Positions 1 through 64,000 of a stretch of DNA of 64,000 nucleotides are shown one piece after another. Each line of letters starts with the position of its first letter. The stretch's first letter is position 1. Under the pieces are notes generated by a model. The model was not told the origin of the DNA. It saw nothing but the letters and a program-made list of their open reading frames with translations, and searched no databases. A program made the position numbers and the translations under genes. This DNA comes from Medicago truncatula (Eukaryota; Streptophyta; Magnoliopsida; Fabales; Fabaceae): positions 42,590,755-42,654,754 of the forward strand of contig NC_053048.1 in the NCBI RefSeq assembly GCF_003473485.1, given 5' to 3'.

Positions 1-2567
1 TCAATATATTTTCAGTATATAGAATCTACCATAAGTCGGATATTGATCACTCAGTTGATGATTCTTAACGTGGAGCTTGACAACATGGTAAAACTGGTAG
101 ATATGTGCAACATCCAGCTTCCTATGGAGGTTGTATTTACGGGAAGCTTCCCCGACTGCAGATGTGTTGCTTCCTTGCACCGCAATTGCCGTGCCTTCCA
201 CCTGGGAGAAGATTTTCATGGTCGAATCAGTGAATCCGGTGAGTGATTTTCATGGCAAAAATTATGGGTCCACTGGCCACATCAAAAAAGACGATCATTG
301 ACACTACAAAATTACATGGAAATTGCAAAATTGTTGTTGAACACCATTTGGCCATGTGATGAATGGTTACTTCTAGAAACCCAGAATCTCAATTCTATCT
401 TCTTCAATTGAACTCAGTTTTAAGTGCTGGTTTCATTCTAATTTCATACATTGTTCCATCAGCACATACATGAATGCTAATAACATTTTTCCCGTATTAT
501 TTGTCTGTGTATTAATCTTTTATGTGACACCAGTCCTGCTTGAGAATTGCAACCAGGTTCACAACCCTATCATGATTGCTATTGTCTTTGTGATAGATTA
601 TTTGAAGCTGATTGTCATTGGTGTTCTTAACTGGATCATTTTTCTTTTGGTTATGGATATAGTAGGATAGTAGCTTCTGTAATGAAAATTACAAATTTTG
701 TTGCATGGGTAAACTACCTATTCTGAGTATGATTGATGATGACACTGCTGATAATTTAGAGGATGTCACTGGCAGGGGATCTCTTTTTTCTGAATCATAT
801 GTTGACTCATTCTATGCTGCTCCTATTGTTACTTCAATTTATTCATTTGAAATGAATTCAGAGTTTCCTTTTATGTTCTACAGCAGTGACATCGTATCAA
901 TGCAAATTGTGATCTATTTCTTTGTCGCCACATCTAGTGCACTTAAAAATTGTGTTTCAGCTTGCTACGAAAATGGACCCTGCTGCAATGAAATTGCTTC
1001 CTAGTTACACCTTGTTGTTTTTATCGGATTTGGAACTAAGATTTATACTAGTCAAAGAGATAATCACGTGCATGAAATTCAAAATTTTTGAACACTAGTG
1101 ATGTTACATATGTGCTAGTTGGCCTTTATTTGTGTATTGATTTTGCATTTTTGCTCCTTCCTGCGAAGAGTTTACAATACTCCATGCCAGGGACAAAGGA
1201 ATTTAGCGTGGCTTTGAATTGTAATGTCTTGTCCTTTTTCATTGTTTAAACTCCATTGGCGAGAAGTTGAATACGAAAATTCCATTGGTGTAAAAATAGC
1301 ACAATGATTGGTGTGTTGAAAATTGATGAAAATTTCCTTTCTATCTTTCATACTCCAATTTAATGGCTTAAGTTTGTATTTTGCCTTCTTCTAATTTCCC
1401 TTTAGTGCATTACTTCTGTGGTTTCCAAACTCACCAATTGTACTGTCTCATTGATTCAATAGTGGAAGTTCTGCTTTTGTATTCTACAACTACTTGTTTA
1501 AAGACCATAACCCTTACAATGCTATTTACTGTTTAGTACAAAATATTGTCAAATAGAGGCGCCAGTCGCTATAACACTCTTGCGTAGCGAAATTTGGACA
1601 AACAGCTATATTTTCAGCTATCCTCGATTGCCAACACTGGCTTCTGTGATATTCTTTAAAAGACACTATGCTTTTTAAATTTAAATTTAACTGTTGACTG
1701 ACCTAGTGATGGGAAGAATCCATGAGTTTACCAAATTTAACTGTTATTCCAAAGAATCAAATCACCAAATGAAAAACTCATGCTTTAAAGGTTGATTTTA
1801 TTTCTTGCTTTATATTAGATAAGTGTGTAATTTTTGTTCCCCATTATGCGGTCTTTCTATATATTCAAGGAACTGATTTAACTCAACTTAGCCTTATGTG
1901 TGGGGCAGAATTCGCATCTTTTGGAAGAGCGGTAGCAGAATTAACTTGATGAGGTCAAAACTTTCAGAGAAAGTCGGACCACTTTGACTGCTGTAAGTGT
2001 TACTTATTTGGTCCATTTTTATAACCAGTCAAACAAAATAAAACAAAGAAACTCTAACTACATCGAATGCTTGACTCAATTATAAGAATTATAATGTTTG
2101 TTTTCGTTGTTGTTTTTCATTAACACAAATCTCGGCCTTATTGCATCTATGTAGGAGTTGAAACTTATGGCGCACGCACAAACTGAACTGCCAAGGGGAG
2201 ATGTGAGGGTTAAAGGAGAGCATTGAGTGATATGGTATATTTCTGATGCATTTGGCCTGGAACTGAACTGTCAATATTTATCTCTCTCTGAGTTTTATTG
2301 TTTCATTAGTCTACATAGTGCAGCTCAGCAGTCAGCAATGCTTCATTATTTGTGTAGCTCTCCTATTTATGTTTACTGTTTATCTATGAAGCACTAAATG
2401 GGCATCAGACACTGATATGGGGACGTACATCACACCGATGATTGTTTAAGAAAACAGAAGTAATTTAGTGTAACTACATGTATTGGTGTCACAGCGGCGT
2501 TGGACACCAAGACATAGCAATGCACATTTAATTTGAAATGTAACTATATGTTTTAATGAGCTTGGAG
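1..2567. other. Left-edge region without a recognisable gene
   Basis: No exon of a known family could be assigned here. A minus-strand 72-codon ORF at 1-219 and a plus-strand 99-codon ORF at 705-1004 have ordinary amino acid composition but match nothing I know. They could be leftovers of a gene lying to the left. The stretch contains one copy of a 173-bp dispersed repeat (474-646). Around 1560-1640 there is a short segment rich in GCTAT/AGCGA words that resembles the hAT-like element found later in the RIO1 intron. The rest is AT-rich spacer. Confidence 0.4.
474..646 (+). repeat. Dispersed direct repeat, copy 1
   Basis: This segment recurs at 5427-5597 in the same orientation with roughly 90% identity by eye, including a long identical core around 'GAGAATTGCAACCAGGTTCA'. 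The two copies flank about 4.8 kb that holds the tandem-repeat retroposon and a SINE. The pair is best explained as a segmental duplication or two copies of an unnamed interspersed repeat. Neither copy carries a convincing coding signature. Confidence 0.75.
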
Positions 2568-2929
2568 TGTTAGAGGTGAGTAGACTTCCCAGTTCGGTAT
2601 GTTAGTTTGTTTTAATTCAAGTTTAGTTTAGTGATAATCACAATCAGTGATTAATCACATTTTGTTTTAGTTTGTTTATGGAGTTTGTTACAAGTTTGTT
2701 AGAGGTTAGCAAATAAGATCTAGAGTTTGTTACATTGCTTGTGCTTCAAGCAACCAGCTAGACATTGTATATAAGCTACCTTTCTTTGTATATTTTCATA
2801 AGTATCAATAACAAGTTCACTTTTCATTTCCATCATCTCTTCTCTCTTCTCATTCTCTCCAATTCACACAATTTACCAAAACCCTAAACTGAAAACCTGC
2901 ATCTGTTATTGCTTGTGTAACAAGCATCA
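2568..2929 (+). mobile_element. Possible solo LTR (copia-like), uncertain
   Basis: The stretch opens with TGTTAGAG and contains a TATA-like box (TGTATATAAGC near 2767). A CT-rich tract and a CACAATTTACC-type stretch follow, and it closes near a TGTAACA word. That order is typical of Ty1/copia long terminal repeats in plants. I could not find matching 5-bp target duplications, and no partner LTR or polyprotein is present. It could equally be an old promoter region. Confidence 0.3.
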
Positions 2930-3078
2930 ATTTTGTTGCGCTAATACGGTAAACTTTGTCCTCCTATTGATGGAATGAAATTGATTTAGAGATTTTTACA
3001 TCTGACTTTAGGGTATTTTTAATCTAGAGCTAATCCCGATTTTGTTTTTCGAGGGAGTTTCAACAGTTATTAATGATA

Positions 3079-3210
3079 TTTTTGCTTTAGTATATTTCTC
3101 TTTCAATTTGTATTTATATATAGTATCGATTGATCCAACAATATTTGAGAAGACTAATGAAATTAATATGCTAAAGCAAAAATTAAAAGAGAAATATACT
3201 AAAGCAAAAA
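3079..3210. repeat. Perfect 25-bp inverted repeat with 82-bp loop
   Basis: Positions 3079-3103 and 3186-3210 are exact reverse complements (arm begins TTTTTGCTTTAGTATA). The pair can form a stable hairpin. The left arm lies in sequence that is also found, with changes, near 4697-4730, whereas the right arm has no counterpart there. The right arm is therefore probably a later snap-back or filler copy, made next to the retroposon insertion. Confidence 0.8.
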
Positions 3211-3240
3211 TTGTTTTTAGCCTTTAGATATTAATCGATA

Positions 3241-3538
3241 AGGTTTGTATCAAACCATTAATTTAAAAAAGGTATAAATAATGATATGTAGAGGCTAGGG
3301 TAAAAATCTAGAGAGAGGTTTGTATCAAACCATTAATTTAAAAAAGGTATAAATAATGATATGTAGAGGCTAGGGTAAAAATCTAGAGAGGTTTGTATCA
3401 AACCATTAATTTAAAAAAGGTATAAATAATGATATGTAGAGGCTAGGGTAAAAATCTAGAGAGAGGTTTGTATCAAACCATTAATTTAAAAAAGGTATAA
3501 ATAATGATATGTAGAGGCTAGAGTAAAAATCTAGAGAG
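3241..3538 (+). repeat. Four-copy 75-bp tandem repeat
   Basis: Four nearly identical units start at 3241, 3316, 3389 and 3464. Each begins AGGTTTGTATCAAACC and ends with a TCTAGAGAG-type junction. The second unit is 73 bp and the others 75 bp. Differences between units are one or two bases, so the expansion is recent. The array runs directly into the retroposon body at about 3540 and probably forms its 5' region, as tandem promoter repeats do in some LINE families. Confidence 0.9.
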
Positions 3539-3561
3539 AGGCTCTCCCTTCTCTCTAGAAA

Positions 3562-4335
3562 ATGCCCCCCCCAAATCTTAGGGTTTGGTGGCCGCCCCCC
3601 ACCTTCATAGTGGATTTCTTCCCCACCTCTTTGGTGGTATTTCCTTCCTCTTGTAGCAGGAGCACCCTCCTTTCCCCTCAACTATCTCTTCATTCTTTTC
3701 CAGAATCTTTCTCACTCACCAGAGATCTTCTTTCTCAACCACGAGCCACCGCCAAGCTTTCCTTTCTACCGATGCGACCACCACCCGAGCCACCACCACA
3801 AAACAATCAAATGGCTGTCACGATTGTCTCCCCCATCTCAAATCCGAAAACAATGTTTCAAGCTCTCTCCCTCGTGGCTGCTCCCCCACCTTCATGGTTG
3901 GCACCCACCCGCCCTCAACCAGAACCTCCACCCATTTCCTCCACTGCAGTGAAGTCTATTGTGCCGCCAGATCCAAATCTATGTTGCCGACCACCAAAGC
4001 CTCCATGGTTGATTTGTTGTTTGATCTATTTCGTTTTGTTCGATTTATGCTTTAGTGTTTGTGTATTTGTATGTGACTTTGTGTTTTACGTGTGTTGTAT
4101 TGTGTTTTGGATCTTGTATTCATGTTTAGTTTGTATTAAGTGTGTATGTCAGCTAAGTTTTGATGTTTGGTATAACATAAGGTGTGCAATTCTTTATGAG
4201 GTTGTTCCTGACTTCATTTCATTTGCCTTTTATCAAGTGTTGCTTATCTGGTGCGACATAGTAAACAAGATCAAGACCAATTATAGTCGAAATGCGCGTG
4301 ATGAAGTCAAAAACATGATATCCATAACTGAATAG
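3562..4335 (+). CDS. 257-codon Pro-rich/Cys-rich ORF inside the retroposon
   Basis: The ORF opens with ATG just after the tandem repeats and runs 257 codons. The N-terminal half is proline-rich, with several PPPEPPP-like stretches. The second half, about residues 145-225, is hydrophobic and rich in Cys, Phe and Val, like several membrane passes but with irregular spacing. I recognise no domain. Because it lies entirely inside a retroposed unit, and its lower half looks like translated T-rich noncoding DNA, it may be a chance ORF. A retroposon-encoded ORF1 is the alternative, but no RNA-binding or zinc-knuckle motif is visible. Confidence 0.2.
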   Translation: MPPPNLRVWWPPPTFIVDFFPTSLVVFPSSCSRSTLLSPQLSLHSFPESFSLTRDLLSQPRATAKLSFLPMRPPPEPPPQNNQMAVTIVSPISNPKTMFQALSLVAAPPPSWLAPTRPQPEPPPISSTAVKSIVPPDPNLCCRPPKPPWLICCLIYFVLFDLCFSVCVFVCDFVFYVCCIVFWILYSCLVCIKCVCQLSFDVWYNIRCAILYEVVPDFISFAFYQVLLIWCDIVNKIKTNYSRNARDEVKNMISITE

Positions 4336-4591
4336 AAAGAAAGACTGTGGATTCTCACATTTCCTTTGTCAATATCTGCGGATGGACAATGTTGATGCAT
4401 TGGTTATTTGGATATGGTTGTTGGTTTAAGTCCTTACATTTCTCTGCAAACAATATGTGTGATTTACATCATGATTTAGTAGACCACCTCTCTAGAATTT
4501 ACTCTTTGAAATTGTTGGAGAATGCCCTTTCAATATTAATATTAGCCCTTTGTAATGTTATGTGTTTTATGGAATGAAGCTATGTTTTACC

Positions 4592-4646
<55 letters not shown>

Positions 4647-4793
4647 ATTGAATGGTTTTACTTTCCATGGCAGGGTATTTTGATTTAGAGCGTCTCAATT
4701 AATGATATTTTTGCTTTAACATATTTTCTTCTTTTCATTTTGTATTTATAATAACTATGGATACAACGGTATATAAGAAGATTAATTTAGTAA

Positions 4794-4989
4794 CCCAAGA
4801 GCGTTTAGATTAGATTGAACAGGTCTCTTCTAGTTTAACCAAGGTTCTGGTTCGAATCCAACTTTGGACATGCAACAACGTTAAAATTCTTAGGGAGAAC
4901 TTGCCTCCCATTTAGATCCTACAATGCTCGAGGGATTAGTCTCTGCAGTTGCGCGTGGAGGATACCCGGTTTATATAAAAAAAAAAAAA
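4794..4989 (+). mobile_element. tRNA-derived SINE with target duplication
   Basis: A 196-bp insertion ending in an A run carries an RNA polymerase III B-box match (GGTTCGAATCC near 4850) about 45 bp from its start. It is flanked by a 14-bp target duplication, GATTAATTTAGTAA at 4780-4793 and GACTAATTTAGTAA at 4990-5003, with one mismatch. This is a complete SINE. The family name was not determined. Confidence 0.8.
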
Positions 4990-5426
4990 GACTAATTTAG
5001 TAAAACTCATGTTCTCTCTTTTAAACTTTTTAATTTACATGAAATGGCCATGGTCATATTATTCATTCACTCGGTACAAGACCAAACAAATATTTTGAAA
5101 TAAATATAATAACGCCATTTGATTATTTATATGTCGTGGTTTCCTACAAGACTAAAATCATAAATATAAGTGCTTTTCAAAGTGTTTACTTTAAACTATG
5201 GGTGGCAAAATAGATGTTTTAGATGAATATGGATTTGGATTGAAATGGATGGATGATTCCCTTGTAGCTTCCAGCCATGTAATGGATGGTTACTACTGGA
5301 TCACTGTTCTCCACCCAAGCCACATCCATGGCTTCCTACAATAGGTTTGGTCTATACAAGACATACAAGCCACTGTCAAATTTCATTTTCTGGTATCACA
5401 TGTTGGTGCAATGCTTTGTAAGAGGG

Positions 5427-5597
5427 ATGCTAATAACGTTTTTCCCTTCTTATTTTGTCTATGTATTACACTTTTAAGTGACACTACCAATCCTGCTTGA
5501 GAATTGCAACCAGGTTCACAACCCTATCATGATTGCTATTGTCTCTGAGATCGATTATTTGAAGCTCATTGGTGTTCTTAACTGGATAATTTTTCTT
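5427..5597 (+). repeat. Dispersed direct repeat, copy 2
   Basis: Second copy of the segment at 474-646, with several substitutions and a small deletion near its end. A further interspersed repeat lies beside it: the stretch at about 5000-5210 (with the words CGGTACAAGAC and GTTTCCTACAAGAC) recurs at about 6240-6440, and more weakly at about 17540-17720. Confidence 0.7.
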
Positions 5598-5934
5598 TAC
5601 TTCAATGATACCAACTATTGTTTACCATTCTAGTGTTCTCTTATGCATATATACTCCCTGGCCATAACATTGACATTGAGAACAAGGTCAATCTTAATAG
5701 GGGAGGTAAGGTAATGCTTGGATACGGATGGGGAAAATGTCAAACTAGCTTTGTTAGTAATTTCACGAGTTAGCAGTATTTGTACATGCGAGAATTATTT
5801 ACCTCACAAAAAACAAGCTGTATCCCACATCGTTAGCAATTAGGTCAACTCAAGATATTAGGGTGGCAAACTAAGTTGAATGGATGGAATTAGATTTTGA
5901 TGGTAATTGATAATGATAATTGTTTAACATTTTT

Positions 5935-6176
5935 GGGGTGTTTGTTTCCTAGTTTAAAAATTTATTCCGAGAAATGTGGAGTTTGTAATTATAGATTCAT
6001 ATGTTTGTTATAAAGTTAAAAAATTTAACTCCCCTATCAAAAATAATTTCCAGAATCTGACAATTATTTACCAAACACAGATTTTAAAGTATACCATGGA
6101 ATAAGATGCCCATCATTGTTTCCCATAAAATGTTGTTTTCAGAAGTGAAATTTTCAACCTTTAAACAAACGTCCCC
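5935..6176. mobile_element. Short MITE with GGGG..GTTTGTTT ends
   Basis: The 242-bp unit starts GGGGTGTTTGTTT and ends AAACAAACGTCCCC, which are near-perfect inverted ends. TTT lies on both sides and may be a 3-bp target duplication. The interior is AT-rich and non-coding. Superfamily assignment (PIF/Harbinger-like or hAT-like) is uncertain. Confidence 0.55.
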
Positions 6177-6832
6177 TTTATATTTATACTTCAAAAAACA
6201 TTGTGTTTACGGTAATGATGGATACAAGTATTTGAGAAGACAAATTTCGTAAAACTTGTGCTCACTCTTTTAAACATTTTATATTTATGTGCAATGATCA
6301 AATTGATCACCCGGTACAAGACAAAAAGTATTATGAAACAGATATAATATGCCATTTAATTATTTGTATGTTGTGGTTTCTTACAAGACTAAAATCATAA
6401 ATATAAAGGTTTTAAAAAGTGGTTATTTTTTTGGTCGAAAAGGAAGTGGTTACTTTAAACTAGGGGTGACAAATAGGGTTGGGAATAGGTCAGATCGGTC
6501 TACAGGGACCTACGGCCTGACCTGACCTATTTATTAGATAAGCTTAGGTTTAAGCTTTTTAGAAAGCATGTTTAGTTAAATAGGCCAGACTTAAGCTTCC
6601 AGAAAAGCTTGTCAAGCCTAGCTATTAGGCCACCCTATTATTTATTAAAAATTGTTTTTTTTATATTAAAATAATTGCATACAATAAAAATATAAACACA
6701 TTTTTCTCTATCTTTTAGTCCCTTAATATGCTTTGTTGTTATAGACTTTTAAGTAGGCTTTAAGACCTGTTTAGCCTATTTAGTATGTCAAATGAACTAT
6801 TTGATGATCTTATTGTAAAGTATGCCAGGAAG
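6177..6832. other. Spacer with repeat remnants
   Basis: This holds the second copy of the interspersed repeat with CCCGGTACAAGAC at about 6300. A G/C-patchy segment at about 6470-6630 uses words such as AGGCCAGACTTAAGC and AAGCTTGTCAAGCC, and looks like a decayed relative of the hAT-type ends that follow. No gene is seen. Confidence 0.5.
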
Positions 6833-7697
6833 TAGAGCTGTCAAAACGGGTTAGGCCATATGGGCCAGCCCGAAAGCCCGAATAAAACGCAGGGCTTGGG
6901 CCTAAAAATTGCAGCCCATATTTTATCAGGGCTTTTTAGCCCGGCCCGAAAAAGCCCGCAACCCGTTCGGGCTAGCCCGCATAATGGAAATTACTGCTTT
7001 CTTACCGTCAAAAGGAGAGGAAAGAATGTTCATGGCTTTCAATTGTACATGACTTTCATACCAGACTTTTATTATATTATGTATGCGGTACCTTTATGTT
7101 CATGGCTCTCAATTTTTTTTCAATGTTAAAGGCACCCTTCATTTCTTTTTCTGTTTTGATTTTAATTTTGTTTATGTTTTGTAACAATTTTGTGTAAGTT
7201 CCAAAATTGTCATGTTTTTGTTTTGTTCGGAACCATGATTTAAACTTTTTTTTTTTTTTTTTTAAGATAAAAACTGTCATAACTTGTACTATAATAGATT
7301 GACATATACGATCAAATACAGTTTTTCTTCTTTACGGGAGGTTAGGACTTTTCAGTGGCCATGAAATCATAAGACTTTCTAAAATTTGGTTCAACAACTT
7401 TAATCGCTTCATTTAACTTGTTTGTATTCTTTGACTTCTTAATTACTGAAATGAATCATCAGCGCCTTGGTTCCTTTTTTTTTTTTTTTTTTTTACGTTT
7501 GTGTTCAATTAAAGGATTTAAAAAAAAAAAAAAGTAAGGCGGGCTGGCCCGTTAGCCCGGGAGCCCGTATAGGGCCGGGCTCGGGCTCAATTATTCCAGC
7601 CCTTATTTAAATAGGGCTTTTTAGCCCGGCCCTAAAAAGCCCGTTACCCGTTTAGCCCGGCCCGAAACGGGCCGGGTAGCCCGTTTTGACAGCTCTA
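6833..7697. mobile_element. Non-autonomous hAT-like element
   Basis: The 865-bp element has terminal inverted repeats beginning TAGAGCTGTCAAAACGGG, with the matching CCCGTTTTGACAGCTCTA at the right end. Subterminal regions of about 130 bp on each side are packed with GCCCGG/GGGCTTTTTAGCCC words, a common arrangement in hAT ends. Flanking octamers CCAGGAAG and CCTGAAAG agree at six of eight positions, consistent with an aged 8-bp target duplication. The centre is AT-rich and encodes no transposase. Confidence 0.8.
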
Positions 7698-8624
7698 CCT
7701 GAAAGTAGGCTTTCATGCAGTCCAGACTTTTTAATTGGTCAGGTTTTTTAATTGTTTTTCAAGTGGCAACCATCTCAGCCAATGAAGGGACTGACGTGCA
7801 TTAATAATTGCGTTTTTGCAGCCATCAAACTACGTGTAATATCTTTCAAACCTTTGTTGCAATCTAGGACCTAGTCTGTCAATTTGTAGTTACATGTATC
7901 CTCAGAAGATATTCTCTTGAGCTCAGCACTATAAGACCAAATGAGACTGTACCGCTTGCTTGAATCCCCATCCATAAGTTGTCTTGCAATCTGTCTTGTC
8001 CTGAATGCTCACCATACTGAAATCTTAGTTGAAAACATTGTTCTAACTTCACCCAACACTTGATTCTACTTCATATCATTATCGTTCTTCATCCTATCAA
8101 GTATTTTCTTCGCAACCCATTCTGATTTGGTTTCTTATTTTCAATGACCATGCCATAAAATATGTTTAGGCTTAAGAGTTTTGACTATAAATAAATATTG
8201 TGGTCCCAGCAACTCTACTACACAATACAAGGAAGTCTTTGCATCTTTGAATTTTTAGCAGAAATGGAGGAAATGGATAGAAGAAACGGTGAAGGTATGC
8301 AGGTAAGTTGAAAAGGGAGGAAGAAAGACATGAAGAAGATGGAAGGACAAAAGTTTTTAAATTTGATTTTTTTTGTCTTAGCGTTTTTTGGTTTTGGCCC
8401 CTCTATGAATTTCATTTTATGATTTTGGTTCCTCTCACTGCATGACTCATCATCCACTTTGCCAAATCAGTGTTGGCTGCCACACCAACAATTGCTACGT
8501 CACCCTCCGTTAGTCATATATGTGTGTTCTGTAACGAATGAAGACGACAGAGACAAAAAATAAAGCGTTTAGAACTTACATGATTTGTTGTGCCAAAAAA
8601 AAAATAACATGTACGAAAATAAAA
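7698..8624. other. Spacer without a gene
   Basis: No coding signature was found. At about 8340-8530 there are 'TTTTGGCCCCTCT' and 'TTTTGGTTCCTCTC' words that resemble the terminal repeats of other Mutator-like MITEs in this window, so part of it is probably transposon-derived. Confidence 0.4.
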
Positions 8625-8937
8625 GGCTTAATTGCACTTTTGGACCCCTATCTTTTCAAAGTTGCGGTTATGGACCCCTAACTAATTTAAATACAAAACA
8701 ATCCCCTATGTTTTTGATTATTTGCAAGTTTTGCACCCCCAAGGCAAAAAAAAAATAAAATTGACACGTGGCACCTCACTTAGGGTGCCACGTCAGCGTT
8801 GACCGAGTCAACAATGGACTGGGGGGTCCAAAACTGCTAAAGAATCAAAACATAGGGGGCTGTTTTGTATTTAAATTAGTTAGGGGTCCATAACCGCAAC
8901 TTTTGAAAAGATAGGGGTCCAAAAGTGCAATTAAACC
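8625..8937. mobile_element. Mutator-like MITE with 9-bp target duplication
   Basis: The 313-bp unit has long terminal inverted repeats of about 120 bp. Both ends read inward as a GG(C/T)TTAATTGCACTTTTGG type sequence followed by GACCCCTATCTTTTC. It is flanked by perfect 9-bp direct repeats AAAATAAAA at 8616-8624 and 8938-8946. Nine-base duplications and long inverted ends are typical of Mutator-like elements. The centre contains the palindromic words CACGTGGCACC and GGTGCCACGTC. It has no coding capacity. Confidence 0.85.
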
Positions 8938-8946
8938 AAAATAAAA

Positions 8947-9987
8947 AACATGCGAACTTACATTGACGATTTAACTATTTAAGCCATCTAATATTCGTAT
9001 GCAAATATGGATGAAAGACCATAAATTTGAAGCCCGAGATATTACAAGAAAACAAATCATTAGATTTAAAACTTGAAAATCCATACATAAAAGGATCAAA
9101 ATGACAAGAAAAAAACTTGAAAATATATTTCTTAAACAAAAACTTGAAAAAATATAAAAGATAAAAAAAAAAATTTGGTTAATAATTTTTTTATTCATAT
9201 AAATATACCTAATTTTGTTTTTAGTCCTCGTAAAAAAGAGATATGTTTGTCCTTATAAAATTTTTCAACACATGATTTTAATCCTTATTAAATTAAAATT
9301 TGTTTTTTTTATAAGGCAAGAGCATAATGACATCAAAAAAGAGAATATGTGATTTCTCAACGATACTCTAATCTTGTGTCAAGTGCTCGTATATATTATT
9401 AAAAATAGGTAAAAATACATAAAAACTAAGGGGACATTAAAACTTACCCAATGAATCCAAGTGAATCAACCCTAACGAAAAATACAACCAATAAAAACAA
9501 TACACTCAATTCAACCCTAATCAATTCTAACAAACGATGTTTGTGAGCACCAACCAGGCCTATAAGTTGGCGAATGAATCGAATGTCAACACATAACGGA
9601 TCACGTACTATCAACTCCCTGCACCATCAACAACAAACATTAATGACTCTTTCGAATCCAAAACAGTCTCTACACCAACCACTCATTGAACAACAATGAT
9701 TTCGAAGGATCAAAGCGGCATAGAGGTTGACCATCACCAAACCAAGATTCTTAAAAAAATCAGAATTTTAAACAAAAATGTTCTGAATCACTTTTTTTTA
9801 CCGGGATTAAAAACAAAAATGACTATATTTATATTAAAAAAAAAAAAAAACTTATTTAACAACACAAAAGAATAAAATATAAAATAGACATACAAGAAAC
9901 AAAATGTTTTCTTTTTACCAATTAGGTTTTGGTTAAAGCAGTGTTGCCATTGTTGTTTGCCTCACTTTGCCGCTTCCTAGTACAACA
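8947..9987. other. Spacer and RIO1 upstream region
   Basis: AT-rich DNA without a gene. Weak inverted ends (ATACCTAATTTTGTTTTTAG near 9205 and a related reverse word near 9800) may mark another decayed Mutator-like element of about 0.6 kb. The last 100 bp before 9988 is the probable 5' leader and promoter of RIO1. No clear TATA box was assigned. Confidence 0.4.
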
Positions 9988-12900
9988 ATGGAGGACGAAG
10001 TCGAACACAGACCCCTTCATCAAACTACTCTACCCAAACAAATTGAACAACACAACGATTCAGAACCTGAAAACGAAGATGACGACGATGTCTCTTCCTT
10101 TTCTTCAGATTCCGAAATCGACGACGCATTAGACTGGTTAGATTCAAAAAACGAAGATTATTACGATTCAATCGACGGTACTTCTCTTAGTTCATGGCGC
10201 CCCAATGCTCACGGTGGTCACCACTCTCATTCTTCAACACTTCAACCTCTCTCCAATCGTAACCAGAAATTCTCACATCATATTCGTGCTTCTCCGTTAG
10301 AGGAATGGGAAGGAAGGATGAATATTGCTATGTCGAATACTGTTACTACCGCGATTCGTGGAAGTGTTCGAGAGATGGCTATTGGTAAAACTAAAACTAC
10401 TGAGAAAGCTGACCGTGCTACTGTTGAGCAGGTAAACTAGAATTACTCATAGTTTGATAGCTGATAAGGTAGCTGATTGTATTTGTAGTGTTTTGTAAAA
10501 TTAGTGGATGGGCTGGTTTATAAGGGCCTGTTTGGATTGGCTTATTCTTAAGCTTATGCAAATAAATAACCTTTTATGCTCTGTTGGATGTGTGGTAAGG
10601 TTAGATATGATAGGATTAGAAATGAAAATATTAGAGAGAGAGAGAGAAAGAGAAAGATTTGGGGTAGGACATATAGTTGAAAAAATGGTGGAAAATAGGC
10701 TTAGGTGGTTTGGGCATGTAGAGAGAAGACTTGTACATTTTGTAGTAAGGAGAGTAGATCTGATGAAGGGTAGTTATATCATTAGAGACCAAGGAGGAAG
10801 ACCTAGAAAAACTATAACAGAAATTATTAAGAATAATCTAGATATTGAGTTGAATCGAAATATTGTTTATGATAGAACATTATGGCGTAATTTTATACAT
10901 TGAGCTGACCCCATCAGTGGGATAAGACTTGGTTGTTGTTATTGTTGTTGGAAATGATGAAATCTGGTACATTCAAAAGCTGCACATTTCAATAAAATCT
11001 TTCTGATTTTTATTTCATAGTGGAGCACTGGTTTCCTTGTTCGTTGTATTCATTTTCAATATTTTGCATGCAACTAACAATAAAACTCTCCTAGGCAATT
11101 GATCCCAGAACGCGCATGGTTTTATTCAAGATGCTCAATAGAGGTGTGTTTCAAGATATGAATGGATGCATTTCAACTGGAAAGGAAGTATGTCATACAC
11201 CAGAACCTTTATTTACATGTTTGTTTCAGTTTTTTTTTTTAATTTTTGGCTTAAGGTTTTATGATGGGGATAATTGATTTTATATGTTATCATATTGATG
11301 ATTGTTACTCTCTTTTAATTTTCTAACAGGCAAATGTTTATCATGCCACCAAATCCATTATTTCAACTGAGAAGGAAGTATGTCAGACACCAGAACCTTT
11401 TATTTACATATTTGTTTCAGTTTTTATTTTATTTTTTGGTTTTATCTTTGGATTACGGTTTTATGGTGATAATTGATTTTATATGTTATCATATTTATGA
11501 TTGTTACCCCCTTTTTAATTTTCTAACAGGCAAATATTTCTCATGCCATCAAAACCAATGGTGAAGAACTTGAAATTCAAGAACTTGCAATTAAAATATA
11601 CAAAACATCTGTTCTGGTATTTAAGTAAGTACTATTAAGTGTTAGTTTGTTCTAACTTCTGTTATTACAAGTTATCTTGTTGAACATAAATTATTAAAAA
11701 GAATTACATACACAGGCTACTGTAATCTTTTAATTCATGGACTGACTTTTATAATGTGATTGATATCAGGGATAGAGATAGATATGTGCAAGGAGATTAC
11801 CGGTTTAGAAATGGGTACTGCAGGCATAATCCCCGAAAAATGGTTAAAACATGGGCAGAAAAGGAATTCAGGAATCTTAAGAGGTTTGCATTTGCTCTTA
11901 TTTCATACCTTTTTGTTTCTTCTTTTGGATATAATTTTCTATTCTTCTGTTGGATATGCACTTAGCTAAAAGCTGTTAAGATAATACTGTTGTATAATGT
12001 GATATACTAAATTACACTTTCAATCAAAATAATTCAAGAAGAAGAATTGAAGAAATAAGGAAATGACATATGCCATCCACAATTTTTTTTCCAACTGTAT
12101 TATATTTTTCTGTTGTTAAATGGGCTCCTTTATGTATCATCCCTGAGCGCACTTAGCTTGTTCTTTCATATATTTCCCATATAAAAAAAGTTTGATTACT
12201 TTTTTTGCCAAATTGCAGGCTAAAGGAAGAAGGAATCAGGTGCCCTACACCAATCCTTCTGAGGTTACATATCCTGGTTATGGAATTTATTGGTACTGCT
12301 TTTATCCTGCATTTTGATACAATCTGATTCTCCAATTATAATCAATTTCTCTCAATTCTGTTTGTTATATTGAATACCAGTGTAAATATGTCTACATTTG
12401 ATTGTAAAAGAAAGATGGGAAGTAAATTAAAGTAATGTATGGTTCAATATTGATCAAATGCATTATCAGTCCTAGAAAATTCCAATTTCTCGCTGTAGCT
12501 TATATAATCTCATTCTGGTAACGCCCTACTGCAGTTTAGACAGAAGAAATGCAAGTAGGTTTTTAACTGAAGTTCTCTGGTTATTTTGGTGCATGCAGGA
12601 AAGGATGGCTGGGCCGCTCCACGTCTCAAAGACGCAGATTTATCTTTAGACAAGTTACGGGAGGGTTATGTTGAGGTATGTGATAGTGATACAATAGTCG
12701 TCTAGTAAAGTTAGCATGGTTTAGAAGTTAGAATTTAGTCCTTTAGCAGGTTTCTTTGGTATTATGTTGTTGGGATGCTCTAATATAAGGTTTGGCACTC
12801 AGAAGCTTTATACCTAGAATTATTGCTAAGCTAGAGTTGTCAAATAGCGATTATAGTGGCGGCGCTATCTCAAAGCGGAATTTTAACAAATTGCCATTGT

Positions 12901-15900
12901 TCTGTGGTACACTATTTAGTAAAAAATCTTGTTAAACAGCGGATATAGTTGTGCTGTAACCATAGTAGTTAATAGCGGATAGCGGCGTGTAGCGACCGAC
13001 CCCAAAAATGCTATAGCGGGATAGCGCAGAGCGCTATGACCGCTATTTCATAGAGAGCATAATAGAGTTTTATATCAACAAAACAGAGGATTGTTTGTAC
13101 AAACTACAAACAGAAACAGAGAGAGAGAGCAGAATGGAGTTTGGAATCAATAATAACAAATAAAACTAGAATAAAAAAGTAACAGGACAGTAGAGTTTGA
13201 GATTGTTAAACAAAAAAATAACAGGATAACAAAGCAAACACGACAAAGTAGAGGAAGATTTACGGTGTAGAGGTGAAGAAGTTTTACAGAACAGCAGAAA
13301 AGCAGAGAGAAGATGCTTTTTGCAGATAAACGCCGTTTTGCGCAAGAAAGAAAGAAGGAAGAGAGAAGCTGAACTTTTTAGGGTTTAATGAAAATGTCAA
13401 AAATACCCTTGTTTTTTTTTAAAACCAAGGACAATTTTGTATTTTCTCTTAAAGTGAAATAGCAGTTCTAAACCACAAAATCGCTACGAAGCGTTGCGCT
13501 GCTATCTCATACCGCAACGCTATGGCTTGTTGCGTAGTGCGCCAGCACCGCACCGCGCGGCCGCTATAGCGCCGCTATTGACTACTAGCCTGTAACACTG
13601 TAGCATAGAGGAATATGAAGGATCACTATTTTCTGCCGTCTGTGATTGACAACACTGCCAAAAGGTCACTTGTGTGATTAAAGCTATTTAGAAGTCTACA
13701 CTATCATTCAAGGATTCTCCATGGAAACACTTCTCACATTTCTTTTACCTTTCTAAATTCTAAAGGTTTATTCTGTTATGCTAATTTTTTAGGCTGACTT
13801 TATGAGCATTTGTATTTTAGATAATTGTTGCAATGCGGACATTATATCAGAAGTGCAAATTGGTGCATGGTGACCTCAGTGAATATAATATACTCTATTA
13901 TGAGGTGAATACTCCTTTGGATGTTTATATTTTAAAGACAGAGTGTCTCTCTATAAATTGTTTACTTATTTGTTCTTTATTTCTCAGGGTCACTTGTATA
14001 TTATTGATGTTTCTCAAGCGGTTGATCCTGACCATCCTCATGCTCTTGATTTTCTGCGTGAAGACTGTATTCATGTATCCGTAAGTACTCCTAGGCACTA
14101 GCTGTAAATTACATATCTCTTGTCCTCTTCCTCATGTGTTGTAGGGCTAATAAGAAAAAAGAATGTGATTAAGTACTTGTTTTACTTGTAGGATTTCTTT
14201 AAAAAACATGGTGTAGGTGTCATGACAATAAGAGAACTTTTTGAATTTATTGTTGATGCATCGATTTCTGATGATGCTGTAGATGGCTATTTGGAAAAGG
14301 TATTTGTCATTGGTATGTCATTGTTTTCATTCTCGGAACAACTTCAAACATATTATTATAATATTAAAAAAAATTCAGGTGCAACAAAAAATTTTGGCCA
14401 GAGGAGATGTATCTGCAGAGGATGAGATTGCAGACTCAGTATTTGCACAGGTAACTTGCCTTACAAGATTGCTTTTTGTTTGAATGTGAAGGGAAATGCA
14501 AGAAAATTAAGGAAACACTGAAGAAATTAATTTAGGAAGTATATCTATAGATATTTGTATTGTTGTCGCGAAGATCTAAACACGGAAAGTTTATTTATAC
14601 TTCTAGAAGCTTTTAGAAGGTATACTAAAAAAAATGCTTTAAGCAGAAAGGTATAGCAAACTATGGAGATCAAGTCCCTCAGGTTACAGGAACTAGAACA
14701 GTTACTGGTTGCCATACAGGAAACACAACAATTAATTCACACTGATGCAAGATTGTAACTTGAGGATCGCATCATGGATCATAAGATCCTACCATAGGGA
14801 AAAGTTATATGTATGTGCATAATAAGTTCATAGATAACTCAAAAGACAGAGTTCATAACCATGATTATAGAAGTAAAGTTCATAAATAACCATAGAAGGA
14901 GGAGTCGCAGGTTGCGGCTCAAACTGATGGAAGAATAAGGACGGGAGGGAACAAAGGTTGAGTGAGAGAGAACAGAGGTCGCCAGTGCTGTGGATTGTTG
15001 AATGGCTGACCTAATAAGTTTTTGTTTTTCAAAAACCAGGCCATTTCAGGAAAACCCGACCCTGATATCAAAACAATCCCATTTTTGCATCTTTCCGTCC
15101 TCTTCAATCCCATTTTTGCGTCTTTCCGCCCTCTTCAATCCCACAGGCATGCTGGAAAGATTGTGATTTTACCCAGTGAATTCCGTTTGTAACACAGCAC
15201 AGAGTATAATCCCAAATCATGATTGAGAATATTGACGCCTTGAGTATAAGCATAACAACTATTGTAACACTTCTATGTGCTAACGTAACAACTGATTCTT
15301 CTAAATCTAAGCATTCTCATTTTAATATGATATTGCTGCAATCGTTTATTATTAATATATATGAGATAAAATCATAAAAACATAGAATTCATACTTCATT
15401 TAACCCTCCAAGTTCATTATTTCTTTCTAAAACAGTATGAGTTTGATTTTGATAATTTTTTCAATGTATTTTGAACAACTAAAAGCACTAGTCATATTGG
15501 TGTATTTAGCACATTTATTTTGTTCTCTCCATTCTGACATGTTTATTTTCTTGAACTCTTTACAGTCTTACATTCCAAAGACACTAGTCGATGTTAAGAA
15601 TGTTGAGGAGGATGTACAACGTATAACGAGTGGCAAAGAAACCGGGGATTTGATTTATCAGACGATTACTGGACTTAAACACGCTCTCACAATAACAGAA
15701 CCTTCCCTGCAAAATGATCAGTTAAAGCCGAAATCAAATACTATAGATGATTCACATGCCATCTCTGATGGTAAATCTAACCTCTTAGAAGGTGATGCGG
15801 AGGCTCAACCTGGTGAGAACGAAGAAGATAACAAAAGCGATTCTGAAGAGATTTCATCCTCTGAAAGTGATTCTGATACTCCGCTTGATAAGAAAGTTGC

Positions 15901-16030
15901 TAGAAAAGAAGCTAGGAAAGAAAATAAAAAGAAGGTGAAAGAGGAGAAAAGAGAAGCCAGAAAAACTAAACTCCCCAAGGCTGTGAAGAAAAGAAAGAAG
16001 AAATTGTCTAAGGCCATAAAGACCAGATAG
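9988..16030 (+). CDS. RIO1: RIO1 atypical protein kinase/ATPase
   Basis: RIO1 kinases act in the last cytoplasmic steps of pre-40S ribosome maturation. Exons: 9988-10431, 11095-11187, optional 11330-11377, 11530-11624, 11770-11883, 12219-12292, 12599-12675, 13821-13904, 13988-14080, 14192-14299, 14379-14450, 15566-16030. All junctions are GT-AG and in phase, giving 588 residues with the optional exon or 572 without. Seen in the translation: an acidic N-terminus, P-loop STGKEAN at 175-181, the ATP-binding lysine in LAIK near 217, catalytic HGDLSEYN at 331-338, metal-binding IIDVSQ at 349-353, and a Lys-rich tail after about 535. The start is the ATG of MEDEVEH, because the frame upstream lacks an earlier ATG. 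Oddities are the duplicated P-loop exon and a 15-bp duplication before LAIK. Introns hold a LINE relic and a hAT-like element. The family call is near certain; inclusion of the mini-exon is unknown. Confidence 0.93.
10588..10950 (+). mobile_element. 5'-truncated L1-type LINE relic in RIO1 intron 1
   Basis: Translation of this segment gives the C-terminal end of plant LINE ORF2, with the motifs [18 protein letters not shown] and GRPRKT followed by LWRNFIH and a stop. It is out of frame with its own start because of an expanded GAGAGA run near 10630. The 3' end reads GACCCCATCAGTGGGATAAG and then a TTG-repeat tail at about 10931-10950, the usual end of this LINE family. It lies wholly within an intron and is not expected to affect the protein. 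Confidence 0.85.
11170..11559 (+). repeat. Tandem duplication across the RIO1 P-loop exon junction
   Basis: Copy 1 (about 11170-11359) and copy 2 (about 11360-11559) are clearly homologous. Both contain the exon end with ...AAGGAA, a GTATGTCA donor, a T-rich intron, the TTCTAACAG acceptor and the following GCAAAT exon start. The duplication creates a new 48-bp exon (11330-11377) with functional-looking splice sites on both sides. Length 48 is a multiple of three, so including or skipping it preserves the frame. Confidence 0.9.
12961..13588. mobile_element. hAT-like non-autonomous element in RIO1 intron 6
   Basis: The 628-bp unit begins CATAGTAGTTAATAGCGG and ends CCGCTATTGACTACTAG, which are near-perfect inverted ends. 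Flanking octamers GCTGTAAC (12953-12960) and CCTGTAAC (13589-13596) agree at seven of eight bases, fitting a hAT target duplication. Both ends are rich in palindromic GCTATAGC/GCGCTA words. The middle is purine-rich and encodes no transposase. It accounts for over half of the long intron between RIO1 exons ending at 12675 and starting at 13821. Confidence 0.75.
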
Positions 16031-17156
16031 ACACTACTTATTTGTTATGGCCATCTGAGTGTAGGTTCTGAATTCTTAGATAAAAGTTATAATACGTCAA
16101 AGATATGGAGAAAAATAGTAATTTTGTTTTCTAAGCATATATATGATGTTAGAATTAATCTTGTTTATCTTACAATTTTGGTGTGTTATTAAATTTTTAT
16201 GTGGGTCTTGAGTTTCTCTACACATGCAAAATGGTTATGCAGACTTCCTCTGTTTGATCAAAGTGATGTTGATTTAGATTATTTTAAGCTTTGTGAACAA
16301 AACCACTTAATAATTTTGTTGGAAAAGATAAACCTCAATCAAAACATGTACTAGAGCATTGAACCCCCTTATAACCCAGACGACAATTCCGACAACAACG
16401 CCGCATCTGAGTTTCCAACGACATCCAAGACTTATCAAAGGCATAAATGAGCTTTTATACTTTGCCACATAAAGCTTGGATTGTGGCCTAGGCTTGGCCT
16501 GCATTTGGGTGATGCTAATGTATTGAACTAGTGCTACCTGTGCGTTATTATACCGTTGAATACGAAAAAGAAAGTCACTATCAGAAAAGCGTACACAACT
16601 GTAACAAATACCACACATAAAAATAAATAAGAGCAATTACAAAAACCATGACAATGTTACCGTTACGGTTATCGTGGATTTTTCTGTTTATAACCGTTGG
16701 TCAATGAGTAAAATACTTTATTATGTTCTAGATGGGTTAGGATTAATGTAATATGACATGCATCAAGGTAAAAAGCATGTAGCAATAAAGAGAGTTTAGC
16801 AACTAAAATAATATAACAAACTTTTAATTGAAAACCACAAATATATTACAACAGATACACGTAAAGAAACCAATTCATTGGTCACGAAATTTTATTTAAT
16901 GCATTACACAACTTTAGACCCTATTGTTTTTGCTACCCCTACTAGATTGTGGGATTCAGTATTCAAAAGACTCTTATTGTGGTCCTCTCAAATTGTCCCA
17001 AGAATTCCCTGAAATTGATTCAGCTTCTTAGCACATTATAAACCCCATCTCACTCGTAGGCCTTAGCAAATAACAGAAGCCACCGTCATTTGCTCTCTTC
17101 TGTATTATTATAATAATTTACTTCAAGGAATTCAGGTCCATAAATTGAGCTGCATG
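16031..17156. other. RIO1 downstream region and spacer
   Basis: The first 150-200 bp are the probable RIO1 3' UTR; several AATAAA-like words occur but none could be fixed as the poly(A) signal. A 109-codon minus-strand ORF at 16307-16636 has no recognisable domain. The stretch at about 16915-17000 resembles 20215-20310 (shared word ATTCAAAAG...CTCTTA), a dispersed repeat pair. Confidence 0.4.
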
Positions 17157-17166
17157 GCCACTCAAA

Positions 17167-17339
17167 GAAAAATGCTCTTCTCCCAACAACGCTAGTCGCA
17201 CCTAACCGAACTTCCAAAAATACTCATGCATGAGTTAACTCAAGCGGGTGTCATATCCAGCGTGAGTTAACTCACGCATGAGTATTTTGAAAAGTTAGGT
17301 TGGGAGTGAACATTTTTTTTTGGGAGAAGAGCTTTTTTC
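17167..17339. mobile_element. Foldback MITE with 10-bp target duplication
   Basis: The 173-bp unit is nearly all inverted repeat. Its ends GAAAAATGCTCTTCTCCC and GGGAGAAGAGCTTTTTTC pair, and the inner arms around ACTCATGCATGAGTTAACTC pair with GAGTTAACTCACGCATGAGT. Perfect direct repeats GCCACTCAAA occur at 17157-17166 and 17340-17349. The 9-10-bp duplication suggests a Mutator-like origin. A transcript through it would form a strong hairpin. Confidence 0.85.
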
Positions 17340-17879
17340 GCCACTCAAATTGAGAGGAAACCCAGATGAGCTTAGTCATTTGGCAATGCATTAAAAAAAA
17401 AAATACTCCTACAGTACCCATAATTTACTGAATGCAACACAGTAATGCTGTTGCTAACTCTCCATCTACTCCCTTTGCTTAGCCACCTCAAGCGTATTTT
17501 AATTCGTGTATTGTTGGATTAAGCCAAAATAATATAAGGGCTTTTCAAAGTGTTTACATTATACTGTTCAATTTGTTATTGTGAAGATAAATATTAATTT
17601 AGTAAAAGTCACGTTTTCTTTCTTTTATTTATACACTTTAAATTTGTATGAATTAATCATATTTGTCACTCATCGTAAAGCAGAGAGAAATTCAATAATG
17701 TTATTTGATTATGAGTATGTTGTGAAATACATGTATTTCATCTCTTAGCTACGATTAAGAGAAAATATATGTAAAAAAAGTTTAAAACACAATCTCTTCC
17801 GATTGTTGTCACTCCTCAATAAAGGGAACCAAAAACATTAAAATGTTTTTTTTAGAAAAATAAACTTATATTATTTTAT

Positions 17880-18060
17880 GGGAAATGTTAACGAGTGCTT
17901 TTGGGGCACTTGTTAAGAAGTTTAAAAAGAAAATTTTATTTTGGGAATGATGCATTCAACATATTGAAAGTTTAAAAAGTAACTTTATCTACATAAAATT
18001 TGTAAACTATTTTTATATTTAATAAGACCCTTATTTTATTAATCAAAATGTGTTTAATAC
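17880..18060 (+). mobile_element. MITE copy (GGGAAATGTTAA family), decayed right end
   Basis: It begins GGGAAATGTTAACGAGTGC, the terminal repeat found on complete copies elsewhere in the window (28241, 50977, 54509). The interior CATTCAACATATTGAAA is shared, in reverse orientation, with about 24390-24600. The right inverted end is not recognisable, so this copy is truncated or diverged. Confidence 0.55.
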
Positions 18061-18640
18061 AATTTGGTATATCAACCAGGATTTGAATACTAACTCAACT
18101 AGGATTCAATGTTGAATCATTTATCTTATAATATTCTTTTCATTTCAAGTTTTTTATTTTTCTTAAATGGATAACATAACAATTCTTAATTACCAATAAT
18201 AGATTAAACTATTATTAAGTTATGAAAATCTTACTCTCTCAGTATCTTCAACCAATTCAAGTCACAACTTCAACTACTTTCATTTGTGTCCATTTATAAT
18301 GGTGCAATTATAAACTGCCCTTGTTTTCCTTCCCGTTTCATCTTACAAAACAAAAAATACATAATTTTATTTATCCTCTCTTAATTAAAATCAATCTTCA
18401 CTTTTGTTGCTTTTAAATGTATAGTCAATCTTATGGTTTGTTGAACAATGCTTATAACATGTGCTCTTAGAATGTATGTTAAGAATTTCAAACGGAAAAC
18501 TTGTGTTGAAAATATTTTTTTAAATAATTAAATTAACAACTTTCAATACAATAGTTTTATATTGGTTCTCTAACAGGTGATCTAAAGAAATTTGTTCATG
18601 TTAGTCGTTATTGTAATGTGAACCACCGCTTGAATATCAC

Positions 18641-18771
18641 TGACGTTTCCGTTGACTTCGTAATTGTATTGTATTTATTTTATCTGTTATGAAAGAAAAA
18701 GAAAATTGACGTTTCCGTTGACTTCGTAATCGTATTGTAATTATTTTATTTGTTATGAAAGAATAAGAAAA
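18641..18771 (+). repeat. Two-copy 66-bp tandem repeat
   Basis: Two successive units start TGACGTTTCCGTTGACTTCG at 18641 and 18707 and differ at only a few positions. It is a simple local duplication upstream of the F-box ORF. Surrounding sequence (18060-18994) is AT-rich spacer without other features. Confidence 0.85.
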
Positions 18772-18994
18772 AAAGTTTGGGGTAAATTTATTTTAAAAGT
18801 TATGCTCGTAAATGGATTTAAATGATTGATTTATTATATCCTAACTTAGGGGTCAATGCTTACTTCATAGTAAACACAATTATACCAAAAAATAGTAAAT
18901 GTACATAAATTTAACCTATAAATCCAAGAGTGAAGGGAGTATAGTCACAACTTGGTAAAAGGAGAGAATAATAGACACTCAAGAGGGTTCTCAA

Positions 18995-19231
18995 ATGGCA
19001 TATGAAGTCAATAACAAGCAAGTGATGCCGAACAATGGTGACTTGCCCGAACTTGTCATAAGGGAAATTCTTGTGTATCTTCCTATAAAGTCTCTATTTA
19101 GGTTCAAAAGTGTCTCCAAACAATGGAATAATTTGATTTCAGATCCTTTTTTTGCTCGTTGCTATAGTTGTCGGTGTGATCACCCTCACAAGGCAACCTT
19201 ATGGGCCATGCACTACAATGATAATAAGTGA
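18995..19231 (+). CDS. F-box-only short protein (truncated F-box gene)
   Basis: The 78-codon ORF begins at the ATG of MAYEVNNK. From about residue 17 it contains an F-box: LPELVIREILVYLPIKSLFRF, then a KSVSKQWNNLISDPFFAR end. F-boxes bind SKP1 and link a substrate receptor to an SCF ubiquitin ligase. The usual plant partner region (F-box-associated or Kelch, a further 250 residues) is absent: the frame stops at 19229-19231 and the following DNA shows no continuation in any frame. It is either a 3'-truncated relic or a very short F-box protein. The F-box itself has no internal damage. It belongs to a different F-box subfamily from the FBD cluster near 38 kb. Confidence 0.6.
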   Translation: MAYEVNNKQVMPNNGDLPELVIREILVYLPIKSLFRFKSVSKQWNNLISDPFFARCYSCRCDHPHKATLWAMHYNDNK

Positions 19232-19500
19232 GAATCACACCTCCTACTTTGGTTTTGGATGGAACCACCTATAACAACCTAAATTATTAATTAATTTGCA
19301 ATTGTTCTTGTTTAGTAGCGTTTTTTTTTCTTCTTCAAATAAGCTAGTGACTATATTCACATACTACATGTGTGAAGAAAATAGGAAGAATGGGGTTCCA
19401 ATTCTGATCCATACATTCCATTGTTAATAGAGCTATCAATTGAATTGTATTTGCAGGACATAGTGTTTGTACTATTTGCAATAATTATCCTTAGTCATGC

Positions 19501-19640
19501 ATTTTTTTTTCTCAAGTAGTTTAGTGGCTAAAAATTCACCTTTAGGGTGAATAAGCGGTGTATCGGGGGTTCAAACCTCCGTCCCTGCATATAATATGTA
19601 TTGTCCATACCAATTGAGTTAAGTTCACATAGACAAAATA
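19501..19640 (-). mobile_element. tRNA-derived SINE, minus orientation
   Basis: Read on the minus strand it starts with an A-box-like GAACTTAACTCAATTGG, then ATGCAGGGACGGAGGTTTG with a B-box-like GGTTTGAACCCC, and ends in an A run (the T run at 19501-19510 on the plus strand). Related copies lie at about 40755, 48300 and 60660. It is a SINE family, not a working tRNA gene, because no cloverleaf can be completed. Confidence 0.65.
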
Positions 19641-20156
19641 ATAATATGTACATTTTACTAATATGTTTGTTAATATAAATTTAAGAATAAATATGTTTTC
19701 GATCCCTGTAAATATATCAATTTTTTCGTCTTTGTCCCTCTTCGACTCTTTTCGTTGTAATCAACATTATCCTTAGAGGAAACAGATTTAACCCTAATAA
19801 TGTTGATCATCATTTTTCTTCCTCGGTCCATATGCGAAGTCAATGAATCACTAGTCAAACTACTGATTTTTCATTATTAAAAATAAGATATTTATTCATT
19901 TAAATTGGTGTATTACATCAAAAACAATACAAATTGTGCATTGCTAAAATTGAAAAAGATGAATTTGCGAACAAACACAAACCTAACTTGGATGATTTTC
20001 TAATTGAACAATTAAAATAAATTGTATTAATTAAAACAACAGACATATCTTAACATTTGTATACTAAACTACAAAGGGTAACTTCTTAGTATATTATTTT
20101 TGTCACCCGTTACAATTCAACCCAATTTGATCTTTGCAGTTAAGCGTAGAGGACAC

Positions 20157-20400
20157 TCACACACAACAAAAATAATATAAAAATTCAAATTTCAGTAAAA
20201 ACAAGGAATTGCACAAATACCAAACAAAATCTAGACCCTCTACTTTCATTAGATTGTGTGCTTCGGTATTCAAAAGCCTCTTACTGTGAACCACTGTGGT
20301 CCTCTCCCAAGCGTGCCCTAACATGCAAGGAAGTTGAACATGCAGGATAAGCATGGAAGGAATAGACCTCATGCTAGTCTTGATAATAGATCTACACAAG
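20157..20400 (-). repeat. Dispersed repeat, possible RNase H-like relic
   Basis: This shares words with about 16915-17000. The minus-strand 80-codon ORF contains NTEAHNLMKVEGLDFVW, which vaguely resembles the end of LINE RNase H domains (AHNLAK...W). The match is weak and the frame has no catalytic residues, so the assignment is tentative. Confidence 0.3.
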
Positions 20401-20439
20401 CATCACCTCTCTGAGAGAATGAACCAATTAAAGGGACCA

Positions 20440-20745
20440 AATTTAAGATTTTGCAATCTTCTTTTTAATGTCACACATGCAGCCTTGAAGATCCAACCTT
20501 TCAAGATTTGGAATTCCAGTGAAATCTGAAGTTTGATGTAGATATTTGGAAATTCTCATATTGGTCTTCAAATACCCGCAAAAGCAAATTTCCTAAGATT
20601 CTGTCCTTAAAAGTGCACACATGTTGTTTATCCTTGAATCAATTCCAACCAGTTTACAGTCATAGTGAGACAAATTTGGGTTGTAACCTTTTCCATTCCT
20701 TTGCGAAAAATCCTCCAACAGGTTCTGTTTCAAGCCTATAACGAA
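20440..20745 (-). pseudogene. LRR relic of a TNL resistance gene
   Basis: On the minus strand a short open stretch contains SDFTGIPNLERLDLQGC, the very conserved motif that begins the LRR region of TIR-NBS-LRR immune receptors. Upstream residues are broken by stops. The TIR relic on the same strand lies about 1 kb upstream (21715-22120), and no NB-ARC motif (P-loop GxGGxGKTT, GLPLA, MHD) was seen between. The two pieces are probably parts of one decayed gene that lost its NB-ARC exon. Confidence 0.65.
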
Positions 20746-21714
20746 AATTTTAAATGATTAAACTAATATTTAACATGAATAATCATCATCGAACAAAACG
20801 ATCATGAGTGAAGACCTATTTTGAATATGGCTTTCATTCTATATCTGTATGTATAGCATCTTACTTTTGGCAATACTTTTATTATACTACTTGATTAATA
20901 AGGTTATGTTAATTATATTTTGTCTTAAAATTTTAAAAACAAGTATTCCCAAAAGGATTTTGTGCCGCTTCTGATAACCCGCTTGTTGATTAAGAATCAG
21001 GAATTGAGAGAAAAATTGATCATTTCTTGGTTATAAATTGTGTAATCTGACAAAATAAGTTATTGCACAAGTATATAACTAGAAGGTGCATGGCCAAGGT
21101 AAGGTGCATGGCCAAGAGGGATCCTGTAGGGAATCAAGGGCCACTAAGATTATGGCCATCGTGGCCACGTTGCTGGGACTTATGAAAAATGTGAAGCTTA
21201 ATCGGTTGACCTTACCTACGTAATGGTATCGCAGCCTATGGCGACCTAGAGGCTCAGTATACTCAGCATGCGACTTCAGTACAGTACACAGTCCTTCAAG
21301 CAATGAACCTAAAAGACAAAGCAGTTCGCCATCCGTATCTCGCCAATGACTTGTACATTCCTACAACCAAGTTAGCTACTGGAAGTAAGTTAGAGGCCAA
21401 TAGTTTATGCACAAAAATGAGATTATTTTGATCTAATTATCTGCATGATATAATAAAAGCTACTGATAAGTTTATATCAAATGGAAGAGAGTACTAAAAA
21501 CAATCGCTCTATAGTGCAGTCAGATGTAGACCGTTAAATTAAGAGGAATTTCTCTCTCTTAATTTAACAGCCTAACACTCCAAAGCTGGCTGTCGATGAT
21601 CTATTTGTAACATTGTGCCAACTTGACAAATTATGGGTAGTTATGGTTAAAATATCGATAATTGATTTTCTCACTTGACTAATTACTCACTTTAAAACTT
21701 ACTGAAGCCTTGGA
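20746..21714. other. Region between TNL relic pieces
   Basis: This is where a TNL gene would carry its NB-ARC exon, but no such motif is visible. There is a 74-codon minus-strand ORF at 21079-21303 of unknown nature, a short direct repeat (AAGGTGCATGGCCAAG, near 21085 and 21101), and a 19-20-bp inverted repeat near 21535-21565 built on TTAAATTAAGAG / CTCTTAATTTAA. Confidence 0.4.
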
Positions 21715-22120
21715 GCTCCAGCAGACAGGTCTGCAACCTCTTTCAAGGCCTCCCTCCACTTCCTGTGCAAAAGACCCTTGCTGGTGCCTCACATAGGTGG
21801 GATCCACATCGTAGAAGACAGGGCAAACATAACGAATGAATTGGATTTGAAATCAGAGGATGTAAAGTAGCTCATACAAGCACCACCGCAAAGAAGTGGA
21901 GTCAGGAGACAGAACCACCATGACAGAAAACTTCCCCTCTCTGAAGTTTTTTGTCGTCTGTGAAAACGGTTAAGCCACTTCCTTTAAATGTTGTGTAGAG
22001 GTGATCAGTGAATTTGTTGCAAGTTTCTTCTTCTCTGAAACTAAAGAGCACTTGAAATTTCCACGACGGGGAATTGCTTGTCACTGCCCTAGGAAGGACT
22101 AAGGAGTAATCAGAATTCAC
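21715..22120 (-). pseudogene. TIR-domain relic of a TNL resistance gene
   Basis: The minus-strand frame reads a TIR domain start (WKFQVLFSFREEETCNKFTD, then HLYTTFKGSGLTVFTDD and LQRGE). It breaks shortly after LQRGE. Further down, in shifted frames, come CLYELLYIL and CPVFYDVDPTYVRHQQGSFA, the later TIR motifs, so the domain is full-length but carries at least one frameshift and stops. TIR domains of plant receptors are NAD-cleaving signalling modules. The conserved glutamate region (normally SxxWCLxEL) is damaged here. A GTAAGT donor-like word follows at the end, as in intact TNL exon 1. Confidence 0.8.
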
Positions 22121-22515
22121 AACAATTTCTTCTCTGCTCGCACTAGTTTTCTTTCCTGTATAAACACAAACATTTATCTGCTATCTTTGTTTGCTGGTTT
22201 ACAGTTACAAAATCAGTTGAGAATTTTCAACTACTATACAAATGAACACACTCACAATTCACAAAGGACTCACGATTTCAAGGCAATCACTTAAAATTTC
22301 TTCTAGCCGGAAAACATGATGCTAATTAGCATTACTATATATTTTGCCATGTTATCCATTCGTCCCTTCACGATGCTTTCACAATCCTGTTTCTCACGAC
22401 AGATATCATTTTCCTAAGAATATTAATTCCTTTGCAATTACAGAGCTAAAATCATCACATTAGTCCCCTAGTCATTAAAATTTATGTCACTTTCCATTTT
22501 CCATAAAATTACTAC

Positions 22516-22604
22516 TAATTTCTTTGCATACAACAACAACAACAACCAAGCCTTATCCCACTAAGTGGGGAATTTCTTTCCATTTTATAATTTCTTTGCA
22601 TACA
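22516..22604 (-). mobile_element. Ultra-short LINE 3'-end insertion
   Basis: A 55-bp insert (22533-22587) carries the LINE tail signature on the minus strand: CCCCACTTAGTGGGATAAGG followed by a TTG-repeat. Perfect 17-bp target duplications TAATTTCTTTGCATACA flank it at 22516-22532 and 22588-22604. It is the same family as the relic in RIO1 intron 1 and the stub in the KOB1 intron. Confidence 0.9.
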
Positions 22605-24651
22605 TATAAATAAATTATCCACCAAGAAATAAATTATCCCACGCGCTGTAGATGATCGTTCTCAGACACACACGCTGTCTGGGGTGGTTGCACGGTGTTC
22701 TTTTTTTACACTTAATTTTTCGGAACAATTTTTATTGCAAAACACACCCAGAGAATTTGTAAAAATAAAATTGATTTACCTTTGCTTCCAGGAGAACTGG
22801 GATGAGCTTTTCCTTGTTTTGTAGAGGATCATGTCAATGCGACCATGTCAACTCATGTCCCTTTCCTCTCCTATTTTTCAAATATAAGTTTATTGAATGC
22901 ATAATGTATTTGATCTATTTATCGACCAAATACATTAAATATTGAATGAACCTACAAAATATATTTTTGATTATAAATGTGACCGGATGGAGTATGTCAC
23001 TATTTTGCTAACTTGACAGAGCTGCTGATGGAGTATGTCACGTGGCATATAGATGGTCCTCTAAGGTGTCTTTGTTTACTTGATGACTTTATTTAGATGT
23101 ATCATAATCCCTTCTAACTCAATTTTGTTTGAATGGTTGTGGGACTTATGAATCAGCAAACAATTTATTCTTGACGTGTAATTTTTTAGTTCTTTTTGGC
23201 ATCTCGTTTGTAATTGGCTTGAGATTTATCAGTTGATCCATCTAAAATTGCGAATCATTTTGTTAAGTTTGGTAGCTTCATAGGTTTTTCAAAATCGTGA
23301 CGGTCTATAATACACTTAGTTTGGTTCTCTTGTGCTTGCATTATTTGAAAAGATTGTAGCAACATGATTATCACCTCTTGGAAAAAATTAAGCTGCTTTT
23401 TTGTGGATGAAGGCAAAATATATTCATATTACTTTTGACTATCATAGTTGGTGTTGTAGCCCTTTTAATTGTGTGGACATAAATTAATTTCTGCTTTTTG
23501 GTTTTGTTTCGATTGTTACTTTTCTAAAACTTTAGTGTTCTATCCCGGTACGTCTTGTGCTAGATAAAATGATATTTTTCTGTTAATATATTTCATTTTA
23601 ATTTGTTAAAAATAAAATATATCTTTAGCATATTTTATGATGACATTTGTATGTATGAACAATTTAACGACAAAATTAAATTGATGTAATTGGTTGTTTG
23701 TTTTGTTCCACCTATAATTAACGGCAAAAGATTAAATAATTTGAAAGAGACTCGATCAACAAAAATATAAAAGAGTAAGATGATATTTCAAATTCTCAAC
23801 GGACCTACCTCATTTGCATAATAATAATATAACAATAACCATATATACCAATAATAATACTTCACACCTTCTAAACATATCTACATCATACAAGATGAAA
23901 ACTACACATCACTACACCACAATATTTTTAATCGCTTTATAACCGGTCATAAACGAAGTTATATGTGAACAATCAACCGGACATTCTTTAACAAAAAAAC
24001 AAAAATACAGCAGAAAGATGAGGTTAACAATCACATGCTCCAAACACACATAATAAACTAAATAAACAAATGAATAACGAGTAATTACAGTGCCGACCTA
24101 CCAAAAATATAAGTAATTACAATGCCGTCTCAATACATTGGATAAATAGTACCACACCTGTCTTTTCTTAGGAGTTTACCTTGTCTTTTTCTACATGATT
24201 TTTTTTTTATATTAATCAAGCTATTAAAATATATTGAATATTTTTTCAATTAGCAATAAATAATATGATAGAAAAATCAAATTTTCTCATTAAATGTAAA
24301 TTATTTAAAAAAATATTAATTATTAATAAATTTAATATAATCAATGAAGTCTTACCTTAACCGAAGAAGATAGTAATATATTAAGAGACTTGTTAACAAG
24401 TGTCCTTAAGACATTGCTAATGATTCAAAAATAAAAATAATTGAAAAATTTTATATAGAAAAAATTACTTTTTTAAATTTCAATATGTTGAATACATAAT
24501 TCCCAAGATAAAGTTTCTTATTTAAATTTCTCAAAAATATAAAAGAGCAAGATGTTAAAGTTTCTTATTTAAACTTCTTAACAAGTTTCTTATTTAAAAT
24601 ATTTCAATAGATGTAAGTTTAGTGACACTAATTTGATTTTGTGATTTATGA
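22605..24651. other. Gene-free spacer with Stowaway-like remnants
   Basis: About 22875-22990 carries a decayed Stowaway-type MITE, with the CGGATGGAGTATG end and internal TGCATAATGTATTTG words. The rest is AT-rich, with no ORF or motif I can support. About 24390-24600 is a second, reverse-oriented copy of the interior of the 17880 MITE. Confidence 0.45.
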
Positions 24652-24661
24652 TTTAAATTTT

Positions 24662-26177
24662 GAGCAAACAGTCACTTTGATCCCTGACTCTGCACCTCGC
24701 TGTCACATAGGTCCCTGACTCAGGATTAAATATAAATAAGTCTCTGACTCTGCACATCCGTTATCACTTTAGTCCTGACGTTAAAAATCTCTGTTAAGTG
24801 ATGATGTGGCGCATATGAGGTGTCACAGGGACCAAAGTGATAGTAGAAAATGGTCACTTTGATCCTTTAACCAAAAATCAATATTCCCAAATTGAATATC
24901 AAATTTCTAAATTCCTAAATCTCAAATCCCTAAATGTCATCTAATTCTCTCTTTTGTTCAAAATTAATCTTCCATTAAACACAATTTATTGTTAGATCAC
25001 TGACTGTGCATACTTACTATCAGTTAGGTCCCTGACAATGAATTAGCAAATCCATTAGCATCTATTACTCTTGATTATTGTTATATTCACATGATAATTC
25101 ATATCTCTACCTCGTAGGTCTGAGCATACAGTGATCAAGAGTTCAAGATATATTCAAATGATAATTCATTTCTGTTGAATTTCTTTTAACGTAATTTCTA
25201 ACTTAAAATTTGTTCTACTTAGTAGGTACTAGTGCTACTTCTAACATAAGTTCTTTATGTTTCCAGATTTATTATCAAATTTCTCACTTTAATTTTTTCT
25301 TTCGTGAGAAGTTAAAGCAACTAAAACATAAGTTCTTTCATGTAACTTAATAGCATAAATATGATATTTGATACTATTGAATCAACACCTTTTTGTACAA
25401 ATCTGAATGTCATTGTCTATGCAAATGTCTTAAACTATGGTAATAATAATCACAACAGACAACTTCAAGCCTGTGTATTTTAGTAAGTGAATTTATGCAT
25501 TAGTTATTCAAATCTATCCATCAAAAATTGGATATTGTTGTTGAAAGACACATCAAAAATCAAGCTATGACTTTAAAATACTTACAGGAATTATAATTAA
25601 ACACACCGTTCATAATTCATTTCTCTATATATATGTAATCCTGGTGCCATTATATACTAAAGGGAGAAAGAGCTATAACAGAACCACAACACTATGACAC
25701 TACTATAAAACTCCAAACCTCTGCCCAACATACCATTGCTTCAAGATCAACTTTCAAGCCAAAAAGGTCCCTTATAGCCAAGGACTTTAGTGAAATTTCG
25801 TGTTTACTGTCAGGGACCTGACTGATAGTAAGTATGCACGCCAGGGACCTCACAGTAGGTTGCAGTTTAATGGAAGATTGATTTTGAACAAAAGAGATAA
25901 TTAGATGACATTTAAGGATTTAAGATTTAGGGATTTAATATTCAATTTGGGAATATTGATTTTTGGTTCAGGGACCAAAGTGACCACTTTCTACTTTCAC
26001 TTTGGTCCATATAACACCTCATATGCGCCACATCATCACTTAACAGATTTATTTAATGTCAGGGACTACAGTGATAGCGGAAGTGCAGAGTCAGTGACTT
26101 ATTTGTATGTAATCCTAAGTCAAGGACCTATGTGACAGCGAGCTGCAAAATCAGGGAATAAAGTGACTATTTGCTCT
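24662..26177. mobile_element. 1.5-kb foldback (Mutator-like) element
   Basis: Left (24662-25042) and right (about 25811-26177) arms are inverted copies about 370-380 bp long. Both read inward GAGCAAA.AGTCAC and contain the shared words GATGATGTGGCGCATATGAG and TCAATATTCCCAAATTGAAT. Perfect 10-bp direct repeats TTTAAATTTT flank it (24652-24661 and 26178-26187). The centre of about 770 bp encodes no transposase. Long inverted arms plus a 9-10-bp duplication place it with non-autonomous Mutator-like or foldback elements. Confidence 0.85.
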
Positions 26178-26187
26178 TTAAATTTTA

Positions 26188-27272
26188 CTTGAGACAGTCG
26201 TAAAATGAGAGAGATTTAAACCATAATCACAAAATCAATTTATATATTGTCAATAATGCCATTGTTATTAACAATAGTTTTCCTTTCTTCAATTTTTTTT
26301 AAAATATATCTAAAATAAAAATAAAGAATGGAAAAAAGTGCTTATACAAAAAAAAACTGAAATATTTGAAGGGAAATGTTAAAGAGTGCCCTTGGGACAT
26401 TGAATAAAGGAAAAAAAAAATAGAAATTGTGTGTTGAAAAGTGATAAAAAGTGGTTAAGTCAACTTGTAAAAAATTTATAAATTATTGTTTCCAATGTAA
26501 AACTACTAATTTTGGTTACTTTAACTAGTGCCATAAAGACACCTGTTAACAAGACATTGCAAATTTATAAGGTCCTTGCAAATACAACTTATTTAACTTT
26601 TGGTCTGTGTTTTTTTATTTTATTTTATTTTATTTTTAAAACCTTGCAAAAGATTATTTTTAAAAAGGTCAGTGAGCCCATTTAAAGTGCTAGGTGGCAG
26701 TCTGACACTGCTATGACATTTTCCAACTGTGCACTTTTTGCCACGTGATGCTGATATGGAAAATTCATTAACTTAAAAATACCCTTTTTTGAATGAAAAA
26801 TATCTTTTTTTACAATGATCACAAGTCACGTAAGCCATATTTAAATGGAAAAAAATTACTTAAAAAAAGAATGAAATAAAAGCATTGTTGAATGATTTAT
26901 ATATTTTTTAGTATAATATCGTTGAATGTTTATTATTTTAGTATTAAATTAAATATATTTTTAGAAATAATATTAATTATAATTGTCTTAAAATATATTT
27001 TTGACCAAAAAGAATAAAGAATATTATTAAATTGGGTTGAGTTGAATAACATGGAACTGAAATACCAACGAGAAAACGGCTCCATTGATTGAGCAGTTGT
27101 TTTGTGAAAGAAAATTCTTTCTTCCTTTCTCAACTCGCTTTCAGTTTCTTCACTTCTTCCCTCATCAATACGATACACCAAATTTCAATTTTCATTTCAA
27201 TCCCATTTCATATATAAACAACATCATTCTTCTCCAAATTCACCCCCTTCTTCTAATTGCACCTCCCACACA
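26188..27272. other. Spacer and KOB1 upstream region
   Basis: A decayed MITE of the GGGAAATGTTAA family starts at 26371 (GGGAAATGTTAAAGAGTGCC) and runs to about 26560, ending near CACCTGTTAACAAG. The final 200 bp are pyrimidine-rich and are the probable KOB1 5' leader. A TATA-like TATATAAAC word at about 27210 lies only about 60 bp before the start codon, so it is either the TATA box of a short leader or chance. Confidence 0.4.
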
Positions 27273-30200
27273 ATGGCAGGTGCAAACAAACATCCCCCCA
27301 CCTCTTCCTCCACCTCCCGTCTCCTCCTTCTCCTAACCATCCTCCCCCTCACCCTCGCCGCCTTCGCTTTCCTCCTCCAATGGCGCGGCGGCGTCACCGA
27401 CCCCGTCACCCGTTGGTCACCCGATCAAAACCTCTTCCCCGGTATGTCAACCTCCGATCACATTCAACAACGATCACAACCTCGTTCACGTTCCGATTGC
27501 TCAAGTCTCTTCGGCAATTCTCATTCCCCTTCTTTTCCTTACTTTCGTGATTGGACTCTTGATTTCTCCTCCGATCTCTCCCCTAAGGTACGTTTCATTG
27601 TCGTTTTCTTCATCACCCTTGGATCTATCTTTGATTTTTATATTCTTAAACCCTTATCAGATTTAATTTTTGATTAGTTCTTTATATTTTATTAAATTCA
27701 TCATCTTGGAATTGTGATTTTACCTGTCTCTTATTGAATTTAAAATTTGAATTTTTATTCCTCGTTGATTTGAAATTGTTTTTCGTTATGTTGTAGATAT
27801 GTATAACGACGAGTACTTCTGCGGGTTTGGAGCAGACACTGCCATGGATTTATTATCATAAGGTTATGGGAGTTTCAAGTTTTTTACTTTTTGTTGAAGG
27901 GAAAGCTGCTTCACCTAATGTATCTAGAGTTTTAGAAACCATTCCGGTGAGTTGATTTGATTTCGAATGTGAAATGGTTTATTTGACAATACTGTTATTT
28001 GTATTACCCAAGTTTTGATCTTTGATTAAAATGTGATTTTTTGTTAGGGGGTTAAAGTTATATATAGAACAAGAGAATTAGAGGAGCAACAAGCTAAAAG
28101 GTATTTGTTTTTTCTTTCTTCAATTCAAAAGTTTTGTCATTCCTTTCTTTGTTCAGCAGGTGACTGTTTTTTACATTGGTAACCGTGCCTTTTGTTATAA
28201 TGATTGGAATAAACTACTATAGTGTGGATTATTTATTTTTGGGTGGCACTCTTTAAGCATACCAAATTTAACAACTATTCTTTTAAAAAGTCAACTATTA
28301 CAATTTCCAATGCACTTAATACACAACTTTTTATAAAGAACTTACTAATTAAAGTGCTTAAAGAGTGCCCGGGGGCACTCGTTAACATTTCCCTTTATTT
28401 TTTTCTTTTGTAATTTGAATGAATAATGTTCAGTAGTTTAAGTATACTTCATTGCTAGCGTGCTTTTGCAAATTTAAAGTTCGACATGCATTCTGGATTT
28501 GGTTTGGTTTTACTATCCAAATTCCAAAGACAGTGTCTTGTTTTGTTTTAGTACATATCATTGGCAGAGGTTTGTGTTTCGATTGTCTGATAATAACCGT
28601 GTTAGTGTCACATATGGATGACAATGACTCTTACATTTTTTAATCTTGTGATAAATTTCTGATCTTATCACAATATTCTAATGTATTTTAAGATATAACC
28701 TTGGTCATTAAAAATAATCTTATGGAAGTGAGCTTTGTGAGCAGTGGTAGGTAAGTTTTCTAGTTGCAAAAAAATGTCTCACATTGGTGGGAGCCAAGTA
28801 TTGTGAATTGCTCTCCTTTATATGAAATAAATTGGGATATAAAATCCATTCTTGGAATTTTGTTTTACAGCTTAAGATATCGGACGTGACAGGTTTTTAT
28901 ATTCATTCATACCGAGACACAGGATTTTAATATCATGTGCTAAATTTTCTCACCTCCCCATAATACCGCAAACTATTTCGATAGGTTGATTAATACCTTA
29001 TTTGGACTTTGAATTTTGTTTTGTACCAGCCGTATATGGAACGAAACTTGGTTGTCAAGCTTCTTCTACAAACCTTGTAACTATGAGTTATTTGTAAAGC
29101 AATCTTTGAACATGGAAATGGCAATTGTCATGGCAAGGGTATGGAATTTTATTTCTTTGATTGGTTTATTATATTATACTAGCTTACATCTTTTTAAAGT
29201 AATTTATCTTTCTTAGATCTTAATGTTATTTTTATAATATTATTTAACTCAGGATTCTGGCATGGATTGGATCATCCATCTGGACACTGATGAACTGATA
29301 CATCCAGCAGGAACACAGGAATACTCCATGAGGCAGTTGCTATCCGATGTGCCTGGAAATGTTGATATGGTTATTTTTCCAAATTATGTGAGTTCAGGAG
29401 TTTTATCTTACTGCCATCTTGTTGCCTCTTTGATATTCGTTGATAATTATTACTTAATGCTGGAATGTTATTTGCTTCAGGAAAGCAGTGTTGAGCGAGA
29501 TGATATCACGGAGCCTTTCAGCGAGGTATTTGCTTAAATAGATTTTCTTAGTTTTCTAACAGCTAGTTCAACTATTATAATTTATAAATTTAATTTCTGT
29601 TTTTGATTTCTTTTCTTTTTGGGTCCTACTGGATTGTTAGCTGTTGCCTTTGTTTTTGATTTATAAATATGTACCGAAAGCGGAACATGAATTACTGATT
29701 TTGTTTAAAGGCTAACCCTTTGAGAAGTGATATAATAAAAAAAATTGCACACATTTTAGATGGACATGTGAAAGTGTATCTGCATAGGCATTCACACTTG
29801 AGAGTTCTGTACATGTTTTACAATGAACCTTTTAAGCAACGTATAAGTGCAGAAACAAAGTATCTTTGGCTGACTTTACACATTGTTTAGTATTTATGCT
29901 TCATTACACGAGCCTTTTTAATCACATATTTTAACTTACAATGTTGTCATAGGTTTCAATGTTCAAGAAGAACTATGATCACCTTCCAAAGGATGTGTAT
30001 TTTGGAAATTACAAAGACGCAACTCGTGGCAATCCTAACTATTTTCTTACTTATGGAAATGGGAAATCAGCTGCTAGGATTCAGGATCATCTCCGTCCTA
30101 ATGGTGCACATAGATGGCACAACTATATGAAGACACCTAAGTATGTTGATAATGCACATTGTTATTTAATATGAGCATGCGTCTGACAATTATATATGTG

Positions 30201-32423
30201 TCTATGTATGTATATTGACTACAACATTAGTTTACTATTTAGGGGTGATTTAATTGAATCTGTATGTATTTTAAAGTTTATGGCTATGCCTGGTAGATCA
30301 AGGAACCATTCAAAATTTTATGGGTATTTTGGTTTCATATCATGCATGTTAACATATTTTATGGGTATTTTGGTTTCATATCATGCAAGTTAACATATGT
30401 TTTTTCCAAGTTTTCTGCTAACTGTTGGTCTTATATTGAATGGTTTTTCCGATTTGCCGGTAATTTATGCTGTCTTGAGTAGGCTGTCTTTTTTTCTAGG
30501 TGCCGAATTTTCTGTAGAGTAACTGCTTGGTGTTATTTTAATTTCATATCATTTTAAGTAAAATGTATAAATAGTGAAGAATGCAATGCTTGTATCCATA
30601 TTTTACACTGATTTGTATACCAAATCTTTTAACAGTGAGATCAAGTTGGAAGAAGCTGCTGTTTTGCATTACACTTATACCAAATTTTCTGATTTGACTT
30701 CAAGGCGTGATCGGTGTGGCTGCAAACCTACAAAAGATGATGTAAAAAGATGTTTCATGCTGGACTTTGACAGAGCTGTAAGTTATAGATTCCCTTTAAT
30801 GCTCTCTTTGCTTCATCATCTGCAGTTACATTCTCCTTTTCCAAATATTTTTACGTTTATCAGTTTTTGCATCTTAATGTTTGTGCAAGGCCTTGCACTC
30901 AGGTTTCCTGGGGAAATCAGAATGTAATTCATGTTTAGTTATTTTCTGTGCATGGTTGGTTATATGACATTCCCTCAGTTTTTCTCATTTCTAACACAAA
31001 TTAATAATTAGTTTTTTTTTACCACACTAATTAATAACTAGTTATTTCCTGGTTTACTAGTAGTTCATTAAACACCGCTGCCTCTTTCTCCCTTGATGGC
31101 TAAACTGCCGTCAATGGTGTTTTTTCATTGAGTTTTGTTCTTCACTTTCTAGCATATTGGGCTGTGAAGTTGTGCAAATTTACATTTTGGGTTTGTTTGT
31201 TGGGGGGGACAGGGAATTTCTACCTTGCAACTGTGTAAATATATTTATGGTCTGACTATTTTGTTCTAATGTCTGACGTGTAGGCTTTCATCATTGCTTC
31301 AACTGCAACTGAGGAAGAAATGCTTCAATGGTAAGTTCAGAAGTATGAAAATAATTACTTTAAACTTTTTACTTAACTAATGATATAATTTTTTCTGGAA
31401 GTGTTGATATTATCAGTTAAACTTTTTGTTTCATACATGTCAGTGTGGTCGGCCCATACAGTCATAGTCTACTACTTTATGGAATCATTTACATTCTTTG
31501 GTGTAATTTTAATCCTGAGCTGCGTGTGGGAATGAATTGTAAATCTGTGTGGAGGAGCTCAGGTTGTTCCTAGATGATTCACTGGAAGATATTGCGATAA
31601 GTGAGAATTTGGCACCCCAAATAAAGATTCTGTTGAAACATCAATATTTTACAATACAACAACAACCAAGCCTTATCCCGCTAAGTGGGGTCGGCTCAAT
31701 ATTTTACAATATTTATAGAAAATAATATTAGATACATAGATGAAGAGTATATTTTAAAATGAAACAAATCTCAAACATATTAAACTTGTGTGGCTCGTAG
31801 TCTATCCGAAAACCATTTGATAGTTTTAAACATAATAGCAGCCTCCTTTACTTTTAAATTTATAGCACAGCAAAAATGCATAAAAAATTGTCTTCAAGTC
31901 GGTTTTTCTTCTTCTTCTTTCATTTAGGTATCGTGAACGAATTGTGTGGACTGACAAAACACTAAACATGAAACTTATGAGGAAGGGCATCTTAACTCGC
32001 ATTTATGCTCCCATGGTAAGTTCATTTGCCTCAAATGCTTTATGGTTTCTCTCCAAGCAATAAATACTGTTATCTGACATAGTTATTAGAGAACATCCTA
32101 ACTTTTGCTCCATAATATTACCTTTGTAGGCCATTATTCAAAGTCTGAGGGAAACTGGTGTTTTTAACTCTGTGATTGCAAAGGCTGCTCAGACAACAAT
32201 ATCGAAAGACAATTTTTTAAAATCTGTTGATAGTAGCAATGCAACTAGGAATGCCAGATCAGAAATGTTATCTTCTAGAAAAATTGATGCTGGCGGAGCA
32301 TCCCAAGCGATTGCAAGAAGAATCTTGGAGGTTATAGATGATTCAATTCCCTCTGCAATCCCACCATTATCTCCACCCTACCATGACGACGCTGATGCCG
32401 ACACTGACTTCCTTACATCCTAG
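27273..32423 (+). CDS. KOB1: KOBITO1/ELD1/ABI8-type glycosyltransferase-like protein
   Basis: In Arabidopsis, KOB1 (also ELD1 and ABI8) is needed for cell elongation, cellulose deposition and sugar/ABA responses; its enzymatic substrate is not firmly established. Eleven exons: 27273-27587, 27797-27946, 28048-28100, 29030-29138, 29253-29387, 29481-29525, 29953-30140, 30636-30777, 31284-31330, 31928-32015, 32130-32423. All are GT-AG and in phase, giving 521 residues against about 530 in the family. Visible are a short N-terminal tail, one membrane anchor (about 17-35), which fits a type II Golgi-type protein, then the glycosyltransferase-A signature [10 protein letters not shown] with DTD at 220-222, and the strongly conserved [16 protein letters not shown] and RRDRCGCKP stretches. 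The C-terminal 60 residues are variable. The gene looks intact. Introns 3 and 9 carry a MITE and a LINE stub. Copies of intron 8, exon 8 and intron 9 lie downstream. Confidence 0.88.
28241..28393. mobile_element. MITE in KOB1 intron 3
   Basis: The 153-bp insertion ends GGGGCACTCGTTAACATTTCCC, the terminal repeat of the family seen at 50977 and 54509, and starts GGGTGGCACTCTTTAAGC. Perfect 9-bp flanking repeats TTTATTTTT are at 28232-28240 and 28394-28402. The 9-bp duplication fits a Mutator-like superfamily. It lies well inside the intron and does not touch splice sites. Confidence 0.8.
31641..31711 (-). mobile_element. 39-bp LINE tail in KOB1 intron 9
   Basis: A 39-bp insert (31657-31695) shows GCCGACCCCACTTAGCGGG and a TTG-type tail on the minus strand, between perfect 16-bp target duplications TCAATATTTTACAATA (31641-31656 and 31696-31711). 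The homologous downstream copy of this intron at about 33485-33835 lacks the insert, so that copy is the pre-insertion state. Confidence 0.93.
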
Positions 32424-33484
32424 TTTTTGACTGACTCCTTGCCATGGCCAGAGATTATTTTGAACATGGGTCTGATACTTGAATTCTGGAGATTTTTTTT
32501 TTAAAGAAAGACAATGATAGAAGCACATCTGGCTGTCATGATGGCCATTCCTGTTTCAGGATTCATGGGGTTTTTCCCGATCATTACCCAAGCGCTTGTG
32601 TAAATTTCAGGTATAGACTGTAGGGTTAGTGTAGGGATTATACAAAGCAGACTTTTCTATCTGTTCATTATTCTTTTCCTATTTATTTTGGGCAGATTGG
32701 TTGTAATGGTAGTGGCCTATTCTATTTTTGTTCACACACATTGAGAGAGGTCTGTTATACAGGTTGAGATTATCTTTCCCAGTTGGAGGAAGGAGAAATG
32801 ATTTATACAATGAAAATGATGTTTTGTCAATTTTTGTTGGCATTTGAATTGACTTCATTACTTGCCCTGCATCCTAAGGGAAGTGAAAGAGTTTAGAATT
32901 AATGTCAGTGAGTCTTGTCAATGAAAACATAGTTAGAGGTCTGAATTTTTACGTACTAAAACATGTCTATAAGATTATCCCAAAAAAAGGGTATTCTATT
33001 AGGGGGTATACGTACCACAAGCCTAGCTCAACTCGCATACCATACACTATTATGGGTTGAATATATTTTTCCATTCCTTTGAAATCAGCAAATTAATAGT
33101 ATTTCTTCCCCTATTGTGATCCTTTCAATATTTGAAATAATCACTAGTTAGTCAACAAATTAATGGATATTTGTTAAATTACTTGTTTAGCATGGTTCTC
33201 TTAGTGAGGCAATTAGGAAAGAGCCTTTTGAAGGAGATTGAGCTTTTGGGTAGTTTGTTTTATGAAATTAGGGGATACACTCAAACTATTTATTGATAGG
33301 TTAAGTACTTGGAATCTTAATGCTCAAAACCGGACTCAAACACCGCTGTCCCCTATAAGTTCCCTTCATTTGAAGGCAATCTATTTGAGACACTCTCATA
33401 CACTAATTATGGATATCTCCGTATTGTGAAAGTCTAACTCTTTCTGTTAGATCCAACCTTATTGGTCCTACATGATTCGGCGGC
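32424..33484. other. KOB1 3' region and spacer
   Basis: The first 400 bp or so are the probable 3' UTR of KOB1. No further gene is seen. The stretch around 33240-33480 has ordinary composition and a 63-codon ORF without recognisable domain. Confidence 0.4.
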
Positions 33485-33835
33485 GTAAGTGAGAATTTGG
33501 CTCCCCAACTTCCAATTTTTCTTTTAGAGGTCCCAATGTTGCATTGGAACATCCATATCATACTGCATAAATAGAACATAATATTAGAAACATAGATGCA
33601 GACAATATTTTAAACTGAAAATTCTCAAAGACATTAAATTAATGAGGCTCTAACTCTGTCCTAAATTTTTTTGATAGTTTTTAACACAATAGCAGATTCT
33701 GTTAAAAAACTATAGCAGACTCTAGTGGAAAAAAATTGCAGCCTCCTTGTCTTTTTAATTCAAAGCAAGACAAAATGCGTATTGACTTTGTCTTAAAGTT
33801 GGTTTATCCCATTCAAGTATCATAAATGCGAGTCA
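33485..33835 (+). pseudogene. Duplicated KOB1 intron 9/exon 10 fragment
   Basis: From TAAGTGAGAATTTGGC.CCCC onward this matches KOB1 intron 9 (31600-31927) over about 330 bp, with shared words such as AATATTAGA.ACATAGATG and TTGCAGCCTCCTT. It runs into CATTCAAGTATCATAAA, which corresponds to the exon 10 start CATTTAGGTATCGTGAA. The acceptor AG is shifted and the exon is broken, so it is a non-functional fragment. Identity is roughly 75-80% by eye. Confidence 0.75.
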
Positions 33836-33940
33836 AAATCTTCTCCATTTATTTCCCTCTCTATTTCCTCCATTTAGAAAGATAAAGACACATAAAAAAT
33901 AAAAAATAATTAATGATGGTGGGACCGGCATAAGTTATTT

Positions 33941-34065
33941 CCTTATGCACCGTGCATAAACACATCACAACCATCATATTTCTTTTATTTTGAACAAAAA
34001 TGGTTTTGGCTCACTTTGGGGATGTAGGAAGCAATTATGTTGGGATTTATGCACGGTGCATAAGG
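33941..34065. mobile_element. MITE with 20-bp perfect inverted repeats
   Basis: CCTTATGCACCGTGCATAAA (33941-33960) and its exact reverse complement (34046-34065) bound an AT-rich core. Each arm is itself almost palindromic (TTATGCAC.GTGCATAA). Outside the arms, GTGGGACCGG and CCGGTGGGAC also face each other, so the full element may reach about 33918-34103. Target duplications were not resolved. Confidence 0.7.
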
Positions 34066-34239
34066 ATTTCCTTATGCACCATAACCACTCCCGGTGGGAC
34101 CCACCTAGTGATGGGACCCACCACTTATTTTTTGTGTCTATCTCTCTCCAAATTGCAACAAATGGAAAAATTTATAAATGGAACGTGAGATTCATTTATT
34201 GAAAATGTATTGACAATGCATTTTTAACCAAGACCAGGT

Positions 34240-34960
34240 TAAAAGTAAAAGTCTTTTAACGATGTGGAATTTGCAAGTATGAACCGTCTCAAACTCATTG
34301 CATGCCTCTGAAGGGTGTCACAGTTGTGTAATATCTACATTACTGTAACTCTGAATAAAAAACCCGAGTCAAAATACGACAATAAGAAAGAAGGTAAGAA
34401 ACACAAGTATTCATGTTGATGTTGTTTTCTAACCTTATTCATTGAGTCTGAAATATCGTCTAATTGAAAATCTCTCAATTTTTGGCAAACTTTTGATCAG
34501 ACCAGATACCTTGTCCAAATTAGAATTTAGTGATGATTGTAAGATCAATAAGATTGTGTGCTTTTTTGAGACAAATTGACTTCACAACTTGATCAAATGC
34601 TAGCGTAGAAAATGTTGAGCTTTTTAAGTAGCGGGGCAACCTGAAATAAGATGCACAAGAGCACTGGAGTCGAACCTAACTTCTTCTAAGCTAAGTTCAA
34701 GCAATCTTTTAAAGCCACATAAATTAGGTGGAATTGAGAAGTTAAATCCTCTTAAGTCTAAAGTAAGTAAATTCCTTAAAAGAGAAGATTAATATTGAAT
34801 ATGGCATTTGTTCATGACCTGAATCAAAGTTCACAAGCTCAAGATATTTAATGTCCCTCGTTGACAAAAAGCGAATCCAGATATTGATGGATTCAATTGC
34901 AATATTATCTACTGTGATTCCGAACATGCATAGTATCTGCACTCAGATTAGATCATCAGA
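34240..34960 (-). pseudogene. F-box/FBD/LRR gene relic (exon 1 and exon 3 parts)
   Basis: Minus-strand pieces match the intact gene at 38297-39976. About 34240-34370 corresponds to exon 3 (ANSTSLRT-like region). About 34440-34930 corresponds to the later two thirds of exon 1, including the conserved cysteine- and lysine-rich LRR stretch that encodes KSICLKK in the intact copy. The F-box end and exon 2 are missing, and many frameshifts and stops are present. It is a decayed tandem copy. Confidence 0.75.
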
Positions 34961-35439
34961 TTAGAGTCGGAGTGATGAGATGAGATGATGATGGGAGAAG
35001 TGAATGGATTAAGGAGTATTTTATGTTGGAATTTAATTTTGGGCCTAATCATAAGTGTGTGATGAGGGATAATATTAGTAAAATGGGGAGTGGGGTTACA
35101 ATCAGTTTGGTTGATCGGTTCCTTGGATCTCAAAATGAAAAACTGAGAACCGAACCAAACAGGTTGGTTTAGTTTTGATCCGAACCAGACAAGGTCATAT
35201 ACCTTTTCGGTTCGGTTCGGTTTGGACTTTCCGTTTCGTCGATTTTATCCGAACCAATTACAACCATAGATGCAGTGGTACACAATATATCCACACCCCC
35301 TTTTCTCCATTGATCTTACATCCAGATTTACACTCTTCAATTTCACCTAATTATTCCATTTTGACTTCCCATTCTCCATTTTGAGAAAAACACAACACGT
35401 ACGTGAATGACACAAGCTCACTGCATGTATGATTGCCGA
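34961..35439. other. Spacer with repeated GGTTCGGTT words
   Basis: This contains the phrase AACCGAACCAAACAGG and the tandem CTTTTCGGTTCGGTTCGG near 35200, typical of the ends of some plant hAT-like MITEs. CACACCCCCTTTTCTCC near 35295 is repeated near 37380 and 40570. No gene was found. Confidence 0.4.
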
Positions 35440-35570
35440 GAGCTAGATTTAACAGAGATGTGTACTGTCTTAAGTCAATTATGGAAACAACTACTGCATT
35501 CTAACTCCTGCAATTGGTCGAGCTTTTGTAATATCTACATAGCTATAACACCGAATTATAAAAAAATAAA
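35440..35570 (-). pseudogene. F-box/FBD exon 3 start fragment
   Basis: A short match on the minus strand to the start of exon 3 of the FBD gene, around the segment encoding LEC...LDHSEE in the intact copy. CTGCATTCTAACTCCTGCAA corresponds to the CTGCATTCTAACTCCTCTGA stretch near 38548. It is followed by the same AATTATAAA-type intron sequence. It is isolated, with no adjoining exon 1. Confidence 0.6.
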
Positions 35571-35949
35571 ATAAAAAAAAGAGTCAAAATACAACAATAA
35601 GAAATAAGCTAAGATAAATTTGGGTATCTAAAATGATAAATTTGGGAATTATAAAACGCGTTAGGAAATTTTTGGCAATTAAAGAGGTAAAAAATCGGCA
35701 AAAAAATTAATTATAAATATGAACAAGTCATATATGTCAACCGTATGGACCAAGCAAATCGTTTGAAGGGAATCTGAATAACAAATGATGTCTTTGAACC
35801 CTGCGTCTTAACCAATTTTGATTTTATTTTTACTTGTGTATTTTTTTTAATGTTTACAAAATGATGGATATTAGGTTGTTTGAGTTTGATTGGGAAAATC
35901 AACTAGCATATGAAAACAACTTCAACTTCACTTCAATGCCGAAATCATG

Positions 35950-36130
35950 AAGATATAAAATAAAGAAGTGAAGATGAGGTTGAAAATGAAGTGTTGTCAA
36001 TGGCATCAGCATTGCCTATTAGTAAGAAGGAAGAGGTAAAGAAAGAAGAGACTGTAGAAAACAACGTGTTGCCAATGCCATCAACATTGTCTTCTATTAG
36101 CTTTAGGAAGAAATAAAGAAATATTTTGAT
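35950..36130 (+). pseudogene. Unidentified coding-like fragment with internal repeat
   Basis: The plus strand reads EVENEVLSMASALPISKKEE and soon after KKEETVENNVLPMPSTLSS, two diverged copies of one motif. The acidic and lysine-rich pattern looks like former coding sequence, but the frame is closed on both sides and I cannot name the family. Confidence 0.35.
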
Positions 36131-36429
36131 GTTCCTCAGACAACGTACGGTTGTCAAGAATATGAATGTTGGGCTGACCATTTTTTCTTTGTAACAATGA
36201 AACTTTATAGTTTGTGTGTAGCCTTTCGTGTTATGGAATGGAATGTATACCCAATTGAAGACTATTATTAGATATCATGTAAGGGTACAAAATGCGCTAA
36301 TTTAAAGCAATTAAGGCATATATGTGTATGTCAACAAAAACCATGAGTCGTTTTTGTATAACATAATAATATGAGAGATCTAAATTGTTAATCTAAATTC
36401 ACAACAAAAAACATGGATGGTGTTATTTT

Positions 36430-36740
36430 TCATGTGCTTAAAAATGTTAGGTAAAAATAAAAGTCAAAATATAACATTAAGAAATAAGGTTAGAAGCATC
36501 ATGTTTACCTTTATAATATGTTCAACCAACCTAGCTAGGAGTACTTTTGAGAAAACTAAAAATATACAAAAGTACGTTTTCCTTTTTCATTCAAATTCAC
36601 GTCATTCAAATCCAAATACTCTAAGCAGCTAAATGAATTTATTAGCAGCACAGGAGGAATGAATGATAGGATGCCGTCAATGGCATTGCATGGTAAGTCA
36701 CTGATTAATGCATGTGATCATCTTGACTAGCCCTATTGTT
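36430..36740 (-). pseudogene. F-box/FBD relic: exon 2 joined to F-box end
   Basis: On the minus strand, about 36500-36650 matches exon 2 of the intact gene (FSSMKYLKLGN region). It is followed without the usual 1-kb exon 1 by 36660-36710, which is near-identical to the F-box start encoding ISDLPCNVIDGIL (plus-strand word AGGATGCCGTCAATGGCATT). The structure implies deletion of nearly all of exon 1. Sequence upstream to about 37300 matches the upstream region of the intact gene. Confidence 0.7.
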
Positions 36741-37539
36741 GAAAATAAAGAGTCATAAGGAAGCAAAAGTGTAAATATTATGATCTTACTTTAAAATACT
36801 TAGAATCATACGCTACAAAGATTTCCTTGCAACTTCAAATATTGATGCATGAGTCATGTTTTAGAAGTTAGAAGATCAAGTGGAGTTTAAAGAGCTACAT
36901 ACAGATTTAAGAACCAAAGAGTCAATACAAAATCTAACTTTGATGCCCTAGTAATAAATCATAAAACTAACTTGACTTGAGTGCCCTAATAATAATAAAT
37001 CATAGTTTTCATTCATTCGTGCAAATGGATTATAACGATAAATTGCTGGATATGAGACCTAATTACATGATATGATGCCTATACAATAAATAAATTATAG
37101 TTCATAATAATAATATAATAATAATAATATTGTCCCTACTTATATGGTATGCCCTAATAATTAATAAATCATAGTTATATCATTGAATCGTGCTGATGGA
37201 TGAGAAAACTAATGAGTAATGAAGGAGCGGCAATTTGTGATTTTTATGTCTTTTTCGGACACAGAATAGATTTGCCTAGGGTTTTTCATTTTTTATTTTT
37301 ATAACAAAAACATGATGACCCCAAAAGGCCCAAATAAGAATGATACAAAAGTTCTAGCAAAGTAGGGACACAATTTATCCACACCCCCTTCATCTACTAT
37401 GTTGCTTACACCAACAAATTCAACATTGCTTCTCTTTTTTAAATATACAATAAATTAGGAGTGACATATATATAGAAGTGAAGTAGCATTAAAAGAAATA
37501 AGAGTCTCAAGAGCATTGGAATCAATTCTAGATTCTGAA

Positions 37540-37760
37540 CAGAATTTTCGTAAGCTCAAGATATGCCATGCCGCTCGTTACGCGTTAATGTCTTCAAAAT
37601 GCTAGTCCTAACCATGTCTTCAATTTTCAAGTGTTCTAGGATGCCATGAATAATATTACATGTTGAGCTGATCAATGTTGATAATCTTGTTTGACCTTTT
37701 TGTTGATGATAGTCATAAGGGAACTAACAGTTCAAATTAATCAATTGCATATTTAGATTT
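37540..37760 (-). pseudogene. Internally deleted F-box/FBD relic
   Basis: About 37555-37585 corresponds to the middle of exon 1 (KHLEL region). It jumps directly to 37595-37670, which matches the F-box (SILSK...DILSHL side) of the cluster gene. Frames are broken. It lies 0.5 kb downstream of the intact gene and is another partial tandem copy. Confidence 0.6.
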
Positions 37761-38296
37761 GCGGAGGATTTGTGAAAATCATAGCACCATGATTTTGTCA
37801 AACCTATCGTAATTACAAGAATGCATATATATCTGCACTCATATTAGATAATCATATCACCAAATAGCGCTAGAGATAATTAGAAAAGTTCATTCCAACT
37901 TTGATGCATAGTATCAAAACACTTAAAAAGAAATGAGAGATAATTGAAAAAGTTCATTCCATCACTCGAATGGTGAATTAAAATGAGGGTATAATTAAAA
38001 AAAAAATTGGAAAAAATCAACTTCCTTGATACTTAACAGTTGTAAAATATCAAATTCATTATTTATTCACCTAAAAAAAATGCAAAAGAGGTAAATAAAA
38101 GAATTAGTCCAGTAATTCAGAAACATGGAAATTGTTATTAAAAAAAAAAAAAAAAAATCTGAAATCAGCCAACAAACAACCACCAGAGAAAGTAAACGAG
38201 TACACTAATTCCCAATTCACAAACTATTACAAACAATGGCCACATAATACCAAACAAACAGAAACTCAATACATTCACTTCACTTTCACCACATCT
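37761..38296. other. 3' side of the F-box/FBD gene
   Basis: AT-rich spacer with a 17-nt A run near 38140. The last 100 bp (ATACATTCACTTCACTTTCACC) probably belong to the 3' UTR of the minus-strand gene. The same stretch recurs near 44695 downstream of the paralogous pseudogene. Confidence 0.4.
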
Positions 38297-39976
38297 TCAA
38301 ATACCCACATTCTCTAATTCATCAGTAAGAAGAAACTCAACATGTGCTCTTTGTGACGCTCGTTCCATCCGTAACAAGTCTTGTGAAATTCTATGTGCAT
38401 CTAAACTCTTTGAACCAGGACAAACTATAAAAGTAAGAGTCCTTAACGATGTAGAATTTGCAAGTATGAAACGTATCAAACTCATTGCATGCTGAGAAAT
38501 TCTATATGCTCTAACATGGATATTCACCATCCGCAGATTATTAAGGCAGTCACTACTGCATTCTAACTCCTCTGAATGATCCAACACTTGTACGGTAGAA
38601 AGATCGATGTAACTCTGAAGTGTAAAAATTTAAGTGTCAAAATACAACAATAAGAAATAAGCTAAGATCTAAGCTTAGGTAATCATGCATGTTTACCTGT
38701 ATAATAAGTTCAACCAAGCCAGGAGCGCATTGGAGTGCACTAACAATATACAAAAGTTCTCCTCTATCATTGAAATTCACATTACCCAATTTCAGATACT
38801 TCATGGAGCTGAACGAGCTTTTTAGCAGCGTTGGATGAATGATATTTGCATACTGCATCTATATATATATGCATATGAAAAAAAACTATATATGAGATAT
38901 GCAGAAACAAACGCACTTAAAAGTGAAAAATAATAACTTTCAGTATAAATATTGGATTGGACCATCAATCAAAATTTGAACAAACCGAAAGGCCAGGCAA
39001 GATAGAAGTGGTGATAAAAAGTCAAATATATAAATTTGAACAAGTCCATATATGTCAACAGAATATATATTATGCTTTGTTTGATACCAAACTAACATGT
39101 GATCAGATAGAATCTTAACCTTGTAAAATCAAAATATTAGTGATGATGTTTTCTAACCTTGTAAATACCGCGTCGTGAACTAATAGAAAGCCTTTGAATG
39201 TTTTTTGGCAAACTTTTGATCAAACCAAATGTGCAGCTCTCAGTAGCTTTGAGTGCAAGATCAATCAGATTATTTGCTTTCTTGAGACAAATTGACTTCA
39301 TCTTTGGATTAAATTCTATCAATAAGACTTCAAGAGTAGGAGGAGCAAAATCAAAATATTCAAATTCTTTACATAATACAAAATGAAGATTTTTAAGTAA
39401 CGGACAGCCAGAAATAAGACTCTCGAATGCACCGGGCTCGAATCTAACAAACAATAAGTGAAGTTCAAGCAATCTTTCAAACCCAGAGAAATCAGGTGGA
39501 ATTGACAAGTCAAATCCTAAAAACTTAGAGTACGTCAATTCCTTACAAGGGAGGTCGACAATATATAGCATTTGATCGGGATGTGTTTCGTGGTTCACAA
39601 GCTCGAGATGTTTAATATTCCTCTCTGACAAAATCGGAATCCACTTATCGAGGTGTTCAATTGTGATCTCAAATTTGTAGTCATTAGATATGAAAAGACC
39701 AAACTTATCTATCGGCCCTTGGTGCTGCATGAGAACATCCGTGATAATTCTATAAGTTACTGGATCTTCGAGATCTTCGAGATCCTCGTACTCTTCAAAA
39801 AAGTCCTCACTAAACCAAAGTCGTGGGGCTTTAGTCCACTTATACCTCCACTGTTTAGACAAAATACTAGTCCCAACTAGGTCTTTGATGTCCAAGTGTG
39901 ACAGGATGCCGTCAATGACATTGCATGGTAAGTCACTGATTCGATCAATTTGATCCTCTTGATCGGAAAGAGTCAT
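38297..39976 (-). CDS. F-box/FBD/LRR-repeat protein
   Basis: This is a substrate receptor of the plant SCF ubiquitin-ligase type; the target is unknown. Three exons on the minus strand: 39976-39158, 38858-38697, 38614-38297, with GT-AG sites in phase 0 and 432 residues, normal for the family. The F-box lies at about 13-55 (ISDLPCNVIDGILSHL, then LVGTSILSKQWRYKW). It is followed by irregular leucine-rich repeats with CPLLKNL and LISGCP motifs, and a C-terminal FBD-type segment (AHRISQDLLRMERAS). The start ATG (MTLSDQED) follows a likely 5'-UTR intron: acceptor TTTGTAG at about 39984 and donor GTAAGTAAGG beginning at 40310. It is the only undamaged member of the local cluster and so probably the only functional one. 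The identification of fold and family is firm, the specific role is not. Confidence 0.88.
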
Positions 39977-40299
39977 AAGTGAACTACAAATTCAAGCAAG
40001 CAGAAGTGTAAATATTACGATCTGACTTCAAAATACTGATGCAACACAAGAAATATCAGAAGAGTCAATGCAAAATCTAACTTTGAATGCCCTAATAATA
40101 ACAAATCATAGTGATCAATCATGAATACAAAATCTAACTTTGATGCCCTAATAAAATTAAATGATAGTGATCAAGTAACATTATTCTTGATGAAACACGT
40201 CGGTGCACTAATAATAATATATCATATAGTTATTACTGAATCATGCTTGAAAAACTAATGAGTAAATGAAAGAGTGGAGATTTGTGATATTTTAATAAA

Positions 40300-40400
40300 A
40301 CCTTACTTACAGTTGAAAGCACGACGGCTCCTGCGATCTCAGCGTCGCTGCAATGCGCCGTTTCTCTATGTTTTGTCGAAATGTTCCAACAATTGTGTTT
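40300..40400 (-). promoter_or_regulatory. Probable 5'-UTR exon of the F-box/FBD gene
   Basis: On the minus strand CTTTCAACT is followed by a strong donor GTAAGTAAGG. The equivalent block is conserved at 47101-47170 ahead of the pseudogene and at 53641-53700 ahead of the truncated RGG gene, with the shared core CTCTCAAC(A/T)GTAAG. Conservation of a donor ahead of copies whose coding parts differ argues for a real non-coding first exon. The exact transcription start is unknown. Confidence 0.55.
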
Positions 40401-40754
40401 GTTTGCCGTTTATATGTCTTTTTTCTTACACAGAACCAAAATGTTTTCCCTAGGGTTTTTTTTTTGTGGACAAAAACATGATATATTGAATGGATCAGAG
40501 CCCAACAAGGCCCATATCAGAATCGTACTAAAGTTCTAGCAAGGAGGTACAGTGGTACACAATCTATCCACGCCCCCTTTTTCTACTATGGTTGCAACAT
40601 CTACCCCTTTGTACGTGTTATGTTTTTCTCAAAATGGAGAATGGGAAGTCAAAATGTATAATTAGGTTGAAGAGTGAAAATCTGGATGTAAGAGCTATAG
40701 AGACCTATTGTGGAATCTTAGGCAAATTAATATGACGATGGAATTATAAAAATA

Positions 40755-40890
40755 TCGTCATGTGAATTTAACTCAGTTGATAGAACATTGCATAATATAT
40801 GTAGGATCAAAATTCGAACCTCGAATGCTCCACTTATTTACCTTAAAAGGTGAATTCTAATCAGTAGGCTATTTGACAATCTTTTTATTT
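40755..40890 (+). mobile_element. tRNA-derived SINE fragment
   Basis: The A-box-like GAATTTAACTCAGTTGATAG, the segment GCATAATATATGTAGG and the B-box-like ATTCGAACCTC, then CCACTTATTTACC, follow the same order as the 19501 and 60660 copies. The surrounding region, about 40400-41260, has no gene. Confidence 0.55.
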
Positions 40891-41269
40891 ATATATGAAA
40901 ATACCCTTATTATGAAAAGATTATAAGACAATGTTGTTTTGGCCAAGAAATTGGGCGGGAATAGAGGTAAATTTGGATGGAAATCTTATGTATAAAGGTT
41001 AATTTGGATGGAAATCTTATGTATAGACTTAACAATTTTAATGTATAAAATAAGATAAGATTCAGTAATTGATTTATTCACCTAAAAATATAAAAGATGT
41101 AAATAAAAGACCATTCAAGAAAGGCTAACTAGTCCACTAATTTTTGTTAAAAAAAACTAGTCCACTAATTTGTAAAATGAAGATACAATTAAATCAAACA
41201 ATAATTGGTTAGTGATATTAGGGTTTAAACCCATGAACGTAAAGCGTAATGATAGCAATAGATTGATAA

Positions 41270-41550
41270 AAGGGACACCAACATATTTCACATTGGACAA
41301 ATTTTCTGATTCGACCTCAGGACATGATAGTGTGGCTGAAAGCCTACAAAGGAACATGATGTTTCATGTTCAACTTTGATAGAGAGCTAAGTTATAATTG
41401 TCCAGTACATGCTCATCTAGATTCTAGTTCTAATTAATAATTTCATCAAGTGGTTTGAGTACATTATTATTTGCAATTACTTTTGTTTTTTTTTTTTTCC
41501 AAATATTTTTATGTCTATGAGTATTTGCATCTTGATGTTTGTTTATACCC
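41270..41550 (+). pseudogene. Transposed KOB1 exon 8/intron 8 fragment
   Basis: AAATTTTCTGATTCGACCTC and TGTTTCATGTTCAACTTTG align with KOB1 exon 8 (30689-30777). The text continues into the intron: CTAAGTTATA, then TCCAAATATTTTTATGTCTA and GCATCTTGATGTTTG match intron 8 (about 30778-30890). The exon is frameshifted. Orientation is plus, as in KOB1, 10 kb away. Confidence 0.8.
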
Positions 41551-41670
41551 TACAAATGTCGGATCATTTAGAGGAGTTAATATGCACTAGTTATTACCTT
41601 GATAATCTTCGGACGGTGAATATCTATGTTAGAGCTAGGTCTCAACATGCAATCTACTCTCTCCGATAGT
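41551..41670 (+). pseudogene. Inverted F-box/FBD exon 3 fragment
   Basis: The plus strand reads SDHLEELICTSYYLDNLRTV then NIYVRARSQHA, matching the exon 3 start of the FBD gene (LDHSEELEC...LNNLRMVNIHVRA). All other FBD pieces are on the minus strand, so this one is inverted. It abuts the KOB1 fragment within a few bases and forms a chimeric block of two unrelated genes. Downstream to about 41760 there is a Stowaway-like piece. Confidence 0.75.
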
Positions 41671-42289
41671 CTATATTGTATGTCAGATAAATTAATTATT
41701 CATTGAACTTACAAAACAATATTTTCTTATATATGAGATCGGATGGTACATTGTTAAAGACTCAAACTTCAATTTTAAATTATTTGGATGGAAATCTTAA
41801 CAACTTTTGTAATTATCATTTTTCAAACTTTACAATTACAATCTTCTTAATTTCATGTGTTTAATGATTATTGTGCAAAATATAAGTTTCCTCTTTCTTC
41901 TCCTTGTTATTATTTAACGTGTTTTTGGATATAAAAAAAATTATTTAATAGAAAAGTTACACTAATACTAATAATTAATTTTTTATTTCCTTAAAAAAAA
42001 AATTATTTAATATTTTTAAATATTATCAACACCATCATTACCATAATGCTACGCGATCCATGCAAATGCACATATATTGAACTCTTGGTAGTAAGGAATT
42101 TATTTATTTTTTGTTTTGACAAGAAGTAAGGATTTTTTTCCTTCTTTTGACAAGTCTTGCTGGCGATTATTTTTAACAAGCCTTTGCATATGATTTCAAA
42201 AACACGTAGTTTCATGAAAAATGAGAGTATGATTATGAGATGAGTTCATCAAATCTAAAACTGATAGCTCTAATTTCGTATGTTTGAAA
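41671..42289. other. Spacer without a gene
   Basis: AT-rich. Apart from Stowaway-like ends (ACTCTCTCCGATAGTC to GATCGGATGGTAC, about 41660-41750) no feature was seen. Confidence 0.45.
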
Positions 42290-43390
42290 GTTAAAATCCA
42301 ATCCACTCTCAATGAAAAAACTTAACGTGTGCTCTTTGGGATGCTCGTTCCATCCATAACAATTCCTTTGAAATGGGAAACAACATTCATGTGTTTGATT
42401 CCTTAGAACCAAGACCAACTTTAATTTTAAGAGTCTTTTTTTTTTAATCAGCAAATATTATTAAACGTCATCTCCGTAAAACGCAAGGTATGGACGAAAC
42501 AAGATACAAATGGTGTCGCAACACCATAACCACCATACAAGCCCCTGAAGATAACCCACCAAAACACATCACCACCTAAGACAGACACCTTAACAGAAAC
42601 AAACACACTAAACACAACATCCACCCCCACCCATCGTCACTACTCACCCCCAAAGAACACCTCTCAAAATAAAACAGTCAGACTTCAACACCCAAGCTGA
42701 GCCACTATATATCGAAAAGCTCCTAACCGAATGAACATGCAGCTTCCACAACCTCTCCACCTCCAATCCACCGAAAGAGCACAAAAACAAAAGCCCAAAA
42801 ACCAACTTGAGCCAAAGAGATGACTTCCGATCTCGAATCAAAAGTGATCAGCCCATCAGACTTTAGAACAAAATTAGTAGGGCACCCCTCGCCCCCGGTA
42901 CATCAGAGAACACCATATCAAGTCAAACAAGATTGCTGCTAGTCACCAACTTCCGATCTCGAAGCAAAAGTAACCGGTCCACCGAAAACCAACACAAAAG
43001 GCAAGACAAACGACATGATAAGAGTCTTTAATGATGTGGAATTTACAAGTATGAACCGTATCAAACTCATTTGATGTTGATGAGAGCTCCCGTCATATAG
43101 ATATTCACCTTCTAAAGTTGATACAACTTCTATTGCATTCTAGCTCCTCTGAATTCTCAGCTGCTTGTATATATCTACATTTTGCTGTAACTCTAAATTA
43201 TAAAATAAATAAATAAGACTCTCAAGAGCAATTGACAAGTTAAATCCACCAAATTTAAAGTAAGTCAATTCCTTACAAGAGAAGACAGACTATGTCATTT
43301 GTTCAAGATATGTTTTGAATCCTAAGTTCATAAGCTCAAGATATGCCATGCCTCTTGTCTTCAACTTCCTTAATACTTAACAATTTTAAA
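42290..43390 (-). pseudogene. F-box/FBD relic split by a LINE insertion
   Basis: Minus-strand matches: 42300-42438 and 43019-43190 together cover exon 3 (with the segments encoding RAHVEF...NSTSLRTL and EECNA-type residues in other copies). About 43215-43370 matches the central part of exon 1 (KHLEL region). Exon 2 and the F-box are missing. A 580-bp LINE end sits in the middle of the exon 3 match with an 11-bp target duplication. Multiple stops are present. Confidence 0.75.
42439..43018 (-). mobile_element. LINE 3'-end insertion in an F-box relic
   Basis: The insert is bounded by perfect 11-bp repeats TAAGAGTCTTT (42428-42438 and 43019-43029). On the minus strand it ends in an A run (plus-strand T run at 42439-42445) after TTTAATAATATTTGCTGATT. 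Content is G/T-rich on that strand, with short ORFs but no reverse transcriptase motif, so it is probably 3'-UTR sequence of an L1-type LINE or another poly(A) retroposon. Confidence 0.8.
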
Positions 43391-43597
43391 ATATCAAATT
43401 CACTATTTATTCACCTAAAAGATGCAAAAGAGGTAAATAAAAGACCATACCACCATTCTTGTTAAAAAAAATAGTCCACCAATTCAAAAAACATGGAAAT
43501 TGTTGTTTAAACATTTATTATTTATCATCAAAAAATCTAAAATCAGCCAACAAACAACAAAAACAGAAAGTACACGAGTACACTGATTCCCAAACTA

Positions 43598-43873
43598 TTA
43601 TCTTTGTTCCTTTTTAATTGTCACTTTTTAACATTTTACATAAATTAAGACAATCAATAAATGTTACTATTTTTGATACAATTATTTTTACTTTTACTAT
43701 AATGGCCTTATTAATTTAATATTTCATTTCATATGTTTCTCTTTCGCAATAAATATCTAAGGGTAATATTGGTAAAACAACATTTAATGTTGTATTGAAC
43801 TTTGAAAGTGACATTTAAATAGAAATAAAAATTTTCTCCAAAAGTGACAATTAAAAAGGTACGGAGGGAGTAT
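43598..43873. mobile_element. Stowaway-type MITE
   Basis: The right end TACGGAGGGAGTA and the left end GTTCCTTTTTAATTGTCACT pair as degenerate Stowaway inverted ends (canonical CTCCCTCCG). The interior TAAAAAGTGACA.T words at both sides also face each other. A TA target duplication is likely but short, so bounds are approximate. Confidence 0.7.
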
Positions 43874-43986
43874 AAACAATGACCGCATAATACTAAACGA
43901 ACCTAAAAAATACAAATAAGAATCAAAAATATTTTTTTCAACAATGCTCCAATTATATGCCAACCAGCCTCATGACTCCACAAGTA

Positions 43987-44683
43987 GGCTGTGTTTGGTA
44001 ACACAAAAAAGCTAGCTTATAGCTTGTTCGACAAGTTTATAAGATTGTTTTGATAGAATGAGATGTATTTGGTAAAAAGCTAGCGTTTTTTGAGCTTTTA
44101 GCTTTTTACATTTTCTTCCATTTTTAACCTTTAACATTATTTTTTTATAAAAAAAAAAAAAAAAAAAACTAGCCATGTTTAAAAATAAACTACCCACATT
44201 TAGGGATACCGCTGCAGTACCTTGCTCTTTTATATTTGTTTTATGTTTGAGACGGTTTTGTTATATTCCTAATTACATATTTAGCATTTTTTTTCTTTTC
44301 GAATATTTACCATTTTAAATAAAACACACAAATTTTTCAAAAGTAAAAACTAAAACATACAATTTTTCATAAAAAAAAATTGAAAGATATGATTATGAAG
44401 TTGAGAAAATTTAGTTAAAAAAAATATTTCAATGAAGTTCATATTTCAAGAGGAAAAATACATAAATATATTAGTTAAAAATGTTTATACATATAACTTA
44501 TATAAATTAAACATACATATACTTTTATGTCATTTCATATTTATTAATTACTTCAAAAGTTGGTTTTACCAAACACTTTAATTTCAATCAGCTAATTTTT
44601 CAGCTATTAGCTATCAACCATCAGCAATAAGCTAACTTTTCGACTATCAGGATGCTTATAGCTTAATTTTACCAAACACATCC
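43987..44683. mobile_element. MITE-like element with TGTGTTTGGTAA ends
   Basis: It starts GGCTGTGTTTGGTAA and ends TTACCAAACACATCC. Inner AGCTTATAGCTT words also face each other. GTA directly flanks both sides, a possible 3-bp target duplication. It is 697 bp and AT-rich with an A-run near 44150. It is non-coding. Confidence 0.65.
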
Positions 44684-44759
44684 GTAGTACAAACAATACA
44701 TTCACTGTCACCGCATCCTCAAATACTCACATGTGCACTAACATCGATATTCACCATAG

Positions 44760-46349
44760 AAGGAATTCAACATGTGCTCTTTGTGATGCTCGTTCCATCC
44801 TTAACAAGTCTTGTGAAATTCTTAGAACTAGGAGCAACTTTAAAAGTAAGAGTCCTTAATGATGTAGAATTTGCAAGTATGAACCGTATCAAACTCATTG
44901 CATGCTGAGAACCAGCTCTAACATGGATATTCACAATCTGCAGATTATTAAGGCAATAACTATTGCATTCTAACTCCTCTGAATGATCCGACACTTGTAT
45001 GTTACAAACATCCACGAAACTCTGAATTGTAAAAATTTAAGCGTCAAAATACAACAAGAAGAAATAAGCTAAGAAGCTTAGGTAATCATGTTTACCTGTA
45101 TAACAAGTTCAACCAAGCCAGAAGCACATTGGAGTGCACTAACAATATACAAAAGTTCTCCTCTATCATTGAAATTCACATTACCCAATTTCAGATACTT
45201 CATGGAGCTGAACGAGCTTTTTAGCAGCGTTTGAGGAATGATATTTGCATACTGCATCTATGCATATGAAAAATAATAACTTTCAGCATATATATTGGAT
45301 TGGACCATCGATCAAAATTCAACATTGCTTCTCTTTTAACTATACAAACTGCAAGGCCAGGCAAGATAGAAGTGTGATAATAAGTCAAATATAAATTTGA
45401 ACAAATCCATATATGTCAACAGAATATTATGCTTTGTTTAATACCAAACTAACATGTGAGATAGAATCTTACCCAACTGAAAATAATAAATATACAATCT
45501 ATAGTGATGTTTGTTTTCTAACCTTGTAAACACCGAGTCATGGACCAATAGAAAGCCTTTGAATGTTTTTTGGTAAACTTTTGATCAAACCAAATACATA
45601 CGCATCCATTAGTAGCTTTGAGTGTAAGATCAATCAAATTAATTGCTTTCTTGAGACAAATTGACTTCATCTCTTGATGAAATTGTAGCAATAAGACTTT
45701 GAGAGTAGTAACAGAAATATCAAAATATTCAAAACCTTCACAAAATTGAATGCTGAGCTTTTCAAGTAATGGACAGCCAGAAATAAGACCCTCAAGTGCA
45801 CCGGACTCGAATGTAACATTAGATAAGTGAAGATTAAGCAATCTTTTAAAGCCTCAGAAATCATGTGGAATTGACAAGTTAAATCCGGAAAATTTGAAGT
45901 AAGTCAACTCCTTACAAGCGAGGACAGTATATGGCATTTGATCGACATGTGTTCCGTAGTTCAAAAGCTCGAGATGTTTAATATCCCTCCTAGACAAGAA
46001 CGGAATCCACGTACTGAGGAATTCAATTATGATCTTGAAATTGTAGTCATAAGGTATGAAAAGATGAAACTTATGTATCGGACCGTTGTGTTGCATAAGA
46101 ACATCTGTGATGATTTTAGAAGCTACAGGGCCAGGGTAATCGAGATCCTTGTACTCGTCAAAATAGTCTTCACCAAACCAAAGTTGTGGGGCTGAAGTTC
46201 ACATATACCTCCAATTTTTTGACAAAATACTAGTCCTAACTAGGTCTTTGATGTACAAGCGTGCTAGGATATCATCAATAACATTACATGGTAAGTCACT
46301 GATTCGATCAATGTGATCATGATTGGCCTTCTTGTTAGACAGAGTCATA
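44760..46349 (-). pseudogene. F-box/FBD/LRR pseudogene, full-length paralogue
   Basis: This has the same three-exon layout as the intact gene. Exon 1 is about 46349-45536 (start MTLSNKKA), exon 2 about 45256-45095, exon 3 about 45024-44760. Damage in exon 1: an in-frame TGA at 46201-46199 replaces the Trp of the KWTKAP region, another TGA at 45856-45854 replaces a Ser, a 4-bp insertion near 45600 shifts the frame after CVC, and a further stop (TGA) follows before the exon end. Exon 2 is open and only 5 of 162 bases differ from the intact gene. Exon 3 has a frameshift that removes the end (TRLVKDGTSITKSTC). It cannot encode a full protein. A matching 5'-UTR acceptor (TTTGTAG before the ATG) and leader (47101) are kept, so it may still be transcribed. 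Confidence 0.88.
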
Positions 46350-47390
46350 AGGTAACTACAAATTCAAGCAAGCACAAGTGTAAATATTACAATCCACACT
46401 ACAAAGATCTGAGTATAACTTGAAGTTGGTACTAAAAAGTTTGAGTTGTAAATTAAGTTACAGAAATTTCAAGACTCAAGTCAAGCATGTTGGAAAGATT
46501 CAGACTTCGATGCATGCATGAGTCATGTTTTAGAAGTTTGAAGATGCAGTGGAGTTTCAAAAGCTTCAACCATAGAAATTTCAGAATAGTCAATACAAAA
46601 TCTTTCTTACTTTAACGAGCAAACTAGGAATTTTAAAAAAATAAATAAATAAATTGTATCCGGTCTAAGAACCGACCCGTTTAAAAAGCCAGAGCAATAA
46701 ACTAGAGCTCATTAAAATTGGCACCGGAATTCAAAATTGAGACTATAAGAAGAGCACATTCCAATGTCTCAAACATATATAGTTGCGCCAACCCATGTGG
46801 GTTGCATGCTATGAGAAGTGAATGTGAGGCACGGATACCAACGGATACGACACCGACACTGAAACATAGCTAATCATTTGAAAATAACATTATTCAGTGT
46901 AATTGTAAGTGTCGGTGTCGTGTGTCCGAAACCGGGACACACCTAGTCGGAGGAGTGTCTGTGCTTCATAGGATAGGATGTAACTAATTTCGAAAAGTGA
47001 AGTAATTTCAGTGCACTGATAACAGATCATGGTTATCAATCCTGATACAAAAAGTAAGGATTGGATGAAAAGTAAATGAAAGAGTAAAGATTTGTGATTT
47101 TCTTACAGTTGAGAGTGAGACAGCTCCGGCGATGGGTGGTGGCGGAGCTGCTATCCGGCCGCCGTGTAAATGTCCAGACAACACAAGGGTCTTTACGTAT
47201 CCGGGTATCCCTATCTTTATCAGACACGAAATGGAATTGGCTTTGTATTGAAGGGACCAACATGCCCTGCCCTCATTTAACTGTTGGGTCCAATTTCAGA
47301 AAATGCAAAAATTGGTGACTAAAATTGCAAAATTAAAAAATGTGAAGACCAAAATATAAAACTTATGAGAAACTTCTTGATCGCTAGAGT
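46350..47390. other. Upstream region of the F-box pseudogene
   Basis: About 46980-47170 matches the upstream/leader region of the intact gene. On the minus strand it includes CTCACTCTCAACT with donor GTAAG at 47106. Around 46840-46950 there is a near-palindromic repeat of CGACACCGACACT with AGTGTCGGTGTCGTGTGTCC, perhaps a MITE. No independent gene was identified. Confidence 0.45.
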
Positions 47391-48730
47391 GCGTTTGGAT
47401 GAGAGATTGTTTTGTAGTGTAATGTTTTAAGAGCATTTAAATCTTTTTAGATAAATTTAAAAAAAAAAATTGAAGGAGAAAATAAAGTTTTAGATAAATT
47501 TCATTGTTTGGATGATTAATGTGGATAAAAATTTATAAATCCAAGTTAAATTTATAGAATATCAAATCATATCTAAAATCATGAATTTCAAATTTCTTCA
47601 TTCATAAATTTTTTTCAAAATTTCCAACTTAGTCCTCGTAATCTTCATATTGGCTCCTATAAATTTTAAAAAATTACTAATTAGCCCCAATATTTTAAAA
47701 CATTACGATTTGGCCCTCAAAAATTTCAAAATAAAAAAATGGCCCCTAATTTTTATTCCATAATTTGAAAATTGACCCTAATTTTTCAAGTTTCACCCGA
47801 AAATTTAAAATTTATAAAAGTAACGCAAAATATTAACAAATAGATTTTTTTATTACTCTATTCAAACAAAAATATTTATAAATGAAAACAATTCAATTGA
47901 ATTGTTTAAAATTTTAGCTTCTTTAAAAATTTCCAATTACTTTATTCAAACACCTTCTTATGTTATTATTTGCAAATATCATCATTACAATTTTGAGACC
48001 AATCAAAGTCACTCGGAAGCATATTTCCTGCTGTAACATCAGCAAGATGCTGTAAAGCGTGTGAGCCGTCCGATCAAAGATAAGTGGTTGAGATCAAACT
48101 GTGTTAAAGCTAGCAGAATAAATATGAACCGTTGGATCAATGTTTTATGACTGAGATTGACCGCTGCGTGAAGCAATTACAACAGGGGATCCAGGTCCAA
48201 GTCACTCAAGTGTTTTGCAAATATGTGACACTTGATCATATACTGTGTTACCTCCTTACATCCGAGTTGGGGGTTGGGGTTGTTGGCTAGATTTTTTTTT
48301 TTGTTTATATATATATATTTTTTTTGTGGTGGCCGGAGTTTGAATCCTAGACTTTACATATATTATGCATTATTCATATCAATTGAGCTAAGCTTACATG
48401 ACGTTTATATTTATACTAATTAGCTATATAGGGAAATAAAATTTTAGGGAGCTACAGGGACAAAAATATAAATTTTTCGCTATGGCTTATGAGAGACATC
48501 TACGTGTACATGAAATTGTCGAAGTCTAAATGGGAAGTGTCATCTTATCTTATGTTTACTAAAGTCAGATGAGAAGATTGCACTTTTGTTTATGCTTTTG
48601 TCCATTAGAAGTTTTTGCATCAACAGCATGTACCCATTTAGAAGCTTACCGTGATATATTATCTAGCTCCCAGGGCCCCTCGGAGTCTTCTTCAACAAAT
48701 GTTCTGAGTACATTATTTTTATTTTTTTAA
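47391..48730. other. Gene-free spacer with SINE and MITE traces
   Basis: About 47390-47960 has weakly inverted ends (GTGCGTTTGGATGAG against TTATTCAAACACC) and a low-complexity core of TTTTAAAA-type words. A minus-strand SINE tail is at about 48300-48405: read in reverse it begins GTAAGCTTAGCTCAATTG, has GATTCAAACTCCGG as B-box, and ends in A. The rest shows nothing recognisable. Confidence 0.45.
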
Positions 48731-48737
48731 AAGGTTC

Positions 48738-48845
48738 TGAGTACATTATTATCTATATGTACATTCTCCTTCGATCAGTTTTTGCATATTGATATTGGTT
48801 TAAGGTCTTGAACTCAGGTTTTCAGGTGAAATTGTGCCGTTAAAC
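48738..48845 (+). pseudogene. KOB1 intron 8 fragment
   Basis: ACATTCTCCTT, ATCAGTTTTTGCAT and GAACTCAGGTTTTCAGGTGA follow the same order as KOB1 intron 8 (about 30830-30920: ACATTCTCCTT, ATCAGTTTTTGCATC, GCACTCAGGTTTCCTGGGGA). A GTTCTGAGTACATTATT word just before it is tandemly duplicated (about 48700 and 48735). GAGTACATTATTAT also occurs inside the 41.3-kb KOB1 fragment, so the two fragments share an origin. Confidence 0.65.
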
Positions 48846-49017
48846 CTTTTTAGATGAAAACAATTATAGAAACATAAAAACATATATCATATTTGAATCC
48901 ACTGATTCAATAGGGATGCAATGAAAGCTAATATGCACGACCAAATAAATTGTGCAAATCACACGAATCCATAAAAAAAGAGTGAGCTTGCCATTCAAGG
49001 TGACAACTAGGCTACCC

Positions 49018-49155
49018 ATGAAAGAATGATGGGTAATTTACCCCAACCAATACACATTAGCCACATAAGCACATATTCATGAACTATCTTGACCCCACAA
49101 ATAAATTGCTCATTTTCATTGGTTGGTGGGTAAATTACCCACCATTCTTCAAAGG
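49018..49155. mobile_element. MITE pair, copy 1
   Basis: GAATGATGGGTAATTTACCCC and its inverted counterpart GGGTAAATTACCCACCATTC bound a core with CACATTAGCCACATAAGCAC. The same unit is at 54003-54146. Both copies extend outward with GGTGACAACTAGG..ACCCATG on the left, and TCTTCAAAG on the right. No target duplication was settled. Confidence 0.75.
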
Positions 49156-49290
49156 TAATTTAGAAAAAACCGCCATTCAATTACTGTGCTTTTTAATTCT
49201 CATATGCCCAACAATATTTATGACTATCTTTCCGTCTCTCTGATGTCTTCCATTGACGGTAGTTACCAACCTCTATATCGTGACTTTTGC

Positions 49291-50102
49291 GAGTTCATGT
49301 TTGCTCCATTTTGGTTTGCTCAATTTATCCCATTTCAATCATAGATGTATGACATGTGGCAAAAATAAAATCAATGGTTGTGATTAAAAGGTTTGAAAAA
49401 AACATTTGTTTGATGAATAACAAATCCCACGAGCGTTTCCTCTTCTGTGGACAACAACACGCATCCACTGTCCTTTCCTTCTTCCTCTTCCCATAATCAC
49501 CGCCGTCTCTCCCTCTCGTCGTCGGCGCCGACGCGGCTCTATCCTTTTTTTGCTGCACATCGTCTGGCCAATTTTGGCCTTATTTACTTTATACAGATCC
49601 ATGAATCCCTTGCCAAAATCACATTCCTTCTCAACCAAATTGAATAACAAATCATATGCTAATTTCATGATTCAGTTTCTTCTTCTTTCACATCGAATTT
49701 CCGTTCAGCTCATGTTAAAGAGATTGGAGACAAAGATCTTTCTCTTTAGCCGTCGGATCTGTGTTGTTCCACTTCTTCAATTTCTCTCTTGATTTGATTT
49801 TTGAGTTGTGGAATGTGGTTCTCTCCGACGACGTTGCGTTGTTTCGCCGCCGCTTTAGAACGGTAGCCGGAAGAAGAGTTGCAGCGGTGAGTATGAGAAG
49901 AGGAAGAAGAAATGTGCGCGTTGTTGTATCTGATAAAACGACAGAGGAAACGTGCGCGTGGGTTTTTCTATTTATCAAACAAGTGTTTTTTCCAAATCTT
50001 TTAATCACAGCCATTGATTTTATTTTTGCCACATGTCATACATCTATGACGTGAAATGGGGTAAATAAATTGAGTAAACATAAATGGAGCAAAGATGGAC
50101 TC
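49291..50102. mobile_element. Mutator-like element, Pack-MULE candidate
   Basis: The 812-bp element has 155-bp terminal inverted repeats (GAGTTCATGTTTGCTCC at the left, GAGTCCATCTTTGCTCC inward from the right). It is flanked by perfect 9-bp repeats GACTTTTGC at 49282-49290 and 50103-50111. The 500-bp interior is much richer in G/C than the surroundings, with CGTCGTCGGCGCCGACGCGG near 49515 and GACGACGTTGCGTTGTTTCG near 49826. It holds several short ORFs in both directions but no transposase. A GC-rich, gene-like interior between MULE ends is what a Pack-MULE carrying a captured gene fragment looks like. The donor is unknown. Confidence 0.85.
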
Positions 50103-50111
50103 GACTTTTGC

Positions 50112-50649
50112 TTGGTTTTTATATTCACTTCGTCTTCTTTTCATTTTCTTTAATTTTGCATGGAATATGAGCAAGGAAAAGAAATTCAATTCACCTGCGG
50201 TTCTTTAATTATGTTATTTTACACATTTCTAAATGATATTTTTATCAGGAATACTAAATTGTACCTTTTTTTTTTCTCACTTATCCAAATCATTCACGTC
50301 TTTTTAAAATTGCGGTGTTTATCAACCTCTATGTTGACCTTTATCTTTTCTCTTATTTTTCTTGTTAACATCTTGTTTGATGATAAATACCAGCAGTCCA
50401 ATTGTTTCTTTTGAGGGTTCAATAGTTGTTTGTTGTGCTCAGGTGTTTTTGTTTTTGTTTACCTAACAAATTGTAGGCTGTTTGAAGCTTCGTGCTTATT
50501 CGTGCATCAAGAGTGTCGTGCTATATAGCACCACTCGAGATGCAATATCTATAACATTTGATAATAAATCCTATTTTGGAGAATAACAAAGCAAAGACAA
50601 CATAGAATTGTGGTGTTGAAAACTAAAAAAATTATTAATTACGTACAAA
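50112..50649. other. Spacer without a gene
   Basis: T-rich DNA, with an 84-codon hydrophobic plus-strand ORF at 50160-50414 that lacks any known motif and is probably chance. Confidence 0.4.
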
Positions 50650-51225
50650 ATAAAGGATTTAATGCGTATTTTTTATGATGTCCGTTCCATACGAGACAAG
50701 TCTTGTGTAATGTTTAACAACATTGGTGCGTGTGATCTCGTATAACCAAGATCAACTTCAAAAATAAGATGTTTAACATTGCAAAATTTGCAAGTATGAA
50801 CCATATCAAACTAAATTGACCCTTACAAACTCATAGCATGTTGGTGTACCTACCTAAAACATAGGTATTCATCGTATGAAGTTGATTAAGGCAACAACTA
50901 TTGCATTTTGACACTGCTTTGAATGGTCAAGACAATTGTGTAGTATCTACGTAGCTTTTACTCTCCATTATAAAAAGGGTTTTGTCAACGAGTGTCTCTG
51001 AAACACTCTTTAAGAATTTCAAAAAAAGAAATTATTTTATAAAATAATCAAGTATTTCGATTTTCAATGCATTAATTACACATGTTTTCATAAAAAATTA
51101 TCTTTTAGAAGTCTTAAGAGTGCTCGGGAACACTCATTAACATTTCCCTGTAAAAATAGAGTCAAAATACGACAATAAGAAACAAAAAGGTAAGTAGCAT
51201 AGATATTATATGCATGTATGAAAAT
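50650..51225 (-). pseudogene. F-box/FBD exon 3 and intron 2 relic with MITE
   Basis: Minus-strand match to exon 3: GATGTCCGTTCCATACGAGA, then CTTGTGTAATGTTTAACAAC, and AATTTGCAAGTATGAACC are shared with the cluster gene. Intron 2 sequence (GTCAAAATACGACAATAAGA) follows. A 172-bp MITE is inserted at 50977-51148. The remaining 5' parts of this copy are not here. Upstream on the same strand comes the RGG gene copy and then an F-box-type leader at 53641. Confidence 0.7.
50977..51148. mobile_element. MITE (GGGAAATGTTAA family) in an F-box relic
   Basis: It ends AGAGTGCTCGGGAACACTCA then TTAACATTTCCC, and starts GGGTTTTGTCAACGAGTG. Flanks TTATAAAAA and TGTAAAAAT agree at most positions of a 9-bp duplication. 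It is 172 bp and non-coding. Confidence 0.7.
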
Positions 51226-52163
51226 ATTAATCATTTTTCCTCAACTCAAATTTACCAAAAGTCAATTTTACACAACTATCCAAACATAAATTGATAAAAA
51301 TAAAATAAAATAAAAATTCATGAATGTACGTGTCCGTAAATACAAGTGTTTGCTTGATATCGCGTTAAGTTTGGCAAAATCACAATGAATCTATGATTTT
51401 ACAATAGCTACAATTTGTAGCTTTGACAAAATTATTGTGCCACCATGATTTTGTTCAAGCCACCATTATATCAAATATGCACTAAAATTGTAAACAAAAA
51501 AAAAATGCACTAAATCAATTTACGCTCAACTTGCTTTCAATCAAAAATACGTTTAATAAAATTGATTACGAACCATAGCTTCAAATTAGAACCAAGTTTT
51601 ATATAAAAGCGGTCAAACATGTAAAATCAGTTGTTTGTCTATGGAATCACTTTTGAGTCTCCTAAAAATGAATCCAAAATAATTGATGGTTTTATGAAAT
51701 TATTTTTGATTAAAAATTGAATAGAAAGTAATTAATATTTGAATAAATGTAGAATATGAGATCGATAATAGATATTAGGGGGGGAAATTGAGAGAAAAGT
51801 TAAGAATCGTACATAATTTCAAGTTTGAATCCAATATATTCTGAACATTTAAACTTGTCCAACTCACATTTAGTTGTATGCATCAAGGAGCAAAGGTCAT
51901 CAAAGTTACAAGAATTATACCTCTCATTTCATTACTGTAGGTATAATTCTTAAATTACAAACACCATGAACCATAAAGTCATCTTGATGACTGTAACAAA
52001 ACTGAAAAATACATAATTCTTCTTATATGATGTAATATCACATATATAACACCAACCAAGTTAACAAAACTTATATCCTCAACTACTTTCACAAAACAGG
52101 CCTTTCAGCAGCTTTATAGAGTCTTTGCTTGCTTGCTTGCAGCACAAAGCATTTGATCTACAT
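51226..52163. other. Spacer and 3' side of the truncated RGG gene
   Basis: AT-rich and gene-free. From about 52000 the text CTTCTTATATGATGTAATAT is shared with the 3' flanks of the paralogues (57138 and 62710) and is therefore probably 3' UTR. Confidence 0.5.
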
Positions 52164-52959
52164 TTACCTTGTCCATCCTCCTCCTCTTCCTCTATTTCTT
52201 CCTCTTCCTCTTCCTCTTCCTCTATTCATCTGATACTCATTATTGCCATAATGATTTTCAGGGCTCTTAGACCATGACATGTTGTTTTCTCTCCTTCTGC
52301 TATATCCATCCCATGTTCCCCAATTCCCACTCCCACCATTTCTTCCTTGTTGGTACTTGTTATGCAAGTCACCACCATAGTGCTCCCTCTGAATCCACCT
52401 CTGAGAATCATTGTGACTATTTTGCCAACCATATTGTTTTGCATGTTCATCAATTGGAGGAAGATATTGTTCCCAAGAGTTTGTTTCATTATTTTCATGT
52501 TGATTTGATTCCCATCCCTGACCAGCATAATTTGGCTCAGAAGGCTTTCTAACTTCTTCTTTTTCTTCTTCGTCCCCCCATCCTGGACCTGAAAAGGAAT
52601 GACTCAAGAGAAAAGAGCTACTGAGAATCACGGCCTCCTCGCCTTTTTCTTCTATGTTGCGGCGGGCTACTGCTTCTCTTTCCACATCCAGATATAGTTC
52701 AGGATCAATAGTTGCATTCCAATCTACATCATCGAGGTATATGTTAGGATCAGGCAATGGTATGTCACAGGGAAGGCCGTTGATCTCAGCCCAAAACCTG
52801 TTTTTTGCATTGTTGAATGCCTCTTTTACAGCAGAGTCATCCCAGTTTACCACATTGGGATGTAGAGACATATACCTCTTGACTTCTATTAGCTTTCGCC
52901 ATGGAACTGCACCAATCGAAGCACAAAACTTCTTTTCCCACAAAGGCACTGCTTGATAC
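52164..52959 (-). pseudogene. 5'-truncated RGG-tailed protein copy (copy A)
   Basis: On the minus strand the exon is open from its acceptor (about 52960) to the stop. It contains the family core: PLWEKKFCASIGAVPWRKL, WDDSAVKEAF and PLPDPNIYLDDVDW, a Trp/Glu-rich middle, and an RG-repeat tail. Compared with copies B and C the first exon (MDNWRKNQ type) is absent, about 7 bp are lost at the exon start (which changes the phase), and the conserved tail ending in TPxAW is gone because the frame stops after GGGWTR. Intron homology to copy B continues only to about 53400. Just beyond, at 53500-53700, the sequence becomes an F-box-cluster leader with a splice donor. The first in-frame ATG inside the exon is at 52871. 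It may be transcribed from the foreign leader but is probably not a full-function gene. Confidence 0.65.
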
Positions 52960-53499
52960 CTGTGAACCAAAAGGAATCAGATGATAATTAAAGATTAACC
53001 TATTATCACGATGAGATTGCCTGCCACTAAAGAGTGACTCAAAGTCTAAACAAGTTTAAATACACGATTTTCACAATAAGAAATCCAACAAAAACATGGT
53101 TAATAAAAATAAAATGAATACAATTCATGAGAGAATGTATATGAGAAACTAACATGAATACATAATATACAGAAAATCTGAAGTAGTGAAAATTCAACGA
53201 CCTCACACATCATACCGCAATCTCAATCTAACCAATAGATACCTACTTGAACATCGCCAAAATCAATATATTTTCTGATCAAATGTAACCAAAAATCAAT
53301 ATAATTTCAGGTACATAAGATAGACTAATAAAAGGAAATTTAGTTTTCTTACATTACTCAATTTCAATGGCGATCGCTGTCTAACCAATATTAAATACCT
53401 AGACCAACATTGTTGAAATAGAGGAAACTGAGACATATGATGAAACCGTGTGTTTAAACCAGACATCGGATTCGATGTTATATAAGCTCAAAACAATAA

Positions 53500-53700
53500 T
53501 TGCACAAAATAAACATAGGCGATATTGTCCGTATTTACATGATATGATATGCCTATACAATAAATCATAGTAATCACACAATCCATAATATTATTAATAA
53601 GTAAATGAAAGGATAGTGATTAGCGTGATTTTTCATGTAACCTTACTGTTGAGAGTGAGTCGCTGCAAATGTACGGCGCCATGTTTATGTTTGTTTGTTG
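53500..53700 (-). promoter_or_regulatory. F-box-type upstream/leader block ahead of RGG copy A
   Basis: The words TGATATGCCTATACAATAAA, AGTAAATGAAAGGATAG and, on the minus strand, GACTCACTCTCAACA with donor GTAAGG match the upstream/leader regions of the FBD gene (about 40080-40340) and pseudogene (about 47050-47120). It is followed on the minus strand by RGG copy A rather than an F-box exon. An ATG in good context (AAACATGGCG) lies in the leader near 53684, but its frame would not agree with copy A. Confidence 0.6.
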
Positions 53701-54508
53701 AAAAGTTCACACAAACAAACGTTTTAGTCCTTGAGAACAAAATTTGACACTAGAGAAAAATAAAAGTAATTTTTATTTCGTGAAAAGTAAAAGTCAACTT
53801 AACCCTTATGTGAATCATCATCAGAAAAAAAAAAAAAAAAAAGAATTAAATTCTAACCATAGTTCTTTAAAAAAAAAATCTAACCATAGTTTTTTTTACA
53901 AGAATTCTAACCATAGTTAAAAAGAGATAATTTCCCTTAAAAAATAGAGATAATTTATTCTCCCACAATAATAATTAATTAAAGGTGACAACTAGGGTAC
54001 CCATGGAAGAATGGTGAGTAATTTACCCCCAACCAATACACATTAGCCACATAAGCACATTTTTAAGTGGTATCATGAACTATCTTGACCCCACCAACAA
54101 ATTGCTCATTTTCGTTGGTTGGTGGATAAATTATCCACCATTCTTCAAAGTTAATCTAGAAAAAACCGTAATTAAAAAGAAATAATTTGGTCCCTCGGCA
54201 TTAGGTTTGTGTCGAAATAAACACATTTGCACGATTAGAGCTAGTTTTTTCAAAAATGCCGTTAGTAGGAATCAATTTTGAATACCTTCAATATTAACAT
54301 AATTTTTTTTTTTTTGAGGGAATGTTAACATAAACTTGAATTTGGTGTTTTATCAAAGTTTAATTCTACTTATTCATTGAAGCATGCAAGTTTATTCAAG
54401 AATTACTTTTTGGCCTAACCAACAAGTTGCGTAAACCCCCACATCTAGGTTATTGGTAATTGCATTTTACACTTTTTTGCATGAAAATGATCAAGGTCAT
54501 TTTTCGTT
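53701..54508. other. Spacer with MITE copy 2
   Basis: It contains the second copy (about 54003-54146) of the GGGTAATTTACC MITE listed at 49018, with the same flanking GGTGACAACTAGG word. A-rich runs are at about 53830 and 53870. No gene was seen. Confidence 0.5.
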
Positions 54509-54683
54509 GGGAAATGTTAACTAGTGTCTCCGGAGCACTAGTTAAAAAGATAAATATAATATTATTTTGTATTGAAAGTTGTGCTGTCATAGCATTAAAA
54601 GTTTAAAAAGTATCATTTTTGATATAAAATTTTCACTTTTAACTCCCTTAACCAGTACCTTTGGGCACCGGTTAACATGACCC
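54509..54683. mobile_element. MITE, complete copy of the GGGAAATGTTAA family
   Basis: Starts GGGAAATGTTAACTAGTG and ends CACCGGTTAACATGACCC. Flanks TTTTTCGTT and TTTTTCTTT match at eight of nine bases, supporting a 9-bp target duplication. 175 bp, non-coding. Confidence 0.75.
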
Positions 54684-57271
54684 TTTTTCTTTTGAGTGAT
54701 AGGTCACTTGGCTAAATAAAGCCAACACCTTAGTGAGAGTGATCACTTTGTTTCCATTAGGTCGGAAAATTTGATCATTTTTATTTCTTGAACTTTTTGT
54801 CCTAGGATAGGAGAGCATCTATTATGTTAGAGTTTCGTTCAAGTTGAGAAGATGAAGGTTGGTTCTATATTTTGAAAACCCAATGAGAAAAGTAATATGC
54901 AATTTGGTAGTTGTAAATAAAAATAAAAAGTTAAATGTTTGTTTGACAACACAAATAAAAAGAAAAGGAAGGATTCAGGAAGAAAAAAAAAATCTTAAAA
55001 GAGAAAAGTTGTCAAGCATAAGAAAATCGCTAAAAAGAATAAAATGGAAGTTGTAAAGAAAGGAGAAGAGTTTGTAATTTGTAAATAGATGATAAACAAT
55101 AGATGTTCTTTAATTTTTAGGGCTTCTTGAATCCAGGAAAACAATAATTGTTTGTAGCCTCACCAAGTTACCACCCTTAATAAAGACCTTAGTGATCATG
55201 ACTATAAATGCATACTTGACTATTGTGCTTAGATGTATTTCAAAATATAATTGGTGTATTGTATTTCCTATATTGAGAGAAACACCAACCATTGGGTATA
55301 CAGTTGTACGAATTGTGATTATAAATGGACTGACTATGGGTTTGAAAATTTGAGAAATCATACTTTGAACAAGTAGTTCATTCATATTCATGTTTTGATT
55401 CAACGATATTCATGAGATTTGATTTCTATATTGCATTTTGATAAATCATGCAAACTTTTGAAGAATAGATTTAAATTGTTTTTGATTCATGACAAACCCT
55501 AGAATAAATAGTGCACTTTGGGATTTTTTAGGTTTATGCTTTGAACCTATTTTTTTTTTTTTTTTTTTATGATTTTTGTTGAGGACAAACAAAGTTTTAA
55601 GTTGGAGAGCATTAATAAGTGTCAAATAGACATTAATTTACCTATTTGTTTCATGGTACTTATTAACTTATTTTTCAAGAATCTTAATACTAAAAAAAAA
55701 TCCAAATTCATGTAAATATGTTATAACTAGGTCCACATCGGATTCCTTGTACTTTAATTCATTTCCAACTATGTAGTTAAATTGAGCAAGATGGTGAAAA
55801 GTGTAAGCAAAGAGCTTAAAGCAAGCATATCAAGCGAGCATATTAATGGCCTAGTGACTCAAGTTAGAAACTTCTATTTTAAAACAGGAAAAATCATCCA
55901 TTTGAAGAAATGGCTCACTCAACGAGTAATGGTGGTTTAAGTCCCATATGGATGAGCTAACAGAAACTAATTAGTGAGGCAACATTTATTCATCCAACAA
56001 ACATGTACTCGCCATGGCCGGTCCAACATATTAAGTGGCTTAAAATAAAAATTATAATGTGTCCATTAAAATTATTATTTTTTTAACAGAATATTTATAT
56101 AAAATCAATTCCGTGGAGACCAAAATTTGAATTCATGCTGAAGAGTAATTGAGACTTTTTTCATAAACAGCTAAGATATGCAAATATCTACTATAATTTA
56201 TCTATCATATAATATACTTATAACTAAATTAATTTTTTAAAGACCTATTTTTCCACCCAAAATTTTGAGGTCTAAAGCCCTTAGGCCGGCCCTGAATAGA
56301 GGTTTGCAACCTCATTTTTCTGCATTCTTTGATTTAGCAAGCTTACAGAGAGGGGGCTTAGGAGAGAAAAAGAGGAAGAAAAAGGGTGAATAATTAAAGG
56401 CTTGTAGATCAAGTTGTAAGTTGTTTGATGCAACATGTCGTACTTTTTCCTCTGTATAGTAAGTTATACATTATGTGTAACTATTTTTTCCTTTGTATAG
56501 TAAGTTATACATTATGTGTAACTAATTGCTCTTTGTGTTGAGATTATGTGTAATTGGTCAAGAATCTAATGTAAATATTTGTTCAGATCAGTTATACATA
56601 AATCATATTTTGTTAAATCAACGTCTCTTTGTCTACACTAATGCTTTTTCGACATGCAATCTGAAATTGATTGAAAGTGGTGGAATGGAATGAAACGGAG
56701 TGAAATAGAGTTATGTTCCATTGTTTGGTTTTGCAAAAAATTGATGGAATAGAATGGACCTCATTCCATCCAATACCACTCATTCATTCAATTTTTAATC
56801 CCTCCCAAACTGGGGTGTATGCAATGGAATGGAACACATTAATAATTCAATTACAATTTTATCCCAACTTTTTCTATTTCATAAATTGCTCATTCTTCAC
56901 TCTTTTCTTCTCTTCAAGGAGCAAATATCCCGGTACCAATGTCTGCATCAAGAAGCAAATATCACACAGACAAGAATAAAACAGTTTAGCTTCATTTAAT
57001 TGTAATTGCATATTTTATATTTCAATAATACCAGTACTAATGTACTTAATCATGGCTCAGCATAAAAACATTTCATACACTATAAATTACACCAATAGAG
57101 CCATCTGAATTTTACAAAATAAACAAAAAAGCCATACTTCTTATATGATATAATATCACATATATAATATACCTAGATACAAAATTTATATCCTCGGCTA
57201 CTTTCACAAAACTGACCCTTTAGCAGCTTCATAGGAGTCCTTGCATGCAGTCCAAGGCCCTTGATCTTCAT
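54684..57271. other. Gene-free region with LTR-element traces
   Basis: Near 55573 GTTGAGGACAAACAAAGTTT is followed by TTGGAGAGCATTAATAAGTG. This resembles the polypurine tract and start of the 3' LTR in many plant Ty3/gypsy elements, so a decayed LTR piece may begin at about 55610. A direct repeat TAGTAAGTTATACATTATGT occurs at about 56457 and 56498. About 56660-56840 holds GGAATGGAATG/CATTCCATCC words typical of a MITE. ORFs at 54859-55056 and 55110-55403 have no known domain. Confidence 0.4.
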
Positions 57272-59650
57272 TTACCATGCACCAGGAGTAGCTACCTTTT
57301 CCACATAAGAAAAATTTCCCCTCCTTCCTCCTCCTCTTCCTCCGCCTCTTCCTCCGCTTCTTCTTCTTCCTCTATTCATCTGATATTCATTAGTACCATG
57401 ATAATGTCCGGGGTTATTAGACCACGACATGTTTTCTCTCTTTCTGTTATATCCATCCCATGCTCCCCAATTTCCATGCCCGCCATTTCTTCCTTGATAC
57501 TTGTTATGCAAGTCAGCACCATATTGCTCCGTCTGATTCCATCCATGATAATCATTTTGGCCATTTCGCCAACCATATTCTTTTGAATGTTCAACAACAG
57601 GAGCACGATACTGTTCCCAAGAGTTTGTTTCATTATTTTCATGTTGGTTCGATTCCCATCCCTGAGCAGCATAATTCGGTTCAGAAGGCTTTGTTACTTC
57701 TTTTTCTTCTTCGTCCCCCCATCCAGTAGGTCCCCATCCAGGACCGGAAAAGGACTGATTCAAGAGAAGAGAACTACCAAGAATCACAGCTGCCTCGCCT
57801 TTTTCTTCCATGTTACGGCGGGCCTCTGCTTCTCTTTCCACATCCTGATAAAGTTCAGGGTCCACACTTGCATTCCAATCTACATCATCAATGTGAGTGT
57901 CGGGATCAGGCAATGGTATGTCGCAGGGAAATTCGTTGATCTCAGCCCAAAATCTGTTTTTTGCATTGTCAAATGCCTCTTTGACAGCAGAGTCGTCCCA
58001 GTTTACCACATTGGGATGCAGATACATATACTTCTTGCCTTCTATTACCTTTCGCCATGGAACTGAGCCAACCGATTCACAAAACTTCTTTTCCCACAAA
58101 GGCACTGTTGGAAACCTATTATCTGCGAACCAAAAGGAATAAATAGAATCAATTGATAATTTAAGGGATAACCTATAATCACATCGAGATAGCATGACAC
58201 TCAAAATGTATTCTAGCATAGTGTGGCAAAAGAGTGAAAAACATGTAAAGCTTTTGGAGAAGAATAAGTACTTATTTATTGAATGGTAAAACCTAGACAG
58301 CTTTAGTTCAAAAACCGAAACAAATTGGGTTTTTACATAGAGGAAGGTCCAAAGGATCAACCACTAAGCTTTCCTATTCAATAACTGAATGACGTAAGGA
58401 TATTTTGAAAAGTAAATACGCCTCCAAAAGATTTAATTAGTAGATACCTAGACATTTTCAGTACACGACATACCGAGTTAGTGTAAAGAAGAGTGTAGTT
58501 AAATAAACAGGAAATTTAAGTATCTTTGGATTATGCTATTTCAATTCAATGATGTCACACATTATTGGGGGATCTGATTCTTACCAATAGATACCTACTT
58601 GAACATTGCCAAAATCAAGACCATTTTCATATCAAATTTAACCAAACTTAAAATGGTTTCATGTACAAAAGATAGACTAAAGAAAGGAAAGTTAGCTTCC
58701 TGTAAGCATCTTCAATTTAATGAGGTAGAGTTTTGTTTACAATGTGTCATATCAAGATTCGATTACTAGATATTCAATTAGAAATAACATAACTATAGAC
58801 AAAATGAAATCAAAGCACAGCACAAACAAAAGTGAATACAGAACATAATCTGCATAAGATCCAACACAAACAGAAACATAGTTATCTATCAAACCTATAC
58901 ATTTCAATAATTAAATGACGTAGGGACCAACCAACCTGATGAACATGCAAAACACCAAAAACAAGAAATTACAACCTAACAACCTACCAACCAAAGAAAT
59001 GACAACAATTCATGTCCTTCTTGAAATTTCCTTCTACTGCTGTTGACAAGGAAATGAAACCTAAACCCTACATCATATTTTACAACATTTCATGTCCCTA
59101 TCACATGAGTCACACACACAAACAACACAAACAAGTACAAAATACATGTTCTAAGCCTCTTCTCACAAAAGAGGCATGCTTTTCATATTGAGACCATCAA
59201 ACCAAAACTCATCCTAAACAAAATTAAAATAAAATTTAAAATATATTCTTCAAACCTACCACTAGCACAAAACCAAAATTGTTCAATCAAAACCAGCCAA
59301 TTTTTAAACCAACACCCCAATTGAACATATTCAAAAGTAGGGTGATCATAATCAAAGTTTTAAAAAAAATTCAACTGGCTGCATCAACATGTATGTGACA
59401 CCAATTATTTTCAATCAATGATCATGATATGTATATCAATTCTACTATACCTTAAAACAAATTAAGAGAAAAACAGTTTCATAAAAACATGAAGAGTAAT
59501 CCATGCAACAACTGAACAATGAATAAAATTGAAGAAAGAGAAAAAATGGAACTAACCCAAAGGTGGCTTTCCTTTATAGGACGAGGAGGATTTCCAGTGA
59601 CCCACTTGATGATGATTACTGATCCCTTGGTTTTTTCTCCAATTATCCAT
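57272..59650 (-). CDS. RGG-tailed plant protein of unknown function (copy B, intact)
   Basis: Two exons on the minus strand, 59650-59557 and 58122-57272, with a 1.43-kb GT-AG intron that splits one codon, give 314 residues. The start is MDNWRKNQ. The core (about residues 36-115) carries PLWEKKFCESVGSVPWRKV, WDDSAVKEAFDNAKNRFWAE, and PLPDPDTHIDDVDW with DPEL. A Glu/Trp-rich middle with GWGPTGWGDEEEKE follows, then Gln/Asn/Trp-rich sequence, and an Arg/Gly-rich tail (about 280-300) ending in a conserved VATPGAW. RG-rich tails usually bind RNA or are arginine-methylated, so an RNA-related role is an inference only. I cannot name the family. Copies A and C are tandem paralogues on the same strand. 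An ATC/GAT microsatellite lies just upstream at about 59852-59868. Confidence 0.8.
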
Positions 59651-60763
59651 TTCAATAATCAAAAGAAAAAGACCCAGATGAAGTGATTCAAAAAGCTTTA
59701 TCGAAAACAGAGAAAAACACACAATTAAATAAAAAAATAATTAAGAAATTTTGTGAAAGGGGATTTCAGATAGAGAGAGAAAGAGAAAGACACAGATTTC
59801 AGAGATAGATTTTATGAAGATGATGAGAAGAAGGAATTAGAGAAAGAAGAACATGATGATGATGATGTTGGAACAAAAACAAGGACAGAAGAAGCGTTCC
59901 GAGGTTGTTCTTGCTTCCACAAGATATATCCATACGCATTGTACTTGTTTTGTATTTATAGCACATGCCACATGTTTTGTTTTTTCACTTTCCTTTTGTT
60001 TTTGTCTTTTGCTTTTTCTTCCACTTCATTCACATTTTACTCTTTTCAGTGGATATAAAATTTGTACTTAAATTGCTAATCGTGGCTTAAAATAGTATAA
60101 TCTCTCATTTTTTGAGAATTAACAAATATATCTGTGAAATTTTGAAATTTTTTTTTTTTTTTTGTCAAGATTTCGAAAATATAATCTATTAGCTAAAATA
60201 GCCATTAAATATATTAAATAACTCTTGCTATAAAAAATTGAAACGACCTGTCTCAAAAAATAAAATTGAATGATATTTATTATAGTTCTTAATTTTATGT
60301 TGATCTAACTCTATTTTTTTCACTTTACTCTTTAATTTTTTTATCTCAATATCAAATCATTGTATATCTTACCGGCAAAACAGAGGGCACCAACATGATC
60401 TAATGATAAATGAAGAGGGATCAACTTACTTCATGAGTAATCTTATTTTATTTTTCTTAGAGAACTTATTATAACATGAGATTTGACTAATCCAATTGTT
60501 TAACAAAAAGTTCTCAAATAGATCAACTTTATAAAATTTGACGCTTGTAATCATAAAATCGAAAAGTAGGCTTTTACTTGTATTTAAAAAATAAAATAAA
60601 ATAAAAACTTTTTTTAATAACTTTGTGTAGAGTTTCAAATATTTATAAATAAATTTGTAAGTCCTCGTGAGCTTAACTCAGTTCGTAAGGACAATGCATA
60701 ATATATGCAAAGTATGAGATTCGAATTCCAGACAAAAAAAAAAAAAACAAATTTGTAGAGCTT
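59651..60763. other. Upstream region of RGG copy B, with SINE remnant
   Basis: 59651-59850 is the probable 5' leader of copy B on the minus strand (A/G-rich on the plus strand). 60660-60745 is a plus-strand SINE remnant (GTGAGCTTAACTCAGTTC, GCATAATATATGC, GATTCGAATTCC, then A run). No gene was found. Confidence 0.5.
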
Positions 60764-60782
60764 ATCTACTCAATAAAAACTA

Positions 60783-61767
60783 AGCAATTTTTTTTACTGT
60801 GGTTTATCTATTAAATTATGGAACAGGTTGGCAGATGTTTTGCTGCTCCCCATTCAATTGACTAATTTTGAGGATATCTTGCAAATATGTGATAGAGGTT
60901 GGTCCCAACAGTGCAAAGTGGTAATTCAGGCGGCAATTGTGAATATCATATGCTCCATTTGGTACAGAAGAAACCAAGCTAGATTTCAAGATAAGTACAT
61001 TCACTACCAACTTATCATCAACAACATAATAGCCTCAGTTAACAGGTCTGGCTACTACACTCTAAAATCCTCATCACCTGACATGAGAGAGTTTAGGATC
61101 TTGAAGAGCTTCAGAGTTCCAATTCACCCTCCTAATGCTCCAAAAATCAAAGAAGTCATCTGGTGCCCTCCAATCTTCCATTGGATAAAAGTAAATACTG
61201 ATAGGGCGGCTTCAAAACATCCCCTTAATGCTTCTGCAGGTGGGCTGTTCAGGGATAAAGGTGGAAATTGTCTAGGTTGTTTTGCTCAAAACCTAGGTAA
61301 TGTTAGTTCTTTCTATGCTGAATTATTGGCTGCTATTCTAGCTTTAGAAATTGCTCAAAGAAAGGGGTTCAACTATCTCTGGCTTGAAACAGACTCTCAA
61401 CTAGTTTTCTTGGCCCTTAAGACTTCTGCAAATGTTCCCTTGAATATAAGAAATAGATGGCATAACTGTTTATCTTTTGCTAGAAACATTCATTTTACTT
61501 TTTCTCATGTGTACAGGGAGGGAAATGTTTGTGCTGATGGTTTAGCTAATTTAGGTCTCACATTACCTCCTAACTCTCTTAATTGGTTTAATTTAATCCC
61601 TGATGGGATTAGGGGGGAGTACAATAGAAATAGGATGGGGTTACCTAATTAACTACAGGTTTGTAAATTTCTGAAAAAGGTTTCGGCCTAGTCCCCCTTT
61701 TCTTTTATGTACTCCTTTGATTTTGTTTTAATGAATTTTAAATGATGCTCTCTACATGCTAAAAAAA
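60783..61767 (+). mobile_element. 5'-truncated LINE with 19-bp target duplications
   Basis: This 985-bp insertion is flanked by perfect 19-bp repeats ATCTACTCAATAAAAACTA (60764-60782 and 61768-61786) and ends in an A run. It comprises the last part of LINE ORF2 (RNase H region) and the 3' UTR; the endonuclease and reverse transcriptase are missing, which is the usual result of incomplete reverse transcription. The clean duplication and open frame show that the insertion is young. Confidence 0.93.
60828..61652 (+). CDS. LINE-derived RNase H domain ORF
   Basis: The 274-codon frame is the C-terminal end of LINE ORF2: a short linker, then a type I RNase H fold. All four acidic active-site residues can be placed: Asp in IKVNTDRAA (about residue 124), Glu in FYAELLAAILALE (about 164), Asp in WLETDSQLV (about 188), and Asp in REGNVCADGLANL (about 238). 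In its parent element it removes RNA from the RNA/DNA hybrid. The ATG at 60828 is fortuitous, because the frame entered from sequence lost by truncation. It is a transposon relic, not a host gene, although the domain itself is undamaged. Confidence 0.85.
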   Translation: MADVLLLPIQLTNFEDILQICDRGWSQQCKVVIQAAIVNIICSIWYRRNQARFQDKYIHYQLIINNIIASVNRSGYYTLKSSSPDMREFRILKSFRVPIHPPNAPKIKEVIWCPPIFHWIKVNTDRAASKHPLNASAGGLFRDKGGNCLGCFAQNLGNVSSFYAELLAAILALEIAQRKGFNYLWLETDSQLVFLALKTSANVPLNIRNRWHNCLSFARNIHFTFSHVYREGNVCADGLANLGLTLPPNSLNWFNLIPDGIRGEYNRNRMGLPN

Positions 61768-61786
61768 ATCTACTCAATAAAAACTA

Positions 61787-62773
61787 GTATTTCAATGGTT
61801 AGATGAATAAAATCAAATGTTTCTCCCTCATGCTCTTTTTTAATATTATTTTTCTATAGAAACAAAATATTTTTCATCATATAAAATTTAATAATAATGT
61901 CTGTCAAAAATATATATAATAATGTTCTTTCTTTTAAAAAAATTTATAATAATCTATCCTTTTTTTCTTTAAATTATTATTTCTTTTCATTTTTTGCTTT
62001 ATGCTATTTCTTTATTTTCATTTTTATTTTTGGAATTATTTTCATTTCTCTGTCTGATTTACTTTTAATGTTATTATTATTTAAGAAAAATAATTTAATT
62101 TTTCAAAAAAAATTAATAATTTAAATATGCATTTATTTTTAGATTACTTTTTATCATTATTTGTGCTCGTACGATATTTTGAAATCGAGAAAAACTCAAA
62201 CTCATGACTAATCTCAATCAAAGAGGAGAAAATATGTCAAATTAGAATGGATTCGGGGTGCCACAGATATGAAGTTTTTGTTATGCCTAAGCATGGAAAA
62301 CACATATGTCTAAATGGGGGGCTTTCCAAACCTTTTTGGTGTCCCTCTCTTCACATGATAAACCAAGTTTGTGTTGTAAGCTTATTGCATTATCAAGTGA
62401 AGTTACTGTCCCACCAGATGAAGAGCAACCACTATGTTAATATACAACTATGTTCAAAGACCCTACACCTACTTGCTCCAATGCTGTTAATATACTTGGT
62501 TGTGATAAAAAAATCATTAAAAAGTAATGTGGAAGAAGTGGTAGACTACATAAAGAATCCACTGTATGCACAAAGGAGCAAATATAATCAAAGAGTGAAG
62601 AATGAAAAAATTTAACCTTATTTAACTTAAATTGCAGATTTCTTATTTCAATAATATCATTACTAATGCACTGTATCATAGATCACCATTAATACTGAAA
62701 AAACCATTGTTCTTATATGATATAAATCTCACATAGGAGTCCTTTCTTGCAGTCCAAAGCATCTGATCTTCAT
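61787..62773. other. Spacer downstream of RGG copy C
   Basis: AT-rich, with a 122-codon plus-strand ORF (62247-62615) of no recognised family. The last 70 bp contain CTTATATGATATAAATCTCA, shared with the 3' flanks of the other RGG copies, so this is probably the 3' UTR of copy C. Confidence 0.45.
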
Positions 62774-63603
62774 TTACCATGCACTAGGAGTAGTTACCTT
62801 GTCTGCATAAGCAAAATTTCCCCTCCTTCCTCCACCTCTTCCTCTTCCTCTATTCATCTGATAGTCACTAGTGCCATGATGATATCCAGGGTTCTTAGAC
62901 CATGACATGTTGTCTCTCCTTCTGTTATATCCATCCCATGTTCCCCAATTCCCACTCCCACCATTTCTTCCTTGATACTTGTTATGCAAGTTGCCACCAA
63001 AGCGCTCCCTCTGAATCCGCCTTTGAGAATTATTCTGCCCATTTTTCCATCCATATTCTTTTGCACGTTTATCAACAGAAGCCCAATAACGTTCCCAGGA
63101 GTTTGTTTCATCATTTTCATGTTGGTTCAATTCCCATCCTTGAGAAGCATAATTTGGTTCAGAAGGTTTTCTTACCTCATCTTTTTCCTCTTCGTCCCCC
63201 CATCCAGTAGGTACGATTCCAAGATCGGCAAAGGACTTCTTCACTAGGAGAGAATTATCGATAATTAGAGTCACGTCGCGTTTTTCTTCCATGTTGTCAC
63301 TGGCCTCTGCTTCACTTTCCACATCAAGATAAAGTTGAGGGTCGACACTTGCGGTTGAATCCACATCGTCGATGTGAATGTTAGGATCAGGCAATGGTAT
63401 GTCGCAGGGAAAGCCGTTGATATCAGCCCAAAACCTGTTCTTAGCATTGTCGAATGCCTCTTTGACAGCAGAGTCGTCCCAGTTGATCACTGTTGGATGC
63501 AGAAACATAAACCTCTTGCCTTCTATTACCTTCTTCCACGAAACTGAGCCAACCGTAGCACAAAACTTCTTCTCCCACCAAGGCACTGATGCAAACCTTT
63601 TGG
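62774..63603 (-). CDS. RGG-tailed plant protein of unknown function (copy C, 5' exon outside window)
   Basis: The main exon of a third paralogue, from its acceptor (TTTGCAG at about 63604) to the stop; the first exon should lie beyond the right edge, as in copy B where the intron is 1.4 kb. With a B-like first exon the protein would have about 307 residues. Core motifs are kept: PWWEKKFCATVGSVSWKKV, WDDSAVKEAF and PLPDPNIHIDDVD. The tail has an RGRGRGGGRRG stretch and the conserved VTTPSAW end. The intron upstream resembles that of copy B (CCAAAAGGAATAAATAGAAT). No damage was seen in the visible part. Confidence 0.8.
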
Positions 63604-64000
63604 CTGCAAACCAAAAGGAATAAATAGAATAAATTAATAACTAAGGTGATAACCTATTATCACGTCGAGATTGCATGAAACTATAATGTAATTCTAACAT
63701 AACGTGTCAAAAGAATGAAAAACAGGCAAAATTCATGGAGAAGAATAAATACTTATTTAATGGTCAGATCTAAACGGATTTAATAAAAAATCTTAAACAT
63801 CTGGCTTTTTACATTGAATTTGTACCACTTACCGAATCGAATTGCAGATCGTGTGACTATGGTAAAAAAAATAAAAAATCAACTGCTTGGTTTTTGTATT
63901 AATCAATTATTGAATGACTTAGGGATATTTTAAATGTGCATCCAAACGATTTAATTGGTAAATATAAATAAGAGTGTAGTTAAAGTTCATGTCCTTAGTG
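63604..64000 (-). other. Intron of RGG copy C running off the right edge
   Basis: The sequence aligns with the first intron of copy B for at least 300 bp (GATAACCTATTATCACGTCG against GATAACCTATAATCACATCG). No exon 1 appears before the end of the window. Confidence 0.65.

What the first reader, a model, noticed from the sequence alone, without database searches (positions are those of the whole stretch)
11095..11624. Duplicated P-loop mini-exon in RIO1 with in-frame optional inclusion
Seen: a tandem duplication of about 190-200 bp copied the exon end, the intron and the next exon start around the ATP-binding loop. The new 48-bp exon (11330-11377) has a proper acceptor and donor. Skipping it gives STGKE joined to ANISH; including it gives a canonical STGKEANVYH followed by a second loop STEKEANISH in which the glycine is Glu. 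Known: the STGKEANVY loop is strongly conserved in RIO1 and contacts the nucleotide. Inference: the locus may make two kinase forms with different nucleotide binding. The skipped form replaces VYH by ISH, so the form with a fully canonical loop needs the extra exon. Such in-frame loop duplication in a single-copy essential gene is unusual.
Basis: partly seen in the sequence, partly recalled or inferred. Interest (0 to 1): 0.75.

Follow-up and report, generated by a model that had tools for sequence, protein, structure and literature searches.

The report
Duplicated ATP-loop exon in plant RIO1
A plant gene for the ribosome-building kinase RIO1 carries an old, in-frame duplication of its ATP-binding loop; the evidence favours the extra exon being routinely included, adding a spare loop, over a switch between two kinase forms, but no RNA data were available to prove it.

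Summary
A tandem duplication (spacing 190-200 bp; three of four matched blocks 90-93% alike, one 72%) made a 48-bp, phase 0-0 exon at 11330-11377 with good splice sites. Both transcripts stay open: 588 aa with the exon, 572 without. The gene is not single-copy: two more RIO1-type loci lie on the same contig, one with an undisrupted canonical loop. The canonical loop (exon 2 + new exon) has 0 replacements and 3 silent differences from paralog L010; the second loop has 5 of 15 codons replaced, not significantly fewer than its intron predicts. Most likely the extra exon is included as a rule: the canonical loop binds nucleotide, and the second, decayed loop becomes a long beta2-beta3 turn (29 residues; 8 in human RIO1, 19 in RIO3). 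Regulated skipping is possible but unsupported. Caveat: the intron copies show a similar asymmetry (8 of 10 resolved changes on the second copy), so coding asymmetry alone proves little. Paralog L010 separately duplicated its whole P-loop exon. This is a new example of known internal exon duplication. RNA reads would settle it.

The parts
9988..16030 (+). RIO1-type kinase gene, coding part from ATG to stop; 12 coding exons counting the extra one
   Evidence: splice-consistent open gene model; PF01163 242.8 bits, cut-off 22; best solved relative human RIO1 4otp, 340 bits
11095..11187 (+). exon 2 (93 bp, phase 0-0), ends in the P-loop half GCISTGKE
11188..11329 (+). intron copy A (142 bp)
   Evidence: GT-AG; 11 of 139 aligned sites differ from copy B
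11330..11377 (+). extra exon X (48 bp, phase 0-0): ANVYHATKS (copy of exon 3 start) fused to IISTEKE (copy of exon 2 end)
   Evidence: donor 8.4 and acceptor 7.3 bits within the range of the training introns
11378..11529 (+). intron copy B (152 bp)
   Evidence: GT-AG
11530..11624 (+). exon 3 (95 bp): decayed loop half [11 protein letters not shown], then beta-3 with the AIK lysine
11564..11593 (+). 15-bp tandem repeat in exon 3 that lengthens the beta2-beta3 turn by 5 residues relative to both paralogs

Best explanation
A tandem duplication inside a RIO1 gene, from the last codons of exon 2 through the intron to the first codons of exon 3, created a 48-bp symmetric exon. The extra exon is most likely included in all or most mature mRNA. 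In that protein the first loop (exon 2 + exon X, STGKEANVYHA) is the working nucleotide loop. The second copy (STEKEANISHA...), together with a 15-bp repeat in exon 3, is tolerated as a long turn between strands beta 2 and beta 3, in front of the catalytic lysine strand. Shown: the duplication, open frames, splice sites, the decay of the second copy, the paralogs, and the position of the insert in alignment to solved RIO kinases. Inferred: constitutive inclusion, a folded active kinase, tolerance of the long turn, and that this is the main RIO1 of the plant.
For: Canonical loop half-pair exon 2+X: 0 replacements and 3 silent differences from paralog L010 in 15 codons (2 silent and one K/D codon against L009, where L010 also has K). 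Replacements at 0 of about 34 sites against intron A 24 of 140, Fisher p=0.005. Second half-pair X+exon 3: 5 of 15 codons replaced relative to the first (G-E, V-I, Y-S, T-I, S-T), no silent change, and not significantly constrained: 5 replaced codons per about 34 sites against 33 of 146 in intron B, p=0.36; 6 of 45 coding against 11 of 139 intron sites between the copies, p=0.37. All 6 of 6 polarised coding changes lie in the second module. Of 12 loop residues, module 1 lost 0 and module 2 lost 3, against 3 of 104 residues shared by human and a paralog in exons 4-9 (p=0.014 for module 2). Identical donors and adequate acceptors. Skipping would give STGKEANISHA. The RIOK-1 P-loop is stated to be identical in yeast, fly, worm and human (PMC4331490, passages seen); its letters STGKEANVY I take from 4otp and 9xai. 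The beta2-beta3 turn naturally varies: 8 residues in 4otp, 12 in 9xai RIO1, 19 in RIO3 8zdb, 11 in 12ez Rio1; here 29 with X, 13 without (counted from alignments). The gene is the most human-like of the three: 340 bits to 4otp against 280 and 284, and it lost 3 human-shared residues where the paralogs lost 21 and 15. [quoted passage not shown]
Against: The intron copies, which should be free of protein constraint, show a similar asymmetry: 8 of 10 resolved changes on copy B in 5 of 6 alignments, 7 of 9 in the sixth. Coding 0:6 is not distinguishable from intron 2:8 (p=0.5). So the asymmetry by itself may reflect the history of the copy, not use. The conserved first module shares its history before the duplication with the second. 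Acceptor X scores 2.2 bits below acceptor 3, and a 48-bp exon is short, which could allow some skipping. The loop of the skipped form (2 of 12 lost) is not significantly worse than the rest of the gene (p=0.08). The loop is not rigid across RIO kinases: 12ez Rio1 reads STGKEANVF and RIO3 8zdb STGKESVVF. No RNA, no other plant genome and no structure model was available.
Confidence: 0.7

Rival explanations
1. Exon X is a true cassette exon: both forms are made in useful amounts, giving two RIO1 kinases with different loops and turns.
For: X is symmetric (48 bp) and both forms are fully open; acceptor X is weaker than acceptor 3 (7.3 against 9.5 bits); exon 2 keeps the shared STGKE half.
Against: The start of exon 3, which would be half of the loop in the skipped form, has 4 of 9 codons replaced relative to exon X and to L010. 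No mark of regulation was looked for beyond splice-site scores. No RNA evidence.
Confidence: 0.17
2. Skipping is the main form: X is a seldom used by-product, and RIO1 works with STGKEANISHA.
For: The skipped form has the shorter turn (13 residues) and a Pfam score equal to the included form (242.6 against 242.8 bits).
Against: It would leave the best preserved RIO1 copy with V-I and Y-S in a loop stated to be identical in yeast, fly, worm and human; X keeps an intact ANVYHATKS and adequate splice sites.
Confidence: 0.07
3. The whole locus is drifting: with three RIO1 copies the window copy is becoming dispensable and the loop duplication is a harmless scar. (Compatible with any splicing reading.)
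For: dN/dS between the three copies is 0.45-0.55 over exons 4-9 (NG86), which I judge high for a core ribosome factor; a sister copy has its own damaged-looking P-loop exon.
Against: The window copy is fully open over 588 codons, closest of the three to human RIO1, and lost 3 of 104 residues shared by human and at least one paralog. The other two carry most of the losses (21 and 15).
Confidence: 0.1
4. Origin by unequal exchange between two already diverged RIO1 copies or alleles, rather than simple tandem duplication: module 1 and module 2 were different before they were joined. (A rival on origin only, compatible with inclusion.)
For: Nearly all changes, intron included, sit on the second copy (2:14 in coding plus intron, two-sided binomial p=0.004).
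Against: The copies are much closer to each other (K 0.084) than to L010 (0.195, 0.269), and no donor with the ISTEKE-ANISHA loop was among the four RIO-domain loci found. A DNA search of the genome for one did not complete.
Confidence: 0.15

Closest known systems
Internal tandem (exon) duplication that creates a new exon; duplicated exon with mandatory inclusion, as in vertebrate COE/EBF (PMC2394523, passages seen)
   Same: Tandem duplication within a gene adds an in-frame repeat of a structural motif; in COE the repeat is present in vertebrate transcripts.
   Different: Here the duplicated unit spans exon end-intron-exon start, so the new exon is a fusion of two exon parts and phase 0-0 at once; the COE authors propose a second step that restored phase. 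Inclusion here is inferred, not shown.
RIO1 kinases (human RIOK1 4otp, Rio1 1zp9, 9xai RIO1)
   Same: RIO domain, P-loop STGKEANVY, catalytic HGDLSEYN and IDVSQ segments.
   Different: A second, decayed loop copy and a 15-bp repeat lengthen the beta2-beta3 turn to 29 residues in the included form (8 in 4otp).
RIO3 kinases (8zdb)
   Same: Also a long segment (19 residues) between beta 2 and beta 3 in the alignment.
   Different: RIO3 is another subfamily and its segment does not read as a loop copy; the window protein scores 340 bits to RIO1 against 252 to RIO3.
Mutually exclusive or cassette duplicated exons
   Same: Tandem copies of a short symmetric exon region.
   Different: The copies cannot be swapped one for one here: exon 3 (95 bp) must be kept to hold frame, so only include/skip of X is possible.

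Membership tests
RIO1 kinase subfamily | RIO domain (PF01163) above cut-off | tested here: met
   242.8 bits (with X) and 242.6 bits (without), cut-off 22
RIO1 kinase subfamily | closest solved relatives are RIO1, not RIO2 or RIO3 | tested here: met
   4otp 340 bits, RIO3 8zdb 252, best RIO2 41
RIO1 kinase subfamily | P-loop STGKEANVY | tested here: met
   present only if exon X is included; without X it reads STGKEANIS; motif letters from 4otp and 9xai, identity across species from PMC4331490 passage
RIO1 kinase subfamily | catalytic and metal-binding segments | tested here: met
   [12 protein letters not shown] and [13 protein letters not shown] align to human LVHADLSEFNML and IIDVSQSVEHDHP
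RIO1 kinase subfamily | ATP binding and pre-40S function | not testable with these tools
   needs protein and genetics
Internal tandem duplication that creates an exon | adjacent homologous copies including splice sites, in frame | tested here: met
Alternative (cassette) exon | both include and skip junctions in RNA | not testable with these tools
   no transcript data held
   further RIO1-type loci at C7:3.83 Mb and C7:35.63 Mb; the C4 locus is RIO2

The most novel reading that the evidence does not exclude
The locus makes two RIO1 kinases by regulated inclusion of exon X: one with a canonical loop and a 29-residue turn, one with a divergent STGKEANIS loop. Ribosome maturation would thus be tuned by splicing of a nucleotide-binding loop, in a RIO1 family whose P-loop exon has been duplicated independently at least twice.
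Probability: 0.12. Interest if true: 0.7.

Novelty: new member of a known kind. Interest (0 to 1): 0.36.

Why it matters
The RIO1 nucleotide loop is reported identical from yeast to human (PMC4331490 passage), and here the best preserved of three RIO1 copies carries a second, decaying loop just before the catalytic lysine strand. It is a compact natural test of how much a RIO kinase N-lobe tolerates, and of how a new exon born from a duplication across an intron is handled by splicing. That two of three RIO1 copies of one genome duplicated their P-loop exon separately makes the locus useful for studying recurrent exon duplication. If the exon were regulated, it would link splicing to ribosome assembly.

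Tried and rejected
First exon model had exon 2 and later exons off by a base and read with stops; replaced by the splice-and-frame search. An alternative exon 5/6 junction (12297/12604) is also open and changes K to T after FIG; the K form matches human RIO1 and was kept. The 'exon 3 skipped' form was considered: exon 3 is 95 bp, so leaving it out breaks the frame.

Assembly error: rejected, because the copies differ at 11 of 139 intron sites plus 4 gaps and at 6 of 45 coding sites. The idea that coding asymmetry alone proves inclusion was tested against the introns and weakened. A three-way count of odd residues without an outgroup did not single out the window gene (9, 20, 8 in exons 4-9); with the human protein as outgroup it did (3, 21, 15 lost).

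Literature: searches 'RIO1 + kinase + Medicago truncatula' (5 papers listed, none looked relevant from the listing), 'RIO kinase + Arabidopsis + plant + RIO1' (9), 'RIO1 + crystal structure + P-loop + atypical kinase' (10), 'tandem exon duplication + plant + alternative splicing' (22, 12 listed), 'RIO1 + Medtr7g' (0), 'internal gene duplication + intron + exon duplication' (4), 'RIO1 + exon duplication' (0). Passages of three papers were seen: PMC2394523, PMC4894443 (nothing used from it) and PMC4331490. No paper was read whole.

Dating: K 0.084 between intron copies would be several million years at usual plant rates (rate recalled, not from a call).

Full report
What is there. The stretch 11095-11624 is exactly the start of exon 2 to the end of exon 3 of a RIO1-type kinase gene on the + strand (9988-16030). 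A splice-and-frame search gives 12 coding exons with the extra exon and 11 without; both read open, 588 and 572 residues. Repeat analysis shows the exon 2 end, the intron and the exon 3 start twice, spaced 190-200 bp, 90-93% alike in three of the four matched blocks and 72% in the T-rich fourth; Tandem Repeats Finder did not list it. The new exon X (11330-11377, 48 bp, phase 0-0) is ANVYHATKS (copy of the exon 3 start) fused to IISTEKE (copy of the exon 2 end). Intron copies A and B differ at 11 of 139 aligned sites, with 4 gaps.

Where it lies. The window is contig C7, 42590755-42654754, of a 429.9-Mb genome in 42 contigs. That size and contig number match what I recall for Medicago truncatula A17 r5.0; the name is recalled, not given by a tool. 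A search of that genome with PF01163 (23 candidates scored, 12 matches, exon by exon) found four loci: the window gene, C7:3.83 Mb (L009), C7:35.63 Mb (L010) and C4:46.29 Mb. An exon of the C4 locus matches only RIO2 chains in the PDB (8 of 8 hits). So there are at least three RIO1-type loci, and 'single-copy' is wrong. L009 has the canonical STGKEANVYHA loop without duplication. My gene models of L009 and L010 are open over the kinase exons but each needed one frameshift in the C-terminal tail; whether that is damage or a poor model is open.

Which copy is the main one. Kinase-domain scores to human RIO1 4otp are 340 bits for the window gene, 280 for L009 and 284 for L010 (the window query was the included form, the L010 query used exon copy 2b). 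Over exons 4-9, identity to human is 113, 95 and 101 of 183. Where the copies differ and at least one keeps the human residue, the window gene lost 3, L009 21 and L010 15. The window gene is thus the best preserved, which makes the loop duplication in it more notable. Pairwise dN/dS over exons 4-9 is 0.45-0.55 and dS 0.23-0.33.

How it most likely works. In the included form the first loop is exon 2 + X, fully canonical, and the second copy becomes an insert between strands beta 2 and beta 3. In the alignment to solved RIO kinases this is where gaps fall, and the turn is naturally variable: 8 residues in human RIO1, 12 in 9xai RIO1, 11 in 12ez Rio1, 19 in RIO3; here 29 with X and 13 without. 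The first module has 0 replacements and 3 silent differences from L010 in 15 codons, fewer replacements than its intron predicts (0 of about 34 sites against 24 of 140, p=0.005). Against L009 it has 2 silent differences and one K/D codon, where L010 also has K. The second module has 5 codons replaced and no silent change relative to the first, and no significant constraint (5 replaced codons per about 34 sites against 33 of 146 intron sites, p=0.36). It has lost the loop glycine, valine and tyrosine; 3 of 12 loop residues lost compares with 3 of 104 in exons 4-9 (p=0.014). The skipped form would have V-I and Y-S in a loop reported identical in yeast, fly, worm and human RIOK-1 (PMC4331490, passages; letters). 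The tyrosine is F in 12ez Rio1 and in RIO3, so that position is aromatic rather than fixed. I therefore hold routine inclusion to be most likely (0.7).

Result against this. All 6 polarised coding changes are on module 2, but the introns, which no protein constrains, show 8 of 10 resolved changes on copy B in 5 of 6 alignments and 7 of 9 in the sixth. Coding and intron asymmetry do not differ (p=0.5). So the asymmetry may belong to the history of the copy, for example an exchange between diverged copies, and only the contrast with each module's own intron bears on use. That contrast for module 1 includes the time before the duplication. Acceptor X is weaker than acceptor 3 (7.3 against 9.5 bits, a small matrix from 23 introns). 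The skipped loop, 2 of 12 lost, is not significantly worse than the rest of the gene (p=0.08). Inclusion is an inference until RNA is read.

Age. The two intron copies differ by K 0.084, against 0.195 and 0.269 to the L010 intron, so the duplication is younger than the split of the paralogs.

A second, independent case. L010 carries two tandem copies of the whole exon 2: 2a ends ...NGCILTRKE (93 bp), 2b ...NGCISTGKE (90 bp). The breakpoints differ from those in the window: after about 130 bp the intron behind 2a turns into a copy of the sequence that precedes exon 2 (by eye). There too one copy kept the canonical loop end and the other lost it. Acceptors there score low (1.3 and -0.5, below the 3.0-16.2 range of the 23 training introns), so L010 may be decaying.

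Known or new. Internal tandem duplication that makes exons is well known; inclusion of a duplicated exon is documented for COE (PMC2394523, passages). The text searches made found no paper holding both 'RIO1' and 'exon duplication' (0) or 'RIO1' and 'Medtr7g' (0); this covers only the held open-access library. I file it as a new member of a known kind, of moderate interest.

Noticed in passing
L010 (G000:C7:35632000-35641999), minus strand, 5261-5169 (2a) and 4970-4881 (2b): The paralog has its own tandem duplication of the whole P-loop exon 2: copy 2a ends LTRKE, copy 2b ends STGKE; both phase 0-0 and open. Independent of the window's duplication by its breakpoints.
   Followed up: partly
window 9988-10431; L009 and L010 exon 1 region: Both paralogs appear to have an intron between SPLE and the following EWEGR/DLEGR codons where the window gene has an uninterrupted exon 1 (L009; L010: by eye): an intron loss or gain between recent paralogs.
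   Followed up: no
window 10562-10903 (intron 1): Open frame ending ...[11 protein letters not shown]...[35 protein letters not shown], which I recall as the end of plant LINE reverse transcriptases; no Pfam match at E<=0.001.
   Followed up: partly
window about 8630-8935: By eye, a long inverted repeat (one arm near 8645-8705, the other near 8855-8930), as in a MITE-like element.
   Followed up: no
window about 12840-13590 (intron 6): Stretch rich in variants of tagcggc/gccgcta inside the 1.1-kb intron 6, seen by eye; looks like a small mobile element.
   Followed up: no
window 18995-19231: F-box domain frame (PF00646, 43.2 bits) that meets a stop after 83 residues of the frame scanned; looks like a truncated F-box gene.
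   Followed up: no
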